From NCBI GenBank assembly GCA_022710185.1, contig JAKLHK010000008.1, forward strand, positions 1-64,000: a stretch of DNA of 64,000 bases, written 5' to 3'. Origin of the DNA: Bacteroidota bacterium (GTDB lineage Bacteria > Bacteroidota > Bacteroidia > Bacteroidales > JAGNHN01). The notes beneath the pieces are model-generated. The model did no database searches and was not told the origin of the DNA. It worked only from the letters and a program-made list of their open reading frames with translations. Made by a program: the position numbers and the translations under genes. Positions 1-64,000 of this stretch are shown one piece after another. Numbering within the stretch: the first letter of the stretch is position 1; the number at the start of each line of letters is the position of its first letter.

Positions 1-983
1 CAAGCTGGCGCGCGTCTGCGACGCGTGCCCGGGAGCATCGCGTTTGTAACGCGATGATGTAGGCTGAATGGCTGAAAATTGATAGTTACGTGCAGCACAA
101 GCTGGCGCGCGTCTGCGATGCGTGCCCGGGAGCATCGCGTTTGCAACGCGATGATGTAGGCTGAATGGCTGAAAATTGATAGTTACGTGCAGAACAAGCT
201 GGCGCGCGTCTGCGACGCGTGCCCAGGAGCATCGCGTTTGTAACGCGATGATGTAGGCTGAATGGCTGAAAATTGATAGTTACGTGCAGAACAAGCTGGC
301 GCGCGTCTGCGACGCGTGCCCGGGAGCATCGCGTTTGTAACGCGATGATGTAGGCTGAATGGCTGAAAATTGATAGTTACGTGCAGAACAAGCTGGCGCG
401 CGTCTGCGACGCGTGCCCAGGAGCATCGCGTTTGTAACGCGATGATGTAGGCTGAATGGCTGAAAATTGATAGTTACGTGCAGAATAATTTTCAGCTCGT
501 CAGAGACGAGCAGCCCGTAAGCACGCGTCACAGACGCGCGCTAACTGAGAGCATCGCGTTTGCAACGCGATGATGTAGGCTGAATGGCTGAAAATTGATA
601 GTTACGTGCAGCACAAGCTGGCGCGCGTCTGCGACGCGTGCCCGGGAGCATCGCGTTTGTAACGCGATGATGTAGGCTGAATGGCTGAAAATTGATACTT
701 ACGTGCAGAACAAGCTGGCGCGCGTCTGCGACGCGTGCCCGGGAGCATCGCGTTTGTAACGCGATGATGTAGGCTGAATGGCTGAAAATTGATAGTTACG
801 TGCAGAATAATTTTCAGCTCGTCAGAGACGAGCAGCCCGTAAGCACGCGTCACAGACGCGCGCTAACTGAATCGCTGCAAAATGATGGATACGTGCAGGA
901 TAATTTTAGCTCGTCAGAGACGAGCATCTCATACGCACGCGTCACAGACGCGCGCTAGCTGAGAGCATCGCGTTTGTAACGCG
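1..983. repeat. REP-like hairpin repeat array, left block
   Basis: Tandem 97-bp units begin at 1, 98, 195, 292, 389, 614 and 711. Each holds a GC-rich hairpin (stem CGCGTC/GACGCG, loop TGC) followed by GGGAG and a second hairpin with stem CATCGCG/CGCGATG and loop TTTGTAA. At about 486, 808 and 893 a second module is inserted: a hairpin CTCGTC/GACGAG (loop AGA), then the reverse complement of the first GC hairpin. Units differ by single bases. The GGAG tetranucleotide just before a palindrome recalls REP elements mobilised by REP-associated tyrosine transposases (RAYT). No transposase gene lies in this window. The array runs off the left edge, so its full length is unknown. Confidence 0.9.
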
Positions 984-1004
984 ATGAATAATGCTATACC
1001 TTTG
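974..1004 (+). promoter_or_regulatory. Bacteroidota promoter partly built from a REP hairpin
   Basis: A perfect -7 box TAccTTTG lies at 997-1004. A TTTG that could serve as the -33 box lies at 973-976, inside the loop of the last repeat hairpin, with a 20-bp spacer. The ATG at 1026 is 21 bp after the -7 box. The match to the TTTG/TAnnTTTG pattern is seen directly; use as a promoter is inferred. Confidence 0.6.
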
Positions 1005-1025
1005 CTATACCCCAATCATCAGCAA

Positions 1026-1883
1026 ATGAACAATTTCCTTACCCTGGCGCTATGGCTCGGATCAAGCCTGGCGCTGTTTTCCCAGCCCTGTGCCGACCCG
1101 GCCAATATAGTGAGTTTCACGTATAGCGGGAAGACGTATGAGATCGTCAAGCAGAACAAGAACTGGGTGAGTGCGGCGGCCTGCGCCGTGGAGCGCGGGG
1201 GCTACCTGGCGGAGATCGGCAGCGCCCAGGAGCAGGATTCGCTCAATTATTTCCTCACACAGTCCGGTATCACCAACTCCCTTACCGTGGCCCCCGACGG
1301 AGGGGGTGCCTCCTATGTTTGGATCGGCGGCAACGACCTGGGCCAGGAAGGAAAATGGATGTGGGATGGGAACAATGACAGCAACGGAACGCAGTTCTGG
1401 CAGGGCAACTACACCGGCAGCGCGGTGGGGGGGAGTTACACCCATTGGGGAAGCAGCGGGTTTGGCAGCGAGCCCGACAACTACGGCAGCGGGCAGGATG
1501 GGTTGGGCCTGGCACTAACTAACTGGCCCCTTGGAAGCGCGGGGTACTGGAACGATATTTCAGAGAATAACTCCCTCTATTTTGTCATCGAGATCGAAAA
1601 CTCCACAGGAGCGACGAACCGAGGGTTTCCGGAAACAGACCTGCAGCTTTTCCCGAATCCTGCCGGTGATATCCTCTATTTCAGTCTGCCAACTGAAGAC
1701 GCAACAATGGAAAAGGTATGGATCCGCGACCTGGGTGGCAGGACGGTGTATGAAACCCTCCTATCTGGTGCCGCCTCAACCTCAATTGATGTCCATTCTA
1801 TGCCGGCAGGCATCTATCTTCTCGGTACTATGCTATCTAACGGGGACATTCTGCACCGGACCTTCGAGATCGCCCGCAAATGA
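1026..1883 (+). CDS. Secreted C-type lectin-fold protein with T9SS type A sorting domain
   Basis: 285 residues. Residues 1-19 form a signal peptide. Residues 30-190 look like a C-type lectin domain: the N-terminal Y-L-A-E-I strand, a WIGGND core near 99-104, an EPDN sequence at 149-152 where sugar-binding lectins carry EPN, and WND at 175-177 before the last strand. Residues 205-285 are a typical T9SS type A domain (LFPNPAGD, then a GIYLL segment). The protein is probably exported and anchored or released at the cell surface, binding a glycan or protein ligand. An upstream in-frame ATG at 984 lies in the repeat hairpin and would precede the promoter, so 1026 is preferred. The gene sits alone inside the repeat array. 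The ligand cannot be told. Confidence 0.85.
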   Translation: MNNFLTLALWLGSSLALFSQPCADPANIVSFTYSGKTYEIVKQNKNWVSAAACAVERGGYLAEIGSAQEQDSLNYFLTQSGITNSLTVAPDGGGASYVWIGGNDLGQEGKWMWDGNNDSNGTQFWQGNYTGSAVGGSYTHWGSSGFGSEPDNYGSGQDGLGLALTNWPLGSAGYWNDISENNSLYFVIEIENSTGATNRGFPETDLQLFPNPAGDILYFSLPTEDATMEKVWIRDLGGRTVYETLLSGAASTSIDVHSMPAGIYLLGTMLSNGDILHRTFEIARK

Positions 1884-1889
1884 CAGGGC

Positions 1890-1902
1890 GCCCCTTCGGG
1901 GC
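1890..1902 (+). terminator. Short GC hairpin after the lectin-like gene
   Basis: GCCCC/GGGGC stem with a TTC loop, 7 bases after the stop codon. No T-run follows, so it may be only a weak terminator or an mRNA 3'-end stabiliser. Confidence 0.35.
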
Positions 1903-1913
1903 TTATGATGTTC

Positions 1914-2623
1914 CAAGCTGGCGCGCGTCTGCGACGCGTGCCCGGGAGCATCGCGTTTGCAACGCGATGATGTAGGCTGAATGGCTGAAAACAAGCTGGC
2001 GCGCGTCTGCGACGCGTGCCCGGGAGCATCGCGTTTGTAACGCGATGATGTAGGCTGAATGGCTGAAAATTGATACTTACGTGCAGAATAGTTTTCAGCT
2101 CGTCAGAGACGAGCAGCCCGTAAGCACGCGTCACAGACGCGCGCTAACTGGGAGCATCGCGTTTGCAACGCGACGAAATTTGCTGAATCGCTGGAAAATG
2201 ATGGATACGTGCAGGATAATTTTAGCTCGTCAGAGACGAGCAGCCCGTAAGCACGCGTCACAGACGCGCGCTAACTGAAAATTGATGGTTACGTGCAGGA
2301 TAATTTTAGCTCGTCAGAGACGAGCAGCCCGTAAGCACGCGTCACAGACGCGCGCTAACTGAAAATTGATAGTTACGTGCAGAATAATTTTCAGCTCGTC
2401 AGAGACGAGCAGCCCGTAAGCACGCGTCACAGACGCGCGCTAACTGAATGGCTGAAAATTGATAGTTACGTGCAGAATAATTTTCAGCTCGTCAGAGACG
2501 AGCAGCCCGTAAGCACGCGTCACAGACGCGCGCTAACTGAAAATTGATGGTTACGTGCAGGATCATTTTAGCTCGTCAGAGACGAGCAGCCCGTAAGCAC
2601 GCGTCACAGACGCGCGCTAGCTG
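1914..2623. repeat. REP-like hairpin repeat array, right block
   Basis: Continues the family seen at 1-983. Two units of the 97-bp type start at 1914 and 1992, the first shortened to 78 bp. Then come six copies of the second module, with CTCGTC/GACGAG hairpins near 2099, 2226, 2310, 2395, 2488 and 2572, spaced mostly 84-93 bp. The orientation bias is opposite to the left block: here the reverse-complement form of the GC hairpin dominates. No convincing gene lies within. Confidence 0.88.
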
Positions 2624-2630
2624 ACTTCCG

Positions 2631-2663
2631 AAATCGACATTCGTTAATCGATATTCGATATTC
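2631..2663. repeat. Inverted repeat, left copy, flanking the TrmH-family gene
   Basis: The 19 bases at 2645-2663 are the exact reverse complement of 3500-3518. The similarity continues imperfectly over the outer 14 bases, giving about 33-bp arms on either side of the methyltransferase gene. The sequence is built of ATCGAT/ATTCGA words, so the match could partly reflect low complexity. Confidence 0.7.
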
Positions 2664-2678
2664 TTTGCCTCCCTCCTC

Positions 2679-3476
2679 TCACACTCCTTCCCGCTGCCGC
2701 AGCGCCTCAAACACCACAATGGCTGCACTGACCGAGACGTTGAGCGAATCAGCGGTGCCGCGCATCGGAATGAGAATGTTCTCATCCGCTGCCCGGATCC
2801 AGGTTTCGGAAAGCCCCTCCGCTTCGGCACCCATCACGATGGCCAAAGGACCTTTCATATCTGCCTCGTGGTATGGCACAGAAGCCGCGAGTGAGGTGCA
2901 GTAATTCTTCACTCCCCGCTGATCGAGCCAGGCAATGACTTCGCCGGTGGTGGCGATGGCGAGCGGAACGGAGAACAAGGCGCCGGTGCTGGAGCGTACC
3001 ACATTGGGATTATATATATCGGTGCGGGGATCGCAAACGATGATGCCGTCGAGACCGGCTGCATCGGCGGTGCGCAGCAGAGCCCCAAGGTTGCCGGGCT
3101 TTTCAACGGATTCAAGCACCAGCAACAGTGGATTGCCGGAGAGCTTCAAGGTATCCAGGCTATGGCCCTTCTGTCTCATCACGGCCACCACCCCTCCCGT
3201 GCCGTCGCGATAGGCGATGCGGGAGAATACATGGCGGTTCACCCGGTAATACAAGGCCCCGCTGATCGCGGAAAAACCCCTGGCTTCCCATTCCTGCAAG
3301 GGAAAGATATCTTCACAGTGGAAAAGCTGGTCGGCAACGAAGCCATGCTTCAAGGCTCTCTCCAGCTCCCGGGGCCCTTCTACAACAAATAATCCGCTAA
3401 GCTGCCGTTCTGCAGCCTTTTCGGTGAGCAGGAGCAATGACTTGATGCGGGGATTCTGGGTAGAGGTGAGTTCCAT
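2679..3476 (-). CDS. TrmH/SpoU family RNA 2'-O-methyltransferase
   Basis: 265 residues, normal length for a SPOUT-class RNA methyltransferase acting on rRNA or tRNA ribose with S-adenosylmethionine. The N-terminal part (6-95) matches the SpoU substrate-binding domain. The knotted catalytic domain shows the three family motifs: KPGNLGALLRTADA at 126-139 (motif 1, Asn129 and Arg135), IVMGAEAEGLS at 213-223 (motif 2) and IPMRGTADSLNVSVSAA at 236-252 (motif 3, forming the knot). The target nucleotide cannot be assigned. The gene stands alone, between a repeat array and the cold-shock gene, and is bracketed by inverted repeats. A TATCTTTG box sits only 5 bp before the ATG, implying a very short or absent 5' leader. 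Confidence 0.9.
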   Translation of the reverse strand: MELTSTQNPRIKSLLLLTEKAAERQLSGLFVVEGPRELERALKHGFVADQLFHCEDIFPLQEWEARGFSAISGALYYRVNRHVFSRIAYRDGTGGVVAVMRQKGHSLDTLKLSGNPLLLVLESVEKPGNLGALLRTADAAGLDGIIVCDPRTDIYNPNVVRSSTGALFSVPLAIATTGEVIAWLDQRGVKNYCTSLAASVPYHEADMKGPLAIVMGAEAEGLSETWIRAADENILIPMRGTADSLNVSVSAAIVVFEALRQREGV

Positions 3477-3481
3477 TGGAG

Positions 3482-3489
3482 CAAAGATA
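3482..3489 (-). promoter_or_regulatory. -7 promoter box for the TrmH-family gene
   Basis: TATCTTTG on the minus strand ends 5 bp upstream of the ATG at 3476. If used, the transcript would start at or within a few bases of the start codon (leaderless or nearly so). No clear -33 box was seen. Confidence 0.5.
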
Positions 3490-3499
3490 AGGGAGAGGG

Positions 3500-3532
3500 G
3501 AATATCGAATATCGATTACGGAATTACGATTT
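3500..3532. repeat. Inverted repeat, right copy, flanking the TrmH-family gene
   Basis: Partner of 2631-2663. The inner 19 bases are perfect and the outer 14 match at about nine to ten positions. It lies just upstream of the methyltransferase promoter. Confidence 0.7.
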
Positions 3533-3616
3533 AAGAAGGAAAGTTAAGAATGGGCAGGGGACAAGAGGTAAGCGAAAAAATAAATTACTGAATATCTGAA
3601 AGATACATATTATGCT

Positions 3617-3624
3617 TATCTTTG
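3617..3624 (+). promoter_or_regulatory. -7 promoter box for the cold-shock gene
   Basis: TATCTTTG followed by C, 31 bp before the ATG at 3656, in an AT-rich stretch. A convincing -33 box is not visible. The implied 5' leader is short (about 25-30 nt), unlike the long structured leaders of enterobacterial cspA. Confidence 0.55.
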
Positions 3625-3655
3625 CTCCATTATTCAATTACCTAATTACAGTACA

Positions 3656-3847
3656 ATGCTTACAGGAAAAGTAAAATTCTTCAATGATGCCAAAGGATTT
3701 GGATTCATCAGCGAAGACGGCACGAGCAAGGAACACTTCGTTCACGTGTCAGGATTGATCGACGAAATTCGCGAAGGCGATGCCGTTGAGTTCGAGCTCA
3801 AGGAAGGAAAAAAGGGACTGAATGCCGTAAATGTTAAAGTCATTTAA
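3656..3847 (+). CDS. Cold-shock domain protein (CspA family)
   Basis: 63 residues forming a single cold-shock (OB-fold) domain, the usual length for Bacteroidota Csp proteins. The RNA-binding motifs are RNP1 KGFGFI at residues 13-18 and RNP2 HFVHVS at 27-32. These proteins bind single-stranded RNA or DNA and act as RNA chaperones during cold shock or growth transitions. Several aromatic residues expected on the binding face are present (Phe9, Phe15, Phe17, Phe28). The gene is monocistronic: it has its own -7 box upstream and a terminator hairpin 30 bp downstream. Confidence 0.93.
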   Translation: MLTGKVKFFNDAKGFGFISEDGTSKEHFVHVSGLIDEIREGDAVEFELKEGKKGLNAVNVKVI

Positions 3848-4305
3848 TATTTGCGCATCAACCTCTTTTTAATGAGAAAGAGCCTGTCAGATCCTGATGG
3901 GCTCTTTTTTTATCCGGGAAATCCGGGATATCCTGAATGCCAACAGCTGCACCATGGCCGATACGAAGGAAGGGTGAGCGGGTACTCCCAACTTTAGGCA
4001 CTTCAGGCACTTTCTCTCTGTGAAAATCTGTGTAATCTGTGGTGAAGTATTGAACATCGAACACAGAACACAGAACATAGAACATACACCCTCTCCGCGC
4101 CTATGCGCACATCCCTGAATACGTTCAGCATTACGTATGCTGTAATTTAGATTGTTTCTTATTTCGTCGTGAAGCGGGCTTGCGGCAAAGGAGAGAAAAC
4201 GCGGACAGGGCTACGGGGGCCTTGATATGGGTCAAGGGGGTGGGGCAGGGGAAAGGATATTTCCTACCTTGCCGCGATTCTTGAAGAACCGAAGACGGAA
4301 ACGCT
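3848..4305. other. Non-coding spacer between csp and the nuo operon
   Basis: Holds the csp terminator (3879-3911), then low-complexity text near 4050-4085 made of repeated ACAGAACA/ATAGAACA words. A weak -7-like box TACCTTGC at 4265-4272 lies 34 bp before the gene at 4306. Possible reading frames on the minus strand (3858-4085) have no recognisable protein features. Confidence 0.6.
3879..3911 (+). terminator. Rho-independent terminator of the cold-shock gene
   Basis: Stem AGAGCC (3879-3884) pairs with GGCTCT (3900-3905) and is followed by a T-run of seven. It lies 32 bp after the csp stop codon. Confidence 0.8.
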
Positions 4306-4575
4306 ATGGGACACCACCCTACCGACGAGAGCAACCTCACCCCGGCTGAAAGGCACTACGCCGACTTCATGCGGCGGGGGGATGACTTCTATGCCATCGA
4401 CCTGTTCGTGAGGGCCAGGGAAATGTATGAGAAGGCCCTGGAGCACTTGCCCGGCGACGAGAACGCCCTGCGAAAGATCGCACAGTGCCGTGACAATGTA
4501 AGCCACGATACCCGCAAGGTGCTGATCATCCTCGGGGTGGCCGCCCTGGTGGTGCTCGCGTTCCTTATCCTATGA
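4306..4575 (+). CDS. Small tail-anchored TPR-like protein at the head of the nuo operon
   Basis: 89 residues. Residues 13-60 form one tetratricopeptide-like helical hairpin (E-R-H-Y-A-D-F through A-L-R-K-I-A), with the A/Y/A/L spacing of a TPR including Y41-E-K-A-L. Residues 70-88 are a single hydrophobic membrane helix at the extreme C terminus, so the protein is predicted to be tail-anchored with its TPR in the cytoplasm. It lies 31 bp upstream of nuoA on the same strand and is probably co-transcribed. An assembly or partner-binding role for complex I is possible but only inferred from position. No named family is recognised. Confidence 0.7.
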   Translation: MGHHPTDESNLTPAERHYADFMRRGDDFYAIDLFVRAREMYEKALEHLPGDENALRKIAQCRDNVSHDTRKVLIILGVAALVVLAFLIL

Positions 4576-4606
4576 AACCCCAACATTGAGTAAACAACCT
4601 TAAGCT

Positions 4607-4957
4607 ATGAGTTCCGAGGCATTGGTACTATTCTTCATCGTGGGGACCGTACTGGTCGGAGGCGCCATCCTGTTCTCCTGGTATGCCGCCCCCCGATCCT
4701 ACAACCCGGTGAAGTTCGAGCCCTATGAATGCGGCATCGAGGTAAACTCCTCCGCGTGGATACAGTTCAACGTGGGTTATTACCTCTTCGCCATCATCTA
4801 CCTGATCTTCGACGTGGAGACGGTATTCATCTTCCCCTGGGCCGTGGTAATGAAGGAGATAGGCATGAGGGCCTTCATAGAGATCCTCATCTTCTTCTTC
4901 GTGCTGGTCCTGGGTCTTATTTACGCCTGGAAGAAAGGAGCCTTGAAATGGGTATAA
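4607..4957 (+). CDS. nuoA: NADH-quinone oxidoreductase subunit A
   Basis: 116 residues with three transmembrane helices (about 5-25, 58-80 and 86-107). This is the small membrane subunit that, with NuoH, J and K, shapes the quinone-site end of the complex I membrane arm. The family signature [14 protein letters not shown] lies in the first loop, and the E/D-rich Y-L-I-F-D-V-E-T segment precedes helix 2. First structural gene of the operon; its 3' end overlaps nuoB by 10 bp. Confidence 0.96.
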
Positions 4958-5508
4958 AGATAAAATCGATGAAGCATGAGGATTTCAAAGACAATGAAAC
5001 CCTCGAAATGCTGCAGAAAAGCGGCAGCAATGTGCTGTTGACTACGCTGGACAGCCTCATCAACTGGGGGCGCTCCAACTCGGTATGGCCCCTCACTTTC
5101 GCTACCAGCTGCTGCGGCATCGAAATGATGGCCACCGGGGCCTCGCGCCACGACTTCGCCCGCTTCGGGATAGAGGTATATCGCGCCACCCCGCGCCAGG
5201 CCGACGTGATCGTGGTGGCCGGCACCATAGTGCACAAGATGGCCCCCGTGCTCAAACGCCTCTACGATGAAATGGCCGACCCCAAATACGTGATCGCCAT
5301 GGGCGCCTGCGCCGTTTCGGGCGGGCCCTTCTTCTACAACACCTATTCGGTGGTGAGGGGCGTGGACCATGTGATCCCGGTGGACGTATATGTGCCGGGC
5401 TGCCCTCCCCGTCCGGAAGCCCTGCTGTATGGCGTGATGCAGTTACAGCGCAAGATCAAGGGAGAATCCATCAGTGACCTCAGGGACCCCGCCAAGGGAT
5501 TTATCTAA
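4948..5508 (+). CDS. nuoB: NADH-quinone oxidoreductase subunit B
   Basis: 186 residues. NuoB carries cluster N2, the last iron-sulfur cluster before quinone. The four ligand cysteines are visible: the tandem Cys55-Cys56 (SCCGIEM), Cys121 (GACAVSGG) and Cys152 (VPGCPPRPE). The start at 4948 is chosen because an AGGAG sits 7 bp upstream and the gene then overlaps the end of nuoA. The reading frame is open further upstream to 4729, but that part is out-of-frame nuoA sequence. A second ATG at 4969 is possible. Spacing to nuoC is 5 bp. Confidence 0.96.
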
Positions 5509-5513
5509 GAATT

Positions 5514-5972
5514 ATGGAAAGAGAACAACTCAAGGAAGCGATCGCCCGCCTCGCCCCGGGGCTGGAATTTCCGGAGAACGCCCAGTTGACGGAGGTCCTC
5601 GCCCCAACGGCCGGGTTCAGGGACCTCTGCAAGGCCCTGCGTTCAGATGCCGCGCTGCAGTTCGACTACCTCATCAGCATGACTGCCGTGGACTATCCTG
5701 ACCATATCGTCCTGGTCTACCACCTGCATTCCTCTGCCCTGGGGCATACCCTGGTGCTGAAGCAGAAGTTGACGGACCGTGAAAAGGCCGAAGCCGACAC
5801 CGTATCCGACCTCTGGCTTACGGCCGAGTACCAGGAGCGTGAAGTGTTCGACCTGTTCGGGGTACACTTCAACGGACACCAGGATATGCGGCGCATCTTC
5901 CTGGAAGATCACTGGGTAGGTCATCCCCTGCGCAAGGACTACGTGGACGAGATCAACATCATAGAGCGTTAA
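5514..5972 (+). CDS. nuoC: NADH-quinone oxidoreductase subunit C
   Basis: 152 residues, a stand-alone 30-kDa-type subunit of the peripheral arm. The signature R-E-V-F-D-L-F-G-V-H-F near residues 109-119 and the following GHPLRKDY at about 135-142 identify the family. It packs against NuoD and helps hold the quinone module together. It is not fused to nuoD, unlike the NuoCD fusion of Escherichia coli and many Bacteroides. Three bases separate it from nuoD. Confidence 0.95.
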   Translation: MEREQLKEAIARLAPGLEFPENAQLTEVLAPTAGFRDLCKALRSDAALQFDYLISMTAVDYPDHIVLVYHLHSSALGHTLVLKQKLTDREKAEADTVSDLWLTAEYQEREVFDLFGVHFNGHQDMRRIFLEDHWVGHPLRKDYVDEINIIER

Positions 5973-5975
5973 GGT

Positions 5976-7106
5976 ATGTCGACAGAAACCAGCACCCTCA
6001 ACCTCTTCATCGGCGAGAACGATGAGTACATTATAAATATGGGGCCCCAGCACCCGTCGACGCACGGGGTGCTCCGGCTAGAGCTGGCCCTGAAAGGCGA
6101 ACTGGTGGAGCGGGTGGTCCCCCATGTGGGCTATATCCACCGGGGTATCGAAAAGATGAGCGAGAAGCTCCCCTACCCCCAGATTATCCACCTCACCGAC
6201 CGGATGGACTACCTCTCGGCACTGATGAACAACGAGGCCGTATGCCTCGCCGCCGAAAGCGCCTTGCAGGTAGAAGTCCCCGAGCGCGTGAAATATGTGC
6301 GCACCATACTGGCTGAGCTGCAGCGCCTGGCCTCCCACCAGCTGTGGTGGTGCGCCTTCGGCATGGACCTGGGAGCGCTCACCACCTTCTTCTATGGCCT
6401 CCGCGATCGTGAGAAAATTCTCGACATCTTCGAGGAGTCCTTCGGATCCCGGCTGCTGCACAGCTATTATCTGCCCGGAGGCTTGATGCACGACATCCAT
6501 CCCAATTTCCAGAAGCGGGTGAAGGAGTTCCTGAAGTACTTCCGCAAGAAGCTCCCGGAATACGACCAGCTGCTTACCGGCAACGTGATCTTCCAGAACC
6601 GGGTGAAGGGCATCGGCCTGCTTTCGAAGGAAGACGCCATTTCCTATGGGGTCACCGGTCCTTCGGGCCGCGGCTCCGGCTTCGCCTGCGATGTGCGCAA
6701 GCACCAGCCTTACAGTGCTTACGATAAGGTGGAATTCACCGAGTGCCTGCATACCGATGGCGACACCTGGGCCCGCTACAAGGTGAGGGTTCAGGAGATG
6801 TGGGAGTCCATGCACATCATCGAGCAGCTCATCGACAATATTCCCGAAGGGGACTATACCGCCAAGATGAAGGCCATCATCAAGCTGCCCGCCGGGGAGT
6901 ATTTCCAACGGGTGGAGACCGCCCGCGGCGAGCTGGCGGTGTACATCGTGAGCGATGGCAACAAGACGCCCTACCGCATCCACTTCCGTACGCCCAACTT
7001 CTCCAATATGTTCGTGATGAGCAAGATCGGGGTGGGCTGCAAGATCGCCGACCTGGTGGCCCTGGGCGGTTCCCTCGACTTAGTTATTCCTGACATAGAC
7101 CGATAA
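5976..7106 (+). CDS. nuoD: NADH-quinone oxidoreductase subunit D
   Basis: 376 residues, homologous to [NiFe]-hydrogenase large subunits but without the metal-binding cysteines. It forms most of the quinone-reducing pocket with NuoB. Landmarks are NMGPQHPSTHGVLR near residues 21-34, with the His pair lining the quinone site, HVGYIHRGIEK near 50-60, and the C-terminal IVSDG followed by DLVIPDIDR. The very next gene, 6 bp downstream, is nuoH; nuoE, nuoF and nuoG, which often lie at this point in 14-gene operons, are absent. Confidence 0.96.
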   Translation: MSTETSTLNLFIGENDEYIINMGPQHPSTHGVLRLELALKGELVERVVPHVGYIHRGIEKMSEKLPYPQIIHLTDRMDYLSALMNNEAVCLAAESALQVEVPERVKYVRTILAELQRLASHQLWWCAFGMDLGALTTFFYGLRDREKILDIFEESFGSRLLHSYYLPGGLMHDIHPNFQKRVKEFLKYFRKKLPEYDQLLTGNVIFQNRVKGIGLLSKEDAISYGVTGPSGRGSGFACDVRKHQPYSAYDKVEFTECLHTDGDTWARYKVRVQEMWESMHIIEQLIDNIPEGDYTAKMKAIIKLPAGEYFQRVETARGELAVYIVSDGNKTPYRIHFRTPNFSNMFVMSKIGVGCKIADLVALGGSLDLVIPDIDR

Positions 7107-7112
7107 TACGCC

Positions 7113-8201
7113 ATGAGGTTCGATATCTACGATTTCACTTCATTCACCCAGGACATCGACCGGCTGCTTCAGGAGAACCTGACGCCGTTCTGGGCCACCG
7201 TGGCCGAGCTGACCATCGTGGGGGTAGTGATCCTGGCCTTCTACGCCCTGGTGGGGCTGTTCCTGGTGTATGCCGAACGCAAGGTCTGCGCCTTCATGCA
7301 GAACCGTCTCGGGCCCAACCGCGTAGGGCCATTCGGCATCTTCCAGACCATCGCCGACCTGATCAAGCTGCTGATGAAGGAGCTGATCCCCATCAAGCAT
7401 GCCGACAAGATCCTGTTCAACCTGGCGCCTTTCATTGTAATCATCGCCTCGTTCATGGCCATTGCCGCCATTCCCTTTGCCAGGGGGCTGCACGCCATCG
7501 ACCTGAACATCGGGGTGTTCTATGTGTTCGCCGTGTCGTCCATGGGGGTCATCGGCATCCTGCTGGCCGGCTGGTCGAGCAATAACAAGTACTCCCTCAT
7601 TGGCGCCATGCGTAGCGGGGCCATGGTGGTGAGCTACGAGCTGAGCGTGGGGCTGTCGCTGCTGTCCATCGTCATCTTTGCCGGAACCATGCAGCTTTCG
7701 GGCATAGTGGAGAGCCAGGCCGACGGATGGTGGATCTTCAAAGGCCATATCCCTGCCTTCATCGCCTTCCTGCTCTTCATCACCGCCTCCACCGCCGAGA
7801 CCAACCGTGGCCCCTTCGACCTGGCCGAGGCCGAGTCGGAGCTCACCGCCGGATTCCATACCGAGTATTCGGGCATACGCTTCGCCTTCTTCTTCCTGGC
7901 CGAATACATGAACATGTTCATCGTGGCCTCCATTGCCGTCACCATTTTCCTGGGCGGATGGATGCCCCTGCAGTTCGGCGGACTGGAGGGTTTCAATACC
8001 GTGATGGCCTACATCCCGCCCCTGGTGTGGTTCTTCCTGAAGGTGGCCTTCGTCATCTATCTAATGATGTGGTTCAAGTGGACCTTCCCCCGCCTGAGGA
8101 TCGACCAGATCCTGACCCTGGAATGGAAGTACCTGCTGCCGCTGAGCCTGATCAATACCGTGCTGATCGCATTGGTCGTCCTCCTGGGATGGCATTTCTA
8201 A
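7113..8201 (+). CDS. nuoH: NADH-quinone oxidoreductase subunit H
   Basis: 362 residues with about eight to nine transmembrane helices. NuoH joins the membrane arm to the peripheral arm and forms the entry tunnel for quinone. Recognisable are the [19 protein letters not shown] loop (family ER(K/R)..A..Q.R.GPN.VG), the acidic loop [17 protein letters not shown], and the [15 protein letters not shown] segment, all conserved in complex I and related hydrogenases. It follows nuoD directly. Confidence 0.96.
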
Positions 8202-8212
8202 GATCCTGAGCC

Positions 8213-8716
8213 ATGAATGTGATAATCAACTATTTCAAAGATATTTTCCAGGGGGTGTGGTCGCTCATCCAGGGGATGCGCGTCACCGGGTACTATTTCT
8301 TCCACCCGCGGCAGATCGTTACCCAGCAGTACCCCGAGAACCGGGACAAGCTGGTGATGTTCGAGCGTTTCAAGGGCGAGGTCATCATGCCCCACGACGA
8401 GAACAACCAGCACCGCTGCACCGGTTGCGGCATCTGTGAGATCAACTGCCCCAACGGCTCCATCGAGATCCTCACCGAGACGGTGATCAACGAGGAAGGA
8501 AAGAAGGAGAAGCGCATCGACAAGCACATCTACCACCTTTCGATGTGCACGTTCTGTGGCCTCTGTGTGAAGACCTGCCCCTCGGATGCCCTGGCCTGGG
8601 GCAACGAGTTTGAGCACGCCGTCTATGACCGTCACAAGTTAACCAAGGTGTTGAACCAGCCGGGCTCGTCCCTGAAGAAGGAACCCAAGTCCACCGCAAA
8701 AGAGATCAAGGCATGA
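8213..8716 (+). CDS. nuoI: NADH-quinone oxidoreductase subunit I
   Basis: 167 residues. A ferredoxin-like subunit with two [4Fe-4S] clusters (N6a and N6b) that pass electrons to NuoB. The cysteine motifs are C69-x2-C72-x2-C75-x3-C79 (CTGCGICEINCP) and C112-x2-C115-x2-C118-x3-C122 (CTFCGLCVKTCP). In a complex without NuoEFG, NuoI is the outermost cluster-bearing subunit and therefore the probable docking site for a soluble electron donor. Its stop codon overlaps the nuoJ start (ATGA at 8713-8716). Confidence 0.96.
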   Translation: MNVIINYFKDIFQGVWSLIQGMRVTGYYFFHPRQIVTQQYPENRDKLVMFERFKGEVIMPHDENNQHRCTGCGICEINCPNGSIEILTETVINEEGKKEKRIDKHIYHLSMCTFCGLCVKTCPSDALAWGNEFEHAVYDRHKLTKVLNQPGSSLKKEPKSTAKEIKA

Positions 8717-9225
8717 CAACCAACCTCACCATGTTCTGGCTGCTGTCGGGAGTGATCCTGGTATTCTCCCTGCTCACCATATTCTCCAAAAGGATATTGC
8801 GCGCAGCCGTTTCCCTGCTCTTCGTGCTGGTGGCCACCGCAGGCTTCTACTTCATGCTGGGCTATGAGTTCATGGCCGGTGTGCAGGTGACGCTGTACGC
8901 GGGCGGTATCGTAGTGCTCATCATCTTTTCCATCCTGCTCACCAGCCACGTCACCCACAAGTTCGACAAGCCCCTCCTGGCCAACCTGCTGCTGGGGGGA
9001 GGTATAGCCGTGCTGGGCAGCGCCACCGCCATCTACACCATCCTCAACCACACCTTCGTCCCCTCCACCGAGCCGGCGATAACCCCCGATATGCACACCA
9101 TCGGCCACGCCCTGCTGAGCGTGGACCGCAACGGGTATGTGCTGCCCTTCGAGGTCATCAGCGTGCTGCTGCTGGCCGCCATGATCGCCGGCATCATCAT
9201 CGCCAGAAAAGAAACCAAACAATAA
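8713..9225 (+). CDS. nuoJ: NADH-quinone oxidoreductase subunit J
   Basis: 170 residues with five predicted transmembrane helices. The third helix region Y-A-G-G-I-V-V-L-I-I-F (about 57-67) matches the NuoJ helix that carries the pi-bulge important for proton-coupled conformational change. Start overlaps the nuoI stop, so translation is probably coupled. Confidence 0.93.
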   Translation: MTTNLTMFWLLSGVILVFSLLTIFSKRILRAAVSLLFVLVATAGFYFMLGYEFMAGVQVTLYAGGIVVLIIFSILLTSHVTHKFDKPLLANLLLGGGIAVLGSATAIYTILNHTFVPSTEPAITPDMHTIGHALLSVDRNGYVLPFEVISVLLLAAMIAGIIIARKETKQ

Positions 9226-9233
9226 GTCACGCC

Positions 9234-9548
9234 ATGCACGAGATCCCGCTGCAATATATCCTGATCGTGAGCACCCTGATGTTTTTCATCGGGGTCTGGG
9301 GGTTCATCGTACGCAAGAACCTCATTACCATATTGATGGCCATTGAACTGATTCTCAACTCGGTGAATATCAATTTCCTGGCCATCAACAGGTTCCTGTA
9401 CCCCCATCATCTCGAAGGGCATTTCTTCGGCCTGTTTGTGGTGGCCATAGCCGCGGCTGAAGCCTCGGTGGCCATCGCGATCATCATCAACATCTACCGC
9501 CGGTTCACCACCATCAATGTGGAGAACGTAAGTGAAATGAAACACTAA
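9234..9548 (+). CDS. nuoK: NADH-quinone oxidoreductase subunit K
   Basis: 104 residues and three transmembrane helices, the normal size. The two membrane glutamates expected in NuoK are present: one in the second helix (L-M-A-I-E-L-I-L-N) and one in the third (A-A-A-E-A-S-V-A). The complex uses these in proton transfer. It lies between nuoJ and nuoL with 8- and 11-bp gaps. Confidence 0.94.
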   Translation: MHEIPLQYILIVSTLMFFIGVWGFIVRKNLITILMAIELILNSVNINFLAINRFLYPHHLEGHFFGLFVVAIAAAEASVAIAIIINIYRRFTTINVENVSEMKH

Positions 9549-9559
9549 AGCAGACGACG

Positions 9560-11473
9560 ATGGACTTTCTCTATACGATCTGGATCCCGCTGATCCCCTT
9601 CCTGCTCTTCCTGCTCATCGGACTGACGGGAATGTACTTCAAGCCCATAGTGTCGGGCATTGTGGGTACCGTCGGACTGGGCGTGATCACGCTCCTTTCC
9701 TTTATCACGGCCTATCAATACTTCTTTGTTGACGGAATGGTTGACGGGGTGTACCAGAAGATAGTCGCCGGAAGCTATACCTGGCTGGCCTTCACCGACA
9801 CCCTGCACATCGACATGGGGGTGATGCTCGATCCCATCGCCGTGATGATGTTGCTGGTGGTGTCGATCGTGTCGTTTATGGTGCATATCTATAGCCTGGG
9901 CTATATGAAGGGAGAGAAGGGCTTCTCCCGTTTCTATGCCTTCCTTTCCCTCTTTACCTTTTCCATGCTCGGGCTGGTGGTGGCCACCAACATCTTCCAG
10001 ATGTACATCTTCTGGGAGCTGGTGGGTGTTTCCTCCTTCCTGCTGATCGGCTTCTACTATGACAAGCCCTCGGCCGTGGCTGCTTCAAAGAAGGCTTTCA
10101 TCGTGACCCGCTTTGCCGACTTCGGCTTCCTGGTGGGCTTGCTGCTGCTGTCTTACATCACCGGCACCTTCGACTTCAAGACCCTCACCAGTCCGGAAGG
10201 CATAGAAACGATCCGCGGGGCGGGGCTCACCTTCATGGGCGCCTCGGCCGTCACCTGGGCCATGCTGCTCATCTTCATGGGCGGGGCCGGCAAATCGGCC
10301 ATGTTCCCCCTGCACATCTGGCTGCCCGACGCCATGGAAGGTCCGACTCCGGTATCGGCCCTCATCCATGCCGCTACCATGGTTGTTGCCGGGGTGTACC
10401 TTGTAGCCAGGCTGTTCCCGGTGTTCATTATGGTAACGCCAGAAAGTCTGAATGTGATCGCGTACATCGGGGGCTTTACCTCTCTGTTTGCCGCGGTGAT
10501 TGCCTGTACCCAGTTCGACATCAAGCGCGTGCTGGCCTTTTCCACCCTGTCGCAGATCGGGTATATGATGCTGGCCCTGGGCGTTTCAGGCTATGGTGAA
10601 CACGGGCTGGGCTTCACCGCCTCCATGTTCCACCTGAGCACCCACGCCATGTTCAAGGCCCTGCTCTTCCTCGGGGCCGGAGCCATCATCCATGCCGTGC
10701 ATTCCAATTATATGTACGAGATGGGCGGGCTGCGAAAGTACCTCCCCATCACCCACCTCACTTTCCTCATTGCCTGCCTCACCATTGCCGGCGTTCCCCC
10801 GCTTTCGGGCTTCTGGAGCAAGGATGAGATCCTGGCTGCCGCCTGGCACCATGACAAGCTGTTGTTCTTCATCGAGTTCGCCGTAGCCGGCCTCACGGCC
10901 TTCTATATGTTCAGGCTGTATTTCTCGGTCTTCTGGGGCAAGGAAACCCATTACCACCACACTCCCCACGAGTCCCCGCTCACCATGACCATTCCGCTGA
11001 TGCTCCTGGCAGTGGCCTCCATCTTTGCAGGGTTCATTCCATTCGGCGAATTCGTCTCCAGCGACGGTATCCCCCATCATGGCGAGATCCACATGAACAT
11101 CGCCGTGCCCTCGGTGGCCATCGGCCTGCTGGGCATCCTGGTGGCCCTGCTGATGTACCGCAGGGAGACTACGGTTCCCGACCGTATCGCCAAAGCACTG
11201 GGCGGTTTCTACCGCACCGTGTACCATAAGTTCTATATCGACGAAGTTTATCTCTTTGTCACCAAGAAGATCATCTTCAACCTGATCTCGCGCCCGGTGG
11301 CCTGGTTCGACCGCCACCTGGTAGACGGCACCATGAACAAGGTGGCCTGGGTGGTGGAGTTCTCCTCCTACCGCACGCGCCAGCTGCAGTCCGGACAACT
11401 GCAGCACTACGCCGTCTTCTTCGTCGCCGGCGTGCTGGTCCTGGTGCTCACCTTTGCCTATTTCCTCTTCTAA
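9560..11473 (+). CDS. nuoL: NADH-quinone oxidoreductase subunit L
   Basis: 637 residues. The distal antiporter-like proton-pumping subunit (Mrp/NuoL family) with about 16 transmembrane helices. Landmarks: FWELVGVSSFLLIGFY with the key glutamate (near 150), AGKSAMFPLHIWLPDAMEGPTPVSA with the broken-helix lysine (near 250), and the C-terminal amphipathic lateral helix region after about 540. Gap to nuoM is 12 bp. Confidence 0.96.
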   Translation: MDFLYTIWIPLIPFLLFLLIGLTGMYFKPIVSGIVGTVGLGVITLLSFITAYQYFFVDGMVDGVYQKIVAGSYTWLAFTDTLHIDMGVMLDPIAVMMLLVVSIVSFMVHIYSLGYMKGEKGFSRFYAFLSLFTFSMLGLVVATNIFQMYIFWELVGVSSFLLIGFYYDKPSAVAASKKAFIVTRFADFGFLVGLLLLSYITGTFDFKTLTSPEGIETIRGAGLTFMGASAVTWAMLLIFMGGAGKSAMFPLHIWLPDAMEGPTPVSALIHAATMVVAGVYLVARLFPVFIMVTPESLNVIAYIGGFTSLFAAVIACTQFDIKRVLAFSTLSQIGYMMLALGVSGYGEHGLGFTASMFHLSTHAMFKALLFLGAGAIIHAVHSNYMYEMGGLRKYLPITHLTFLIACLTIAGVPPLSGFWSKDEILAAAWHHDKLLFFIEFAVAGLTAFYMFRLYFSVFWGKETHYHHTPHESPLTMTIPLMLLAVASIFAGFIPFGEFVSSDGIPHHGEIHMNIAVPSVAIGLLGILVALLMYRRETTVPDRIAKALGGFYRTVYHKFYIDEVYLFVTKKIIFNLISRPVAWFDRHLVDGTMNKVAWVVEFSSYRTRQLQSGQLQHYAVFFVAGVLVLVLTFAYFLF

Positions 11474-11485
11474 AGTCCCGGCCCT

Positions 11486-12985
11486 ATGAGTATATTGAAT
11501 CTCTTCGTCATCGTTCCCGTCCTTACGGTCTTCGCGATCCTGTTCACCAAGGACTTCAAGGGCGCCCGTGTGGTTTCGGCCATTGGGATGGGCATCCAGC
11601 TGCTGCTGGCGGCCTACCTCATCTTCGCCTACCTCGACCTCAGGGCCATCGGCATCACCGATGAAATGGTCTTTACGCAGGATATCCTGTGGTTCCCCAT
11701 GCTCAATATCCACTATGCCATCGGGGTGGACGGCATCGCGGTGTCGATGATCGCCCTTACGGCCATCGTGGTGTTTGCCGGGGTGTTTGCCTCCTGGGAA
11801 GTGGATAACCTGGCGCGGGAGTTCTTCATCTCCCTCATCCTGCTGGCCACGGGGGTGTTCGGGTTCTTCATCTCCCTGGACCTGTTCACCATGTTCCTGT
11901 TCTACGAGATCGCCGTGATCCCGATGTACCTGCTCATCGGCATCTGGGGCAGCGGTCCCAAGGAATACTCGGCCATGAAGCTCACCCTGATGCTGATGGG
12001 CGGTTCCGCCCTGCTGCTGGTAGGGTTGCTGGGGCTTTACTTCTATTCGGCACCCGATGGGGGGCCATTGACCTTCAACATCCTGGAGATTGCCAAGGTG
12101 CATATTCCTGTGGAGATGCAACGCCTCTTCTTTCCCTTCCTCTTCGTAGGATTTGGCGTTTTGGGGGCCCTGTTTCCCTTCCACACCTGGTCGCCTGACG
12201 GTCACGCTTCGGCACCAACGGCCGTATCCATGCTGCATGCCGGGGTGCTGATGAAGCTGGGCGGATACGGCTGCTTCCGCGTGGCCATGTTCCTGCTGCC
12301 TGAGGCGGCCAACGAGATGGCGTGGATCTTCATCATCCTCACCACGATCAGCGTGGTGTACGGAGCCTTCGGGGCCATCTGGCAGAAAGACCTCAAGTAC
12401 ATCAACGCCTATTCCTCGGTGAGCCATTGCGGGCTGGTACTCTTTGCCCTGCTGATGATGAATGAGACCGCCATGGACGGCGCCATCCTCCAGATGATCT
12501 CCCACGGTCTGATGACGGCCCTCTTCTTTGCCCTGATCGGCATGATCTACGGGCGTACCCATACCCGCATGATCGACCAGATGGGCGGCCTGATGAAGGT
12601 GATCCCCTTCCTCTCGGTCGTCTACGTGATCGCCGGCCTCGCTTCCCTCGGGCTGCCGGGGCTCAGCGGCTTTGTGGCCGAGATGACCATCTTCGTAGGT
12701 GCCTTCCAGCATCCCGACATCTTCCATCGCGCAGCGACCATCATCGCCATTTCCTCCATCGTCATCACTGCGGTGTATATCCTGCGCGTGGTGGGGATAT
12801 TGCTCCTGGGACCGGTGAAGAACACGGATTACAACCTGCTGACCGACGCCAGATGGTATGAGCGCCTCAGCACCATCACCCTGCTGGTGGCCATCGCCGG
12901 CATCGGGATGTTCCCCTTCTGGCTTTCCGACACCATCATGAACAGCCTGGGCCCCATTGTAAGCCGGCTGCTGGCCGTGGTATAA
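11486..12985 (+). CDS. nuoM: NADH-quinone oxidoreductase subunit M
   Basis: 499 residues with about 14 transmembrane helices. A second antiporter-like proton-pumping subunit. Recognisable are LFYEIAVIPMYLLIGIWG with its conserved glutamate, GALFPFHTWSPDGHASAPTA with the HTWSPDGH signature, and LKYINAYSSVSHCG. It follows nuoL and precedes nuoN by 28 bp. Confidence 0.96.
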   Translation: MSILNLFVIVPVLTVFAILFTKDFKGARVVSAIGMGIQLLLAAYLIFAYLDLRAIGITDEMVFTQDILWFPMLNIHYAIGVDGIAVSMIALTAIVVFAGVFASWEVDNLAREFFISLILLATGVFGFFISLDLFTMFLFYEIAVIPMYLLIGIWGSGPKEYSAMKLTLMLMGGSALLLVGLLGLYFYSAPDGGPLTFNILEIAKVHIPVEMQRLFFPFLFVGFGVLGALFPFHTWSPDGHASAPTAVSMLHAGVLMKLGGYGCFRVAMFLLPEAANEMAWIFIILTTISVVYGAFGAIWQKDLKYINAYSSVSHCGLVLFALLMMNETAMDGAILQMISHGLMTALFFALIGMIYGRTHTRMIDQMGGLMKVIPFLSVVYVIAGLASLGLPGLSGFVAEMTIFVGAFQHPDIFHRAATIIAISSIVITAVYILRVVGILLLGPVKNTDYNLLTDARWYERLSTITLLVAIAGIGMFPFWLSDTIMNSLGPIVSRLLAVV

Positions 12986-13013
12986 TAGTAATGGACATTA
13001 AAAACTGACGAAC

Positions 13014-14444
13014 GTGGACCTTTCACAGTTTTTCATCATGCGGCACGAGGTGCTGCTCCTGGCGGTGATCATTTTGATCCTGCTCATGGAGATCTTCGTG
13101 GGCAAAGCGAACCGCAAGGCCATCATCCCGGTCTCCATCGGCCTGTTCTTACTCAGCACCCTGGCCGGGTTCCTTCCGGCCGAGTCCGGACAGCTTTTCG
13201 GGGATATGTACCGCACCAACGGGCTCATCGTTTCGATGAAGAATATCCTGAACATCGGGGTGCTGATCGTGATGCTCCTCTCGGCCGAATGGCTGCGCAA
13301 GGAGGAGAACCTGGACAAGGTGAGCGAATACTACCTCATCATGCTCAGCACCCTGGTGGGCATGTTCTATATGATCTCTTCGGGGGATTTCCTGATGTTC
13401 TACCTCGGGCTCGAGCTGGCCAGTATCCCTATGGCTGCCCTGGCGGCCTACGACAAGTTCCGCAATTCCTCTGCAGAGGCCGGCATCAAGTTCATCTTCT
13501 CTTCGGCCCTCTCTTCCGGGGTGCTGTTGTATGGCCTTTCGATGATCTATGCCTCCACGGGATCCATCTATTTCACCGAAGTGGCTGCCCATATGGGTGA
13601 GCAGCCCCTGCAAGTGCTGGGCTTCATCTTCTTCCTGGCCGGTATGGGCTTCAAGATCTCCCTGGTGCCTTTCCACTTTTGGACTGCCGACGTTTACGAA
13701 GGGGCGCCCATCAGCGTCACCAGCTATCTCAGCGTAATCTCCAAGGGCGCGGCCATTTTCATCTTCTCCATTGTGCTGTTTTCAGTATTCCCCATGCTGG
13801 AGCCGCTGTGGCAGGAACTGCTGTACGTCCTGGCCATCCTCACCATGACGCTGGCCAACCTCTTCGCCGTGCGCCAGAACAACATCAAGCGCTTCCTTGC
13901 CTTTTCCTCCATCGCACAGGCTGGTTTCATCCTGCTGGGGATCATGGGTGGGCCGCACCTGGGGCTCACTACGGTAGTCTATTTCATCCTGGTTTATGTG
14001 TTCACCAACCTGGGCGCCTTCGGGGTAGCCATCAGCATTTCCGACAAGACCGGCAAGGAGAACATCAATGATTACAACGGCCTGTACAAGACCAACCCCA
14101 TGCTATCGCTCACCATGATGCTGGCCTTGTTCTCACTGGCCGGCATACCCCCGGTGGCCGGTTTCTTCGGGAAATTCTTTCTGTTCACCTCGGCAGCCAG
14201 CAAGGGCTATTACATCCTGGTGCTGATCGCTGTACTTAACGCCACCATCTCCCTGTACTACTATCTGCGCGTGGTGAAGGCCATGTTCATCGAGAAGAGC
14301 GACCATCCGATCGCCCCGTTCAGGAGCAGCCTGAGCACCCGCATGGCCCTGGCCCTCTGCGTGGCTGGTACCTTTGCCGTCGGGTTCATCAGCTGGATCT
14401 ATGAATACCTGTACGACATGACCTATCTGCTGTTCATCTTCTAA
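13014..14444 (+). CDS. nuoN: NADH-quinone oxidoreductase subunit N
   Basis: 476 residues, the third antiporter-like subunit, with about 14 transmembrane helices. Landmarks: FYLGLELASIPMAAL (conserved Glu), FKISLVPFHFWTADVYEGAP (broken-helix Lys and HFW..D motif) and IKRFLAFSSIAQAGF. The reading frame seems to begin with GTG at 13014. The next in-frame ATG (13038) would remove eight residues of the first helix, so GTG is preferred with moderate certainty. Last subunit gene of the operon; the next gene follows after 10 bp. Confidence 0.94.
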   Translation: MDLSQFFIMRHEVLLLAVIILILLMEIFVGKANRKAIIPVSIGLFLLSTLAGFLPAESGQLFGDMYRTNGLIVSMKNILNIGVLIVMLLSAEWLRKEENLDKVSEYYLIMLSTLVGMFYMISSGDFLMFYLGLELASIPMAALAAYDKFRNSSAEAGIKFIFSSALSSGVLLYGLSMIYASTGSIYFTEVAAHMGEQPLQVLGFIFFLAGMGFKISLVPFHFWTADVYEGAPISVTSYLSVISKGAAIFIFSIVLFSVFPMLEPLWQELLYVLAILTMTLANLFAVRQNNIKRFLAFSSIAQAGFILLGIMGGPHLGLTTVVYFILVYVFTNLGAFGVAISISDKTGKENINDYNGLYKTNPMLSLTMMLALFSLAGIPPVAGFFGKFFLFTSAASKGYYILVLIAVLNATISLYYYLRVVKAMFIEKSDHPIAPFRSSLSTRMALALCVAGTFAVGFISWIYEYLYDMTYLLFIF

Positions 14445-14454
14445 TTCCTGAACC

Positions 14455-14787
14455 ATGTCACTGAACAAAGGCAAACATATCGTTGAAGAGATAGGGGGCG
14501 TAAGGTGTACCCTGGTCGAAGCCGGCATCAGCGCCGAACGGGCCACATTCCTGAAGCGACTGCTGGAGCACAACGGCTATGAGGTGAAGATGGAGAAGGA
14601 CAGCGGGGAAGAAGGTCCGGAGACCTTCAGGCTGGGGGTCACCGACCTGCTCTTTCATGCAGTGGTAGACGTATACAAGCGCCGTCTGGTATCGCTCAGC
14701 GGCAAGCGGGTGACCCCGGCTTACTGGTTGCAGCTTTCCGAGGCCGAGACCGAAGAAGAGGTCAACTACTACAACACCAGGCGTTGA
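14455..14787 (+). CDS. Conserved small protein of unknown function downstream of nuoN
   Basis: 110 residues, no signal peptide and no membrane helix. It looks like a compact soluble alpha/beta protein: a first beta hairpin (HIVEEIGGVRCTLVE), a helix (SAERATFLKRLLEHNG), then beta-rich sequence ending PAYWLQ. I believe similar proteins are common in Bacteroidota, but this rests on memory and no function is known to me. The gene lies 10 bp after nuoN on the same strand, so it is probably the last gene of the nuo transcript. It converges on an esterase gene 7 bp away. Confidence 0.75.
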   Translation: MSLNKGKHIVEEIGGVRCTLVEAGISAERATFLKRLLEHNGYEVKMEKDSGEEGPETFRLGVTDLLFHAVVDVYKRRLVSLSGKRVTPAYWLQLSEAETEEEVNYYNTRR

Positions 14788-14794
14788 GCCCTGA

Positions 14795-15721
14795 TCAACC
14801 CAGGTTAAGGTGGTGGCGGATGAAGTCCGCCATTTCTTCCATGGCCTGGGTGGCTTCAGGGAACATAGGGGCGAGCAGGGGGTAGCAATGCACCATATCC
14901 CGGCCGGCCCTGAAGGTGACCTCCACTCCGGCTTCCCGTGCCCTAAGGGCGAAATTCTTTCCATCATCGAAAAGCTCATCGGACTCCCCTGAATTAATGA
15001 AGAGGGGGGGGAGCCCCTGCAGTTCTCCGAACAAGGGGGAAATCAAGGGATTGGACGGGTCTTGGGCCCCGGCATAATGCCGGCTGAACACCGTCCAGGA
15101 CTCCAGGGGGGCAGGGGAGAGGTGGTTTTTGGTCCGGTAGGAAGCCCCGGAGCAGGTCAGGTCGGTCCAGGGCGATATGGCCAGGCAGGCCACCGGAAGG
15201 GGTACCCCTTCTTCCTTCAGGGCCAGCAATGTGGCCAGGGCCAGTCCCCCCCCGGCCGATTCCCCGGCGATGAGGATATGATCAGGGGCATAACCTGACT
15301 CCAGCAAAGCCCGGTATACGCTCACCGAATCCTCCAGAGCAGCAGGAAAGGGGTGTTCGGGTGCCAGCCGGTACTCATACAACAGGGTACGGACCCCGGC
15401 ATAGCGGGCGAAACCGGAAATGATGCCCCGGTGGTCGTTGCAGGAGCCGGACACATACCCGCCCCCATGTGCATACAGGATCAGCTTATCCGCGGCAGCT
15501 CCCCGGGGCACCAACCATTCGGCCTTCATCCCGGCCAGGGATTCCGGCATCAGCTCCACGTTCTCAGGCACCTTTCCAAACCGGGCTGCCCCGCGCTCAC
15601 AACGCTCACGGAAGTCCGGAATGGAGGTGGTCATATCAAAGGTCTCCTTCCTCCAACGGCCGCGTATAAGGTGGCCATTTCTGATCATGAAGTTGAACGA
15701 ACGGGCTTTGAAACTCGTCAT
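14795..15721 (-). CDS. Alpha/beta hydrolase, HSL-like (family IV) esterase
   Basis: 308 residues, the usual length for bacterial hormone-sensitive-lipase-type esterases, which cleave short-chain esters. HGGGYVSGS at 85-93 forms the oxyanion hole, and the nucleophile elbow GESAGGG at 153-159 holds Ser155. The remaining triad is Asp248 (SGESDEL) and His278 (DMVHCYP). The DPSNPLISPL stretch before the Asp is also typical of family IV. There is no signal peptide, so it is probably cytoplasmic. Two 8-base homopolymers (G8 at 15004-15011, C8 at 15246-15253) lie within the gene. It is downstream of, and in the same direction as, the TonB-dependent receptor. The physiological substrate is unknown. 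Confidence 0.9.
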   Translation of the reverse strand: MTSFKARSFNFMIRNGHLIRGRWRKETFDMTTSIPDFRERCERGAARFGKVPENVELMPESLAGMKAEWLVPRGAAADKLILYAHGGGYVSGSCNDHRGIISGFARYAGVRTLLYEYRLAPEHPFPAALEDSVSVYRALLESGYAPDHILIAGESAGGGLALATLLALKEEGVPLPVACLAISPWTDLTCSGASYRTKNHLSPAPLESWTVFSRHYAGAQDPSNPLISPLFGELQGLPPLFINSGESDELFDDGKNFALRAREAGVEVTFRAGRDMVHCYPLLAPMFPEATQAMEEMADFIRHHLNLG

Positions 15722-15829
15722 GGTCGCTGGTGATTATGGGTTGATCGAAAGCGTTGGGGTGGGTATAGCTTGATGAAACATTGACGGAGCGTAGGACGTG
15801 CCAGTCCGGGGGGATGTTACATGCGGGGC

Positions 15830-18241
15830 TCAGAAGTCTGCTTTCAGGCTCAGTATGAAGTTACGGCCGGCCCCGGAAATGCCCGAGCTGTAAGGCCGGT
15901 AACGCTGATCGGTAAGGTTTTCCATGCCCCCGCTCAGGCTGAAGGTCTCGTTGAGCTGTACCATCGCCTTCAGGTTCAGCGTGTACCAGGAGGGCGCGTA
16001 GTTGTTCCCCTCAGCATCCTGGGCATAGATCTCGTCCTTGCCCCGCTCCTCCTGCGGGAGATTGGCATGCGATTTCTCACCCTGGCACTGAACGTTCAAC
16101 TCAAGGCTGAGCCCGTTGTGGCGGTATCGCAGCCGGCTCACCCCGAACCAGGGTGCGGCATGGCGGGAGGGACTGGTAGTCCCGTCGTCCAGCTCCTCCT
16201 CTCCGCGTTGAAGGTTGAGGTCGGCCAGTATGGCGAACCCCGCAGGCAACCGGACCTCCACCCCAGCCTGAAGGCCGTATACGTAGGCCACCGCAGCGTT
16301 CTGTATGGCCTGCACCTTGCTCATCTCGCCGAAATAGGGGATGCTGTCCTGTCCGTTAAGCAAATAATCCCTGCGCACCAGGGCATCCTGGAGCACGGTA
16401 TAATAGCCTGTGAAGTCCAGCTTGACCGCATCGCCCAGCACCCGGACGACCCCCAGGTCGGCATTCCAGGCATACTCCGCTTTCAGCCCCGGATTAGGAA
16501 CGGTGACCGTTCCGGGCTCAGAATCGAACACCTTGCCCACATCATCCACATTGGGTGAACGGAAGGCAGTACCCAGATTGGCCCTGAATGCCCAGGCTCC
16601 TGACGGCCGGTATACCGCCCCAAGGCTGCCGGTAATGGCCCCCTTGCTGAGGGTGGCGCTGGTGAAGGGAAAGAGATAATACGGGGCATTGTTATTAAAG
16701 TCTGCGTCCAGGCTGTAATGGTTGTACCTGAGGCCTCCCTGCAGGGTCAGATGGGTTGACAGGCGGAGCTCATGACTGAGGTAGGCAGCCAGGGAACGCC
16801 ATTCCGATGAAGGGTAACGGGAAGGGCCTGCCTGGGCGGTACCCTGAACAATATCGCTGAGCAGGCCATGGGATGCTACCGTGTTGTATACGTACTCCAT
16901 TCCATAGAACAGGGTGTTCCGGGAGCCGGCCTGCCGGCTAAGGTCGAGATTGACCGACCAGGCCTCAACCTCTTCCTTCTGGGTGTTGCGCTCGGGGCTG
17001 TTGAAAGAACGGTCGATCCGGCTTTCTTCGAAGGATTGCTTTGCCAGGCGAAGGCTCAGGCGGTCATACCAGATGCTCTTCCCCTGATGGGCCAGGGAGA
17101 AATGGTGCATCATCCAGCGTTGGGGTCCATAATCCCATTCAGCATAGCGCAGGGTGCCGTTACGGTAGCGGTTATGCCGGTCATAGCGCCCATAGGACGA
17201 GGTGGTGGAATAATGGAACCCATACTGCAGATCCCAGTGTGCATCCGGACTGTACCTCACTTTCTGCATCAGGTTCACTTGGGCATAGGCCGAGGGGATC
17301 TGGAGCAAGGGGTCATCCTGGGTGATGACTACATCCAGGCTGTCCTGGCGCTGTGCGTATACCTTCTTGAGGTATTCCTGCGGGCCGTGGCTCCCCTGAC
17401 GCAGGTGGTCGTAATCCCAGGAGCTGAAGCTGGTCACCAGGGCCCATCGTTTCCATCCGATATTGAAATTGAGGTGCCCTGTACGTTCCTGATTGGCTGA
17501 GGAATAGCGTGTAATGGCCTTGCCCGAGATCAGGGGCTGGTCGTCCAGGGATAGCTGGGGCGTAAGGGTCTGGAAGCTCATCACCCCCCCGATGGCATCG
17601 CTGCCATAGATCACCGAACTGGGGCCGAACAGGGTCTCCGTCTTTTCGATGGCGAAGGGATCGAGGTTGATCACATTCTGCACGTTGCCCCCACGAAAAA
17701 TGGCAGTGTTCATGCGTACCCCATCCACGGTGTACAGCAGGCGGTTGGCCGCGAATCCCCGGATCATGGGGCTACCGCCGCCCTGCTGGCTTTTCTGGAT
17801 GAACACCTTGCCTGTTATTCCCAGCATATCGGCCGCAGTCTGGGGGTTCTGGAGGGCAACTTCCCGGGGACTGATGGACAGGATGCGGGAGGGTACGTTG
17901 CGCGAGGCCTGGCTCCAGCGCGTGGCAGATACCACCACCTGGTCGAGATCGAGGGCCGAAGGAACCAGGTGCAGCACAAAACCGGAGTCCTGCATCTGGC
18001 GGTAACTGAGCTCCAGCGTGACATAGCCGAGACTCCGCACCTGGATGGTTTCTGCGCCCCTGAAGGCTGAAATGCCGGCCTGCCCATGGGCATTGGTCAC
18101 CGCATATACGGGAGGGACCTCACTGATCAGCACTACGCCTTCCAGCGGAAGGCGCGAATGCAGGTCCCGTATGGTCAGCGTCTGACCCTGGGCCAGGATC
18201 GCCCACAGCAGGAGCAAGCCTATGATAGAGAAACGTTTCAT
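15830..18241 (-). CDS. TonB-dependent receptor, heme/hemoglobin-receptor-like
   Basis: 803 residues. Signal peptide 1-19, then a carboxypeptidase-like beta-sandwich (about 20-95) common in Bacteroidota receptors, a plug domain (about 105-215) and a 22-strand barrel ending in the terminal Phe of outer-membrane proteins (SLKADF). The plug contains SPMIRGFAANRLLYTVDGVR, close to the M-x-R-G-F-x-x-N-R region of heme/hemoglobin receptors, and the barrel has FRSPNVDD ... VPNPGLKAEY, resembling the FRAP/NPNL heme-receptor box with a histidine missing. Heme or an iron complex is therefore the most likely substrate, though other chelates remain possible. No SusD partner lies next to it. The esterase gene follows downstream. 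Confidence 0.88.
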   Translation of the reverse strand: MKRFSIIGLLLLWAILAQGQTLTIRDLHSRLPLEGVVLISEVPPVYAVTNAHGQAGISAFRGAETIQVRSLGYVTLELSYRQMQDSGFVLHLVPSALDLDQVVVSATRWSQASRNVPSRILSISPREVALQNPQTAADMLGITGKVFIQKSQQGGGSPMIRGFAANRLLYTVDGVRMNTAIFRGGNVQNVINLDPFAIEKTETLFGPSSVIYGSDAIGGVMSFQTLTPQLSLDDQPLISGKAITRYSSANQERTGHLNFNIGWKRWALVTSFSSWDYDHLRQGSHGPQEYLKKVYAQRQDSLDVVITQDDPLLQIPSAYAQVNLMQKVRYSPDAHWDLQYGFHYSTTSSYGRYDRHNRYRNGTLRYAEWDYGPQRWMMHHFSLAHQGKSIWYDRLSLRLAKQSFEESRIDRSFNSPERNTQKEEVEAWSVNLDLSRQAGSRNTLFYGMEYVYNTVASHGLLSDIVQGTAQAGPSRYPSSEWRSLAAYLSHELRLSTHLTLQGGLRYNHYSLDADFNNNAPYYLFPFTSATLSKGAITGSLGAVYRPSGAWAFRANLGTAFRSPNVDDVGKVFDSEPGTVTVPNPGLKAEYAWNADLGVVRVLGDAVKLDFTGYYTVLQDALVRRDYLLNGQDSIPYFGEMSKVQAIQNAAVAYVYGLQAGVEVRLPAGFAILADLNLQRGEEELDDGTTSPSRHAAPWFGVSRLRYRHNGLSLELNVQCQGEKSHANLPQEERGKDEIYAQDAEGNNYAPSWYTLNLKAMVQLNETFSLSGGMENLTDQRYRPYSSGISGAGRNFILSLKADF

Positions 18242-18325
18242 TGCCGTATTCCAGTTGAATCCCGGGATACACAGGCGCCGCTATGCCTGCCCGGGGGCTT
18301 CAGCCAGGTTATGGATTTCCGTCAG

Positions 18326-18356
18326 CAAGTGTAGGCAGAATGCAGATCATATACAA
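18326..18356 (-). promoter_or_regulatory. Candidate promoter and structured leader of the TonB-dependent receptor
   Basis: On the minus strand a TTG (18354-18356) is followed after exactly 20 bp by TACACTTG (18333-18326), one base from the -7 consensus. The implied leader is about 80 nt and contains a CAGGC/GCCTG stem nested inside CCCGGG/CCCGGG arms (about 18259-18296). No known riboswitch was recognised. Confidence 0.4.
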
Positions 18357-18473
18357 GATGGCGTGATTTCTTGCGGGCACTGCATTTGCCTGTCTTGAGG
18401 ATCAGGAAAGGGAAATTCCGCGGTGCAGGGTCACCCCGGGGCGCATGCAGGAATAGATTGGACGGGAAATCGA

Positions 18474-18481
18474 TACCTTTG
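18474..18481 (+). promoter_or_regulatory. -7 promoter box for the sugar-transferase-like gene
   Basis: TACCTTTG, 14 bp before the ATG at 18496. The implied 5' leader is about 10 nt. No clear -33 box was seen at the expected distance. Confidence 0.5.
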
Positions 18482-18495
18482 GCCCGATTCAGCGC

Positions 18496-19530
18496 ATGGA
18501 AAACCTCCTGATCGAATCCATAGGGCATGAAGCCTATGCCTACATCAGCCAGTACTGCGACCTGGGCTCTGCGGACACGCTGATGCTGTCCACCACTACC
18601 CTGTTTAACATTCAGAAGGAGCATGACGAGGCGTTCCTCGCTATCATCAACTTCAGGAGAACCAATGACATCCAGCAGCTGAACCCTTTCTTTCATGCCG
18701 TGAATGAGAAGCTGGGGATCGGCGGCGTTTATATTGGCTGTGTGGAGACCTATGTCCTGCGCAAGAAGCGTCTGCTGGCCAAGTATCCTCCGGGGCTCAA
18801 CTACCTTTACTATGCCCTCGATTTTCTGGTGAAGCGCATCTTCCCCAAGCTCAAAGCCACCCGCAGGCTGCATTTCCTGCTTACCCGGGGCAACAACAAG
18901 GTGTTGTCCAGGGCGGAGACCTTCGGCCGCCTCTGTGCGGCTGGCTTCAGGATCAGAGATGAGAAGACCATTGGGAAGTTCTTGTTCTTTGTTGCGGAGA
19001 AACAGAAGCCACCCCAGCCCGAGCCCCGGTCCAATGAAGGTTTTCTGATCCGTTTGCCTCGGGTGGGCAAGCACGGGAAGACCATTATGGTGTATAAATT
19101 CCGCACCATGCATGCCTATTCGGAATTCCTGCAGGACTTTGTTTACGAGAAGCATGCACTGAAGAACGGGGGCAAGTTCAATCATGATTTCCGAATTTCC
19201 ACCCTGGGCCGTTTCATGCGCCGTCTCTGGCTGGATGAGCTGCCCATGCTCCTCAACCTGCTGAAGGGGGAGATCAAGTTGGTGGGCGTAAGGCCGCTGA
19301 GCCGGCATTATTTTGAGCTGTACGACGAGGGACTTCGCAACCTGAGGATCAGGTACCGGCCCGGGCTGATCCCACCCTATTATGCCGATCTTCCGGAAAC
19401 CCTGGAGGAGATCATGGAATCTGAGCGGAAGTACCTGGAATCATACCGCAGGGCACCGTTGCGCACAGACCTGCGGTACCTGGGCAGGGCGCTCCGCAAC
19501 ATCGTCCTGAAACGGGTGCGCAGCAGTTGA
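18496..19530 (+). CDS. Sugar-transferase-domain protein lacking the membrane helix
   Basis: 344 residues. The C-terminal half (about 183-300) is a Bac_transf domain like that of polyprenyl-phosphate glycosyl-1-phosphate transferases: VYKFRTM at 199-205, then RISTLGRFMRRLWLDELP at 233-250, LLKGEIKLVGVRPL at 255-268 and a PGL..P segment. The reentrant membrane helix that normally starts this fold is missing. Instead there is an unrelated N-terminal region of about 180 residues with no clear transmembrane segment. I recall similar two-part proteins from other Bacteroidota, with no proven role. It probably acts in surface-glycan assembly or lipid modification. It lies just upstream of a small sorting-signal protein and an exosortase on the same strand. 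Confidence 0.82.
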   Translation: MENLLIESIGHEAYAYISQYCDLGSADTLMLSTTTLFNIQKEHDEAFLAIINFRRTNDIQQLNPFFHAVNEKLGIGGVYIGCVETYVLRKKRLLAKYPPGLNYLYYALDFLVKRIFPKLKATRRLHFLLTRGNNKVLSRAETFGRLCAAGFRIRDEKTIGKFLFFVAEKQKPPQPEPRSNEGFLIRLPRVGKHGKTIMVYKFRTMHAYSEFLQDFVYEKHALKNGGKFNHDFRISTLGRFMRRLWLDELPMLLNLLKGEIKLVGVRPLSRHYFELYDEGLRNLRIRYRPGLIPPYYADLPETLEEIMESERKYLESYRRAPLRTDLRYLGRALRNIVLKRVRSS

Positions 19531-19561
19531 TCTGACAAGGTCTGGTGCCAAAGCATTATCG

Positions 19562-19569
19562 TAATTTTG
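19562..19569 (+). promoter_or_regulatory. -7 promoter box for the exosortase pair
   Basis: TAATTTTG followed by C, between the sugar-transferase stop (19530) and the ATG at 19597, with a 27-bp gap to the ATG. It suggests that the mini-protein and exosortase can be expressed apart from the upstream gene. Confidence 0.5.
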
Positions 19570-19596
19570 CAACATGGGGGCTCACATTCAGAGGAT

Positions 19597-19866
19597 ATGC
19601 ACCGGATACTGACCTTACTGGCGTTTTTATGCTCCGCCGGATCGGCAGGGCTCCGGGCCCAGCCCGATCCCCCTCCCGGGGGTCCGGGAGGAGGGGATCC
19701 CCCCGTAGGCGGCAGCCCGCTTGACGGTGGCCTGGCTGTGCTTCTGGTGTTGGCCGGGTTGTATGGCCTGTGGCTGGGCTTCACCTGGTGGCGGCAGCGC
19801 CGTCAGGAGGTCCCTTCGACGCTGCCACGGAGCGCCTGGAGGTCCGGGGCAAAGGAAACGGAATAG
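19597..19866 (+). CDS. Mini-protein with signal peptide and PLDGG C-terminal sorting signal (putative exosortase substrate)
   Basis: 89 residues. Residues 1-22 form a signal peptide (MHRILTLLAFLCSAGSAGLRAQ). Next comes a 20-residue Pro/Gly linker, then the tripartite layout of an exosortase signal: SPLDGG at about 40-45, a hydrophobic helix (LAVLLVLAGLYGLWLGF), and a basic tail (WWRQRRQE). It resembles the short P-x-DGG-type sorting proteins of Bacteroidota. Almost nothing remains after removal of both signals, so the mature product would be a short Pro/Gly peptide. An in-frame TTG at 19567 is possible, but that codon overlaps the -7 box, so ATG 19597 is preferred. It lies 9 bp before the exosortase gene, strongly suggesting enzyme and substrate. 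Confidence 0.75.
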   Translation: MHRILTLLAFLCSAGSAGLRAQPDPPPGGPGGGDPPVGGSPLDGGLAVLLVLAGLYGLWLGFTWWRQRRQEVPSTLPRSAWRSGAKETE

Positions 19867-19875
19867 GCAAGCCCC

Positions 19876-20460
19876 ATGCGCCCCGCATTCTCCCATATCC
19901 ATACCTGGCTGAGGTCGCGCACACCCGCCTCCCGCATGGCAAACCTGGGGATCTTCGTACTGCTTACCCTGCTGATTCACTTTGGCTTCCGTTGGTGGGC
20001 CTATGAGGCAGACTACCAGATCTTCGGGGTGACCCTCATCACCCTTGACTTCTTAGAAGCCATGGGCAGTGTGGTGTTCCGCCAGGCCAGATGGATGGTA
20101 ATGGAGCTCAGCGGAATAGATGCCCGTGTAGTAGGTCAGATCATGTACATGCCCGATGGAGGTGGGGTGGCCGTCGACGGCTCTTGTTCAGGCCTCAAGC
20201 AAATGCTGCAGTTCGTCCTGCTCCTCCTTCCCCTGCCGGGCCCCTACCGCACCAAGCTGTGGTTTATCCCCCTCGGCCTGCTGATGATACACCTCATGAA
20301 TGTGCTGAGGGTCTATGGGCTCTGCCTGGTGATGCTCTGGGACCCTCCGTCCTTCCAGCTCTTCCACGATTACCTCTTCCGTCCGCTCTTCTATATCCTG
20401 ATCTTCGGGCTATGGCTGTGGTGGACCGAGCGGCTGAGGCCCGCTCCGTTCAGGGGCTGA
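19876..20460 (+). CDS. Exosortase/archaeosortase family protein
   Basis: 194 residues with about five to six transmembrane helices, matching the short exosortases of Bacteroidota rather than the long proteobacterial EpsH type. The catalytic Cys-Arg-His set is visible: Cys104 in DGSCSGLKQ, Arg145 in NVLRVYG and His164 in FHDYLFRP, each at a membrane boundary as the family requires. Such enzymes cleave substrates at a short C-terminal motif and are thought to transfer them to another molecule. The preceding mini-protein is the obvious substrate. A second start at Met21 (19936) is possible. Its stop codon overlaps the end of a truncated gene on the other strand. Confidence 0.87.
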   Translation: MRPAFSHIHTWLRSRTPASRMANLGIFVLLTLLIHFGFRWWAYEADYQIFGVTLITLDFLEAMGSVVFRQARWMVMELSGIDARVVGQIMYMPDGGGVAVDGSCSGLKQMLQFVLLLLPLPGPYRTKLWFIPLGLLMIHLMNVLRVYGLCLVMLWDPPSFQLFHDYLFRPLFYILIFGLWLWWTERLRPAPFRG

Positions 20461-20683
20461 TGCTGTACGTTTCCTTGTCCGCATGCGGGAAAGTGGCAAC
20501 CTGCCCCATGACCCAATCGTAGGTCCGACGGCCCATGAGGACGAAGTCCACCCCCTCAATGAAGCGTGCATAGCCGTAATCCTCCCCGGGTCTGTTCACC
20601 CGGTCCAGAAAGCTCAGGTCATCGCCCGGTGCATCAATGTAGCCATCGCAGGAAACCGCGATGTAGAGCAGGAGTTTTCGCAT
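20450..20683 (-). pseudogene. Truncated dihydrofolate-reductase-like (RibD C-terminal fold) gene
   Basis: 77 residues matching only the N-terminal part of RibD-C/DHFR-like proteins: the first strand RKLLLYIAVSCDGYIDAP, the D-x-S-F-L segment, and F-V-L-M-G-R-R-T-Y-D-W with the family G-R-x-T-Y motif at about 51-55. Full-length relatives have about 175-190 residues. Similarity ends around ADKETY, within about ten bases of the exosortase stop codon on the opposite strand. The remaining 100 residues, including the NADPH-binding loop, are missing, so the product should be inactive. It appears to be a remnant cut by a rearrangement or insertion that brought in the exosortase segment. Confidence 0.72.
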
Positions 20684-20698
20684 ATTCCCAGGAAGCCC

Positions 20699-21613
20699 TT
20701 ATTCCAGGGTGAACTGCGAATAGCCGATCTCGTACCCATCGATGAAGATGTACACATTGTAGGTTCCCTTCATCGCAGGTTCCTCGCTCTGCTTTTCCCA
20801 ACTGAGGCACACGTTCATGGCCTTGTTCTGGTAATTCACCTCCTGCTTCATGGAAAAGTTCAGCTTCTGGCCCTGGTGCTCAAAGGTGAAGGCATCGTCT
20901 TTGCCCCGGGTGATGATGACATTGTCGGGGCGGGCGATGCGCACATAGATATTGCGCGGACCGGGCTGGGCCACAGGATTCTCGCTGAGGGTAAAGCAAA
21001 CCCTGACGGCATCCACACGGCGGGCCTTGTAGGTGACCTTCTCACTGTCCTCTCCCCTGACCCGCAGACCCTCGCAAACAATGTTGTAGGCCTTGAGCAC
21101 TGCCGCCTGTGTCACCTTACCTTCAAGCTCCACCTTGCTCTTCTCCAACTCCTGTGAGATGGTGACCTGTTTCTCGTATTTCTGGGTGAGCTGAACGTTC
21201 TCCTCGGTCAGCTTACGGTTGGCGGTATAGAGCGAATCCAGCTGATTGAGGTAGCCCTGGGTGGTTTTGCGCAGCAGGTCGAGCTTTTTCCGGATACGGT
21301 AATAGTCGGCCTGGGAGGCGATGAGCTTCTTGATCTCATCGGCATTGGCGCGGATGAGGCTGTCCGCGGCTATCAGGGAATCGGCCAGTTCACCGTACTC
21401 CAGCTTGATCACGTCATGCTCCTTCATCAGGGAATCCAGCTCCGTCTGCAGGGTGAGGTTCTCCTTCACCTTCTGTTCGATCTTTACCACCGAGCTCTTG
21501 TTCTGCTGAAGCAGGGCGATGACCAGGCCGATGATGATCAGGACCAGCAGGATGATGATCCCTTTGTACCGCCGGTCGCGGCGGGAAGCTTCAGGCTGGG
21601 CGTATTCGTTCAT
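20699..21613 (-). CDS. Single-pass membrane protein with long coiled coil, unknown function
   Basis: 304 residues. A short basic cytoplasmic tail (1-17), one transmembrane helix (about 18-39), a coiled coil rich in Glu, Lys and Leu heptads (about 45-170), and a C-terminal beta-rich domain (about 185-304) containing R-V-C-F-T-L-S-E-N-P and NIYVRIARPDN. The topology places coil and C-terminal domain in the periplasm. I recall similar conserved proteins across Bacteroidota but no assigned function. An AGGAG lies 2 bp before the ATG. It follows the C69 peptidase gene in the same direction after 63 bp, so the two may share a transcript. Confidence 0.8.
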   Translation of the reverse strand: MNEYAQPEASRRDRRYKGIIILLVLIIIGLVIALLQQNKSSVVKIEQKVKENLTLQTELDSLMKEHDVIKLEYGELADSLIAADSLIRANADEIKKLIASQADYYRIRKKLDLLRKTTQGYLNQLDSLYTANRKLTEENVQLTQKYEKQVTISQELEKSKVELEGKVTQAAVLKAYNIVCEGLRVRGEDSEKVTYKARRVDAVRVCFTLSENPVAQPGPRNIYVRIARPDNVIITRGKDDAFTFEHQGQKLNFSMKQEVNYQNKAMNVCLSWEKQSEEPAMKGTYNVYIFIDGYEIGYSQFTLE

Positions 21614-21676
21614 GGCTCCTTTGTTATGTGGTTGATGTGGGTGGGTACGGAATAATTAACTCCCGCCCAGGGTGTT

Positions 21677-23320
21677 TTAGTGTGCAGCGCCGCCCACCAC
21701 CTTAAGCCGGTCACCCGTAGTCTCGGCGATCTTACGGTACCATGACTCACCATAACCGGGTTGCGACACCTTTGGGTTACGGTTCCCCGGATCGGGAACC
21801 TTGATGTTGCCGTCCATGTACTTGGTGAATAGGTGCTCATAAAGGCTGCGCCATTCGGCCACCGTCTTATCGGTGTTGCTGACCGTATAATCCGTAAGGT
21901 ATTCCACGGCCAGGGCGGGGTCTTTGGCATGAAGCTCCGTGGCGGCCTTATCGATGGCGCTGGTATAGGTGATGAACTTGTTCTCGAGCCGGGCCTGGCG
22001 TTCGGCAATCTCAGGGTGGATATCGCTGTAGCGGGTATAAGCGAAGTTGGAGATTTCGTTGAAGATCCAGAAGGCGGCAGAGGGACTGTAGGTCATCATA
22101 TCTCCATTGCCCACGGCTACACTGTGGGCAACGCGGGTGCTGGAGGTGTATATGGGCATGTAAACCGAGCTGGCGGCATCGTCTACGCCCCACCAGATGA
22201 TCCCTCCCACAGGGTCGGGGAGCCAGGAGCGCGACTGGGTGACGAAGGAGAAGCCGGTCTGCTGGGTGGCCACAGCCCGCTCATTGAGGTAGTCCACCCC
22301 ATCCACCTTGAAGGTCATCGGCCTCCAGCGGTAAGGCTTGGCATAGGGACCGGCCCCGATATCCTGGGTCATATCCATGGCCGTTCCTTCATAATGGTCG
22401 CGCATGAAACCGAACATATCCTGCAGGCTGATCTTGCGCTCGGGCTTGATGAAGAGCGGCATCCGGTTCTTGAGGTTGTGTCCCAGGGCATAGTCCTCGT
22501 GCTTCTGCATGTCGGCGTTCACCTTACGGAACATCGACCATACGCGGGCATCGCAAAAGCGGGCCCCGCCGAAGTCCACAGGAGCATAAGTGTCGGAAAA
22601 GCTGAATTCCTTGTCCTTGCCGCTGAACCAACCCTTTTCGCGGGCGAAGCTGATCACATCGCTGGAATAGAGGCAGTTTTCGGGATCGTTCAGGGGAAAG
22701 GTCTGAATGCGGGCCTGGTTGGCGTGGCCGCTGACATAGCCGTCAGGAATTTTCACGGCAACCCATACGGCGCCTTTCTGGCCCTCGCCCTTACCGATCA
22801 TCTCCATGATCCACACCTCGTTGGGGTCGGCGATGGAGAAGGATTCCCCGGAGCTGTAATAGCCGTATTCGGCCACCAGGTCAGTCATAATGCGTATGGC
22901 CTCGCGGGCGGTGGTGGCGCGCTGCAGGGCTACGTAAATAAGGCTTCCGTAGTCCATGATGGCCCCACTCTGTGAGCCAAGTTCAGACCTTCCGCCATAG
23001 GTTGTCTCCCCAATGGCTACCTGGTGTTCGTTCATATTCCCGTTGACGGTATAGGTCTGGGCGGCCTGCCTGATCTTGCCGAGATATTTCCCGGTGTCCC
23101 ACTCGTAGATGTCGAGCATGCTGCCTTCGGGCCATTTCTTCCCGGGCCAGTGATACAGCTCACCGAAGAGGACATGGGAATCGGCGGAATAGCTGATCAT
23201 GGTGGATCCGTCGGTGGAAGCACCCTTGGTGATCAGGAAATTGGTACAGGCGTCGGCCAGGCGGGGCGCAGCCAGGCTGAGCAGGGCCAGGCTGACGATC
23301 ATCGGGAGGTTCTTGCGCAT
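21677..23320 (-). CDS. C69-family dipeptidase (N-terminal nucleophile hydrolase)
   Basis: 547 residues, the usual length for peptidase family C69 (dipeptidase A type). Residues 1-24 form a signal peptide ending in ADA, so cleavage exposes Cys25 (ACTNFLITKGASTDGSTM), the expected N-terminal nucleophile of this Ntn-hydrolase family. The MNEHQVAIGETTYGGR segment (about 96-111) is another family hallmark. The enzyme probably hydrolyses dipeptides in the periplasm. A TATTTTTG promoter box lies about 37 bp upstream. The coiled-coil membrane protein gene follows downstream. Confidence 0.92.
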   Translation of the reverse strand: MRKNLPMIVSLALLSLAAPRLADACTNFLITKGASTDGSTMISYSADSHVLFGELYHWPGKKWPEGSMLDIYEWDTGKYLGKIRQAAQTYTVNGNMNEHQVAIGETTYGGRSELGSQSGAIMDYGSLIYVALQRATTAREAIRIMTDLVAEYGYYSSGESFSIADPNEVWIMEMIGKGEGQKGAVWVAVKIPDGYVSGHANQARIQTFPLNDPENCLYSSDVISFAREKGWFSGKDKEFSFSDTYAPVDFGGARFCDARVWSMFRKVNADMQKHEDYALGHNLKNRMPLFIKPERKISLQDMFGFMRDHYEGTAMDMTQDIGAGPYAKPYRWRPMTFKVDGVDYLNERAVATQQTGFSFVTQSRSWLPDPVGGIIWWGVDDAASSVYMPIYTSSTRVAHSVAVGNGDMMTYSPSAAFWIFNEISNFAYTRYSDIHPEIAERQARLENKFITYTSAIDKAATELHAKDPALAVEYLTDYTVSNTDKTVAEWRSLYEHLFTKYMDGNIKVPDPGNRNPKVSQPGYGESWYRKIAETTGDRLKVVGGAAH

Positions 23321-23356
23321 GTGCAGTCGTTTTAGGCTTGATTAGCAATAGCCTGG

Positions 23357-23364
23357 CAAAAATA
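23357..23364 (-). promoter_or_regulatory. -7 promoter box for the C69 peptidase gene
   Basis: TATTTTTG followed by C on the minus strand, 36 bp upstream of the ATG at 23320. Confidence 0.5.
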
Positions 23365-23457
23365 GCAGAAATCGGCGGAGAATCCAGCACCACAACGAAT
23401 GCTGTAAAAGGATGGAAATCGGAAAGCGAGGGCTGTTTCGGGACACACCCCCAGTCT

Positions 23458-25098
23458 TCAGTAGTTCCAGTTCAGGCCGAAAGTGTAGGTGGGTCCGGAA
23501 TTGGGCAGGAAGGCGGGCTGGGGACGCCCCGGCCACGTGGACAGGAAGGCTGCATTCAATGCCAAGTGAGCGAAAACCTCATAGCGCAGGCGGAGCTCAT
23601 GACAACCCGAGCTCCAGTTCTCGCTTTCCATGAAGGGAAGGCCCAGCCTGTCGGCGCCCAGGGAAGTGTAGTCGGGCCCAAGCCTCAACCCGGTATAGGA
23701 ATACTGCACCCAGCCCATGGGAAGGGGTGTCCAGCGCAGGGAAAAATAGATCTCATCGGCATTGTCTGGAAGATAGCTGCCCAGGTTGTAATGATTGGAT
23801 TCGAAGGTTGTCAGTGGGGTGTTGTGCCGGTACACCAACGGATTGTTCCGGGTGTATTCCAGAATGAAGCGAAAATTTCGGGCAGGGAGGTCGTACACTG
23901 CCATCCCGGCCTTCATTCCAAAGAAATTGGAGTGCTCATCCTTGTCCCACAGCCTGCTGAAGGAGATCTCATCCACAAACAGGCTGGCGTAGAAATGAAA
24001 CCTGCGGAGCTGGTATGAACTGATATCGAAGAACATCTGGGAGTTCTGTCCCAGCCGGCTGCTGCCGGCCCCGGTAAGGGTGTGGTCCACCGATTTCCAG
24101 AAGAGAAAAGGGATGAAGAAGGCGAACTTCGGTTGATCGTCGCTGTATATTATGCTGTTGCCGAAGGAGATGCTGAGTTTTTCCATCGGCCTCACAGTAA
24201 AGAGGTTAGCAGCGATGTACTTGTCATAGAAGTACTCCCTGCGCTCGGTGCCGTAGGCGTTGGAATACCATCCGGTGCGGGAGCTGTCGATCACCCCTGA
24301 GATCAGCCACCCATGAAAATAGTTGAATTCCAGCCACTTTGCCGGGTTCAGATGGAGTTTAAGGAATGGGAAGGAGGGAGCTCTCCCCCCAAAGATAGAG
24401 GTACCGTGGTATCCGCTGCCCCAGCGGATGTCGTCCTTGGCTATCGTAATGTCTCCCCAATCCCAGGCATAGGAGATGCCTCCCCTGGCCTCGCTGTACT
24501 CCCCACCTTCCCCGGAGATCTTGTAATTGGCCCCGGGCCTGAGGGTGATATCCTTCACTTCGCTGAGGCGGACAGATTCGTAATGGTCGGCCAGACCGCC
24601 CCAGAAGCCCCAGTGCCTGCCCATGCCGGCGGTGAATGCCAAGCCGCTGCGCCTCCAGTATTCCATTCCATGCGCGTTGACCATGCCTTCCGCACCCAAC
24701 AGGGGCTTGATCCTCAACCAGAAGCGGGAGTCGCGTATGGAAAGAAGGTCGCTGTTCACCGCAGCGTCAGGAAATTGTCGCAGACCCTCAAGAATGGATC
24801 GTGTCCTTACAGGGCCGGCGGGAACCGCTTCCTCTTCAAACCGGAGCGGGGCAAGGTGATTGCGGAGCGTCTGTGCGAGGCGGCTATTGCCCGGAAGGGA
24901 ATCGGCGGCTCCGCTCAGGGCCTGGCGTATGCTGCGGGAAGAAAGGGATCCGGTGGCCAGGTCAAGGTCTGTGTAGCCGAGGGCTGTCAGCTCGTCCAAA
25001 AGATCATACACCCCTTCATTGCGAAAGTGGACCGGTACTTCCTGGCTCAGAACATTCCAGGAGAGGAGCAGGAACAGGAGGAAAGCCGTATGTCTCAT
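23458..25098 (-). CDS. Outer-membrane beta-barrel protein, Wzi-like (capsule assembly family)
   Basis: 546 residues from the ATG at 25098, which opens a clear signal peptide (MRHTAFLLFLLLSWNVLSQ). The open frame reaches upstream to 25287, but that stretch overlaps the RNase HI gene and lacks secretory features. The rest is made of alternating amphipathic strands ending in an aromatic residue (FGLNWNY). The segment with DDIRWGSGYHG and APSFPFLKLHLNP (about 235-265) resembles the Wzi capsule-assembly family of Bacteroidota, whose members help organise surface polysaccharide. It lies 11 bp downstream of RNase HI on the same strand. Assignment is by pattern only. Confidence 0.72.
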   Translation of the reverse strand: MRHTAFLLFLLLSWNVLSQEVPVHFRNEGVYDLLDELTALGYTDLDLATGSLSSRSIRQALSGAADSLPGNSRLAQTLRNHLAPLRFEEEAVPAGPVRTRSILEGLRQFPDAAVNSDLLSIRDSRFWLRIKPLLGAEGMVNAHGMEYWRRSGLAFTAGMGRHWGFWGGLADHYESVRLSEVKDITLRPGANYKISGEGGEYSEARGGISYAWDWGDITIAKDDIRWGSGYHGTSIFGGRAPSFPFLKLHLNPAKWLEFNYFHGWLISGVIDSSRTGWYSNAYGTERREYFYDKYIAANLFTVRPMEKLSISFGNSIIYSDDQPKFAFFIPFLFWKSVDHTLTGAGSSRLGQNSQMFFDISSYQLRRFHFYASLFVDEISFSRLWDKDEHSNFFGMKAGMAVYDLPARNFRFILEYTRNNPLVYRHNTPLTTFESNHYNLGSYLPDNADEIYFSLRWTPLPMGWVQYSYTGLRLGPDYTSLGADRLGLPFMESENWSSGCHELRLRYEVFAHLALNAAFLSTWPGRPQPAFLPNSGPTYTFGLNWNY

Positions 25099-25109
25099 AA
25101 CCGGCGGCT

Positions 25110-25742
25110 TTACTTCCTTCCGAAATCCGCCGGCACTTCTCCCCAGGCGGAGGTCTCCCACTTGAGCACGGGGTTCTTCCACCGGTGGATAGCCAACCAG
25201 CGTTCTGCGCGTTCGATCAGTTCGAACACCCGGGCATTCCTGGCACTCCTGGGGAGTTTCGTATTGGCCTTCTTGTCCTTTACCCATTTGATGGCGGTCC
25301 GTGAATCCGAGTACACGGGGATGTCCAGGTTGCGTTCATGAAGGAATGCCAGGGCGTGGACGATGGCCAGGAACTCTCCGATGTTCACGGTCCCTTCTTC
25401 GAAGGGTCCCTGGTGAAACAGTTGCGCTCCCGTGCGGGTGTCCACACCCCGGTATTCCAGTACGCCGGGGTTGCCTGAACAGGCGGCGTCCACCGCCAGG
25501 CTGTTGGTGTCAGGTCCCCGGCCAAACTCAGGCTCAGCTCCGATCAGCTTAGCCTTTTTACCGATAAAGTGGTGCGGAGGTTTCGAAAAAGCCTCCCAGG
25601 CCTGGTCTTCATTCTCAAATCCTTTGTATAAAGCACCTTCCACGCCATCCACCTGCTCCTTGCAGGCTGCCCAGGAGGGGTATACCCCGGGCACCTTACC
25701 CCTCCACACGACGTAGTGGGTGTTTTTATTCTTTTTCGACAT
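25110..25742 (-). CDS. rnhA: Ribonuclease HI with viroplasmin-type N-terminal domain
   Basis: 210 residues. The N-terminal 50 residues (HYVVWRGKVPGVYPSW ... YKGFENEDQAWEAF) form the RNA:DNA-hybrid-binding viroplasmin domain found in eukaryotic-type RNase H1. The catalytic domain shows the four acidic metal ligands: Asp85 (AVDAACSGNPG), Glu123 (IGEFLAI), Asp146 (YSDSRTA) and Asp206 (PADFGRK). It degrades the RNA strand of RNA:DNA hybrids. A TATCTTTA box lies 5 bp upstream of the ATG, so the leader is very short. The Wzi-like gene follows 11 bp downstream and is probably co-transcribed. Confidence 0.93.
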   Translation of the reverse strand: MSKKNKNTHYVVWRGKVPGVYPSWAACKEQVDGVEGALYKGFENEDQAWEAFSKPPHHFIGKKAKLIGAEPEFGRGPDTNSLAVDAACSGNPGVLEYRGVDTRTGAQLFHQGPFEEGTVNIGEFLAIVHALAFLHERNLDIPVYSDSRTAIKWVKDKKANTKLPRSARNARVFELIERAERWLAIHRWKNPVLKWETSAWGEVPADFGRK

Positions 25743-25747
25743 GGGGA

Positions 25748-25755
25748 TAAAGATA
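25748..25755 (-). promoter_or_regulatory. -7-like promoter box for rnhA
   Basis: TATCTTTA on the minus strand, one base from the consensus and 5 bp before the ATG at 25742. Confidence 0.4.
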
Positions 25756-25798
25756 AGGAAGACGCGAAAGAGGAGGAATATGTTGGATAGGGTTAATA

Positions 25799-25833
25799 AA
25801 AAGGCCGCTCCCGGAGTGCGGAAGCGGCCTTTT
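25799..25833 (-). terminator. Terminator of the seven-repeat T9SS gene
   Basis: Stem of 11 bp: AAAAGGCCGCT (25799-25809) pairs with AGCGGCCTTTT (25823-25833). Read on the minus strand it ends in a T-run, 15 bp after the stop codon of the upstream gene. It separates that gene from the rnhA promoter. Confidence 0.85.
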
Positions 25834-25848
25834 AGCGAGTGTTACAGC

Positions 25849-28800
25849 TCAGTGCGCGATCACCAGGATCCGGCTCTGCTCAACGCGGTGCTGGGCCGAG
25901 GTGGCGACCAGGCGGTAGTGGTAGACCCCGGGTGCCAGCTTGCCGGCATCGAAGGCTACCTCATGGCTTCCGGCCGGCTGTTCCCCTGCAAAGATCGTGG
26001 CCACCTCTTCTCCGAGGAGGTTCAGCAGGCTCAGCTCTACCCTGCTGTCGGCAGGAAGGCTGTAGGGGATCGTGGTGAGGCCCTGGAAGGGGTTGGGGTA
26101 GTTGTATCCCAGTACGAACTCGGGTTCAGCAATGTACAGTTTAGGTATGGTCAGCAGGGCATGTCCCAGCGGACGGGCTTCCGGATCGGCCAGGCTGCTC
26201 TCGCTGCCGATGCGCCAGGCATTGTGAGGCGGTACCAACCAGGAGGCTTCGATGTACAGCAGGGCCTGTCCGGCGCTTGCCTTCAGGGGCTCGGTGCTGA
26301 ACCAGGCGATGCGCAGCTCGTTGCCCTGCACCCGGTACACCAGGTTATCGGGCTGAGGTCCATTCATGCGTACACTCTCCACCCTGAGCCCGGCGGGCAC
26401 ATACAGCACCAGGGAAACGGCCCCCAGTTGCATCCCCTGCGATGCCTGCAGGGGGATCAGGGTGCGTCCGGCCGTGCTCCGGAGCAGGCCGGATTCCTGC
26501 AGGTCTACCGTGGCAGGCGTCTGCTTGCCGGGCACGAAGGAACCGTCTACGTCCCCGTAACATATGCCACGGAAGTTGACCGTACCGCTGCCTATGCCTA
26601 TGGTGTAGAATGTGGGACTCTCGAAGAGCCAGTCTCCGGCCGCAAAAGCGGTATCCAGGCCGGCGAACCTCCGGTTGCAGAGCAGGGCGTCCACGGAATT
26701 CACATAGGCTGAGCCGTTCACGTCAGCAGCGCCGGCCTTAAGCCCTGAAAGGGTGAGGGAGTCGACGAAATGCTTCATGATCAGCAGGGCGTCGGTGGCA
26801 TTGACCCCACCCCAGGGCCGTTCGGAACGGGCCGACAGGGTGTACCAGCCCGTGCCTACATCGACGAAGCTGAACGCCCCGCCGCTGCTGGTAAGGGCCG
26901 TGTCAACCGGCAGGGCCTGGTTCAAGAATACCTGGCTGGAGGGCACAGGCGAAGCCATGGTGTTGTCATAGCTGAGCAGCCCGGAGATGGTGGCGCCATC
27001 CTGGGGACCTACATAAATGGTCACATTGTCGCTGGCCTGGCATCCGTACTGGTCGGTGACGCTCACGGATACCGTTGAAGTGCTGCCCAGGAAGACGGTG
27101 GTAGCGGAATCGGTGTAGTCACCGAAGGCCCACCACGGGCTCCAGTAGAAGGTGTAGGGCGGGGTGCCTCCCATGGCGGCAGCGCTCACCTGGGCGGTAT
27201 CCCCGAAGTCGACCACCTGGTCCATGCCGGCCTCGACCGTAGGATTGGGGTGCACGGTCACGCTGAGGGATGAGGCGGTGCCCATCCCGCAGGCGTTGAC
27301 TGGAGTAACCGTGACCAGTCCGGTCTGCGGTGTGCCGTGGAAGTCCACATAGACCCAGGGCCCGTACCACCAGGTGTTTCCGGTGCTGACGATCGTCGCC
27401 CCGGAGGGAACCGTCCAATGGTAGCTCTCGGCATTCGCCACGTATGGGATGCTGAAATAGGCAGTCGACCCGCTGGAACAAAGGTCGGTGGGGCCATTGA
27501 TGGCCCCGGCCGCTGCGGGCAGGGGATACACATCGAATTCAATGGGTATTCCCGTATACAGCCCCGTGTAATAGACATCGCTCACCTGCAACACCCTGGC
27601 CGTAAAATGTCCTGCGGTATCAGGGATCACATTGAAGCTGAAAAAGGACTGCGGTATGCCCGACACGGTGTGGTTGGTGAACCCATCGAAATAGCTCAGG
27701 GTCCAGGGCCCGGTACCGGTCATATGCACCAGGAAGCTCGCGGTGTCGTTGATGCATACGCCTACCGGACCGCTGAGCGAGGCCGTAGGCAGGGTGTCGA
27801 TGTAGTGGAAGATCGTATCCCGGGCGTAGAGGCTCCATCGTCCGTATTCATCCTTCACCCTGACATAGATCTGGTGCTGCCCGAAGCTCAGCCCGGTATA
27901 GTCCAGGGGCCAGGCCAGGAAGGGGATATGGGCGGTGGGTACCGCCAGGGGGACATTGATTGCGTTGCCCTCCCCGGGGTCTGTATCGAAGAAGTATTCC
28001 ACTTCGGCAATCTGGGGCAGACTGGGATATACGGTCTGTTTGAAGAAAGGCCTGAAATGCGTCATGCTCCATTTTCCCCTGCTGTCCTGCGCTCTTACCA
28101 TTAGCTTGTGGAAGCCTTCAGTCAGGGAATCAATGGGAATAAGGATGTTCAGGCTGAGATCTGAGGTGTCATGGGTCACAGGAATGGCCGTGGCCTGCCC
28201 TAAACCCGGGTCCTGATCGATGAAATACTCCATCCGCGTGATAGTAGGAAGGACCGGGGACTTGCTTTCCTTGTAGAAGAAGCGGTAGCTCGTCTGGCTC
28301 CATTGTCCGGAGGCATCCATTACCCTGGCAAACAGGCTGTGGAAGCCGTCAGGGATGGCACTGATGTCGATGGACAGGGTAACATCCATTCCCGGGGCAT
28401 GCGTGAAGTTTACCGGAGTCCCCTGACCATAGCCAGGATCAGTATCCAGGAAGTACTCCGCAGCCACGAGATGGTGCAGGGAATCGGCCAGAGGCAGCCG
28501 GAAAAAGGCTTTCGACTGGCTGTGGCTCCAGCGCCCTTCACTGTCCTTCACCCTCACATGAAGGCTGTGGAAGCCCAGGGACAGCCCAGAGAGGTCAATG
28601 GAAAGGCTGATGCTGTCGTCAATAGGGCCTGGAGTCACGGGCAGGGGGGTAGCCTGTCCGAAGCCGGGATCAGTATCGAAGAAATATTCTCCGGCCACGA
28701 TATCCGGTATAACGGCTGGTGTGGTCAACTTGTACAGGCTGCGTTGCTGGTTGAGGCTCCATCGCCCGAAGGCGTCCATTGCGCGAACATGCAGGCTGTG

Positions 28801-29511
28801 AAAGCCATCGCTGAGCGCGCTCAGGTCAATGGTATGCGACACCAATCCTGTATTCTGAAGAGGAGTGATGGAGATTGGTGTGCCTTGCCCAAATCCGGGA
28901 TCGGTATCGAAGAAATACTCCAAACGGGTAACATCAGGCTGCAGCGGACCAGCCACCAGGTGATAGAAGCTGCGGGTGATGGTGTGGCTCCATTCGCCCT
29001 GGTTGTTCAGGGCCCTGACATACAGGTTATGAAACCCCGGACTCAGGGTGCTGAGGTCGATGGCAACAGCCAGGGAATCCACCGGAGAACTGTGGGTGAA
29101 AGCCACCGGGGTCCCGTTACCACGACCAGGGTCCGTGTCGAAGAAGTATTCCATTTTTACCAGGTGGCCCGCCGGGGGCGCGCTCACCAGTTTGTAGAAC
29201 ATCCGGTGGATGGGATGGCTCCAGCGCATGCTGTCGTCCCTCACCCTCACGAAGAGACGGTGAAAGCCGGGACTGACGCTGGCCAGGCTGATGCTCAGGG
29301 GCAGGCTGTCCAGATGCGCGCTGGGGGTGATGCTGACCGGGGTTCCCTGCCCGTGGCCGGGATCCGTGTCGAAGAAGTACTCCACCGCGTTGATCTGCTG
29401 ACCGCTCGCCATATAGGGCAGGATCGCCAGCACACTGAGCCAAAGAAGGCGCAGCACGCTACGTTTGAGCGCACCCAGCCTGTTCCTTGGGGCATGATCG
29501 GTTCTGTTCAT
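25849..29511 (-). CDS. Large T9SS protein with seven EYFFDTDPG repeats
   Basis: 1220 residues. Signal peptide about 15-38. Residues 41-573 hold seven repeats of 73-77 residues starting at 41, 118, 194, 271, 348, 424 and 501. Each has EYFFDTDPGxGxGT near its start, then S-x-G-F-H-x-L-x-V-R and G-R-W-S near its end. Ig/PKD-like domains follow (about 580-820). A further segment has a small beta-sandwich and two dockerin-like helices (VNATDALLIMKHFVD and ADVNGSAYVNSVDALL), then a cohesin-like fold, and finally a type A T9SS domain (YNYPNPFQGLTTIPY to the end). It is probably a surface-exposed adhesin or structural protein. The D-T-D-P-G-x-G loops could bind calcium; this is inferred. The beta-helix gene lies 52 bp upstream in the same direction. 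Confidence 0.88.
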   Translation of the reverse strand: MNRTDHAPRNRLGALKRSVLRLLWLSVLAILPYMASGQQINAVEYFFDTDPGHGQGTPVSITPSAHLDSLPLSISLASVSPGFHRLFVRVRDDSMRWSHPIHRMFYKLVSAPPAGHLVKMEYFFDTDPGRGNGTPVAFTHSSPVDSLAVAIDLSTLSPGFHNLYVRALNNQGEWSHTITRSFYHLVAGPLQPDVTRLEYFFDTDPGFGQGTPISITPLQNTGLVSHTIDLSALSDGFHSLHVRAMDAFGRWSLNQQRSLYKLTTPAVIPDIVAGEYFFDTDPGFGQATPLPVTPGPIDDSISLSIDLSGLSLGFHSLHVRVKDSEGRWSHSQSKAFFRLPLADSLHHLVAAEYFLDTDPGYGQGTPVNFTHAPGMDVTLSIDISAIPDGFHSLFARVMDASGQWSQTSYRFFYKESKSPVLPTITRMEYFIDQDPGLGQATAIPVTHDTSDLSLNILIPIDSLTEGFHKLMVRAQDSRGKWSMTHFRPFFKQTVYPSLPQIAEVEYFFDTDPGEGNAINVPLAVPTAHIPFLAWPLDYTGLSFGQHQIYVRVKDEYGRWSLYARDTIFHYIDTLPTASLSGPVGVCINDTASFLVHMTGTGPWTLSYFDGFTNHTVSGIPQSFFSFNVIPDTAGHFTARVLQVSDVYYTGLYTGIPIEFDVYPLPAAAGAINGPTDLCSSGSTAYFSIPYVANAESYHWTVPSGATIVSTGNTWWYGPWVYVDFHGTPQTGLVTVTPVNACGMGTASSLSVTVHPNPTVEAGMDQVVDFGDTAQVSAAAMGGTPPYTFYWSPWWAFGDYTDSATTVFLGSTSTVSVSVTDQYGCQASDNVTIYVGPQDGATISGLLSYDNTMASPVPSSQVFLNQALPVDTALTSSGGAFSFVDVGTGWYTLSARSERPWGGVNATDALLIMKHFVDSLTLSGLKAGAADVNGSAYVNSVDALLCNRRFAGLDTAFAAGDWLFESPTFYTIGIGSGTVNFRGICYGDVDGSFVPGKQTPATVDLQESGLLRSTAGRTLIPLQASQGMQLGAVSLVLYVPAGLRVESVRMNGPQPDNLVYRVQGNELRIAWFSTEPLKASAGQALLYIEASWLVPPHNAWRIGSESSLADPEARPLGHALLTIPKLYIAEPEFVLGYNYPNPFQGLTTIPYSLPADSRVELSLLNLLGEEVATIFAGEQPAGSHEVAFDAGKLAPGVYHYRLVATSAQHRVEQSRILVIAH

Positions 29512-29563
29512 AGCCAGTTCGCGTTTGCGGACCTTGCTTCCGGCAACGTGCCGGGAACAGGGA

Positions 29564-30553
29564 TCAGTTGTGTGACTTGGCTTTGATGGCTACATCCAGG
29601 GTATTGGAAGGGATGGCCGGAGCCAGGAAGTAATACACCGAGGGGATATTGGGCATACCGGAAAGGATATAGGGGAAGGGACCGCCGTACATGCCACAGT
29701 CTACCCCGTTCTCCCCTGCACCTATGGCCGGAGAACCCGTGCGAAGCTTCCACTGCCCGTCGGTGCTGGTGCCGGTGGTGCCTTCGAATACGTTGGCCAT
29801 TGATACGTTCGACTGGTTGCCATTGGCCGTGCCAAAGGAGGCATCGTACCCGATGTTGTACTCGTAAACACAGTTGTAGTTGGTAAACCCGCCCCAGTAT
29901 AGGATGTTGTTCTTGAGGGTGGAGTTGTATACGCCGATGTATCCGTGAACTATGTTATTCGTAATAATCCCGTAAAAATTGCTGCCCGAGTTCAGGTAGC
30001 CGTGGATGTAGTTGTTGCTGATCAGGATGTTGTTGGCGGCATAAGGGAAATACACAGCGTATCCGTACACGGAGGAGGATCCGATGTAATTCTGGGTGAT
30101 GATGATGTTGCTCAGGTTGTTCTCGGGAGCGTAGATAGCATAATAGGAAGAGAAACTGAAATAGTTGCGGGTGATGAAGATGTCATTGGTATAGATGTAG
30201 ATGTACCCAACGGTAATCCCCATCACTTTGGACCCGGCGCTGCCGGCGTTGAAGTAGATGTAATCCACAGTGCCGGACACCGGGGCGGCCTGGGTCTGCG
30301 GGTTCTGGGAAAGGAAGTATCCGCTGCCGATGATCACCAGGGGCTTGGTGCACGTCAGGGAGCCGGCGCTGATGGCACTGCCTTCGATGTAGAGTGTATC
30401 GCCAACTGAGGCGGCATTGTGAGCGGCCTGGATGGTGGCGAAGTCTGCAGCACTACCTGCAGCACCGTTCACCCGCCAAACGGCGGCCGTGGCATTCGAG
30501 GTCAGCACAACGAGGGCAAGGATGAGCCCGCTGAAGAGGATGGTTCGTTTCAT
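29564..30553 (-). CDS. Secreted right-handed beta-helix protein
   Basis: 329 residues. Signal peptide 1-23 (MKRTILFSGLILALVVLTSN). DFATIQAAHNAASVGDTLYIEGS at about 38-60 is the standard opening of pectate-lyase-like parallel beta-helices. The middle (about 105-235) is a run of short N-N-I-x-I-x-x-N-Y-I rungs rich in Tyr and Asn. Catalytic residues of polysaccharide lyases are not evident, so it may be a binding or structural helix. No clear T9SS domain is visible; the C terminus ends in a short beta-rich segment. It is followed after 52 bp by the large repeat protein, probably in one transcript. Confidence 0.82.
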   Translation of the reverse strand: MKRTILFSGLILALVVLTSNATAAVWRVNGAAGSAADFATIQAAHNAASVGDTLYIEGSAISAGSLTCTKPLVIIGSGYFLSQNPQTQAAPVSGTVDYIYFNAGSAGSKVMGITVGYIYIYTNDIFITRNYFSFSSYYAIYAPENNLSNIIITQNYIGSSSVYGYAVYFPYAANNILISNNYIHGYLNSGSNFYGIITNNIVHGYIGVYNSTLKNNILYWGGFTNYNCVYEYNIGYDASFGTANGNQSNVSMANVFEGTTGTSTDGQWKLRTGSPAIGAGENGVDCGMYGGPFPYILSGMPNIPSVYYFLAPAIPSNTLDVAIKAKSHN

Positions 30554-30914
30554 TGCTTTGAAGGTTTGAGGTTAGTTATTCTGATTCGAGGTTTGATTTT
30601 CCGCAAGCGGGTATTCCTTAATTCGCAGGGGCCAGTGCACATCACATTAAACCGTCCGCAAAGTTGCGGCCAGCGGTAAACTCACCCAGACATTCCGGAG
30701 AATGTCACAGGCTTCAGGATGTCTTTGATTCTCACGCCTACTGCTAATCCAAAGATACGGCAGATTTGGCCGTATAGCATTAGAATGCCGGGGCCTCTTT
30801 AGCCCGCCTGGCCGCTTCATATTCAAAGAATTCAGAACGTGCGCAATTAATAACAACAAAATCAATCAGATACATACAGGCCGCAATTATTTCAAGCTAT
30901 TGATCAGAATTAAA

Positions 30915-30932
30915 ATACGGTAAACACCGTAT
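30915..30932. repeat. Perfect inverted repeat ATACGGT/ACCGTAT
   Basis: 7-bp arms around AAAC, in the spacer between divergently oriented genes, about 340 bp from aspS and 360 bp from the beta-helix gene. It could be a regulator-binding site; no protein can be named. Confidence 0.5.
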
Positions 30933-31130
30933 GGGGATTACGGATTTACTCCAGTCTCCCGCACCAGGAGTTCGCACGCGTACTCACAACTCAAAGTACG
31001 GGTGCGGGTACCCAGGGAAACCGTAGCCTTGCACTCGCTTTCCCACATGCATTCACACCTCGATGTACATGTTCAGGTATCCATATACATCAAACATACC
31101 AGCCACTAGCCCACTAGCCACTAGCCACTA

Positions 31131-31233
31131 GCCACTGTCTGCCGCAGGCAGACCCGCCACTGTCTGCCGCAGGCAGACCCGCCACTGTCTGCCGCAGGCA
31201 GACCCGCCACTGTCTGCCGCAAGCTGGCTTGCC
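31131..31233. repeat. Four 25-bp tandem repeats carrying a palindrome
   Basis: Three identical units start at 31131, 31156 and 31181, and a diverged fourth at 31206. Each contains GTCTGCC-GCA-GGCAGAC, a perfect 7-bp stem, so the array can form three consecutive hairpins just upstream of the aspS promoter. Confidence 0.85.
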
Positions 31234-31243
31234 ACTATATTCT

Positions 31244-31251
31244 TACCTTCG
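31244..31251 (+). promoter_or_regulatory. -7 promoter box (variant) for aspS
   Basis: TACCTTCG followed by C, 23 bp before the aspS ATG. The same TACCTTCGC variant precedes the TetR/efflux operon at 53363-53370, which supports it as a real variant in this genome. Confidence 0.45.
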
Positions 31252-31274
31252 CACCCACATTAACCAGCAAGCTT

Positions 31275-33035
31275 ATGCTACGTTCACATACCTGCGGGGA
31301 GCTTCATCTTGGGCACGTCGGAACCCCTGTACACCTCAGCGGATGGGTGCAGCGCTCACGCGACCTGGGTGGGATGACCTTCGTCGACCTCCGCGACCGC
31401 TACGGCATCACCCAGCTCGTATTCAACATGGATACCCGCCCCGATCTCTGTGCCCAGGCCCGGAGGCTGGGCCGCGAATTCGTGATCAGCGTGAGGGGAA
31501 GCGTGGCGGAACGCAGCAACAAGAACCTCCGCATCCCCACCGGGGAGATCGAGATCCTGGTGGAAGAACTGCAGGTCCTCAACGCCTCCAAAGTCCCTCC
31601 CTTCACCATAGAGGATGAAACCGACGGGGGCGACGATCTCAGGATGAAGTACCGTTACCTCGACCTTCGCAGGGCCCTCGTCCGCAATAACCTGATGCTC
31701 AGGCATCGTATGGCTATCGCTACGCGGAACTACCTAAACCAGGAAGGCTTTATCGAAGTAGAAACCCCGGTACTTATCAAATCCACACCGGAAGGCGCCC
31801 GCGATTTTGTGGTCCCCTCCCGCATGAACCCCGGGGAGTTTTATGCCCTGCCCCAGTCGCCCCAGACCTTCAAGCAGTTGCTAATGGTGTCGGGCTTCGA
31901 CAAGTATTTTCAGATCGTCAAATGTTTCCGCGACGAGGACCTTCGGGCCGACCGTCAGCCGGAGTTTACCCAGATTGACTGCGAGATGGCCTTTGTGGAC
32001 CAGGATGACATCCTTTCCACCTTTGAGGGCCTGGCCCGTCACCTGTTCCGCCAGGTAAAAGGGGTGGAGATTGGCGACTTCCCCCGCATGACGTATGCCG
32101 AGGCCATGCGGCGCTTCGGTTCCGACAAGCCGGACCTGAGGTTCGGCATGGAGTTCACTGAGCTCACTCCCCTGACCCGGGGCAAGGACTTCAAGGTTTT
32201 CGACGAGGCGGCCCTGGTGGTGGGCATCTGCGCCCCCGGCTGTGCCGAATACACCCGCAAGCAGCTCGATGAGCTGACCGATTTCGTCAGACGCCCGCAG
32301 ATCGGGGCCAAAGGATTGGTTTATGTGCGCTGCCAGGCCGACGACACATTTAAATCGTCAGTGGACAAGTTCTACACCGAAGAGGATCTGCGCAATTGGG
32401 CTGCAACCTCGGGGGCAAGGGCCGGCGACCTGCTGCTCATCCTGGCCGGGGAACCCAACCCGACGCGTAAGGCGCTCAACGAGCTCCGTCTGGAAATGGG
32501 GAACCGCCTGGGCTTGCGCGACCGGGAGAGCTTTGCGCCGCTCTGGGTCATCGATTTTCCCCTGCTGGAATGGGATGAGGACACCAGGAGGTTCTATGCC
32601 ATGCACCATCCCTTCACCTCGCCCCGTCGGGAAGACATCCCCCTGCTGGATACCGATCCGGCGCAGGTGAGGGCCAATGCCTACGACCTGGTGATCAATG
32701 GGGTGGAGATAGGCGGAGGATCCATACGTATTCATGACCGGGACCTGCAGAAAAGAATGTTCAGCATACTTGGCTTCACCGATGAGGATGCCCAGGCCCA
32801 GTTCGGATTCCTGATGAACGCCTTCGAGTACGGCGCTCCCCCTCACGGCGGCGTGGCCTTCGGCTTCGACCGCTGGTGCGCACTGTTCGGAGGGGCAGAC
32901 TCCATCCGTGACTTCATCGCCTTCCCCAAGAACAATGCCGGCCGCGACGTCATGATCGATTCGCCTGCTCCCATTTCTCAGGAGCAGCTCGACGAGCTCA
33001 GCATAGGGATACGGAGAAGTTCCAGCAACGGATGA
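31275..33035 (+). CDS. aspS: Aspartyl-tRNA synthetase
   Basis: 586 residues, the length of the bacterial type. The N-terminal OB-fold anticodon-binding domain (about 1-105) contains [20 protein letters not shown]. Class II catalytic motifs follow: motif 2 [18 protein letters not shown] (about 219-236) and motif 3 with GVAFGFDRW near 532-540. The bacterial insertion (GAD) domain lies between motifs 2 and 3. It charges tRNA-Asp with aspartate; discrimination against tRNA-Asn cannot be judged. Its stop overlaps the next gene's ATG (33032-33035), so the two are probably translationally coupled. Confidence 0.97.
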
Positions 33036-35182
33036 GCGACCCCCTGTCCTTCCCCCCGATAGAGATCATGGCCCCGGTGGGGAGCTATGAATCCCTCATG
33101 GCCGCTGTGCAAGCCGGCGCCAACTCCGTATACTTCGGGATAGGAAAGCTCAATATGCGGTCGCGCTCGGCCAGCAACTTCACAGTCAAGGACCTGCCCC
33201 AGATCGCCAGGGTGTGCAGGGAACACGGGCTCAGGTCCTATGTTACGGTCAATACCGTGGTGTACGACCAGGAGATGGAAGAGATGCGCGCCATCGTGGA
33301 TGCCGTCCGCGAAAACGGGCTCACCGCCATCATCGCCACGGATATTTCCGTCATTGGTTATGCGCGCAGCCGGGGGGTGGAAGTGCATATGTCGACCCAG
33401 ACCAACATTACCAATATCGATGCGGTTCGCTTTTGGGCCAAGTTCGCCGACGTCATGGTCACGGCGCGGGAACTCAACCTGGATCAGGTCGCGGCAATCA
33501 CCCGCCAGATCCGTGAAGAAGGCATCACCGGCCCCTCAGGCCGGCCCGTCCAGATCGAGATCTTCGTGCACGGCGCCCTCTGCATGGCCGTTTCCGGCAA
33601 ATGTTACCTCAGCCTCGACAATTTCAACTCCTCCGGGAACCGCGGCGCATGCCTGCAGCCCTGCCGAAGGCCCTACAAGGTGACCGACCGCGATGGTGAG
33701 GTTGAGCTTGAGATCGACAACGAGTATATAATGTCCCCCAAGGACCTTTGTACCATCGGCATCCTGGACCGCATCGTGGAAGCCGGGATCACCGTGATGA
33801 AGATCGAGGGACGGGGACGCTCAGCGGACTATGTGAAGACGGTGGTCCAGACATACCGGGAAGCGGTGGAAGCCCTGCGGAACGGAACCTACAGCGAGCA
33901 AAGGGTGGAGGAATGGACGCGCCGCCTGGAATCGGTGTACAATCGTGGGTTCTGGACAGGCTATTACCTGGGCCAGAAGATGGGGGAATGGTCGGAGAAA
34001 TACGGCTCCCAGGCAACCAAGCGCAAGGTCTATCTGGGCAAGGTCACCAATTTCTATCAGAAAATCGGGGTAACCGAAATAGCGATCGACAGCCATGATC
34101 TCTGTCCAGGCGATGAGGTAAACATCATCGGGCCCACCACCGGGGTGTACGAAGGGATCATAGCTGAGCTGCATCTGCAGGCCGGTCCGGTGGAAAAGGC
34201 GAAAAAGGGCGAGGTATGTTCCTTTGCCGTCAGCGGAGTGGTGAGGAGGGGCGACAAGGTGTATAAGGTGGTGGATGCCTCCGAGGTAAAGGAGGACTAT
34301 TATCCGAAGGAAGAAAAGATCGGCCTCTTCAACTACCATACCCATACCCATTACTGCGATGGCAAAGGCAGTGTGGACGACCATGTCACCCATGCCCTGG
34401 CCTCGGGCTTTCATTCCCTGGGGTTCTCCTCACATGCCCCGGTGCCCTTCAGCAATGATTTTGCACTGAAGGAGGAGGACCTGGACAACTACTGCCGGGA
34501 GGTGAGGAGTGCTTCAAAACGATACCACGACCGGATCGGGGTCTATCTGTCCCTGGAGATCGATCATATCCCCGGCCTCACCCGGGAGTTCGGTTACTGG
34601 AAGGAACGTTGCGGGTTGGACTATACTATCGGAGGGGTGCACCTGGTGCGTTCACCCGATCATGAAGGCCTCTGGTTCACCGATGGTTCAAAACAGGAAA
34701 CCTACGACCGGGGGCTCAGGGAGCTGTTTGACGGGGATATCCGGAAGGCCGTTGCGGCCTTCTACGGGCAAACGATTGATATGGTGCGTCAACAGAGACC
34801 GGATATCCTCGCCCACTTCGACAAGGTCCGGATGCACAACCGCGATCGTTACTTCAGCCAGGACGAACCCTGGTACATCGCCTGGGTAGAGGCTGTGCTG
34901 GATGCTGCCCGGGATGCGGGCTGCATCATCGAGGTCAATACCCGCGGACTGTACAAGAAACGCAGCGACGATTTCTTCCCTGCCTCCTGGACCTTGCCGC
35001 TCATCAGGCAACGCGGCATAGCCGTCACCGTCAGTGCCGATGCGCATGCTCCCGGAGAGCTCGACCTGTACTTCAGGGAGGCTTACGATGCCTTGCGAAA
35101 GGCGGGGTTCGAAGAGGTGCAGGTGCGCACCGCCGGAGGCTGGACCGGGGTGCCCATCAGGAATGTGAGGGTGCCACGCTGA
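33032..35182 (+). CDS. Fusion of U32-family protein (TrhP/YegQ-like) with a PHP-domain phosphatase (HisJ-like)
   Basis: 716 residues in one open frame. Residues 1-415 form a peptidase-U32-type domain: the opening [20 protein letters not shown], then [15 protein letters not shown] and [12 protein letters not shown], supplying Cys184, Cys191, Cys207 and Cys211. U32 proteins of the TrhP group hydroxylate tRNA uridine 34 using prephenate. Residues 433-716 form a PHP domain related to histidinol-phosphate phosphatase, with metal ligands in [11 protein letters not shown] (His436, His438, His440), E-I-D-H, the H-F-D-K-V segment and [10 protein letters not shown]. Usual relatives are separate proteins of about 410 and 270 residues. 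The gene overlaps aspS by 4 bp, in keeping with a tRNA-related role for the first half. Whether the halves work together is unknown. Confidence 0.88.
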
Positions 35183-35287
35183 TCAGGGCTTGTACTGCTC
35201 GCCGAGATAGATCGACACAGCCAGGATCATCGAAATGACCACAGCGTATATGATCCAGTGCAGGTGCTTGCTGATGGCGTTTTTCAT
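35183..35287 (-). CDS. 34-residue single-pass membrane peptide
   Basis: An open frame too short for most gene finders. Residues 1-10 are basic (MKNAISKHLH), 11-28 form one hydrophobic helix, and the tail is YLGEQYKP. A good promoter box (TAATTTTG at 35316-35323, minus strand) sits 28 bp upstream of the ATG, and AAGGA lies 4 bp before it. Its stop codon directly abuts the end of the convergent U32-PHP gene. The combination of promoter, start and clean membrane helix makes it a believable small gene. No function can be given. Confidence 0.5.
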   Translation of the reverse strand: MKNAISKHLHWIIYAVVISMILAVSIYLGEQYKP

Positions 35288-35315
35288 AGTTCCTTCATTT
35301 TTTCCGGTTCCACTG

Positions 35316-35323
35316 CAAAATTA
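35316..35323 (-). promoter_or_regulatory. -7 promoter box for the 34-residue membrane peptide
   Basis: TAATTTTG followed by C on the minus strand, 28 bp before the ATG at 35287. An 8-bp hairpin (GCCCCAGG/CCTGGGGC, 35326-35345) lies immediately upstream of it. Confidence 0.5.
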
Positions 35324-35325
35324 AT

Positions 35326-35345
35326 GCCCCAGGACCGCCTGGGGC
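35326..35345 (-). terminator. GC hairpin between the GNAT gene and the small membrane peptide
   Basis: 8-bp perfect stem GCCCCAGG/CCTGGGGC with a 4-base loop. It lies 43 bp after the GNAT stop on the minus strand. It is followed only by ATTAATTTT, so termination may be weak. Confidence 0.45.
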
Positions 35346-35387
35346 AAGCCATTCAGTAAGGTTTAACAATACATTAACAATTGAGGG

Positions 35388-35822
35388 CTAACAGCCCACC
35401 GGACGTTCCATAACGTAGTGGAGAATTCCGGCCTCCAGGAAGGGATTGCCGCGACATACGAAGCCATGGCGTTCGTAAAATGCTACTGCGGTATCCTGGG
35501 AATGGAGGTAGATACGCTTTCCGAGGGGGATCACATCGGCCAGCACCTCGTCAAGCAGCCTTCCGCCCAATCCCATACTGCGAAACTCCTGGAGGACGGC
35601 GAAACGCTCCAGTTTGATGCCTTTTTCCGTCTCCCTCCAGCGGGCGGTGGCAACAGGCTTTTCATCGGCCAGCAAGAGGTAGTGCAGGCACTGCGGGTCC
35701 AGCCCGTCGTATTCCAGGGCTTCCGGGACCTGTTGTTCCACCACAAAGACCTCATGCCTGATCTGAAGGGCGGTGGGTGTTCCTTCTTGTGTGAAGTCGA
35801 AGCGGAGGATGCTGAGATTCAT
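35388..35822 (-). CDS. GNAT-family N-acetyltransferase (ElaA-like)
   Basis: 144 residues, a single GNAT domain. The N-terminal IRHEVFVVEQQVPE (about 22-35) is typical of the ElaA/YjcF group. LERFAVLQEFRSMGLGGRLLDEVL (about 71-94) forms strand 4 and the acetyl-CoA pyrophosphate loop (R-S-M-G-L-G-G). A-V-A-F-Y-E-R-H-G-F near 112-121 completes the fold. It transfers an acetyl group to an unknown amine. A TATCTTTG box lies 17 bp before the start. Monocistronic. Confidence 0.9.
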   Translation of the reverse strand: MNLSILRFDFTQEGTPTALQIRHEVFVVEQQVPEALEYDGLDPQCLHYLLLADEKPVATARWRETEKGIKLERFAVLQEFRSMGLGGRLLDEVLADVIPLGKRIYLHSQDTAVAFYERHGFVCRGNPFLEAGILHYVMERPVGC

Positions 35823-35971
35823 GGCTGAATGATGCGGGTCAAAGATAGCGTAGAGATGGGTACTGTGTGAAGTAGGGAACTAGGGGATTTGTTTGTGGAA
35901 TAGGGAGAAAGATGGTTTTTAATAATCAGAATATCAGCGGATTAAATCCAATAGCCGTTATAACCGTTTTT

Positions 35972-35996
35972 AACCGTTATATCCGATATAACGGTT
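35972..35996. repeat. Perfect palindrome AACCGTTATAT/ATATAACGGTT, operator-like
   Basis: 11-bp arms around CCG. Two further partial copies of the CCGTTATAACCGTTTT type lie just before it (35955-35970), so the region holds three to four AACCGTTA words within 45 bp. It lies about 125 bp upstream of the GNAT promoter box. Confidence 0.65.
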
Positions 35997-36185
35997 ATAT
36001 AACTTAAGTGGCTGATATTGAGCCACTATCTGCCCAATGGAGACAATCCCCAAGCCCAGTTCCCCCTGACCTCACCTCCATCCTGGGCCCTTTATCCACA
36101 ACACTAAAAGGGAGGCCTCATAAGTATTTATTGCTCACAGAGAATCGGATATTTCGAGGTACACTATTACAGGTGCCCGAATATG

Positions 36186-36216
36186 AAAAGGGCTGTCCCG
36201 ACTTATGAGACAGCCC
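36186..36216 (-). terminator. Terminator of the three-PKD T9SS gene
   Basis: Stem GGGCTGTC (36190-36197) with GACAGCCC (36209-36216). Read on the minus strand it ends in TTTTC and lies 28 bp after the stop codon at 36245. Confidence 0.75.
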
Positions 36217-36244
36217 CTCTTCCGAAAATCATTCAGTCTAAAGA

Positions 36245-38248
36245 TCAATCAGCAAGGATCAGCTTGCCCTGCAGCATCCTCCCGTCATCCATCCTCATCC
36301 TGACCAGATATGCCCCTGGCTCCAGGTTTCCCGCATCCACGCGGAAGGGAGCATCAAGGGATTCTATGGCATAGCGTGAACGCTCCACTATCCTTCCGCT
36401 CAGGTCGCTCATCTCCATTTCCATCACCCTGGCTCCTGTGCTTCCTGGATCGACCATGAAGCTGCCCCGGGCCGGATTGGGATAGATTCCAAGGGCCATT
36501 GCAGCTTCTGCTCCGGGGACATGGGTAACCACTCCAGTGCTGAGCACGGTGATGGAGATGTTGCTGACCACCGGCTGGGCAGCGGAAAGGCTGATCATGG
36601 CCGGGGTAGTCGGCAGCCCTGGAACTTCCGCATACACCTGATAAGTCCCATAGGCAATGCCGCTGAAATCAAACTGCCCGCTGACATTGGAATACCTCAG
36701 GTCCAGGATATTCCCCTGAAAATCCTTCAATAAAACCTCCACATCGGCCTCCGGCTCGCCCTTGCTCCCACCATTGTATACCGTGCCCCCTGCTGATGCC
36801 GGACCCGCTCCGGGTCCCGGGACAGGGATGAGGACAATGTTGTATGGATTCTGGGCCTGTCCGAGGCTGATGGTGTTCGCGGTGCCCCAATGTGGAGCAT
36901 GGACATAGTATGTGGGAAGGTAGCTCATGAAACCGCCGGATCCGGGCAGGGGCTCCGCCCTGAGGATGTATATGCCCGGAGGTACATTGCTGAAACTGTA
37001 CTGCCCCCCAACCGAGCTGAGGGTAGAGTCGTACACCAATCCCCCGGTACCTGGGTTGAAGCCCATGAGCACCACCAGGAAGGGGCCCTGTCCGATGGTA
37101 CCGGAATTGCCAAGTACGGTACCAAATACCTGCTGGGAGGTAGCCGTGCCTATGCTGATGCTGTCCATGTCTATGGCCACACATCCGTTGGCCCCTGTCA
37201 TGGTGACAACCACTGCATAATTGCCGGCACTTGCATAGGTATGCACCGGATTCGCTCCCGTTCCGGTGGATCCGTCTCCGAAGTCCCAGGTGAAACCCAG
37301 GGGCTGGACCATTGGCGTGGTGGCGTTGAAATAGGCTGTCAGGCCGGCAGCCTGCCAGGATAAGTTCACGGAACAGGGATTTCCCCCGGTAACGATCACT
37401 GAGTCGCAGTAGATGCTGGTGCAGAGCGGTTGGAAGACCGGGCCGGTGGTGATGGTGAGGCATACGCTGTATACCCCGGGCACAGTATAGACATGCACCG
37501 GGTTGAAGGCGGCCGAACTGGTGCCGTCTCCAAAATTCCACTGGCACAACAGGGTCCCGGTAGCCGGGTTCAGCGGCGTGGACAGGTTGGTGAACTGCAC
37601 CACTCCCGGGGCCCCGGAGGAGACCGTGGAAACGAACAAGGCCTGGCAGGGGATGGTGTTGCCCAGGGTGATGGTGGATGTGAAGGTGGAAGAACATCCT
37701 GCCGAATCCACGGTGGTGAGGGTCACGTTGTAGGTTCCGGGGGTGGCGTAGGTATGGCTTATGTTTTGGCCATTGCCCCCCGTGCCGTCGCCGAACGACC
37801 AGGTATACACAGTCGGGTAGGGGCTCTGGGTGCTCCCGCTGAAGCCCGCGGTCAGTCCGGATACCTGGGTAGTGAAACTGCCCTGGCAGTTGACACTCCC
37901 TCCTCCGCTGCAAATCTGAAAGTTCACCGAGACCGGGGTGTTCACCGAGGTTACGGTGGCCATCTGGATCATCCCGTTGCAGTCATAGGTAATCACATAG
38001 AAAACATTGTTCCCTATGGAGGGCAGGGGAATGTTCACCGAATAGAACCCCTGCATGTTCGTGCTGACGGTGGTATAGAAAAAGAACATCGGGTTCATGG
38101 AAGAATCGGAGAACACCGTGACCGGATGGTTTGGGATCCCCTGACCGCTGACGATGTCGGTGACCTGGCCCTGGATAGTTACCAGGCCCTGGGCGCGTAC
38201 GGTACCAAACAGCAGGGTGATGGCAAAGAGAAGTAGCAGTCGCTTCAT
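36245..38248 (-). CDS. T9SS type A protein with three PKD domains
   Basis: 667 residues from the ATG at 38248. An in-frame TTG two codons upstream is less likely. Signal peptide 1-19. Residues about 22-110 form a carboxypeptidase-like beta-sandwich. Three PKD domains follow, each with the W-x-F-G-D-G signature: TWSFGDGTGG, QWNFGDGTSS and TWDFGDGSTG. Two more small beta-sandwich domains (about 375-560) have the G-x-Y-x-F-x-x-V-P-x-G pattern. The end is a type A T9SS domain (LGIYPNPARGSF to the C terminus). It is probably exported to the surface as an adhesion or matrix protein. A TAACTTTA box precedes it by 19 bp, and it has its own terminator, so it is monocistronic. Confidence 0.88.
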   Translation of the reverse strand: MKRLLLLFAITLLFGTVRAQGLVTIQGQVTDIVSGQGIPNHPVTVFSDSSMNPMFFFYTTVSTNMQGFYSVNIPLPSIGNNVFYVITYDCNGMIQMATVTSVNTPVSVNFQICSGGGSVNCQGSFTTQVSGLTAGFSGSTQSPYPTVYTWSFGDGTGGNGQNISHTYATPGTYNVTLTTVDSAGCSSTFTSTITLGNTIPCQALFVSTVSSGAPGVVQFTNLSTPLNPATGTLLCQWNFGDGTSSAAFNPVHVYTVPGVYSVCLTITTGPVFQPLCTSIYCDSVIVTGGNPCSVNLSWQAAGLTAYFNATTPMVQPLGFTWDFGDGSTGTGANPVHTYASAGNYAVVVTMTGANGCVAIDMDSISIGTATSQQVFGTVLGNSGTIGQGPFLVVLMGFNPGTGGLVYDSTLSSVGGQYSFSNVPPGIYILRAEPLPGSGGFMSYLPTYYVHAPHWGTANTISLGQAQNPYNIVLIPVPGPGAGPASAGGTVYNGGSKGEPEADVEVLLKDFQGNILDLRYSNVSGQFDFSGIAYGTYQVYAEVPGLPTTPAMISLSAAQPVVSNISITVLSTGVVTHVPGAEAAMALGIYPNPARGSFMVDPGSTGARVMEMEMSDLSGRIVERSRYAIESLDAPFRVDAGNLEPGAYLVRMRMDDGRMLQGKLILAD

Positions 38249-38267
38249 GTTCAAAGTGTTTGTGTTG

Positions 38268-38275
38268 TAAAGTTA
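38268..38275 (-). promoter_or_regulatory. -7-like box for the three-PKD T9SS gene
   Basis: TAACTTTA on the minus strand, 19 bp upstream of the ATG at 38248 and one base from the consensus. Confidence 0.4.
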
Positions 38276-38340
38276 GACACAGCCGGGTCGCTTATCGCTG
38301 CCTGTGTCGGCGTTTTTTCTGATTTTCTTTCCAGCAGTTC

Positions 38341-38376
38341 AATAAAAAGGAAAAGGCCACCCGGGGGCGGCCTGTT
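38341..38376 (-). terminator. Terminator of the PGGG-repeat T9SS gene
   Basis: Stem AGGCC/GGCCT (38354-38358 with 38369-38373). On the minus strand it is followed by TTTTCCTTTTT. It lies about 25 bp after the stop codon at 38397. Confidence 0.65.
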
Positions 38377-38396
38377 TCCTATGATGGAGGATAAGG

Positions 38397-40181
38397 TTAA
38401 CGGACCTTGTTGAGCTTGCGAACGTACTGCATTCCGTTCTCGTGGCGAACCATCAGCAGGTAGGAGCCTTCCATAAGGCCCGACAGGTTAAGCTGGATGC
38501 TTTCCGTGCCGGCATTCACCTGCTGCACCTGGCTCATCACGATCCTGCCGCTCATGTCGAGCACCAGGGTGCTTACCTCACCGGCTTCGGCCGTGCTCAG
38601 CTCGAACTTCACACTCTGCTGGGCCGGGTTGGGGTACAGATTCCCCATGGCTTCGTTGCCCAGGGCCGTATGGGTGGCCAGGATGGCGTCAATGCTTACG
38701 GCCAGGGTTACCGTCTGCATCGTACTGTCGGTGCAGCTGCAGTTGGTGTATCCGATGCTGAGTGTCACGAAATAGGTTCCGGGAGCCTGGTAGGCATATA
38801 CCGGGTTCTGTACAGTAGAGGTCCCGCCGTCGCCGAAGTTCCACAACCAGGAGGTGGGTACTGGGGTGGACAGATCGGTGAAGGCCACGGCACCGGTGGA
38901 ATCGAAGGCCCAGCTGAAATCGGCATTGCAGTTCATGCCCTGACCCCCGCCGGGATTCCCGCCACCTGGATGTCCGCCACCCGGATGGTGTCCGCCCGGA
39001 TGCCAGGTGCTGTCTACATTCACAAGGATGCAGAAGGTGTCCACGCACTGGTGTGCAGTATCTGTCATCACCAGGCAAACATTGTAGGAACCAAAGGCAA
39101 CGTAGGTGTTGGTCACATCCTGGCCTGCACCCGTATTACCATCGCCGAATTCCCAGGCAAAGGTGGCGGTGGGGGACTTGGACATGGCATGGAAGTGCCA
39201 TTCCAGCAGGTTGGTTGAATCCGGATGTCCGACGAACTTGGCGTGGCAGCCCATTCCAGGGATCCCATTCCCGCCGCCGGGATGCCCACCGCCGGGATGT
39301 CCACCACCGGGATGCATTCCACCCGGATGCCAGGTGCTGTCCACGTTAACCAGGATGCAGACGGTATCCAGGCATTGGAATGCGGTATCGGTGAGCACCA
39401 GGCAAACATTGTATTGTCCGAATGCAGCATAGGTATTCGATACGTTCAGTCCGCTTGCAGTATTTCCATCGCCGAAGCTCCACTCATAGGTAGCTGTCGG
39501 AGATTTCGGCATAGTATGGAAGTTCCAGGTCAACAGGTTAGTTGAATCAGGATGTCCGCCAAAGTAGGCATGGCATCCCATTCCCGGCACACCGCCGCCA
39601 GGATTGCCACCGCCGGGATGTCCACCACCGGGATGTCCACCACCGGGATTACCACCGCCAGGATTGCCACCGCCGGGATGTCCACCACCGGGATTACCAC
39701 CGCCGGGATTACCACCACCGGGATTACCACCACCAGGATTACCACCACCAGGGTTGCCGCCGCCGGGATTCCCGCCACCGGGGTTGCCGCCACCGGGGAG
39801 ACCCACACAGATGCTGAAGTTGACGGTCTGGGTTCCGGCATTCACCGGCACAGCCACGCTGTATACTGTCATCATGCAGCCATGGGTGATCACATAAACC
39901 TGGGCCATATTGGGATTGGCAAGAGTCAGCGTCAGGGAATAATACCCGTTGCTGTCGGTGAGGGCCATGCCCAGGGGGCCGGACGGCTGGGTTCCGCCGC
40001 CGCAGTTGCCGCCACCGGGCAGCATCATGGAATCGGCGCGTACCAGCACGTTGTGGTGGGCCACTGGGGCACCTGTGGAGTCATTGGTCACCTGCCCCTG
40101 GATGGTCAGCACGCTTTGTGCTGACAGCAGACCCATGGAAAGGGCCAGGAGGGAGATGAGGATGGAAAGGGTTCTTTTCAT
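38397..40181 (-). CDS. T9SS type A protein with PKD domains joined by PGGG-repeat linkers
   Basis: 594 residues from the ATG at 40181, which opens the signal peptide (MKRTLSILISLLALSMGLLSA). The frame is open to 40235 but without a better start. An N-terminal beta-sandwich (about 20-120) is followed by fifteen PGGG units with Asn-Pro or His-Pro spacers (about 126-197). Three PKD domains come next (WSFGDGNTAS, WEFGDGNTGA, WNFGDGGTS), separated by shorter PGGG linkers; the first two are near duplicates (GHPDSTNLL and NVDSTWHPGG shared). A type A T9SS domain ends the protein. The flexible linkers suggest a spacer that holds the binding domains away from the surface. At DNA level the linker is a 15-bp minisatellite and may vary in length. 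Confidence 0.87.
   Translation of the reverse strand: MKRTLSILISLLALSMGLLSAQSVLTIQGQVTNDSTGAPVAHHNVLVRADSMMLPGGGNCGGGTQPSGPLGMALTDSNGYYSLTLTLANPNMAQVYVITHGCMMTVYSVAVPVNAGTQTVNFSICVGLPGGGNPGGGNPGGGNPGGGNPGGGNPGGGNPGGGNPGGGHPGGGNPGGGNPGGGHPGGGHPGGGNPGGGVPGMGCHAYFGGHPDSTNLLTWNFHTMPKSPTATYEWSFGDGNTASGLNVSNTYAAFGQYNVCLVLTDTAFQCLDTVCILVNVDSTWHPGGMHPGGGHPGGGHPGGGNGIPGMGCHAKFVGHPDSTNLLEWHFHAMSKSPTATFAWEFGDGNTGAGQDVTNTYVAFGSYNVCLVMTDTAHQCVDTFCILVNVDSTWHPGGHHPGGGHPGGGNPGGGQGMNCNADFSWAFDSTGAVAFTDLSTPVPTSWLWNFGDGGTSTVQNPVYAYQAPGTYFVTLSIGYTNCSCTDSTMQTVTLAVSIDAILATHTALGNEAMGNLYPNPAQQSVKFELSTAEAGEVSTLVLDMSGRIVMSQVQQVNAGTESIQLNLSGLMEGSYLLMVRHENGMQYVRKLNKVR
39591..39806 (-). repeat. 15-bp minisatellite encoding the PGGG linker
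   Basis: About fourteen head-to-tail 15-bp units of the CCACCGGGATTACCG type (plus-strand view) with single-base variants. Shorter blocks lie at about 39268-39322 and 38941-38995 in the same gene. Confidence 0.85.
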
Positions 40182-40316
40182 GGTCAGGGGTTGTTTACTG
40201 TTCTGGAATGCTTGTCTGTTCTGGAATATGTTCAACGATCGTTTTCTGATACCAAGACCTTGGCTTTGTTACGGGGTTGCCTCCCGTATCCTGTCTCTCA
40301 TGATTTTTTTTCATCA

Positions 40317-41840
40317 TCAGGGCATAATGACTACCCGCCTGCTGGCAAGGTATCGCCCGTCCATGCTGATCTTCAGCAGGTAAACTCCGGGAATCTCTCG
40401 TCCCGTCTTCACCATATATGTTTCCTCTCCTCCCTGATGGGTGTATGTGGTACTGCCGATGCGGCGCCCTGATAGGTCGTGAAGTTCCGCCTGCACCTCT
40501 CCTGCCCCGGCAAAGGAAAGGGTGATCCAGGCTTCGCCCGAAGTAGGGTTAGGGAAAATGTTCCCCACCGCAGCCCCCTGTTCCAGGGCATCCTGTACGG
40601 GCAGCACCATCATCGGCTGCACTTCAAGGAGGATGTCGTTCACCACCGGATGACCGGGGTTCAGCTGTACTTCTGCAGGGACGGTCTGGATGCCGGGGAT
40701 TTCCGCATGCACGCGAAGGTTGCCGTAGTTCACCTGCATGAACTGGAAGTTACCAAGGGCATCGCTGATTCGCAGGGCCATCGGATGGCCGCTCTGGGTA
40801 AGCAGCAGGATGTCAACCCCAGCCGCGGGGCCGCTCAGGCTGTCCGGCCGGTCGTCGCTGTATACTACCTGTCCCCCGATGGTCCCACTGCCATTCGTGC
40901 CGCCCGGCAGCCCCTTCAGGCTGATGTCCGCCCCGAAGTAATCCTGGTTGAGCATGATCTCATCGGCCATGAACCAATGAATATCCGAAGGGAAATAGGT
41001 AGGCAGGAAGGAATTTGGGGCCGGGGAATTTCCTGCCTCCCTGGCCCTCAGGATAAATTGTCCCCCCAGGACCTGATAGAACCAGTAAACGCCCAGGGAG
41101 TCAGTCTGGGCGACCCGGTCGAGCATATATTGCCCGCCAACTTTTCTGAACAGCTGGACCATGGCGCCTTCCGCCGGGAAGGGGCCGCCGAAGACCTGTC
41201 CGGCCAGGTTGTGGTAGCCCGGACTGATCACGGGGATCAGTTTGCAGGCGGTATCCTCGCAGGCGGGGCCCAGGATGCGCAGGCAAACCAGGTAATGCCC
41301 GGTATCGGCAAAGTGGTGTTCAATATTGAGGCCGCTACCGACCTGTCCGTCACCGAAATCCCACAGCCATTGGTTTACATTGCCCTGGACCTGGGCATGG
41401 AACACCCAGCGCAGGGGATCTGTGGGGGTAGGCCAGGCGTTGAAGCCGGCCTGGCAAGGAATCGGAATGCCGACATATACACTGTCGCAAAAGGTATCGC
41501 TGCACGAGTGCGTGCTGTCGTTATGCCAGACCTTCAGGCATACCTCGTAGGCGCCCGGCTGGTTATATTGATGCGAGGGGTTCATCTGCGGGGAATGGTC
41601 CCCGTCGCCAAACTCCCAGAATACATGGTCAAAAGGACCTGTCGACAGGTTGGTGAACAGGATGCGATTGACCACATTGGGATGGGGCGCATAGCCGAAC
41701 ATGGCCTGGCAGCTGTCTTTCCATCCCCCATGCCCGGGTTGGGCCATCAGTAAGGGCATGGCAGCAAACCCGAAAAACGCGGTCAGTACTGTCAGGAGCA
41801 TCCTTCCGGCCTTATCCGATATTTGGGCTAAGCTGTCCAT
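40317..41840 (-). CDS. T9SS type A protein with PKD domains, third gene of the sigma/anti-sigma operon
   Basis: About 507 residues from the ATG at 41840. An earlier ATG at 41870 overlaps the upstream stop codon and is also possible. A hydrophobic export segment lies near 13-33. Two PKD domains follow (FWEFGDGDHS and LWDFGDGQVG), then two small beta-sandwich domains (about 225-400) and a type A T9SS domain (IFPNPTSGEAWIT to the end). It follows the barrel-tailed anti-sigma gene with no gap, and is therefore the likely output or partner of that signalling pair. A promoter-like TACCTTGC is also present just before 41840. Confidence 0.83.
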   Translation of the reverse strand: MDSLAQISDKAGRMLLTVLTAFFGFAAMPLLMAQPGHGGWKDSCQAMFGYAPHPNVVNRILFTNLSTGPFDHVFWEFGDGDHSPQMNPSHQYNQPGAYEVCLKVWHNDSTHSCSDTFCDSVYVGIPIPCQAGFNAWPTPTDPLRWVFHAQVQGNVNQWLWDFGDGQVGSGLNIEHHFADTGHYLVCLRILGPACEDTACKLIPVISPGYHNLAGQVFGGPFPAEGAMVQLFRKVGGQYMLDRVAQTDSLGVYWFYQVLGGQFILRAREAGNSPAPNSFLPTYFPSDIHWFMADEIMLNQDYFGADISLKGLPGGTNGSGTIGGQVVYSDDRPDSLSGPAAGVDILLLTQSGHPMALRISDALGNFQFMQVNYGNLRVHAEIPGIQTVPAEVQLNPGHPVVNDILLEVQPMMVLPVQDALEQGAAVGNIFPNPTSGEAWITLSFAGAGEVQAELHDLSGRRIGSTTYTHQGGEETYMVKTGREIPGVYLLKISMDGRYLASRRVVIMP

Positions 41841-41859
41841 GATGCTTGCAAGGTAAGGA

Positions 41860-43338
41860 TTAGAACTCATAAATGATGCCGGTCCTCAGGTTCACCGACC
41901 AGGGCTTGGTCTGGAGTTCCTGATAGATGGGGTTTAAATAATACCGTATGCCAGGCTCCAGGGAGAGGCTGAGCTTCCGGGTCAGGGCATAGCTCAGCCC
42001 GGCGTTCATCAGGAACTGCCAGTTGGTGCGGATGCGGCCCGGGGTCTGGTCATCCACCCTCAGGATACGGTCGGAAGCTTGGTCAACATATATCTGGGGT
42101 TCTCGACTGCCCACCAGCACCGAAAGCATCGGCCCCCCGCGCAGGCTCAGGGAGAATCGTCCCAGAGGGTGGCGGTACCCCAGCATCAGGGGGAACTGAA
42201 CATAGGTATAAGTGTTTACCGTGCGCTCGAAGTATTGACTGGTGGTGGAATCGTACACTTTCACTTCACTGAAGAAGTATTGGGGAACGATAACCTGGTT
42301 CACGGTATCCACGGAGAAGGCGATGGAATCCAGATCTTTATAGGTACCGAGATAGGCGTTGTAATCTACGGTGTACAGGTTTTCGTTCCTTACCCGGCTT
42401 AACCCCAGGCCAAACTCCAGGGTATAATTGAACCAGGTGTACCGCATCATCCCGTCGAAGCCGTAAAGCGTCTTTTCCGCATGCAGGTCTTCCGAATGGT
42501 AGATCTCTGGGATATAGAATAACCCCAGGCTCCATTCCGGACGTATGGTGCGTTCCATTCCTGTGATCCCCAGCGTCTTCTTCCATCCTGCCGTATGCTG
42601 GGTGCGGTTTACGTGTGAGTATGCTGGGAATATGGGTTCCCAGCCCAGGTAGCGGGCCTGAAAGGGGACCGGTCGGAGCGTCAGTGCGGCTTGCATGGTG
42701 TTCATGACCAAGGCTGCCGGTGTCTCTGTGTGCAGGGCCAGGGCTGGGGGCACGGCCTGACTGACGGGAGCCGGCTCAAGGGTTGCGGTTGGCAGGTCGC
42801 TGTTCCCGGTGGCCGGGGTCAGGAGGGTAGCCGGGGTTTCCGGCAAGGGGACGGAGGTTGACGCTTCAGGTTCTCCGGTGGGTACGGCCGGGGAAGGACT
42901 ATGCAGGTTTGGGGTCGTTTGCAGTGGGGCGTTTGAAGAAACATGGGCCCCGGATGGCCCTGAAGAGCGGACGGGTTGTGCCGGAACGGGTTTTTCTGCA
43001 ACGGCAGCCGTGGTGCTTGCAGTCCTGAGCGGTGCCGGGGCTGCCGGACGGAAGGTCGGGGTGTTCTTTTCGGCCGTTGGAGCGGGTTCCATGACCTTCA
43101 CTGCCGGTGCGGCTGCAATGGTGGCCTGCTGGCCTTGTCCCGGGAACAGGTAGAAGCCCCCCGTAATCAGCATCACGCCCAACGGGAGGATTAGGGTGTT
43201 CAGCCAGGCTTTCCAGCCTGTGGTTGGGGGTGGCTCCAGGCGGCCGCTGATGCCTTCCCACACCCCGGGAGAAGGCTCCAACTGGTACCCGCCCAGTTTC
43301 TGCCGCAGCAGTTCGTCCATGCGATGGTCGGTATTCAT
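41860..43338 (-). CDS. Putative dual-membrane-spanning anti-sigma factor (Dma-like)
   Basis: 492 residues in four parts. Residues 1-40 are a short cytoplasmic segment (MDELLRQKLGGYQLEPSPGVWE), like the sigma-binding ends of Bacteroidota anti-sigma factors. Residues 43-65 form one transmembrane helix. Residues 70-220 are disordered, rich in Pro, Ala, Thr and Ser, and long enough to cross the periplasm. Residues 225-492 are amphipathic beta strands ending in an aromatic residue (TGIIYEF), typical of an outer-membrane barrel. This matches the Dma proteins described in Bacteroides, which are anchored in both membranes. It overlaps the ECF sigma gene by 4 bp. Identification is from architecture and context, not sequence search. 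Confidence 0.78.
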   Translation of the reverse strand: MNTDHRMDELLRQKLGGYQLEPSPGVWEGISGRLEPPPTTGWKAWLNTLILPLGVMLITGGFYLFPGQGQQATIAAAPAVKVMEPAPTAEKNTPTFRPAAPAPLRTASTTAAVAEKPVPAQPVRSSGPSGAHVSSNAPLQTTPNLHSPSPAVPTGEPEASTSVPLPETPATLLTPATGNSDLPTATLEPAPVSQAVPPALALHTETPAALVMNTMQAALTLRPVPFQARYLGWEPIFPAYSHVNRTQHTAGWKKTLGITGMERTIRPEWSLGLFYIPEIYHSEDLHAEKTLYGFDGMMRYTWFNYTLEFGLGLSRVRNENLYTVDYNAYLGTYKDLDSIAFSVDTVNQVIVPQYFFSEVKVYDSTTSQYFERTVNTYTYVQFPLMLGYRHPLGRFSLSLRGGPMLSVLVGSREPQIYVDQASDRILRVDDQTPGRIRTNWQFLMNAGLSYALTRKLSLSLEPGIRYYLNPIYQELQTKPWSVNLRTGIIYEF

Positions 43339-43931
43339 CGTTGTACTGGTATATATTCTCTTTCCTTTTCCTCCGATTCGAGCAGCCTTCTCAGAAAACG
43401 CCGGGCCTTCGACAGCTGCGACTTGCTGGTGTTTTCCGTGATTTCCAGGCTCCGGGCGATCTCCCGGTGGGAGAGCCCCTCAAAAACATACAGGTTGAGC
43501 ACCATGCGGTACCCTTCGGGCAGGCGCTGAATAAGGGCCATTACCTCCTCGGGCTTCAGTCGTGCCAGCAGGGCTTCTCCTTCCTCTGTCTCCTCCCCGG
43601 CGGCAATGCGCTCCTCCATCCCGTCGATGTCCTCCGGGAATCCCTGCCTGCGGCTCGCCTTGAACCAGCTGAGGGCAGTGTTCATCATGATCCTGCGGAT
43701 CCAGCCCTCAAAAGAGCCTTCCCCCCGGTAGCTTCCGATGTTCAGGAAGACCTTGATGAACCCGTCCTGCAGGATGTCCTCCGCCGTGGCCCGGTCTGGG
43801 GCATAGCGGAGGCATACGCCCAGCATCTGCGGAGCATACATCCGGTACAACTGCGACTGACTTTTGCGCTTACCGGCCTGACATCCTTGTATCAGCGTTT
43901 CTTCCGGGGCCATCCCGTATGTTCTGGACAT
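43335..43931 (-). CDS. ECF-type RNA polymerase sigma-70 factor
   Basis: 198 residues from the ATG at 43931. A GTG start at 43967 is open but less likely, and the ATG at 43913 is a further option. Sigma region 2 covers about 20-90 (Y-R-M-Y-A-P-Q-M-L-G-V-C-L-R-Y, then AEDILQDGFIKVF and W-I-R-R-I-M-M-N). Region 4 covers about 130-185 (LPEGYRMVLNLYVFEGLSHREIARSL, a helix-turn-helix). No extra domains are present, as expected for ECF factors. It is the first gene of a three-gene operon with an anti-sigma factor and a T9SS PKD protein, so it probably responds to an envelope or surface signal and may drive its own operon. Confidence 0.93.
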   Translation of the reverse strand: MSRTYGMAPEETLIQGCQAGKRKSQSQLYRMYAPQMLGVCLRYAPDRATAEDILQDGFIKVFLNIGSYRGEGSFEGWIRRIMMNTALSWFKASRRQGFPEDIDGMEERIAAGEETEEGEALLARLKPEEVMALIQRLPEGYRMVLNLYVFEGLSHREIARSLEITENTSKSQLSKARRFLRRLLESEEKEREYIPVQR

Positions 43932-44127
43932 AAGACTGTGCTCATAGCAAAGCGTTGCCTGAACCACACAATATTACTCCATAAATTTAGGGCCAGGAAA
44001 GAAAATAGGGCGGGTTGTGGTGAGGATTGGCCGGACATATACCTCTGGCTGCTGGATGCGTGTACTTGTCCCTGCTGTTGCTGTTGCTCTTGCTTCATAA
44101 TCATTTCTTTAGAGTAGAATCTGCGCT

Positions 44128-46068
44128 ATGAAAAGTACTTCACGAACAACATCCCCCGGCTTCATCCGGCGATATGGCTTCGCACTGATCCTGGCCGTGC
44201 TCCCGGCAGCGATATATGTCAACACCCTTCCCAACAACTATGCCCTGGACGACCTCTATGCCATCACCCGCAACCAGTTCACCCAACAGGGGATACAGGG
44301 GATCCCCGACCTCCTGGGAAAGCATTTCTTCGCTGGGTACCTCGGGGATCAGGAGGTGGACCTGAGCGGGGGCCGTTACCGGCCGCTGTCCCTGGTCACT
44401 TTCGCCCTGGAAATGGAGCTGTTTGGCGAGAACCCCCACCTGAGCCATGCCGTCAATGTCCTGATCTATATACTCCTGGTCCTGGTCATGTTCAGCATAT
44501 TCCGTAGGATGTTCCCCCCGGGGAAGCAGCCGTGGTGGGAGTTTGCGGCATTCACCGCAATGTTGTTGTATGCCGCCCACCCCCTGCATACAGAGGTGGT
44601 GGCCAACATCAAGGGCAGGGACGAACTGCTATCCGCCCTCTTCGGCTTTCTGGCGCTCCGGCTGGCGCTGGGCCAGGGCGCAGACCTGCGGTGGAAAGGC
44701 GGGACAGGGATCGCCCTCTTCCTGTTCCTGGCCCTGATGTCCAAGGAGAACGCAGTGGCTTTCCTCGCCATCATACCCCTGGCGCTGTTCTGGAAGGGGG
44801 AGCGCAGGCTGCGCCCCCTGCTTGCCTACCTCCCGGCACTCCTTGTCCCCCTGCTGGCTTACCTGCTGATCAGGCTGGCCGTGCTCGGCACACCCGAGAC
44901 GGGCTCCTCCCCTGAGCTGATGGACAATCCCTTCCTCCATGCCAGCCTGAATGAGCGCTATGGCACCATTCTGAGGACCTTCGGTGATTATTACCGACTG
45001 ATGCTCTATCCTGCCGTCCTTACCTGGGATTACTATCCCTACCATATCCCGCTCACAAGGCTGTTCACCTCCCATGCCCTGCTTCCCCTGGCCCTCACCC
45101 TGGCCCTTCTCCTCCTGGCCATCCTGGGCATCAAAAGGCGTGCTACGGCCTCCTTCGGCCTGCTGTTCTTCTTTATCGCCTTTTTTCCTGTAAGCAATAT
45201 CCCCGTCAACCTGGGGGCCTTCATGGCCGAGCGCTTCCTCTTCCTTCCCTCCACAGGGCTTTGCCTGGCCCTGGCCGCCACCTTCAGCGGGCTCTCTGCA
45301 CGCCTTTCCGAAGGTAAGAAAGCCCTGGTCCCTGCCCTCATCCTGGTCATGCTGACCTTCTTCTCCTATCACACCTATACCCGGAACAAGGTATGGAAGG
45401 ACGACTTTACCCTATACACCCACGATGTAAGGATATCTTCCAACTCGGCCAAGAGCAACAATATCGCCGCCAAATTCTATGCCTACGAGGCCCGCAACGC
45501 CCAGGACACCCTTCTAAGGCGTGAATACTTCGACACCGCCCTGACCCTTTTCCGGCAGGCGGTGCGCATCCACCCTGCCTTCATGGATGCCTGGTTCCAC
45601 TATGGCAACACCTGGTATGAGGGGAGAGGATTGCTCGACAGCACCCTGGGGTGTTACAGCAGGGTACTGGCCCTCGATCCGAAGGAGCCCAATGTGTGGA
45701 ACAACCTTCGCCGTCTGGCGGACGCTGGCAGCATGGAGGACAGGATGAAGGTCAGGGGAATGATCCTGCAGCGCCAGCCCCGTGATACGGCCTCCCTGAG
45801 GGCCCTGGGCAGGATGTACCTCAGCTCGGGCCGGCTTGGGGAAGCCCTGCCCTACTTCAGAAGGTGGAGCCATGCCGACAGCCTCAGCCTGCAGGCCTGG
45901 GATTACCTCGGGGTGATCCACTACCAGCTGGGATCGTTCGACTCCTCGGCTATGGCCTTCCGCAAGGCATACGACCTGGCCCCCGGCAACCTGCGTAACC
46001 GGGATAACCTGTACAGCGCCCTTTTCCGCGCAGGCCGGCTGCGCGAGGCTCAGGAATTACTGCGCTGA
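44128..46068 (+). CDS. Membrane glycosyltransferase with TPR tail (TMTC/DUF1736-like)
   Basis: 646 residues. The first 430 or so contain about ten transmembrane helices. The first loop holds the acidic pair Asp41-Asp42 (NYALDDLY), the likely GT-C catalytic site. RYRPLSLVTFALE (about 91-103), HPLHTEVVANIKGRDELLSALF (about 151-172) and MSKENAVAF match the TMTC/DUF1736 family, whose animal members are O-mannosyltransferases. Residues 440-646 form TPR repeats facing the same side. The probable role is transfer of a lipid-linked sugar to exported proteins, which would fit the many T9SS proteins nearby. It is transcribed divergently from the ECF sigma gene, 196 bp away. Confidence 0.86.
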   Translation: MKSTSRTTSPGFIRRYGFALILAVLPAAIYVNTLPNNYALDDLYAITRNQFTQQGIQGIPDLLGKHFFAGYLGDQEVDLSGGRYRPLSLVTFALEMELFGENPHLSHAVNVLIYILLVLVMFSIFRRMFPPGKQPWWEFAAFTAMLLYAAHPLHTEVVANIKGRDELLSALFGFLALRLALGQGADLRWKGGTGIALFLFLALMSKENAVAFLAIIPLALFWKGERRLRPLLAYLPALLVPLLAYLLIRLAVLGTPETGSSPELMDNPFLHASLNERYGTILRTFGDYYRLMLYPAVLTWDYYPYHIPLTRLFTSHALLPLALTLALLLLAILGIKRRATASFGLLFFFIAFFPVSNIPVNLGAFMAERFLFLPSTGLCLALAATFSGLSARLSEGKKALVPALILVMLTFFSYHTYTRNKVWKDDFTLYTHDVRISSNSAKSNNIAAKFYAYEARNAQDTLLRREYFDTALTLFRQAVRIHPAFMDAWFHYGNTWYEGRGLLDSTLGCYSRVLALDPKEPNVWNNLRRLADAGSMEDRMKVRGMILQRQPRDTASLRALGRMYLSSGRLGEALPYFRRWSHADSLSLQAWDYLGVIHYQLGSFDSSAMAFRKAYDLAPGNLRNRDNLYSALFRAGRLREAQELLR

Positions 46069-46070
46069 GG

Positions 46071-49000
46071 TCAGAGCGAGCGCCCCGGATTCCTCCAGGC
46101 GAACATCTTCACCCTCAGCAGATAGGTGAGGTGGTACATACAGGGTACGATGACCAGGGTCATGAAGGTGGAAAAAGTCAGACCGAAGATCACTGTCCAG
46201 GACATCGGCCCCCAGAAGGCGACCATATCTCCCCCGAAGTAGAGCTGGGGGTCGAAATCGCTGAGCAGGGTGGCAAAGTTGATGTTCAGCCCCACCGCCA
46301 TGGTGATGAGTCCGAGGATGGTGGTGATGGCTGTCAGCAATACCGGGCGCAGCCTGGTACGGCCGGCCTGAACGATGCAGTCCGTGGAGTCCTTCTCGCT
46401 CAGTAGCCCGTTTTCTTCCATGCCCAGCTCCACCCGACGGCGGGCCTTCAGCAGATCAATGTAGTCGATGAGCACGATGGCGTTGTTCACCACGATGCCG
46501 GCCAGGGACACGATGCCGATGCCGGTCATGATGATGACGAAGTCCATGCGGAAGGTAGACAGCCCACCGAAGACCCCGATGAAGCTGAACACCACACTCG
46601 CCATAATGATGGCCGGTTTGACCGCCGAATTGAACTGGCTTACCAGGATGAGCAGGATCACCGAAATGGCGATCATCATGGCCTGCATGAGAAACTCCAT
46701 ACTGGCCTGTTGTTCTTCCTGCTCCCCGGTGAATTCGTACTTATACCCTTCGGGCATGGGGAAGGAAGGCAGGAGTTCCTTCAGCTTTCCGTTGATCTCA
46801 TTGGCATTATAACCTTCCAATACATTGGAATACAGCGTGATGACCCTGTCAAGGTCCTTGCGCTTCACCGCATCGTAGGTGGTGCTGTACGAGATGTCAG
46901 CCACCGCTGAAATCGGGACCTGACGGATCTGGCCCGTGGTATTGTCGCGGAAGGTGATGGTTTGGTTCATCAGGGTGGGCAGGTCGTAGCGGGCGTCCCG
47001 GTCCATGCGGAGCTGGATGGGATATTCATCCTCGCCTATCTTGAAATCGGAGATCTCCTTGCCGTAGAGGGAGGTGCGCAGGGTGGCCGCCACCGAGTAG
47101 GTGGAAAGCCCGAAACGCCTGGCCTTTTCACGGTCGATGTTCACGATGAGCTCCGGCTTGCCCACGTCCAGGTCCATGCGGAGGCCTTCGATGCCCGGGA
47201 TGGATGCTGAATTGATGTATTGCCGCATCTCATCCACCAGCAGGATCAGGCGGTCGTAGTCCGTGCCGCTCAGCTCAATGTTCACGGGCTTACCGGCCGG
47301 GGGCCCCATGCTGTTCTTTTCCACCGCCACCTGTACTCCGGGATAACGGCCGATGAGCGCTTCGGATACCTTCTCATGTACCTCGGAAGTGCTAACCCCT
47401 CCCCGGTCTTCAAAATCTATGAAGTTCACCGTGATGCGGTTGCGGTGGGGAATGGCTCCCACCACACCCATCTCATTCTCCCCAAAGGCCCCTTCGCCCA
47501 CGGTGGTAAGCTTCGATTTGAGGATGCCCTGATAAGGGACCAGCACGCTGTCTACCACCTGTTCCATCTCCAGGGTGAGGGCATTGGTCCGCTCAATGTC
47601 GGTGCCGATGGGGAAGGTAGTGAGGATGTTGAGGTACTGGGGTTCATTGTCAGGGAAGAAGAGGACCTTGGGCTGACGCAGGGCGAACAGCACCAGGGTA
47701 AACAGCAGCAGCAGGAAGGACCCGAGGATAAAGAGGAAGGGTCGCTTTCCCCTGAGGGCAAAACGCAGGGTGTTCGCATAAATCTCGTCCAGCCAGGGGA
47801 GGCCCTTGGCCTGGAACCAGCTGCCCATAGGCCCGAAGAAGAAGATGTTGAGCAGGGTGATCACCATGGTGAATACCAGCAGGTTCGCCATGGTGTTCCA
47901 CCCCAGCAGGTAGAACATTGCAGCCAGGACAGCGAGCACGGCCTGTATCCTGAGGATGCGCCGGCGGTTGGGCTTGCGCTCCAGGTCTTTCGGGCGGATG
48001 AAGGTGGCGGTGAACACCGGCACGATCACCAGGGCCACGAACAAGGAGGAGGTGAGTACGATGATCAGGGTCACCGGCAGGTCTTTCATGAACTCTCCCA
48101 CTATGCTTTTCCAGAAGGCCAGCGGAAAGAAGGCGGCCAGGGTGGTAGCCGTGGAGGAGATGATGGGCATGGCAATCTCGCTCACCGCCCTGCGGGAAGC
48201 CTCCGTCGGGGATTTTCCCTCACTGATGAAGCGGTGGATATTCTCCACCGCCACGATGGCATTGTCGACCAGCATCCCCAGGGCGAGGATCAGGGAGAAG
48301 AGCACCATCATGTTCACGGTCATGCCCATCAGGCTGATCACGACAAAGCTGAGCAGCATGGAGGTGGGGATGGCCAGGCCCACGAACAGGGCGTTGCGGG
48401 TGCCCAGGAAATAGAAAAGCACCAGGATCACCAGGATCATCCCCATCAGCATGTTGTTCTCCAGGTTGCTGAGCTGGAGGCGGATCATCTCCGACTGGTC
48501 ATTGGTGGTACTCACCTCCAGCTTCTCCGGCAGCAGGCCTTTTTCCCGGCCCTCATCCAGTACATCGTACACCTGGTCGATGGCCGATAAAAGGTTGGCA
48601 CCACTTTTCTTCACCACCTGCAGCGACACTACAGGCTGGCCATTGAGGCGGGCAAAGCTGCCAGGTTCGGCGAAGCCGTCCGCCACGCTGGCCACATCAC
48701 GCAGGTATACGATCCGTTGGCTCTCGTTCTTCACTACGATGTCGCCGATCTGCTTCACTGTAAGGAACTCTCCTACGGTGCGCAGCGACATCCTCACGTC
48801 CTCCATCAGCAGCTCTCCCCCGGAAATATTGAGGTTCTCGGCCTTCACCGCATTCTCGATGTCGTCCATCGATACTTCCATCATCTGCATCTTCACCGGG
48901 TCGGCGTTGATCTGGATCTCCCGGTCCATCATGCCCACGATGTCCACCTTGCTTACCTCGTCTATCCCCTCGATCTCGTCCTCCAGGTATTCGGCGAAAT

Positions 49001-49508
49001 TGTCCAGCTCATTCAGGCTGTAGTCCCCGCTCAGGTTCACCGTGATCACTGGAAATTCCGAGAAGTCGATGTCCGCCACCACGGGATCATCCATCAGGTC
49101 GTTGGGGAGTTCGCCCTTGGCGCGGTCCACCGCGTCCTTCACGTCCTGCATGGCAGCATCCACATCGATGCCGAAGTTGAACTCCACGAACACCAATGAC
49201 GCATCCTGGGCCGAATTGGAGGTGACTTTCTTCACCCCCCTTATGCCTTCGATCTCCTTCTCAATGGGGCGTGTGATGAGGTTTTCTATGTCCAGGGGAG
49301 AGTTTCCCGGGTAGACCGTGGTCACCATGATATAGGGGAACACGGCCTCCGGGAACAGTTCCTTGGGCAGATTGCGGTAGGAGTACAATCCGAAGACCAG
49401 CAGCACCCCGGTGAGCAGGAATACCGTGGTCTTGTTCTTCAGGGCGATACGGGTCAGAAAGAAATCCCGTGTTACCTGACCCTGCCCGGTCGTCTTATCT
49501 TCCATCAT
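46071..49508 (-). CDS. RND efflux transporter, inner-membrane subunit
   Basis: 1145 residues, somewhat longer than AcrB-type pumps (about 1050). Twelve transmembrane helices in the usual 1+5+1+5 pattern, with two large periplasmic porter regions. The proton-relay helix 4 contains LGMLVDNAIVAVENIHR, with one acidic residue where AcrB has two. The second half shows GIVSLAGIVVNNAIVLIDYI. Proton-driven export of hydrophobic compounds is likely; metal-exporter motifs of the CusA type are not evident. It is the last gene of the TetR-TetR-TolC-MFP-RND operon, 22 bp after the adaptor gene, and abuts the TMTC-like gene end to end. Confidence 0.94.
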   Translation of the reverse strand: MMEDKTTGQGQVTRDFFLTRIALKNKTTVFLLTGVLLVFGLYSYRNLPKELFPEAVFPYIMVTTVYPGNSPLDIENLITRPIEKEIEGIRGVKKVTSNSAQDASLVFVEFNFGIDVDAAMQDVKDAVDRAKGELPNDLMDDPVVADIDFSEFPVITVNLSGDYSLNELDNFAEYLEDEIEGIDEVSKVDIVGMMDREIQINADPVKMQMMEVSMDDIENAVKAENLNISGGELLMEDVRMSLRTVGEFLTVKQIGDIVVKNESQRIVYLRDVASVADGFAEPGSFARLNGQPVVSLQVVKKSGANLLSAIDQVYDVLDEGREKGLLPEKLEVSTTNDQSEMIRLQLSNLENNMLMGMILVILVLFYFLGTRNALFVGLAIPTSMLLSFVVISLMGMTVNMMVLFSLILALGMLVDNAIVAVENIHRFISEGKSPTEASRRAVSEIAMPIISSTATTLAAFFPLAFWKSIVGEFMKDLPVTLIIVLTSSLFVALVIVPVFTATFIRPKDLERKPNRRRILRIQAVLAVLAAMFYLLGWNTMANLLVFTMVITLLNIFFFGPMGSWFQAKGLPWLDEIYANTLRFALRGKRPFLFILGSFLLLLFTLVLFALRQPKVLFFPDNEPQYLNILTTFPIGTDIERTNALTLEMEQVVDSVLVPYQGILKSKLTTVGEGAFGENEMGVVGAIPHRNRITVNFIDFEDRGGVSTSEVHEKVSEALIGRYPGVQVAVEKNSMGPPAGKPVNIELSGTDYDRLILLVDEMRQYINSASIPGIEGLRMDLDVGKPELIVNIDREKARRFGLSTYSVAATLRTSLYGKEISDFKIGEDEYPIQLRMDRDARYDLPTLMNQTITFRDNTTGQIRQVPISAVADISYSTTYDAVKRKDLDRVITLYSNVLEGYNANEINGKLKELLPSFPMPEGYKYEFTGEQEEQQASMEFLMQAMMIAISVILLILVSQFNSAVKPAIIMASVVFSFIGVFGGLSTFRMDFVIIMTGIGIVSLAGIVVNNAIVLIDYIDLLKARRRVELGMEENGLLSEKDSTDCIVQAGRTRLRPVLLTAITTILGLITMAVGLNINFATLLSDFDPQLYFGGDMVAFWGPMSWTVIFGLTFSTFMTLVIVPCMYHLTYLLRVKMFAWRNPGRSL

Positions 49509-49530
49509 GTTGGTTCTTGGGTTGGGAGGG

Positions 49531-50682
49531 TCAGATGCGGATATCGCTGCCGTCGGTTACCAGGTTGTACCCTTCCACGATCACGCGGTCGCCCGTTTTC
49601 AGTCCACGGGTGATCATGGTCTGGTTCTTGTAGGTGAGCCCGGAACGGATGTAAACCTTTTTTGCCTTCATGGATTCCTTTTGTCCATCGGCTACATAGA
49701 GGTATTGTCCGTTCAGGTCTTGTTTGATGCAGATGGAGGGTACCAGGATGGCGGTGTCGGACGCGAAGTCCATGAACTTAAGGTTGGCCATGAGGTTGGG
49801 CCTCAGTTTGTGGTCGGGGGTATTCCTAACCTTCACCTGCACCGTCACGGTGCGGTTGAGGGCATGAACGGCATTGCCGATGCGGTCGATGGAGGGGCGC
49901 ATCTCCAGCTCCGGCCAGGTGGGGAAGCTCACGCGCACCGGGTCCCTGGGGCTGAGGGCCGGAAGGTGGCTCTCGGCCACGTCGGCTTTAACATAGAGTT
50001 CTTCAAGGTTGATGATGCGCATCATGGGCATGCCGGGGGCCGCCAGTTCCCCCACTTTCTGGTTCACTTCTTCCACCACTCCGCTGATGGGGGAGCGGAT
50101 CACCGACATTTCCAGCTGGGCCTGCATGGCCTCCAACTGGCTTTCCAGGGTTTCCCGGGCATTTCTGGCCTGCAGAAAGTCCACCTCGGAGCCTATCTTC
50201 TGCTTCCACAGTTCGTTCTGTTTGGTGAAGATGGCCGTGGCCAGCTCCAGCTGGGCCTTCACCCCGCGCAGGCTGCTTTCCGTTACGTCCGAGTTCAGGC
50301 GGGCCAGTACCTGTCCCTGGCTCACCCGCTCGCCTTCCTTCACCAGCACCTGGCGGATGCGCCCGCCCGTCTCCGGGCTGATGAAGGCCTCACTCACGGC
50401 TTCCAGGGTGCCGGCCACCTCGATGAAATGCTCGAAGCGCTCGGACTGTAAGGGTTTCAGGCTTACCGGGACCTGACCGGCTGCGCTCAGTGCCAGGGTG
50501 GAATCGCTACCCAGCTCGGCACGCAGGGTGGCGATCTTCATGTTCAGATCAGCGACCTGGGCCTCAAAGGCCGCCAGTTGTTGCTGTTTGTCCTCCGGCG
50601 CACCGGTGTTGCCACAGGAAGTCAACAGTGCGGTCGTAAGGGCCGCGAAAACTATGTTACGGTACATGAGATTGGGTTTCAT
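49531..50682 (-). CDS. RND efflux periplasmic adaptor (membrane fusion lipoprotein)
   Basis: 383 residues from the ATG at 50682. The open frame to 50826 runs into tolC and carries no signal. The lipobox LLTSC places the lipidated cysteine at about residue 23. Then follow a coiled coil (LAAFEAQVADLNMKIATL), the first barrel-sandwich half (GRIRQVLVKEGERVSQGQVLARLN), a helical hairpin, the second half (VIRSPISGVVEEVNQKVGELAAPG), a beta-barrel, and a C-terminal domain with LKTGDRVIVEG. It bridges the RND pump and the TolC-like channel. Gaps of 7 bp upstream and 22 bp downstream support an operon. Confidence 0.93.
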   Translation of the reverse strand: MKPNLMYRNIVFAALTTALLTSCGNTGAPEDKQQQLAAFEAQVADLNMKIATLRAELGSDSTLALSAAGQVPVSLKPLQSERFEHFIEVAGTLEAVSEAFISPETGGRIRQVLVKEGERVSQGQVLARLNSDVTESSLRGVKAQLELATAIFTKQNELWKQKIGSEVDFLQARNARETLESQLEAMQAQLEMSVIRSPISGVVEEVNQKVGELAAPGMPMMRIINLEELYVKADVAESHLPALSPRDPVRVSFPTWPELEMRPSIDRIGNAVHALNRTVTVQVKVRNTPDHKLRPNLMANLKFMDFASDTAILVPSICIKQDLNGQYLYVADGQKESMKAKKVYIRSGLTYKNQTMITRGLKTGDRVIVEGYNLVTDGSDIRI

Positions 50683-50689
50683 GGGGTGT

Positions 50690-52084
50690 TCAGTATGTAC
50701 GGTTGGCTTTATCGAAGGCGGTTTTGGCGGTAAAGAGTTGCAGCATGGAGAGGACATGGTCCGACTCGGCCTGCAGCCACTGGTTGTAGGTTTGCTGCAG
50801 CTCCAGGCTCGACGACATGCCTTCACGGTAGCGGATGCGGGTGCGTTCGTATATCTTACGTGCGGTCTCCATGCCTTTTTCCTTGTTGCGGTAGATCTTC
50901 CAGGCGTTCTCCAGCCCGCTGCGTGCGTTGGCGGCTTCCAGCTTCAGTCCTTCCCTTACTTGTTCCTTCAGCACCCCCGACTTATCCAGTTGCAGGCGGG
51001 CCTGCTGAACCTGGTAGCGCCGGCTGCCGCTGCTCCATAAGGGGATGTCGAGCTGCAGGCCGACCACCTCGGTGGGGAACCATTTCCCGTCGGGATCGGT
51101 GAAGTCGAACTCGGAACGCTGGGCCGTCTTCTGGTATGAATAGAACGCACTGAGGGAAGGAAGGTAGAGCGACTGGTAGCGCTTCATGTCCAGGCGGTTC
51201 AGGGTTTCCTGGTTGCGTACCATGGCGAAGCTTACATGGCCTTCCGGATCGAAGGCAGATGCGGGCAGCAGCTGGGCCTCCACCGAAGACAGCATCCCGT
51301 CCAGCCTGTCCCCCAGCACCACTTCCTGGTCGAGGGGCATGCCCATGCGGAACTTCAGCAGGCGGTAGGCCAGCACCTGCTGGTTGCGGGTGTTGGCCAC
51401 GCTGGCCTCCAGGTCGGAGAGCAGCAGTTCCAGCTGGTCCACATCGGTCTCCTCGATGAAGCCCTGGGCATGTATGATGCGGGTCTCGTTCAGGATGAGC
51501 TCCAGGCTGGCCCGGGTAGAGTCGAGCAGAGCAATGCTGCGATCGGCCACCAGGGCCTGGTAATAGGCATTGCTCACAGCCTCCTCCACGCTGGTCAGGC
51601 TATGCTGCTCCTGCACCCGCGAGAACTCCACAAAGGCGCGGGCCGCCTGCAGTCCGACGATATACGGTCCGTTGAACAGCAACTGGCTGGCGCTCACCTG
51701 GGCGGTAAGGTTATGCCTGGTGCCGAACTGGGCCGGGAAGAGCCGATCGTTGACCCCGGCAGGCACCTCGCTCACCAGTCCTTCGTTCTGCAGCACGGAG
51801 TAGATCACCGGACTAAGGAAGTCGGGCAGCAGCTGGGTGGGGATGTTGGGATAGTTGTTGTAGGCCAGGCTGGCATTGACCTGGGGCAGGCCGATGGCCG
51901 TGGTCTCCTTCACCTTTTTGCGTGCGATCTCCACGTCCGTCCGGGCATTCCTCAGCTCCGGGCTGTGTTCCCTGGCATATTCCAGGGCGCCGGCCAGGCT
52001 GAGCCCCTGGCCCTGCTGCGCTTGGAGCAGGGGAGGGAACAGGCCCGTTGCCAGGCAAAGTATTGCGATCAGGGTCCTTTTCAT
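50690..52084 (-). CDS. TolC-family outer-membrane efflux channel
   Basis: 464 residues. Signal peptide 1-22 (MKRTLIAILCLATGLFPPLLQ). Two repeated halves of long helices separated by beta strands, as in TolC: LSLAGALEYAREHSPELRNARTD opens the first, and the second contains GLQLDIPLWSSGSRRYQVQQAR. The C-terminal part RYREGMSSSLELQQTYNQWL is typical of the family. It forms the exit duct of the tripartite pump encoded downstream. It begins 6 bp after the second TetR gene. Confidence 0.93.
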   Translation of the reverse strand: MKRTLIAILCLATGLFPPLLQAQQGQGLSLAGALEYAREHSPELRNARTDVEIARKKVKETTAIGLPQVNASLAYNNYPNIPTQLLPDFLSPVIYSVLQNEGLVSEVPAGVNDRLFPAQFGTRHNLTAQVSASQLLFNGPYIVGLQAARAFVEFSRVQEQHSLTSVEEAVSNAYYQALVADRSIALLDSTRASLELILNETRIIHAQGFIEETDVDQLELLLSDLEASVANTRNQQVLAYRLLKFRMGMPLDQEVVLGDRLDGMLSSVEAQLLPASAFDPEGHVSFAMVRNQETLNRLDMKRYQSLYLPSLSAFYSYQKTAQRSEFDFTDPDGKWFPTEVVGLQLDIPLWSSGSRRYQVQQARLQLDKSGVLKEQVREGLKLEAANARSGLENAWKIYRNKEKGMETARKIYERTRIRYREGMSSSLELQQTYNQWLQAESDHVLSMLQLFTAKTAFDKANRTY

Positions 52085-52090
52085 GATGGG

Positions 52091-52705
52091 TTAAAGGGTA
52101 TAGTCCAGTTCCTTGCTTTCGAAATAGGCCAGGCCTTCCGGGCTGGCGATCGACCGGATGTGGTTGCCGAACAGCACCCGGAACATCTGGGTCGAGCTCA
52201 CCGATTGCCCGGAGGCAATCTCTTCACCAAAGAAATGCTCAATGTTATGCAGGTATAATTTTATCGTTAAATCTTTGTCGATATCCTGGCGGTACATGCC
52301 CTGGGCGATGCCCTCCTCCAGGTTGCGGCTGAACACCTCGGAATAAAAGCTGCGGTGCATGGCCACGAATTTCTCCAGGACCTCGGGGTAGTATTTCCTG
52401 AGGTCGTACAGCAGGGCGGGATGCGTGGCACTGAGCTGGGCACATACTGCACGGCTCATCTCCAGCAGAAAACCGATGGCGTTCTCCGGTGGCCTGGGAC
52501 AGTCCTTAATCATCGAACGCGCATAGGCAAGTTGATAATACAGGGTCTGCTCCACCAGCTCCGTCTTGTTGTTCACGAAGGTGTACAGCGTTTTCTTGGA
52601 GATGCCCAGACGGGTGCTCAGGTCATCCATGGACACCGATCGTATCCCGTAACGCTGGAACACCTCCCAGGCCCTGGTCAGTATGTCGGTAAACCTTTCG
52701 TCCAT
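52091..52705 (-). CDS. TetR/AcrR-family transcriptional regulator (second of two)
   Basis: 204 residues from the ATG at 52705. The longer frame starts at a TTG and overlaps the neighbour. The N-terminal helix-turn-helix includes RAWEVFQRYGIRSVSMDDLSTRLGISKKTLYTFVNNKTELVEQ (given in pieces: F-Q-R-Y-G-I, then L-G-I-S-K-K-T-L-Y). The rest is an all-helical ligand-binding domain. It is distinct in sequence from the TetR protein encoded just upstream and sits 6 bp before tolC, so it probably autoregulates the efflux operon. Confidence 0.9.
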   Translation of the reverse strand: MDERFTDILTRAWEVFQRYGIRSVSMDDLSTRLGISKKTLYTFVNNKTELVEQTLYYQLAYARSMIKDCPRPPENAIGFLLEMSRAVCAQLSATHPALLYDLRKYYPEVLEKFVAMHRSFYSEVFSRNLEEGIAQGMYRQDIDKDLTIKLYLHNIEHFFGEEIASGQSVSSTQMFRVLFGNHIRSIASPEGLAYFESKELDYTL

Positions 52706-52709
52706 GGTG

Positions 52710-53333
52710 TCAGGCAACCACAAAGTCCAGTTTTTCGCGGCGGTTCTCGTAATACGACAGTCCTTCCGGGGTGGCGATGCTGCGGATGAAGTCCTCGAAC
52801 ATCACCTGGAACAGGGTGCTGAAAGAAAAGCGGTCCGGGGGAAAGAAGTTGGGGTCGTGGATGTCGAGCAGCCGGCTGATGTAGAGCCGGGCCACCAGTT
52901 CTATGCTGAGGTCGTTGCGGTACATCCCCTGGTTGATCCCCTTGGTGAGGTTGATGGTTATTTTACTGAAAATGAAGTCGATGCGCGCTTTCAGGTGTTC
53001 CTCGTAGAGATCAGGGAAATACTTTTTGATCTCCAGGGTGAGGGATGGGCTTACCTGGCGGTAGCGCTGGGACACTTCCCGGCTGACGATCATCAGGATG
53101 TCGATGGCATTGGTTCCGTCGAAATCATACTGATCGAAAATGCTTTTGAATCCTTCCCGTTCGAAGGCCAGGGCCTGGCGCACCAGGGCCTGCTTGGTGC
53201 TGAAGTGCTCCTTGAGGGTTTCATAGGGCACCCCGATACGGTCGGCGATCTGCCGCATAGTGATGTTGCGGAGCCTGACGCTGCCGGAAATTTCGCGGGT
53301 TTTCTGGAGGATGTTGGCGATGTCCTGGTTCAT
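52710..53333 (-). CDS. TetR/AcrR-family transcriptional regulator (first of two)
   Basis: 207 residues. The N-terminal helix-turn-helix spans about 10-50 (ILQKTREISGSVRLRNITMR, then the recognition part RIGVPYETLKEHFSTKQ). It is followed by a helical domain. The two TetR genes are adjacent with a 4-bp gap and both end with a similar DFxRSIATPEGLSYxE / HIRSIASPEGLAYFE motif, pointing to an old tandem duplication. It is the first gene of the efflux operon. A TACCTTCG promoter box lies 29 bp upstream. Confidence 0.9.
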   Translation of the reverse strand: MNQDIANILQKTREISGSVRLRNITMRQIADRIGVPYETLKEHFSTKQALVRQALAFEREGFKSIFDQYDFDGTNAIDILMIVSREVSQRYRQVSPSLTLEIKKYFPDLYEEHLKARIDFIFSKITINLTKGINQGMYRNDLSIELVARLYISRLLDIHDPNFFPPDRFSFSTLFQVMFEDFIRSIATPEGLSYYENRREKLDFVVA

Positions 53334-53362
53334 TGGCGAACAAGTAAGAGTTAAAACGGCCG

Positions 53363-53370
53363 CGAAGGTA
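53363..53370 (-). promoter_or_regulatory. -7 promoter box (variant) for the TetR/efflux operon
   Basis: TACCTTCG followed by C on the minus strand, 29 bp before the ATG at 53333. Same variant as upstream of aspS. Confidence 0.45.
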
Positions 53371-53449
53371 GGGAAAAACAGTACCGGAAACGTTCTCGGT
53401 GTAAAATGTTTCCAAAGTGATCCGGAATGGAATAGGGTTGGCGATTGAA

Positions 53450-53647
53450 GAGGAATTTCAATGCTCAGTGCTCATCGCTCATTGCTCAATGCCAATGATC
53501 AATTAATCAGCGTTTTCTCGCACTTGTGTCAACATAGCTTCTGAACTCGGCATTCGGCTCCAATTACCCTCACCCTCAAAACTCACCCACAATTCGCCTA
53601 TGCGAACATCCGCACATCGTACATCGCCCATCAAAAGGAACCATCAA
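53450..53647. repeat. Long direct repeat, left copy
   Basis: About 200 bp matching 60102-60317 in the same orientation, with 66 bases identical at 53499-53564 / 60151-60216 and small insertions elsewhere. The two copies bracket the two T9SS genes at 54144-59936. Confidence 0.85.
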
Positions 53648-54031
53648 CTTCCTCCACACTTTTCCTCAAACTCACACTCTTCCCATAAGTGAGGAGTGCG
53701 AGAACCCAGGATAACACCATCCTCACACTCACCCTTTCCCACCCTTGCGGGAGCTCCTGAGACATCAAGATGCTGGTGAATGATCCTGAGTGCTTTCCCC
53801 TTCGTAATATTGCAATAACGTAATATTGCGATAAGACGTTGATTCTTTATTGGAGCCCCCCTCCGAAATGCAATGGAGACACGCCAGGTTTCCAATTTTT
53901 AGTCATCGTGACAATGCTCAATGAATATGAGCACTGCGTCAAAATCGATTAATCGAGTAATCAATTAATCAACTGGCCCTCAGGTCGGGCGGGCCTCGTT
54001 GCCAGGCGCGACTGCGCCTGCTACCTTCGTC

Positions 54032-54112
54032 ACTCGGCTCCAATCACCCACCCTCAAAACTCACCCACAAATCGCCTATGCGAACATCCGCACATCGTAC
54101 ATCGCCAAACAA
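54032..54112. repeat. Long direct repeat, partial middle copy
   Basis: About 80 bp corresponding to the second half of the repeat at 53450-53647, from CTCGGCTCCAATCA through GTACATCGCC, directly downstream of the type B T9SS gene. Confidence 0.8.
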
Positions 54113-54143
54113 AATCAACCATCAACCATCAACCATCAACCTC

Positions 54144-55823
54144 CTACCTCACCACCATTACGCTGCCGCTGACTGTGGTTTTGCGATACGGGGCCAGCTC
54201 GGCGGTGAGGGAGTAGTAGTACACTCCGTCGGGTACGTCCCTTCCGTGGAAGCGCCCGTCCCAGGGGTGGTTGTGGTCGCCTTCGTAGAGTTGTTCTCCC
54301 CAGCGGCTGAAGATGAGGATGTTTAAACGGGTGCCCTGGGGCATACCGATGTCGAAATGCTCGTTGAGCCCATCCCCGTTGGGAGTGAAGGCATTGGGTA
54401 TGAAGAGGGGCACATCGCATTCGATCACTTCAACGAAGCACCAATCCTGATGCTGCTGCTTATCGGGGCGCTGTACGATGAGCTGGTATGTGGAGGTATG
54501 CGGTGGACTGACGACCAGTTGCGCCTGATCGCCCACAGGATTACCTGAAAGGTACCAGGCGTAGGTTGCCCCGGGCACAGCCGCCTGCCCCAGGCTGATG
54601 CTGTCGCCCCGGCATAGCTGACGGTCGTGCCCGGCCGAGGCGGTGATCAGGGAGCAGTCGACCGGGATCACCTTCACGGTATCCGCGCTGAGCTGACCGG
54701 CATAGTCGGTTTGGTGCAGGATGTATGAGGTGGTATCTGTGGGGCTCACCAGGGGCTGGCCCTGCTGGGAGAAGATGGTAGGAGAACCCCCGGTGGACCA
54801 GGCATAGCTGAAGTCGTCGCGTGGGGTGCATCCGAGGCGAATGGAGTCGCCCAGGCATACGTAGCTGTTGTCGCCGGCACAGGCCTGGGGGATGGTGTCG
54901 CAATTCACCACCCTCACCGTGACCGAGTCCCAGGATTCATCAAACTTGAAGTCCTTGACCAGCAGGCGGTAGGTGGTGGTAGTGTTTGGACTTACGCTGG
55001 GGTTGGCCAGGTTGGATACCAGGGTAGAGTCCACATACCAGTAGTAGCGGTATTCGGGCAGGTCGTGGGTTCCCAGGACCAGGCTGTCGCCTAGGCAAAG
55101 GAATGCATCGGGCCCCGCACGTGCGCTGTCCACGGGAGCATCGCAGGGGTAGAGGGCAACGTCGTCGATGAGGTAGTAGCCTCCTCCTAACGTTCCAGAG
55201 GGATTAGCCAGGATGCGCACTACACTATCCTTAGGTTCAAACACGCCAATGGTCAGGTAGAGTCCTTCAATAGTTGAAGTGAACGAACCGCCTATGTCAG
55301 CATAACCTTCTGTAGTTCCCAATTCGTTGCTTGTAACAGGAGTGAAGTCATTCGTAAGGATAAATGTTGGTAATGCTGGGTAATTCTGTGTTGGAATTTG
55401 CGTTGTTATTAGTAATCCAAATTCATTTAGTGAGTAATTAGAGTGTGAACATAATGACATCCTTAACTTGTAACAATACTCATCGCCGACCGTCAATGTA
55501 CTCTTTAATTTTGTTGCAGCGTATTCTCTATAGTTCAAGTCGTCAAAAAAGAATGCAATGCTCGATGAACCTGTCCTCGGCGGATCGCCAGGACCTGTTT
55601 TGGAAAGTAACGTCACAATTGAAATAACATCGGAACAGGTATCTAAGTATTCTACGGACGAATTGATGGGGAACCAGTGATTGCAAAACGACAGTTGCCC
55701 GATGTCCCAGGGACACTGGCTTTTATCCTCAAATGATGCATTAGGTATAAGATTTAGCTGTGCATAACCCAATATGCTATGCATTAGAATTATCAGGAAA
55801 GTGGAGAAGAACAATTTCAGCAT
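54144..55823 (-). CDS. T9SS type B (gliding-motility-associated C-terminal) surface protein
   Basis: About 559 residues from the ATG at 55823; an ATG at 55832 is also possible. Signal peptide about 1-21. Residues 24-200 form a jelly-roll-like N-terminal domain (LNLIPNASFEDKSQCPWD). Three Ig-like repeats follow, each with a C-x-G-D-S-x-x-L-G pattern (about 230-470). The end (NAFTPNGDGLNEHFDIG, then SRWGEQLYEG and GVYYYSL) is the type B sorting domain. Type B proteins are usually attached to the surface. It follows the 1366-residue gene by 3 bp and is surely co-transcribed. The first 600 bases are markedly AT-rich compared with the remainder. Confidence 0.88.
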   Translation of the reverse strand: MLKLFFSTFLIILMHSILGYAQLNLIPNASFEDKSQCPWDIGQLSFCNHWFPINSSVEYLDTCSDVISIVTLLSKTGPGDPPRTGSSSIAFFFDDLNYREYAATKLKSTLTVGDEYCYKLRMSLCSHSNYSLNEFGLLITTQIPTQNYPALPTFILTNDFTPVTSNELGTTEGYADIGGSFTSTIEGLYLTIGVFEPKDSVVRILANPSGTLGGGYYLIDDVALYPCDAPVDSARAGPDAFLCLGDSLVLGTHDLPEYRYYWYVDSTLVSNLANPSVSPNTTTTYRLLVKDFKFDESWDSVTVRVVNCDTIPQACAGDNSYVCLGDSIRLGCTPRDDFSYAWSTGGSPTIFSQQGQPLVSPTDTTSYILHQTDYAGQLSADTVKVIPVDCSLITASAGHDRQLCRGDSISLGQAAVPGATYAWYLSGNPVGDQAQLVVSPPHTSTYQLIVQRPDKQQHQDWCFVEVIECDVPLFIPNAFTPNGDGLNEHFDIGMPQGTRLNILIFSRWGEQLYEGDHNHPWDGRFHGRDVPDGVYYYSLTAELAPYRKTTVSGSVMVVR

Positions 55824-55835
55824 CACTCCCAATAA

Positions 55836-58800
55836 CTATCGAATAACAATTTTTCCTGTACCATAATTCTTGCCATTCAGGCTAATTCTTACAACGTAGA
55901 ATCCAGGTTTCAGATTTCCTTTGATGGGTATACAATTAACTCCTGTTGTTGCAGAGATAATAGTATGCTCAACCCACTGCCCATAAGCGTTATGGAAATC
56001 GATGATTGCTGTTGTAAAAGGGCTTGTACTCTCAGGAGCAATAAAACATATTTTATCAGTTGTAGGATTTGGGTAGAAAACCATTTTACTCGGCTCAGAC
56101 ACTGTTTTCTGTACGATACCACTTTCAGTTAGTGGTACATCATCCGGATCCAGTCCCAGGAGTACACGGGCTGAGAAGACGGCATCACCGTACATATTAG
56201 GGCTCTGTATGGCAAGAGTGAGCAAGGTATCATAGTCCGCAGGGTTGAAAGAATAAACCGATTGGCACCAGGAATCGAGATAGCGCTCATTGACCAATCT
56301 CCTGCTTCGTATCCAAAATTCTGTAGAAACAAGGCTCTCATTGAGGGTCCTGGCAGCGAGATATCTGCCGCTTTCGATATAACGATATACTTGATCCTTA
56401 AGGCCCGTTTGCGACGCTGAAACAGCGTTGTATGTATTCTGGAAGACTGAATCCGATGAGGATCCAAGTATAAGGATGTTTGGTGATGAGGATACTATCT
56501 GATGAAAGAGATCCCCTTCCACTGCACGATATTCCTGTTCTAGCGCGGTATATATGATTTCCTCCCGTGCGATTTCTCCCAAAAGAGATTCACGCTCGGA
56601 TTCTGAAAAAATACCAAAGGGATCATATACTATGGAATCGGGTAGACAATCTGTCTGGGCGCTGTTATTTAGTATTTCATCAATTCTACCATACAATGGA
56701 TGAGAAGAGCTGCAATCTTCAAACCCAGGCCTGAAAATATTATTCATATCATCAGGGTAGTACCAATCCACCACCGGGTTGAGCAGGTTGCCGCTGGCCT
56801 GAAACATTCTTCTCCAGTACTGGCAATTGTTTCCGGAGTAGTCGCCCATCCATCGGTTTAGGGTATTGTACAGGTCTGCTTCGCCCTGATCGCTCAGGCT
56901 GGTATTTTGGCCGATGTAGAACCCAAAATAGCAGGAGTCGAAATTATTGCACGAGAAGCGTGTGAGCAGGTCGGGGCCGGAAGTATATATGCCATTTCCC
57001 ATACGCAGCAGGTTGTTCCCCTGCACCAGGGCAGCCCCGGTATGGTTCACCCAGATGCCGTTGTGCGAACTTACATAGAATCCCGAGTCGGGCCGCTGGA
57101 TTGCGGCGATATCGTTCCAGAGGGTCTGCGACCCATCGCAATTGTCGAGCTTAATCCCGCTAATACCGGATCCGTTGGCATTGAAGAGGATGGTATTGCG
57201 CATAAAGCGGATGTTGCCTGGGGTTCCCTTGAGCAGGTTGGTTGCCCAGATGCCCTTATGGTATCCCTGGATATAGTTTGAGTCCACCAAAACCGTGATG
57301 GCCCGTGTGTTGGGGTTCACATTGGCCAGGCTCACCGCATCCTCACCGCTAAGGGTAGTGGAGGATGATTGAAGCAGGGAATTCTGGGAAATACGGGTGG
57401 TGCCCACCAATTCGAGCCCAAATATGCCGTACTGGCAATCGTTGAATTCATTCAGACGGATATTGGCAGGACATTCCCTTAGGGTAATGGCATAGGAGCA
57501 GGAGTCAAAGATGTTGGCAAGCAGCCCATTGGTTCCGATAGGCCCAACCCTGAGGTCCATAAATTGAATCCCTGGGGTTGCTGAGCGGTAAGCATCGATG
57601 GCCCCAGCCGGGGGATAGGTTTCTTCTATCAACCCCACCCTGGTGAACTGGTTGTTGCGGATATCCGCATTGCTGTTTATACTGATGATGCCCTGGGAAA
57701 GGTCGTGGAAATGATTGGGATCGAAGGAGGGCTTGCCGATGATCAGGGTATCGCAGTCCTGCAGCAGTATTGCGCAAATGCTGTAGGTGTTATCGTAAGG
57801 TGGATAGGGCAGGTTTTGCTGGGGATATCCATATTGGTAGAATTCGGTGCTGTGGACCTGCAAAGGCCAGTAATGCCCGCTCCCGTCGATGGATGGCTTG
57901 TAGGAGAAAGGAAAGTTGCGCAGGACTACCGAGCGCAGGTTGTTGGCGAACACACATTCCATTATTTCTACCTGGGCACCACTGTCGGCTACCACGGCAT
58001 TGATGGCGTCCTTAAAGGTAGATACCGAGGATGCAAATACCTGGGTGGAATCCATCAGGTAAATGCCATCCCACATATACTCACACCCTGCTTCCAATGT
58101 GCAGCTGTCGAATCGAAGTTCAGTATTTGGGCTGATGATCTCGATGCGGGCCTCGGGCCCCATAAAGATCTTCCATCCAGGGGCAAGGTCGAAAAGCACG
58201 TGGTGCTGGGCATTGATCACCAGGGTACCGTTGATAAGGTAATGCTGTTCTGCAGTGAACACAGTATCGCCCAGGGTGTCGTTTTGCAGGAGAATGGTGG
58301 CATCGGCCTGGCAACAACCGAACACCTTAAGGGTATCCCTTCCGATCAGTTCATCGCAGAAATACTCCTCCAGGGTAATCAGTGCGAAGGAAGGCAGGTT
58401 GGGTACAGTATCCCACTGCACCTGCACCGAGCTGGTGCCATAAATGGTATCGGTATTGGTGTTAGTTGCGGTAAAGATCCCGTAACTGTTGGGGATAGTC
58501 CATACATAGGTATGCTGAGGGTTTCCCTGGGAAAGATGATATGAGGTGATGGAATCGCAGTCGTTGTTGTGCCCCACAATGCTGGCCCGCTGTGGGGGCG
58601 GAGGCAGGATACGCACCAGTGCGGAAAGCACGGTGGTGTTGCAGCCTTCGGGATCGGTAACAGTTACCGTGTAGGTTGTGCTGATAAAGGGCTGAACCTT
58701 GATGGAGTCGAGCTTGGCGCCGGTGCTCCACAGGAAGGATGCTGCACCGCTGCCCACAACGCGCAGCAGGGCGCTGTCGCAGGGCATAATGTCCACGGTA

Positions 58801-59936
58801 TCCTGCTCCAGGTACACCAGGGGTGCGATGGGGCGCACACTTACCTGGTCGAGGAACTGATAGGCGTAATCGACAACGATATACGGGGGGTTGGGGTTGC
58901 TAACAGCGGGATGGTAGGCATATACCGCATCCTGGGCGGGGATCAGGCCGCCCAGCATAATCCAGCTCAGTCCGTTGGTGTCGGGGGTGAACACATCGTA
59001 TACCCTCACCCAGGCGGCGGTGTCCTGGATCAGGGAATCGCCCAGGGGATGCAATACCCATTGGGGGTTCAGGGAATCTTGCAGCTGATCGAAGGATGAT
59101 GCCAGGATCAGATGATCATCGAAGCCCACCTGGAGGGCATTGGAGGAATAGTGGGTAAAGTTCGCCCTGCTCACCCAATACTCAACGGCATAGCGCTGGT
59201 CTTTCAACAAGGCTTTTTTAAGAGGTGCGGCAATGGACTCAAATCCCAAGGAATCCCCTGGAGTGCCCAGGCTCAGGCCGGCATAGGCGTTGCTGTCCCA
59301 GGGTATCTGATAGCCCAGCATATTCAGGGGAACCCCGGAATAGATCCAGTACTTGCTGTTGGTATTGAACAGGTCGCCGTGGCCAGCCAGAGACCTCCAG
59401 GGCGGAGCAAGCCAAATCTCATTGGAGAACTCTACGGTATCGGTATTCCATTCGAAGCTGCCGTTGCAAACCAGGTTATCGTGTATGCAGGAGAAGGTGT
59501 CCGGATCGAAACAGCTGTCCAGGGGCGCCGGGGGTTGAGCATACGTAATGTAGAGGGTTTCGCTGTGTTCATTTTCGAGCGTATCGCCCTTGGAGGAGAT
59601 GGCTACCAGGCGTATGGTGTATTGTCCGGGCAGGCCAAAGAATCCCTGAAAGCTGGTATCCTGGTTGGTGGTTTGTACAGTGCAATGCAGGGCGTTGTCG
59701 GAATAGAAGGCACAGTGCTGGAACAGGAAGCAGAAATGGGCGCCCTCGGGCAGCTGTTCACTTTGGTTGGTGAGGGTAAGTTGCTGGCCTTGTTGGAGGG
59801 AATCGGCGGATACGGAAAACATTACATTTTGTCCCAGTGCGATAGCCTGGGCAAAGGTGGTGATGATCAACAAGCTGATGTACAGCTTATTGGGGGGGGG
59901 TGTGGTGTTCCCCTGACACCCGGTGATTGCAGGCAT
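55836..59936 (-). CDS. Very large T9SS type A protein with beta-helix domain
   Basis: 1366 residues. Signal segment about 18-36. A beta-sandwich with P-x-G-x-Y-T-I-R (about 40-130) is followed by a region like that of the next gene (NLVCNGSFEWNTD, about 150-330) and Ig-like domains (about 380-530). A right-handed parallel beta-helix follows (about 570-1030), with many N-x-F and N-N-x-I rungs such as IRNNQFTRVG and GNNLLRMGNG. A helical region (about 1100-1270) leads to a C-terminal type A T9SS domain (MVFYPNPTTDKICF to the end). Probably a surface-bound structural or glycan-active protein. A run of nine C residues near the start codon might permit slipped-strand variation. The last 300 codons are AT-rich. 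Confidence 0.85.
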   Translation of the reverse strand: MPAITGCQGNTTPPPNKLYISLLIITTFAQAIALGQNVMFSVSADSLQQGQQLTLTNQSEQLPEGAHFCFLFQHCAFYSDNALHCTVQTTNQDTSFQGFFGLPGQYTIRLVAISSKGDTLENEHSETLYITYAQPPAPLDSCFDPDTFSCIHDNLVCNGSFEWNTDTVEFSNEIWLAPPWRSLAGHGDLFNTNSKYWIYSGVPLNMLGYQIPWDSNAYAGLSLGTPGDSLGFESIAAPLKKALLKDQRYAVEYWVSRANFTHYSSNALQVGFDDHLILASSFDQLQDSLNPQWVLHPLGDSLIQDTAAWVRVYDVFTPDTNGLSWIMLGGLIPAQDAVYAYHPAVSNPNPPYIVVDYAYQFLDQVSVRPIAPLVYLEQDTVDIMPCDSALLRVVGSGAASFLWSTGAKLDSIKVQPFISTTYTVTVTDPEGCNTTVLSALVRILPPPPQRASIVGHNNDCDSITSYHLSQGNPQHTYVWTIPNSYGIFTATNTNTDTIYGTSSVQVQWDTVPNLPSFALITLEEYFCDELIGRDTLKVFGCCQADATILLQNDTLGDTVFTAEQHYLINGTLVINAQHHVLFDLAPGWKIFMGPEARIEIISPNTELRFDSCTLEAGCEYMWDGIYLMDSTQVFASSVSTFKDAINAVVADSGAQVEIMECVFANNLRSVVLRNFPFSYKPSIDGSGHYWPLQVHSTEFYQYGYPQQNLPYPPYDNTYSICAILLQDCDTLIIGKPSFDPNHFHDLSQGIISINSNADIRNNQFTRVGLIEETYPPAGAIDAYRSATPGIQFMDLRVGPIGTNGLLANIFDSCSYAITLRECPANIRLNEFNDCQYGIFGLELVGTTRISQNSLLQSSSTTLSGEDAVSLANVNPNTRAITVLVDSNYIQGYHKGIWATNLLKGTPGNIRFMRNTILFNANGSGISGIKLDNCDGSQTLWNDIAAIQRPDSGFYVSSHNGIWVNHTGAALVQGNNLLRMGNGIYTSGPDLLTRFSCNNFDSCYFGFYIGQNTSLSDQGEADLYNTLNRWMGDYSGNNCQYWRRMFQASGNLLNPVVDWYYPDDMNNIFRPGFEDCSSSHPLYGRIDEILNNSAQTDCLPDSIVYDPFGIFSESERESLLGEIAREEIIYTALEQEYRAVEGDLFHQIVSSSPNILILGSSSDSVFQNTYNAVSASQTGLKDQVYRYIESGRYLAARTLNESLVSTEFWIRSRRLVNERYLDSWCQSVYSFNPADYDTLLTLAIQSPNMYGDAVFSARVLLGLDPDDVPLTESGIVQKTVSEPSKMVFYPNPTTDKICFIAPESTSPFTTAIIDFHNAYGQWVEHTIISATTGVNCIPIKGNLKPGFYVVRISLNGKNYGTGKIVIR

Positions 59937-59952
59937 TCATTGTGGTAGGTGT

Positions 59953-59960
59953 TAAAGATA
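59953..59960 (-). promoter_or_regulatory. -7-like box for the 1366-residue T9SS gene
   Basis: TATCTTTA on the minus strand, one base from the consensus, 16 bp before the ATG at 59936 and 12 bp before another ATG at 59940. Confidence 0.4.
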
Positions 59961-60101
59961 AGAAAAATCTGTCAGGAATTAATACCACAATCATATAAAA
60001 GGTTACCCTATGTGTACTCTCCTCTCACACTCCGTGCGATGTTTGTGTCACTGGCTGATAACCAACAGATTGGCGATTGACGAGGCCGATTGACGATGGA
60101 C

Positions 60102-60317
60102 GAGGAATTTCAATGCTCGGTGCTCAGTGCTCACTGCTCAATGACAATTATCAATTAATCAGCGTTTTCTCGCACTTGTGTCAACATAGCTTCTGAACTC
60201 GGCATTCGGCTCCAATCACCCTCACCCGCAAAACTCCCCCACAAATTCCACAAATCGCATATGCGAACATCCGCACATTGTACATCGCCCATCGCCCATC
60301 AAAATGAACCATCAACC
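60102..60317. repeat. Long direct repeat, right copy
   Basis: Matches 53450-53647 in the same orientation, with a 66-base identical core and several short insertions. It lies upstream of the two-gene T9SS operon. Confidence 0.85.
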
Positions 60318-60318
60318 A

Positions 60319-60966
60319 TTATACGATCTTTCGTCCGTGGCATTCCGCCACTCCGCTGGCCCTCACCACGGCATCAAGGTTCTCCGGAGTGATCCTTCCT
60401 GCGGCGATGATCACCAGCCGCTGGTCGGCCGCCTCCACCATACGTTTCAATACCCCTGCTCCTTCCAGGGCGGTGGCCGCCCCTCCTGAACTCAACACGG
60501 AGGTTAGGCCGGGGATAGTGCATAACCTCTTCACTTCCGCTACCGGGTCAGGTGCGGCATCGATGGCCTTGTGCACGCATACAGGTAATGGAGCTGCAAG
60601 GGCGGCCAGCCGGGCGATGCGCTCCAGGTCAAGAAATCCGTGAATACCGGTGATTCCCAGTACCAACCCGTGCACACCCATCTTCAGCAGACGTGACACA
60701 CTTTGCTCCATCTCAAGGAATTCTTCATCAGAATAAAGAAAATCCCCACCCCGGGGCCTTACCATAACCTTCACCGGGATATTCACTCCTTGTAATATAT
60801 CCCTCACCAGGGTATCTGCAGGTGTAATCCCGCCCAGGTCGAGACGGGCGCATAGCTCCAGACGGTGTGCCCCCCGGCCCTCCGCAGCCAACGCCTCCTC
60901 CAGGCTTTCTACGCAAGCCTCGAGCAGGACAGCAGGCCTGCCGGACAAATTCTCGCTGCCGCTCAT
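60319..60966 (-). CDS. cutC: CutC-family copper homeostasis/TIM-barrel protein
   Basis: 215 residues, slightly shorter than E. coli CutC (248). The TIM-barrel signature segments are present: LLEACVESLEEALAAEGRGAHRLELC at the start, IPVKVMVRPRGGDFLYSDEEF (about 63-83), GLVLGITGIHGFLD, and the C-terminal GRITPENL-type loop. CutC has been linked to copper tolerance, but its biochemical role is uncertain. The ATG overlaps the stop of the small membrane-protein gene upstream (60963-60966). It is the last gene of a co-directional group of four. Confidence 0.9.
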   Translation of the reverse strand: MSGSENLSGRPAVLLEACVESLEEALAAEGRGAHRLELCARLDLGGITPADTLVRDILQGVNIPVKVMVRPRGGDFLYSDEEFLEMEQSVSRLLKMGVHGLVLGITGIHGFLDLERIARLAALAAPLPVCVHKAIDAAPDPVAEVKRLCTIPGLTSVLSSGGAATALEGAGVLKRMVEAADQRLVIIAAGRITPENLDAVVRASGVAECHGRKIV

Positions 60967-61220
60967 ACCGCTGTTTCAGTTGATGCCTTGTACAATCCCC
61001 GTAACAGGGCGATCAGGGATACCAGGGCCCAGGTGCCTTCCAGCAGGATGAAGGGCAGATAGTCGATCATCCAGGAAGCCAGGCAAGCCAGGGAAGCGCC
61101 CAGGAAGTTCATCAGGGCGTAGGTTCCGGACCTTACCTCCAGCCACCGGAACAGGCTGAGGATGTAAGCCAGGAGAATGAGGAACACACCGGCAGCGCCG
61201 GTCCAGTCGGCAAGGTTCAT
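60963..61220 (-). CDS. CBU_0592-type small membrane protein
   Basis: 85 residues with three hydrophobic helices (about 5-24, 32-52 and 56-77). The pattern LILLAYILSLF ... YALMNFLGASL ... LLEGTWALVSLIALL matches the CBU_0592 family of short membrane proteins, which resemble half-transporters of the SemiSWEET type. Substrate and function are unknown. It overlaps cutC by 4 bp and follows the GT-C-like gene after 9 bp. Confidence 0.8.
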   Translation of the reverse strand: MNLADWTGAAGVFLILLAYILSLFRWLEVRSGTYALMNFLGASLACLASWMIDYLPFILLEGTWALVSLIALLRGLYKASTETAV

Positions 61221-61229
61221 AGGCTGGAT

Positions 61230-62540
61230 TTATAGGGTAGGTGAACTGAGCAAGCGTATGAATGCCTCCCAGTCCCAGGGCTCCGTACCGGGAAAACACT
61301 CGTCGAAGGTATAGATGAGCTTCAGGTTCCAGGCGATCATCAGTATCCCGAAGCCAAAAAGGAGATGGCGGTATACTGGCTTCCAGCCTTCCATTCGTTG
61401 TACAAAAGCCGCCAATGGAAAGGCGAACAGGGCGAGGTATTCAGTATAGTTGCGCCCCCCGAAGGAACAGCCGAAACCGGGGTCCCACCAGGCTGCGGAT
61501 ACCCAGGAGATGGCAAGGAAAAACAATGGGATAACAATGCCTTCAGGAGGACTTGTCTTCAGAAGAATGATGAAGGCCGCGAGAATCAACAGATACAGGG
61601 GATTATAGGTCAGCAGCCCGTGCATAGGGGCCAGCCAGCTCCTGGCCAGTTGGGGCTGCATCCAGTGGAATCCTTCCCCGGGATAGGTGTCCATCAGCCA
61701 TTGCCCATCCAGGTAACGCCAATACATAAGCTGGGGGATCATCACCAATATAGCCATAGCCAGGGCGGGCATCCATACCCGGGGCTTCAGCAGCATCTTA
61801 AGACGGGAACCAACATCTTTCCACATGCCTGTGTGGAAAAACAAAACCACCGGCAGGAACAGCACATTGGAAGGCCGGGTAACAAGGATCAGGCCGGCAA
61901 TGAGGCCTCCGGTCACACCAAGTATCACACCCGGATCAGGGTGTCTTGCAAGCCGCTCCGTCCATCCCAGCCAGGCCGCCAACAGGAAGAAGGAATATAC
62001 GTGCGACATCCCGGTTTCGTCGATGCTGTAGTAATAAAGGTTAGTGCCTGCAAAGATGGCCACCAGTGCCAGCAACGCAGCCTGTCCTCCATACCTCCGC
62101 CTGAGCAGGGGCCACAACAGCATCAGGGCTGCTATCAGCCAGGCAACGGCAGCCACGTTCACGGCCTTTTGATAGGGGAGGGAGAAACCGTCGCGCGGAT
62201 GCCCCGTCAATGCAGCCACCACATCTGCCCCCAGGAAGAAAGGAGCCTGCATCAAGGCTGTCCCGTAAAAATACTTGGTGCGTACCTTATCATTGGCCAG
62301 GTCCAGCCTGAACCCATTTCCGCAGAGCGTATCCATCCCTTCCGGAAAACGCGAAGCCAGGAAGCCATAATGCCAGGCCGCCGGCAGGTACACAAAATAC
62401 CCCGCCTTGTCGGCCCACACTTCCGCGTGGTAGTTGAACAGCCCGGCCTTGCTGTGCCGGTTCAGGCTGAGGAAAAGGCAAAGCACGCCCAGGGCGGCAA
62501 AGGAAAGTAAATAGGCGGCTTTGCTCCCGGGTTTCACCAT
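61230..62540 (-). CDS. Polytopic membrane protein, GT-C glycosyltransferase-like
   Basis: 436 residues with about ten to eleven transmembrane helices. The first periplasmic loop contains WADKAGYFVYLPAAW (about 42-56), with an aspartate where GT-C transferases such as the PMT/ArnT group place their catalytic acid. L-V-T-R-P-S-N-V-L-F-L-P and the late loop NPLYLLIL are reminiscent of the same group. The likely donor is a polyprenyl-linked sugar, but the acceptor cannot be predicted. It lies 26 bp downstream of a T9SS gene and 9 bp upstream of the CBU_0592-type gene. Confidence 0.72.
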   Translation of the reverse strand: MVKPGSKAAYLLSFAALGVLCLFLSLNRHSKAGLFNYHAEVWADKAGYFVYLPAAWHYGFLASRFPEGMDTLCGNGFRLDLANDKVRTKYFYGTALMQAPFFLGADVVAALTGHPRDGFSLPYQKAVNVAAVAWLIAALMLLWPLLRRRYGGQAALLALVAIFAGTNLYYYSIDETGMSHVYSFFLLAAWLGWTERLARHPDPGVILGVTGGLIAGLILVTRPSNVLFLPVVLFFHTGMWKDVGSRLKMLLKPRVWMPALAMAILVMIPQLMYWRYLDGQWLMDTYPGEGFHWMQPQLARSWLAPMHGLLTYNPLYLLILAAFIILLKTSPPEGIVIPLFFLAISWVSAAWWDPGFGCSFGGRNYTEYLALFAFPLAAFVQRMEGWKPVYRHLLFGFGILMIAWNLKLIYTFDECFPGTEPWDWEAFIRLLSSPTL

Positions 62541-62566
62541 ATACAGTACAAAGCAACCAAGTTATG

Positions 62567-64000
62567 TTACTTTCTGATAAGTCTGGTCCGCACAGTGGAT
62601 GAAGTCTCCCGTTCAAGGACCAGTACATATACTCCTGGTCTGGACGCCGATAGGTCAACTTTCCCGCTTTCTTTGTCCATTACAGCGATCTGGCGGCCCT
62701 GGATATCATATACCCTACCGTATACGATGGGTTCAGGCGAGGCATCCAACACGGTGAATATCCCGTCGGTGGAAGGATTGGGGAACACCAGGATGCTTTG
62801 AGAATGTGTTCCGCCAGATTCTTCCGTGCCTACCACAAAGTTGCCGTATTTCACCGTGAGGGTCTTGAACAGGAAGTCGTTGTAATATTCGGAAGCGGTT
62901 CGTCCGGTAAGGATAAAATTCCCCAGGCTGTCGCTGGTCATATCTGTAAGCTCATCCCAGCTGAAATAGGGTGCCGCCGGAGTGGAATAGGTGTTAACGA
63001 AGGCTGAAGCGCCCGTAGATCCGTAGGCGGCAAGCACATAATCGTGGTTGGTGGTGGTGCCGCTCAATGCCCAGCCCGCGGTCACTACCAGGTTATTGGC
63101 GTCTACCAGCATATCCACAGGTTCACGGTCACTGGCCGTCTGGCTGTATATACTGGCCCACTGGAATGCCCCTGTGCCGCTGTATTGCACCGTGAAATAC
63201 CGCGCCACGAACCCTGTCCACCCCCGGCAAATGAAGGCAATATTGCCGGCAGGGGTGAACTGCACCTTCTTCCCGTATTCACTGGTCGTGGTGGGGTTGT
63301 AAACCTCCCGCCACACGGGATTCCCTGAAAAGGCATTCATACTTCCCACGATCGCACGGTTGCCTGAGCTGCCGGTAAAGGCAATATCAGCATAGCCGCG
63401 TACACTCACATCATTGATGATATCCGTTACATTCAGGGAGTCAATGGTAGCGGACCAGAGCTTCGTTCCCAGGGCCGAGTAGCGCTGAATTAATCCGGCG
63501 CTTTGTCCGGACACCTGGGAATACCCTCCGGCTGCCAGGTCCCCGTTTTCGAAGAACTCGACACTGTTGGCCCGGCTTATTGCAAATTGGGTGGAATCGA
63601 TCTTTGCGGCCCAGCGCAAGCTGAGGGAGGAATCGAACACGATCAACATTCCACCGGCGGTGCTGGAATTGGCCGCAATGCCTATACTTCCGTTGGGGTC
63701 AATATCCATAGCGCTGGCAATGACGCTGCCCGGCCCGGTATACCAAACCGTGTCCGTGAAATTCCCCTGCTGGTCGAGCCGGAGCAGGGAAATCTGATAA
63801 TTCGTCATCGTCTGGTTTGCATCCGTGGAAAGGCAGAGTATGATGTCGCCTGAGGGATCCAGCTGCATTGCGGTAAGGGTGTCGTTCCTGAATCCGCCGG
63901 AGCTGTAATACCTCTCCCACAAAAGGTCGCCGTATGAGTCGTATTTGACCACAACCACATCGGTTCCCCCGCTGTACAGGCGGTCGACGGTAGCTCCTAC
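62567..64000 (-). CDS. T9SS type A protein with beta-propeller-like (SBBP) repeats, 5' end beyond the window
   Basis: Partial: the frame stays open to the right edge (the last codons read V-G-A-T-V-D-R-L-Y-S-G-G-T-D), so the start and signal peptide lie outside. At least 477 residues are visible. The pattern (V-V-V-K-Y-D-S-Y-G-D-L-L-W-E-R-Y-Y, then D-P-S-G-D-I, D-P-N-G-S-I, S-L-G-N-F-I) recurs every 50-60 residues, as in SBBP/delta-60-type beta-propellers. The last 75 residues are a type A T9SS domain (ILVFPNPSTDGIFTV to the end). Probably a surface or secreted protein. The GT-C-like gene follows by 26 bp in the same direction. Confidence 0.85.
   Translation of the reverse strand, partial: VGATVDRLYSGGTDVVVVKYDSYGDLLWERYYSSGGFRNDTLTAMQLDPSGDIILCLSTDANQTMTNYQISLLRLDQQGNFTDTVWYTGPGSVIASAMDIDPNGSIGIAANSSTAGGMLIVFDSSLSLRWAAKIDSTQFAISRANSVEFFENGDLAAGGYSQVSGQSAGLIQRYSALGTKLWSATIDSLNVTDIINDVSVRGYADIAFTGSSGNRAIVGSMNAFSGNPVWREVYNPTTTSEYGKKVQFTPAGNIAFICRGWTGFVARYFTVQYSGTGAFQWASIYSQTASDREPVDMLVDANNLVVTAGWALSGTTTNHDYVLAAYGSTGASAFVNTYSTPAAPYFSWDELTDMTSDSLGNFILTGRTASEYYNDFLFKTLTVKYGNFVVGTEESGGTHSQSILVFPNPSTDGIFTVLDASPEPIVYGRVYDIQGRQIAVMDKESGKVDLSASRPGVYVLVLERETSSTVRTRLIRK

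Follow-up and report, generated by a model that had tools for sequence, protein, structure and literature searches.

The stretch of DNA analysed here (64,000 nucleotides, hereafter the window) encodes an exosortase together with a putative small substrate of the PID-CTERM type, an 89-residue mini-protein. By profile scores and phylogeny, the pair is a diverged form of the XrtX/PID-CTERM type and falls under both curated cut-offs. In the relatives of this bacterium, the mini-protein genes (minis) show a strong genomic link to T9SS cargo, of which the window itself gives no more than an indirect sign. The identity and family of the pair, the T9SS gene pairing in relatives and the codistribution described below are established by sequence comparison; new among them are the T9SS cargo genes upstream of minis, the RemA/RemZ-type domain shared by the cargos and a codistributed membrane protein. 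It seems, with about even chances, that the exosortase makes the mini-protein into a carrier-bound Pro/Gly peptide serving a partner T9SS surface protein.

The exosortase gene (19876-20460, + strand, 194 aa) begins 9 bp after the end of the mini-protein gene (19597-19866, + strand, 89 aa), and further upstream lies a gene for a sugar-transferase-like protein with a Bac_transf domain (18496-19530, + strand, 344 aa). The match of the exosortase to the TIGR04178 signature (59.8 bits, cut-off 23) places it in the exosortase/archaeosortase superfamily. The best named family is XrtX (NF046081), which it matches with 97.7 bits, under the cut-off of 170, and none of the relatives tested reaches 170 bits either. 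Cys104 (codon 20185-20187), Arg145 (20308-20310) and His164 (20365-20367) are present, and none of the three varies among the 10 relatives aligned. No other clear exosortase was found in the genome to which the window belongs. The ORF calls and the alignment agree with a preliminary description of this DNA in the places of the three genes, the 9 bp gap and the intact Cys/Arg/His set.

Homologues of the exosortase were found in 39 of 99 genomes, almost all of the same order, and a tree of 38 sequences contains two supported groups. The XrtX-type group (13 members, support 100/99) has a CLGRN-like active site and, in most members, a mini just upstream; the group of the window (16 members, support 95/94) mostly has a CSGLKQ-like one. 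The window exosortase falls outside the group whose exosortases adjoin PID-CTERM minis scoring above the cut-off, and on the evidence of the tree it belongs to an unnamed clade separate from the XrtX-type clade. Its branch is long (1.5), and its position within its group is unsure. The 16 genomes counted below as the window's clade were picked by score before the tree. They include G046 (L048, situated at the end of a contig), whose very long branch falls outside the tree group, and the counts could therefore shift by one. A separate alignment-based scan of the contigs of named genomes gave 80 exosortase loci, mostly of Bacteroidales and every one from a record entitled as an uncultured or metagenome-assembled bacterium; a few of them repeat contigs of the first set (e.g. 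L266 = L039). A single-sequence scan of the same genome contigs gave no match.

As read from its sequence, the mini-protein starts with a signal peptide (19597-19659), MHRILTLLAFLCSAGSAGLRA, presumably cleaved after A21, where GLRA is followed by Q; the minis of relatives likewise start with Q or D after A. Then come a Pro/Gly segment, QPDPPPGGPGGGDPPVGGS (19660-19716), recognisable by sequence and family composition, and a sorting signal identified by signal profiles (19717-19803), comprising PLDGG, a hydrophobic helix and a basic RQRR, with a tail behind it. All six window frames were searched with a profile built from 57 mini-proteins of other genomes, the window's own being left out; this protein came out at E=7e-13, with the next best match at 0.46. 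By this match to an independent profile it belongs to the wider PID-CTERM-type set built here, while its score with the curated PID-CTERM model NF046080 is 17.4 bits, under the cut-off of 26. The consensus of the wider set is P-[ILV]-[DG]-[GSN]-G-[LIM]-x2-LL-x2-G-x2-Y-G-x-[KR]-K; in the window's signal the helix is not followed at once by [KR]K, and the tail is longer. That the small frame is no real gene, or that its match arose by chance, is scarcely credible: the score under the NCBIfam cut-off would speak for it, but it is already contradicted by the E-value with the independent profile and by the position 9 bp 5' of the only exosortase of the genome. Both the build of the protein and the uniqueness of its signal in the window had been described correctly, and in the whole genome (92% complete) one convincing PID-like signal was found as well. 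A second match in this genome (C50) was rejected as a substrate, since it scored 14.8 bits, lies in a 211-aa frame and is unmatched by profile A1.

XrtX-type genomes have 1 to 4 PID-CTERM matches above the cut-off each, all of them in frames of 67-102 aa; often these closely precede the exosortase, and often they are alone with it. Profile A1, which contains the window's own signal, found minis of the same build in 14 of 16 window-clade genomes, but in only 3 of the 30 genomes examined in which no exosortase had been detected (p=3e-7). A strict DGG pattern overlooked most minis, and profiles were used instead. Window-clade genomes have 1 to about 15 minis each, mostly unlinked to the exosortase. 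Judging by these frames, both clades normally have tiny putative substrates, and a single mini in a genome marks one extreme of the range. The suggestion that exosortase and mini-protein form a one-to-one pair is therefore borne out in this genome but not in general, and the system cannot be called undescribed, as it had been: NCBIfam already has XrtX and PID-CTERM, and the PID-CTERM proteins found in XrtX-type genomes are all minis. Three genomes, G014, G071 and G077, have minis but no detected exosortase. It may have been missed there, being divergent or unassembled, since two of the three carry the codistributed membrane protein.

At 46 mini-loci, the gene immediately upstream mostly encodes a large exported protein on the same strand, usually 0-150 bp away. 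The T9SS type A CTD was detected at 27 of 34 upstream C-termini versus 2 of 34 downstream neighbours (p=4e-10). Genomes of this group contain about 75 to 150 or more CTD matches, only a few percent of their genes, which argues that the upstream cargo pairing is beyond chance. A model of the ~330-residue region before the CTD, with three exosortase-linked cargos and a protein from the genome of the window as its four seeds, matched 31 of 43 upstream neighbours versus 0 of 29 second-upstream neighbours. Among the 80 scanned loci, 11 of 16 minis are preceded within 300 bp by a co-directional gene with this domain; of the remaining minis, at least two begin at a contig end. Proteins with the domain occur in 36 of 39 exosortase genomes versus 19 of 60 others (p=7e-10; this and all other tests of codistribution and pairing are uncorrected for kinship between genomes). 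Paralogues inside one genome are not independent; the pairs span many genomes, each from a different family. As was found by sequence search, the cargo domain matches RemA (8gl6, E=5e-34), RemZ (8gl8, E=9e-28) and, in part, Mfa5, while Pfam has no model of it. Its predicted structure (pLDDT 60.5) was too poor and was dropped in favour of the sequence search.

The mini-gene of the window itself is not located behind a T9SS cargo gene, its upstream gene being the transferase, and some minis of relatives also have non-cargo neighbours. The genome encodes two proteins with the RemA/RemZ-type domain, L204:5617-8190 (- strand) and L324:2233-6465 (+ strand), one of which also bears a dockerin; neither adjoins a mini-gene. 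Most T9SS cargos, and most domain proteins of the 19 genomes without a detected exosortase, have no mini, and the mini is accordingly dispensable for T9SS export as such. The link to T9SS cargo lies outside the window and was therefore invisible to the preliminary description; no earlier report of it was found in the literature searched, the coverage of which excludes most subscription journals. A further secreted protein with a dockerin-like GDVNGS-type tail precedes the cargo-mini pair at L155, L160, L174 and L182 (G070:C78, G049:C62, G046:C205 and G041:C83).

A polytopic membrane protein is encoded divergently to the exosortase, within 160 bp, in 14 of the 80 loci. The presence of its family tracks that of the exosortase (20 of 24 genomes, p=6e-7; in the group of the window 14 of 16, p=5e-9). 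Members include L204:4671-5564 (G000:C7) and L037:5671-7038, both on the - strand. In the window's own genome, the gene for the membrane protein is on a different contig and follows immediately on that of an 857-aa protein, which combines the cargo domain with a LamG-like domain and a dockerin. The family received no name from Pfam or NCBIfam, and an AlphaFold model (best pLDDT 82.7, only one of five being good) had no fold match in the PDB (best E 0.45).

The transferase belongs to PF02397 (80 bits, gathering score 27). Since the match begins only at model position 36, the domain is without its N-terminal membrane helix, and the strongest 19-residue mean hydropathy is 0.96 versus 2.9 in a canonical member, in agreement with the helix-less Bac_transf protein proposed earlier; the core motifs LDELP and KFRTM are retained. 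Its N-terminal ~180 residues (18496-19047, + strand) look methyltransferase-like by eye and have no match in Pfam or the other libraries. The family is found in Bacteroidota, in 30 of 99 genomes, and is often about 510 aa long with an extra N-terminal membrane part. At 12 of the 80 independent loci, a full-length homologue and the exosortase are no more than ~6 kb apart, against a rough expectation of about 0.1; these loci often also have a homologue of the barrel protein described below and generally have no mini between transferase and exosortase. The proposed check of three-gene co-occurrence turned out negative, as the transferase is not codistributed with exosortases (Fisher p=0.82 in the 99 genomes, p=0.24 in the window's clade). 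The idea of a fixed trio was therefore abandoned, and what is left of it is a recurrent linkage. Many unlinked signals along with an unconserved trio had been named as evidence against such a cassette; unlinked minis did appear in the relatives, while the window's own genome has one convincing signal.

Elements of the Bacteroidota -7-like pattern TAnnTTTG precede both the transferase ATG (TACCTTTG, 18474-18481, + strand, 14 bp 5' of it) and the mini-gene ATG (TAATTTTG, 19562-19569, + strand, 27 bp 5' of it), which suggests that mini-gene and exosortase gene form a transcription unit separate from the transferase. Position 18474 is the start of the former element, and no gene begins there. The 64 kb contain 18 such sites, no excess over shuffled sequences, and it is placement alone that supports a promoter role. 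On the other side of the exosortase, a 304-aa coiled-coil protein is encoded convergently (20699-21613, - strand; homologue in 18 of 80 exosortase loci); it has a single hydrophobic helix and no family name and is found close to this exosortase clade. A putative outer-membrane barrel of 609 aa (23458-25287, - strand; homologue in 15 of 80 loci) is unnamed in Pfam and NCBIfam; in L266 (= L039) and L274, transferase and exosortase flank its homologue. A likeness to Wzi was unsupported by any library searched. A 77-aa ORF (20450-20683, - strand) overlaps the stop of the exosortase gene; by eye it resembles a truncated start of the dihydrofolate-reductase family, possibly a gene remnant.

Exosortases cut their substrates at the sorting signal and transfer the new C-terminus. 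By analogy, the mini-protein would be exported by Sec and lose its signal peptide, with its C-terminal helix holding it in the inner membrane. The exosortase would then use Cys104 to cleave at or near PLDGG, and a Pro/Gly peptide of roughly 20-25 residues would be moved to an envelope lipid or glycan carrier, with the helix and basic tail staying behind. It is gene pairing that suggests the subsequent role: the processed peptide may anchor or dock a protein that is exported by the T9SS and has a RemA/RemZ-type domain. In relatives this protein is encoded directly upstream of the mini-gene; in this genome two such proteins are encoded elsewhere. With the CTD at its end, a T9SS protein has no place for a terminal exosortase signal as well; putting that signal on a small protein of its own would be one way to combine both systems. 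A two-sortase relay, in which the exosortase mounts the C-terminus of the mini on a carrier and PorU joins the cargo to it, so that the mini acts as a cargo-specific adaptor in many Bacteroidota, is a long shot.

The mini could instead be an end product, the exosortase making a peptide conjugate for exopolysaccharide or capsule with the first sugar added by the transferase, and the cargo pairing reflecting co-regulation. The transferase and barrel protein do recur near this exosortase clade, XrtX-type minis are often alone with the exosortase, and a link to exopolysaccharide loci is general among exosortases (PMC1569441, PMC12188702). This reading is doubtful in view of the tight T9SS cargo pairing across many lineages, the transferase that is not codistributed and the surroundings of the pair, in which no larger polysaccharide locus was recognised. 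It is improbable that the glycan made by the helix-less transferase is joined by the exosortase to the mini-peptide in a fixed three-gene unit. The gene order in the window and the linkage at 12 of 80 loci fit such a cassette, but it meets the lack of codistribution, the general absence of a mini between the linked genes and the separate promoter-like elements.

The adjacent co-directional genes, with the cargo first, and the membrane helix that would stay on the mini until cleavage also fit an inner-membrane-tethered periplasmic partner, a pilot or tether of the T9SS cargo released by the exosortase. A Pro/Gly segment of 20-30 residues has no obvious folded surface for this task, and most of the CTD proteins, at about 75 to 150 or more per genome, do without a mini, which makes such a function rather unlikely.

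Compared with described systems, the pair is closest to XrtX/PID-CTERM (NF046081/NF046080), the best NCBIfam match for both proteins, which shares the mini just upstream and the succession P-[ILV]-[DG]-[GSN]-G-[LIM], helix, Y-G. It differs by the scores (97.7/170 and 17.4/26 bits), the clade and the CSGLKQ versus CLGRN-like active site; a literature search found no paper using XrtX or PID-CTERM in the sense of NCBIfam. XrtA (EpsH)/PEP-CTERM with TIGR03013 also combines an exosortase, a tripartite C-terminal signal and a sugar transferase with the same Pfam domain, but its motif is PEP instead of PLDGG, its substrates are large and varied, and the window transferase reaches only 51.8 of 393 bits with its glycosyltransferase model TIGR03013. 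XrtF of Flavobacterium johnsoniae (Fjoh_1448) is likewise a Bacteroidota exosortase with an adjacent partner protein, but the window exosortase scores 47.3 of its 90 bits. XrtF is required for surface colonisation (PMC10936215), and its targets are unknown (PMC12188702). The F. johnsoniae T9SS substrates RemA and RemZ share their domain with the mini-paired cargos. PorU anchoring in Porphyromonas gingivalis is similar in that type A CTD cargo is put on the surface by a transpeptidase reaction; in the reports found, the anchor described is A-LPS, and no mini-peptide of an exosortase is mentioned (PMC8545088, PMC7468200).

For Bacteroidota exosortases few targets are known. The repeated pair of cargo and mini-substrate, with its codistributed membrane protein, joins the question of these targets to that of how many Bacteroidota retain type A T9SS cargo at the surface, and makes both testable; the window presents the minimal form, one exosortase with one mini-substrate.
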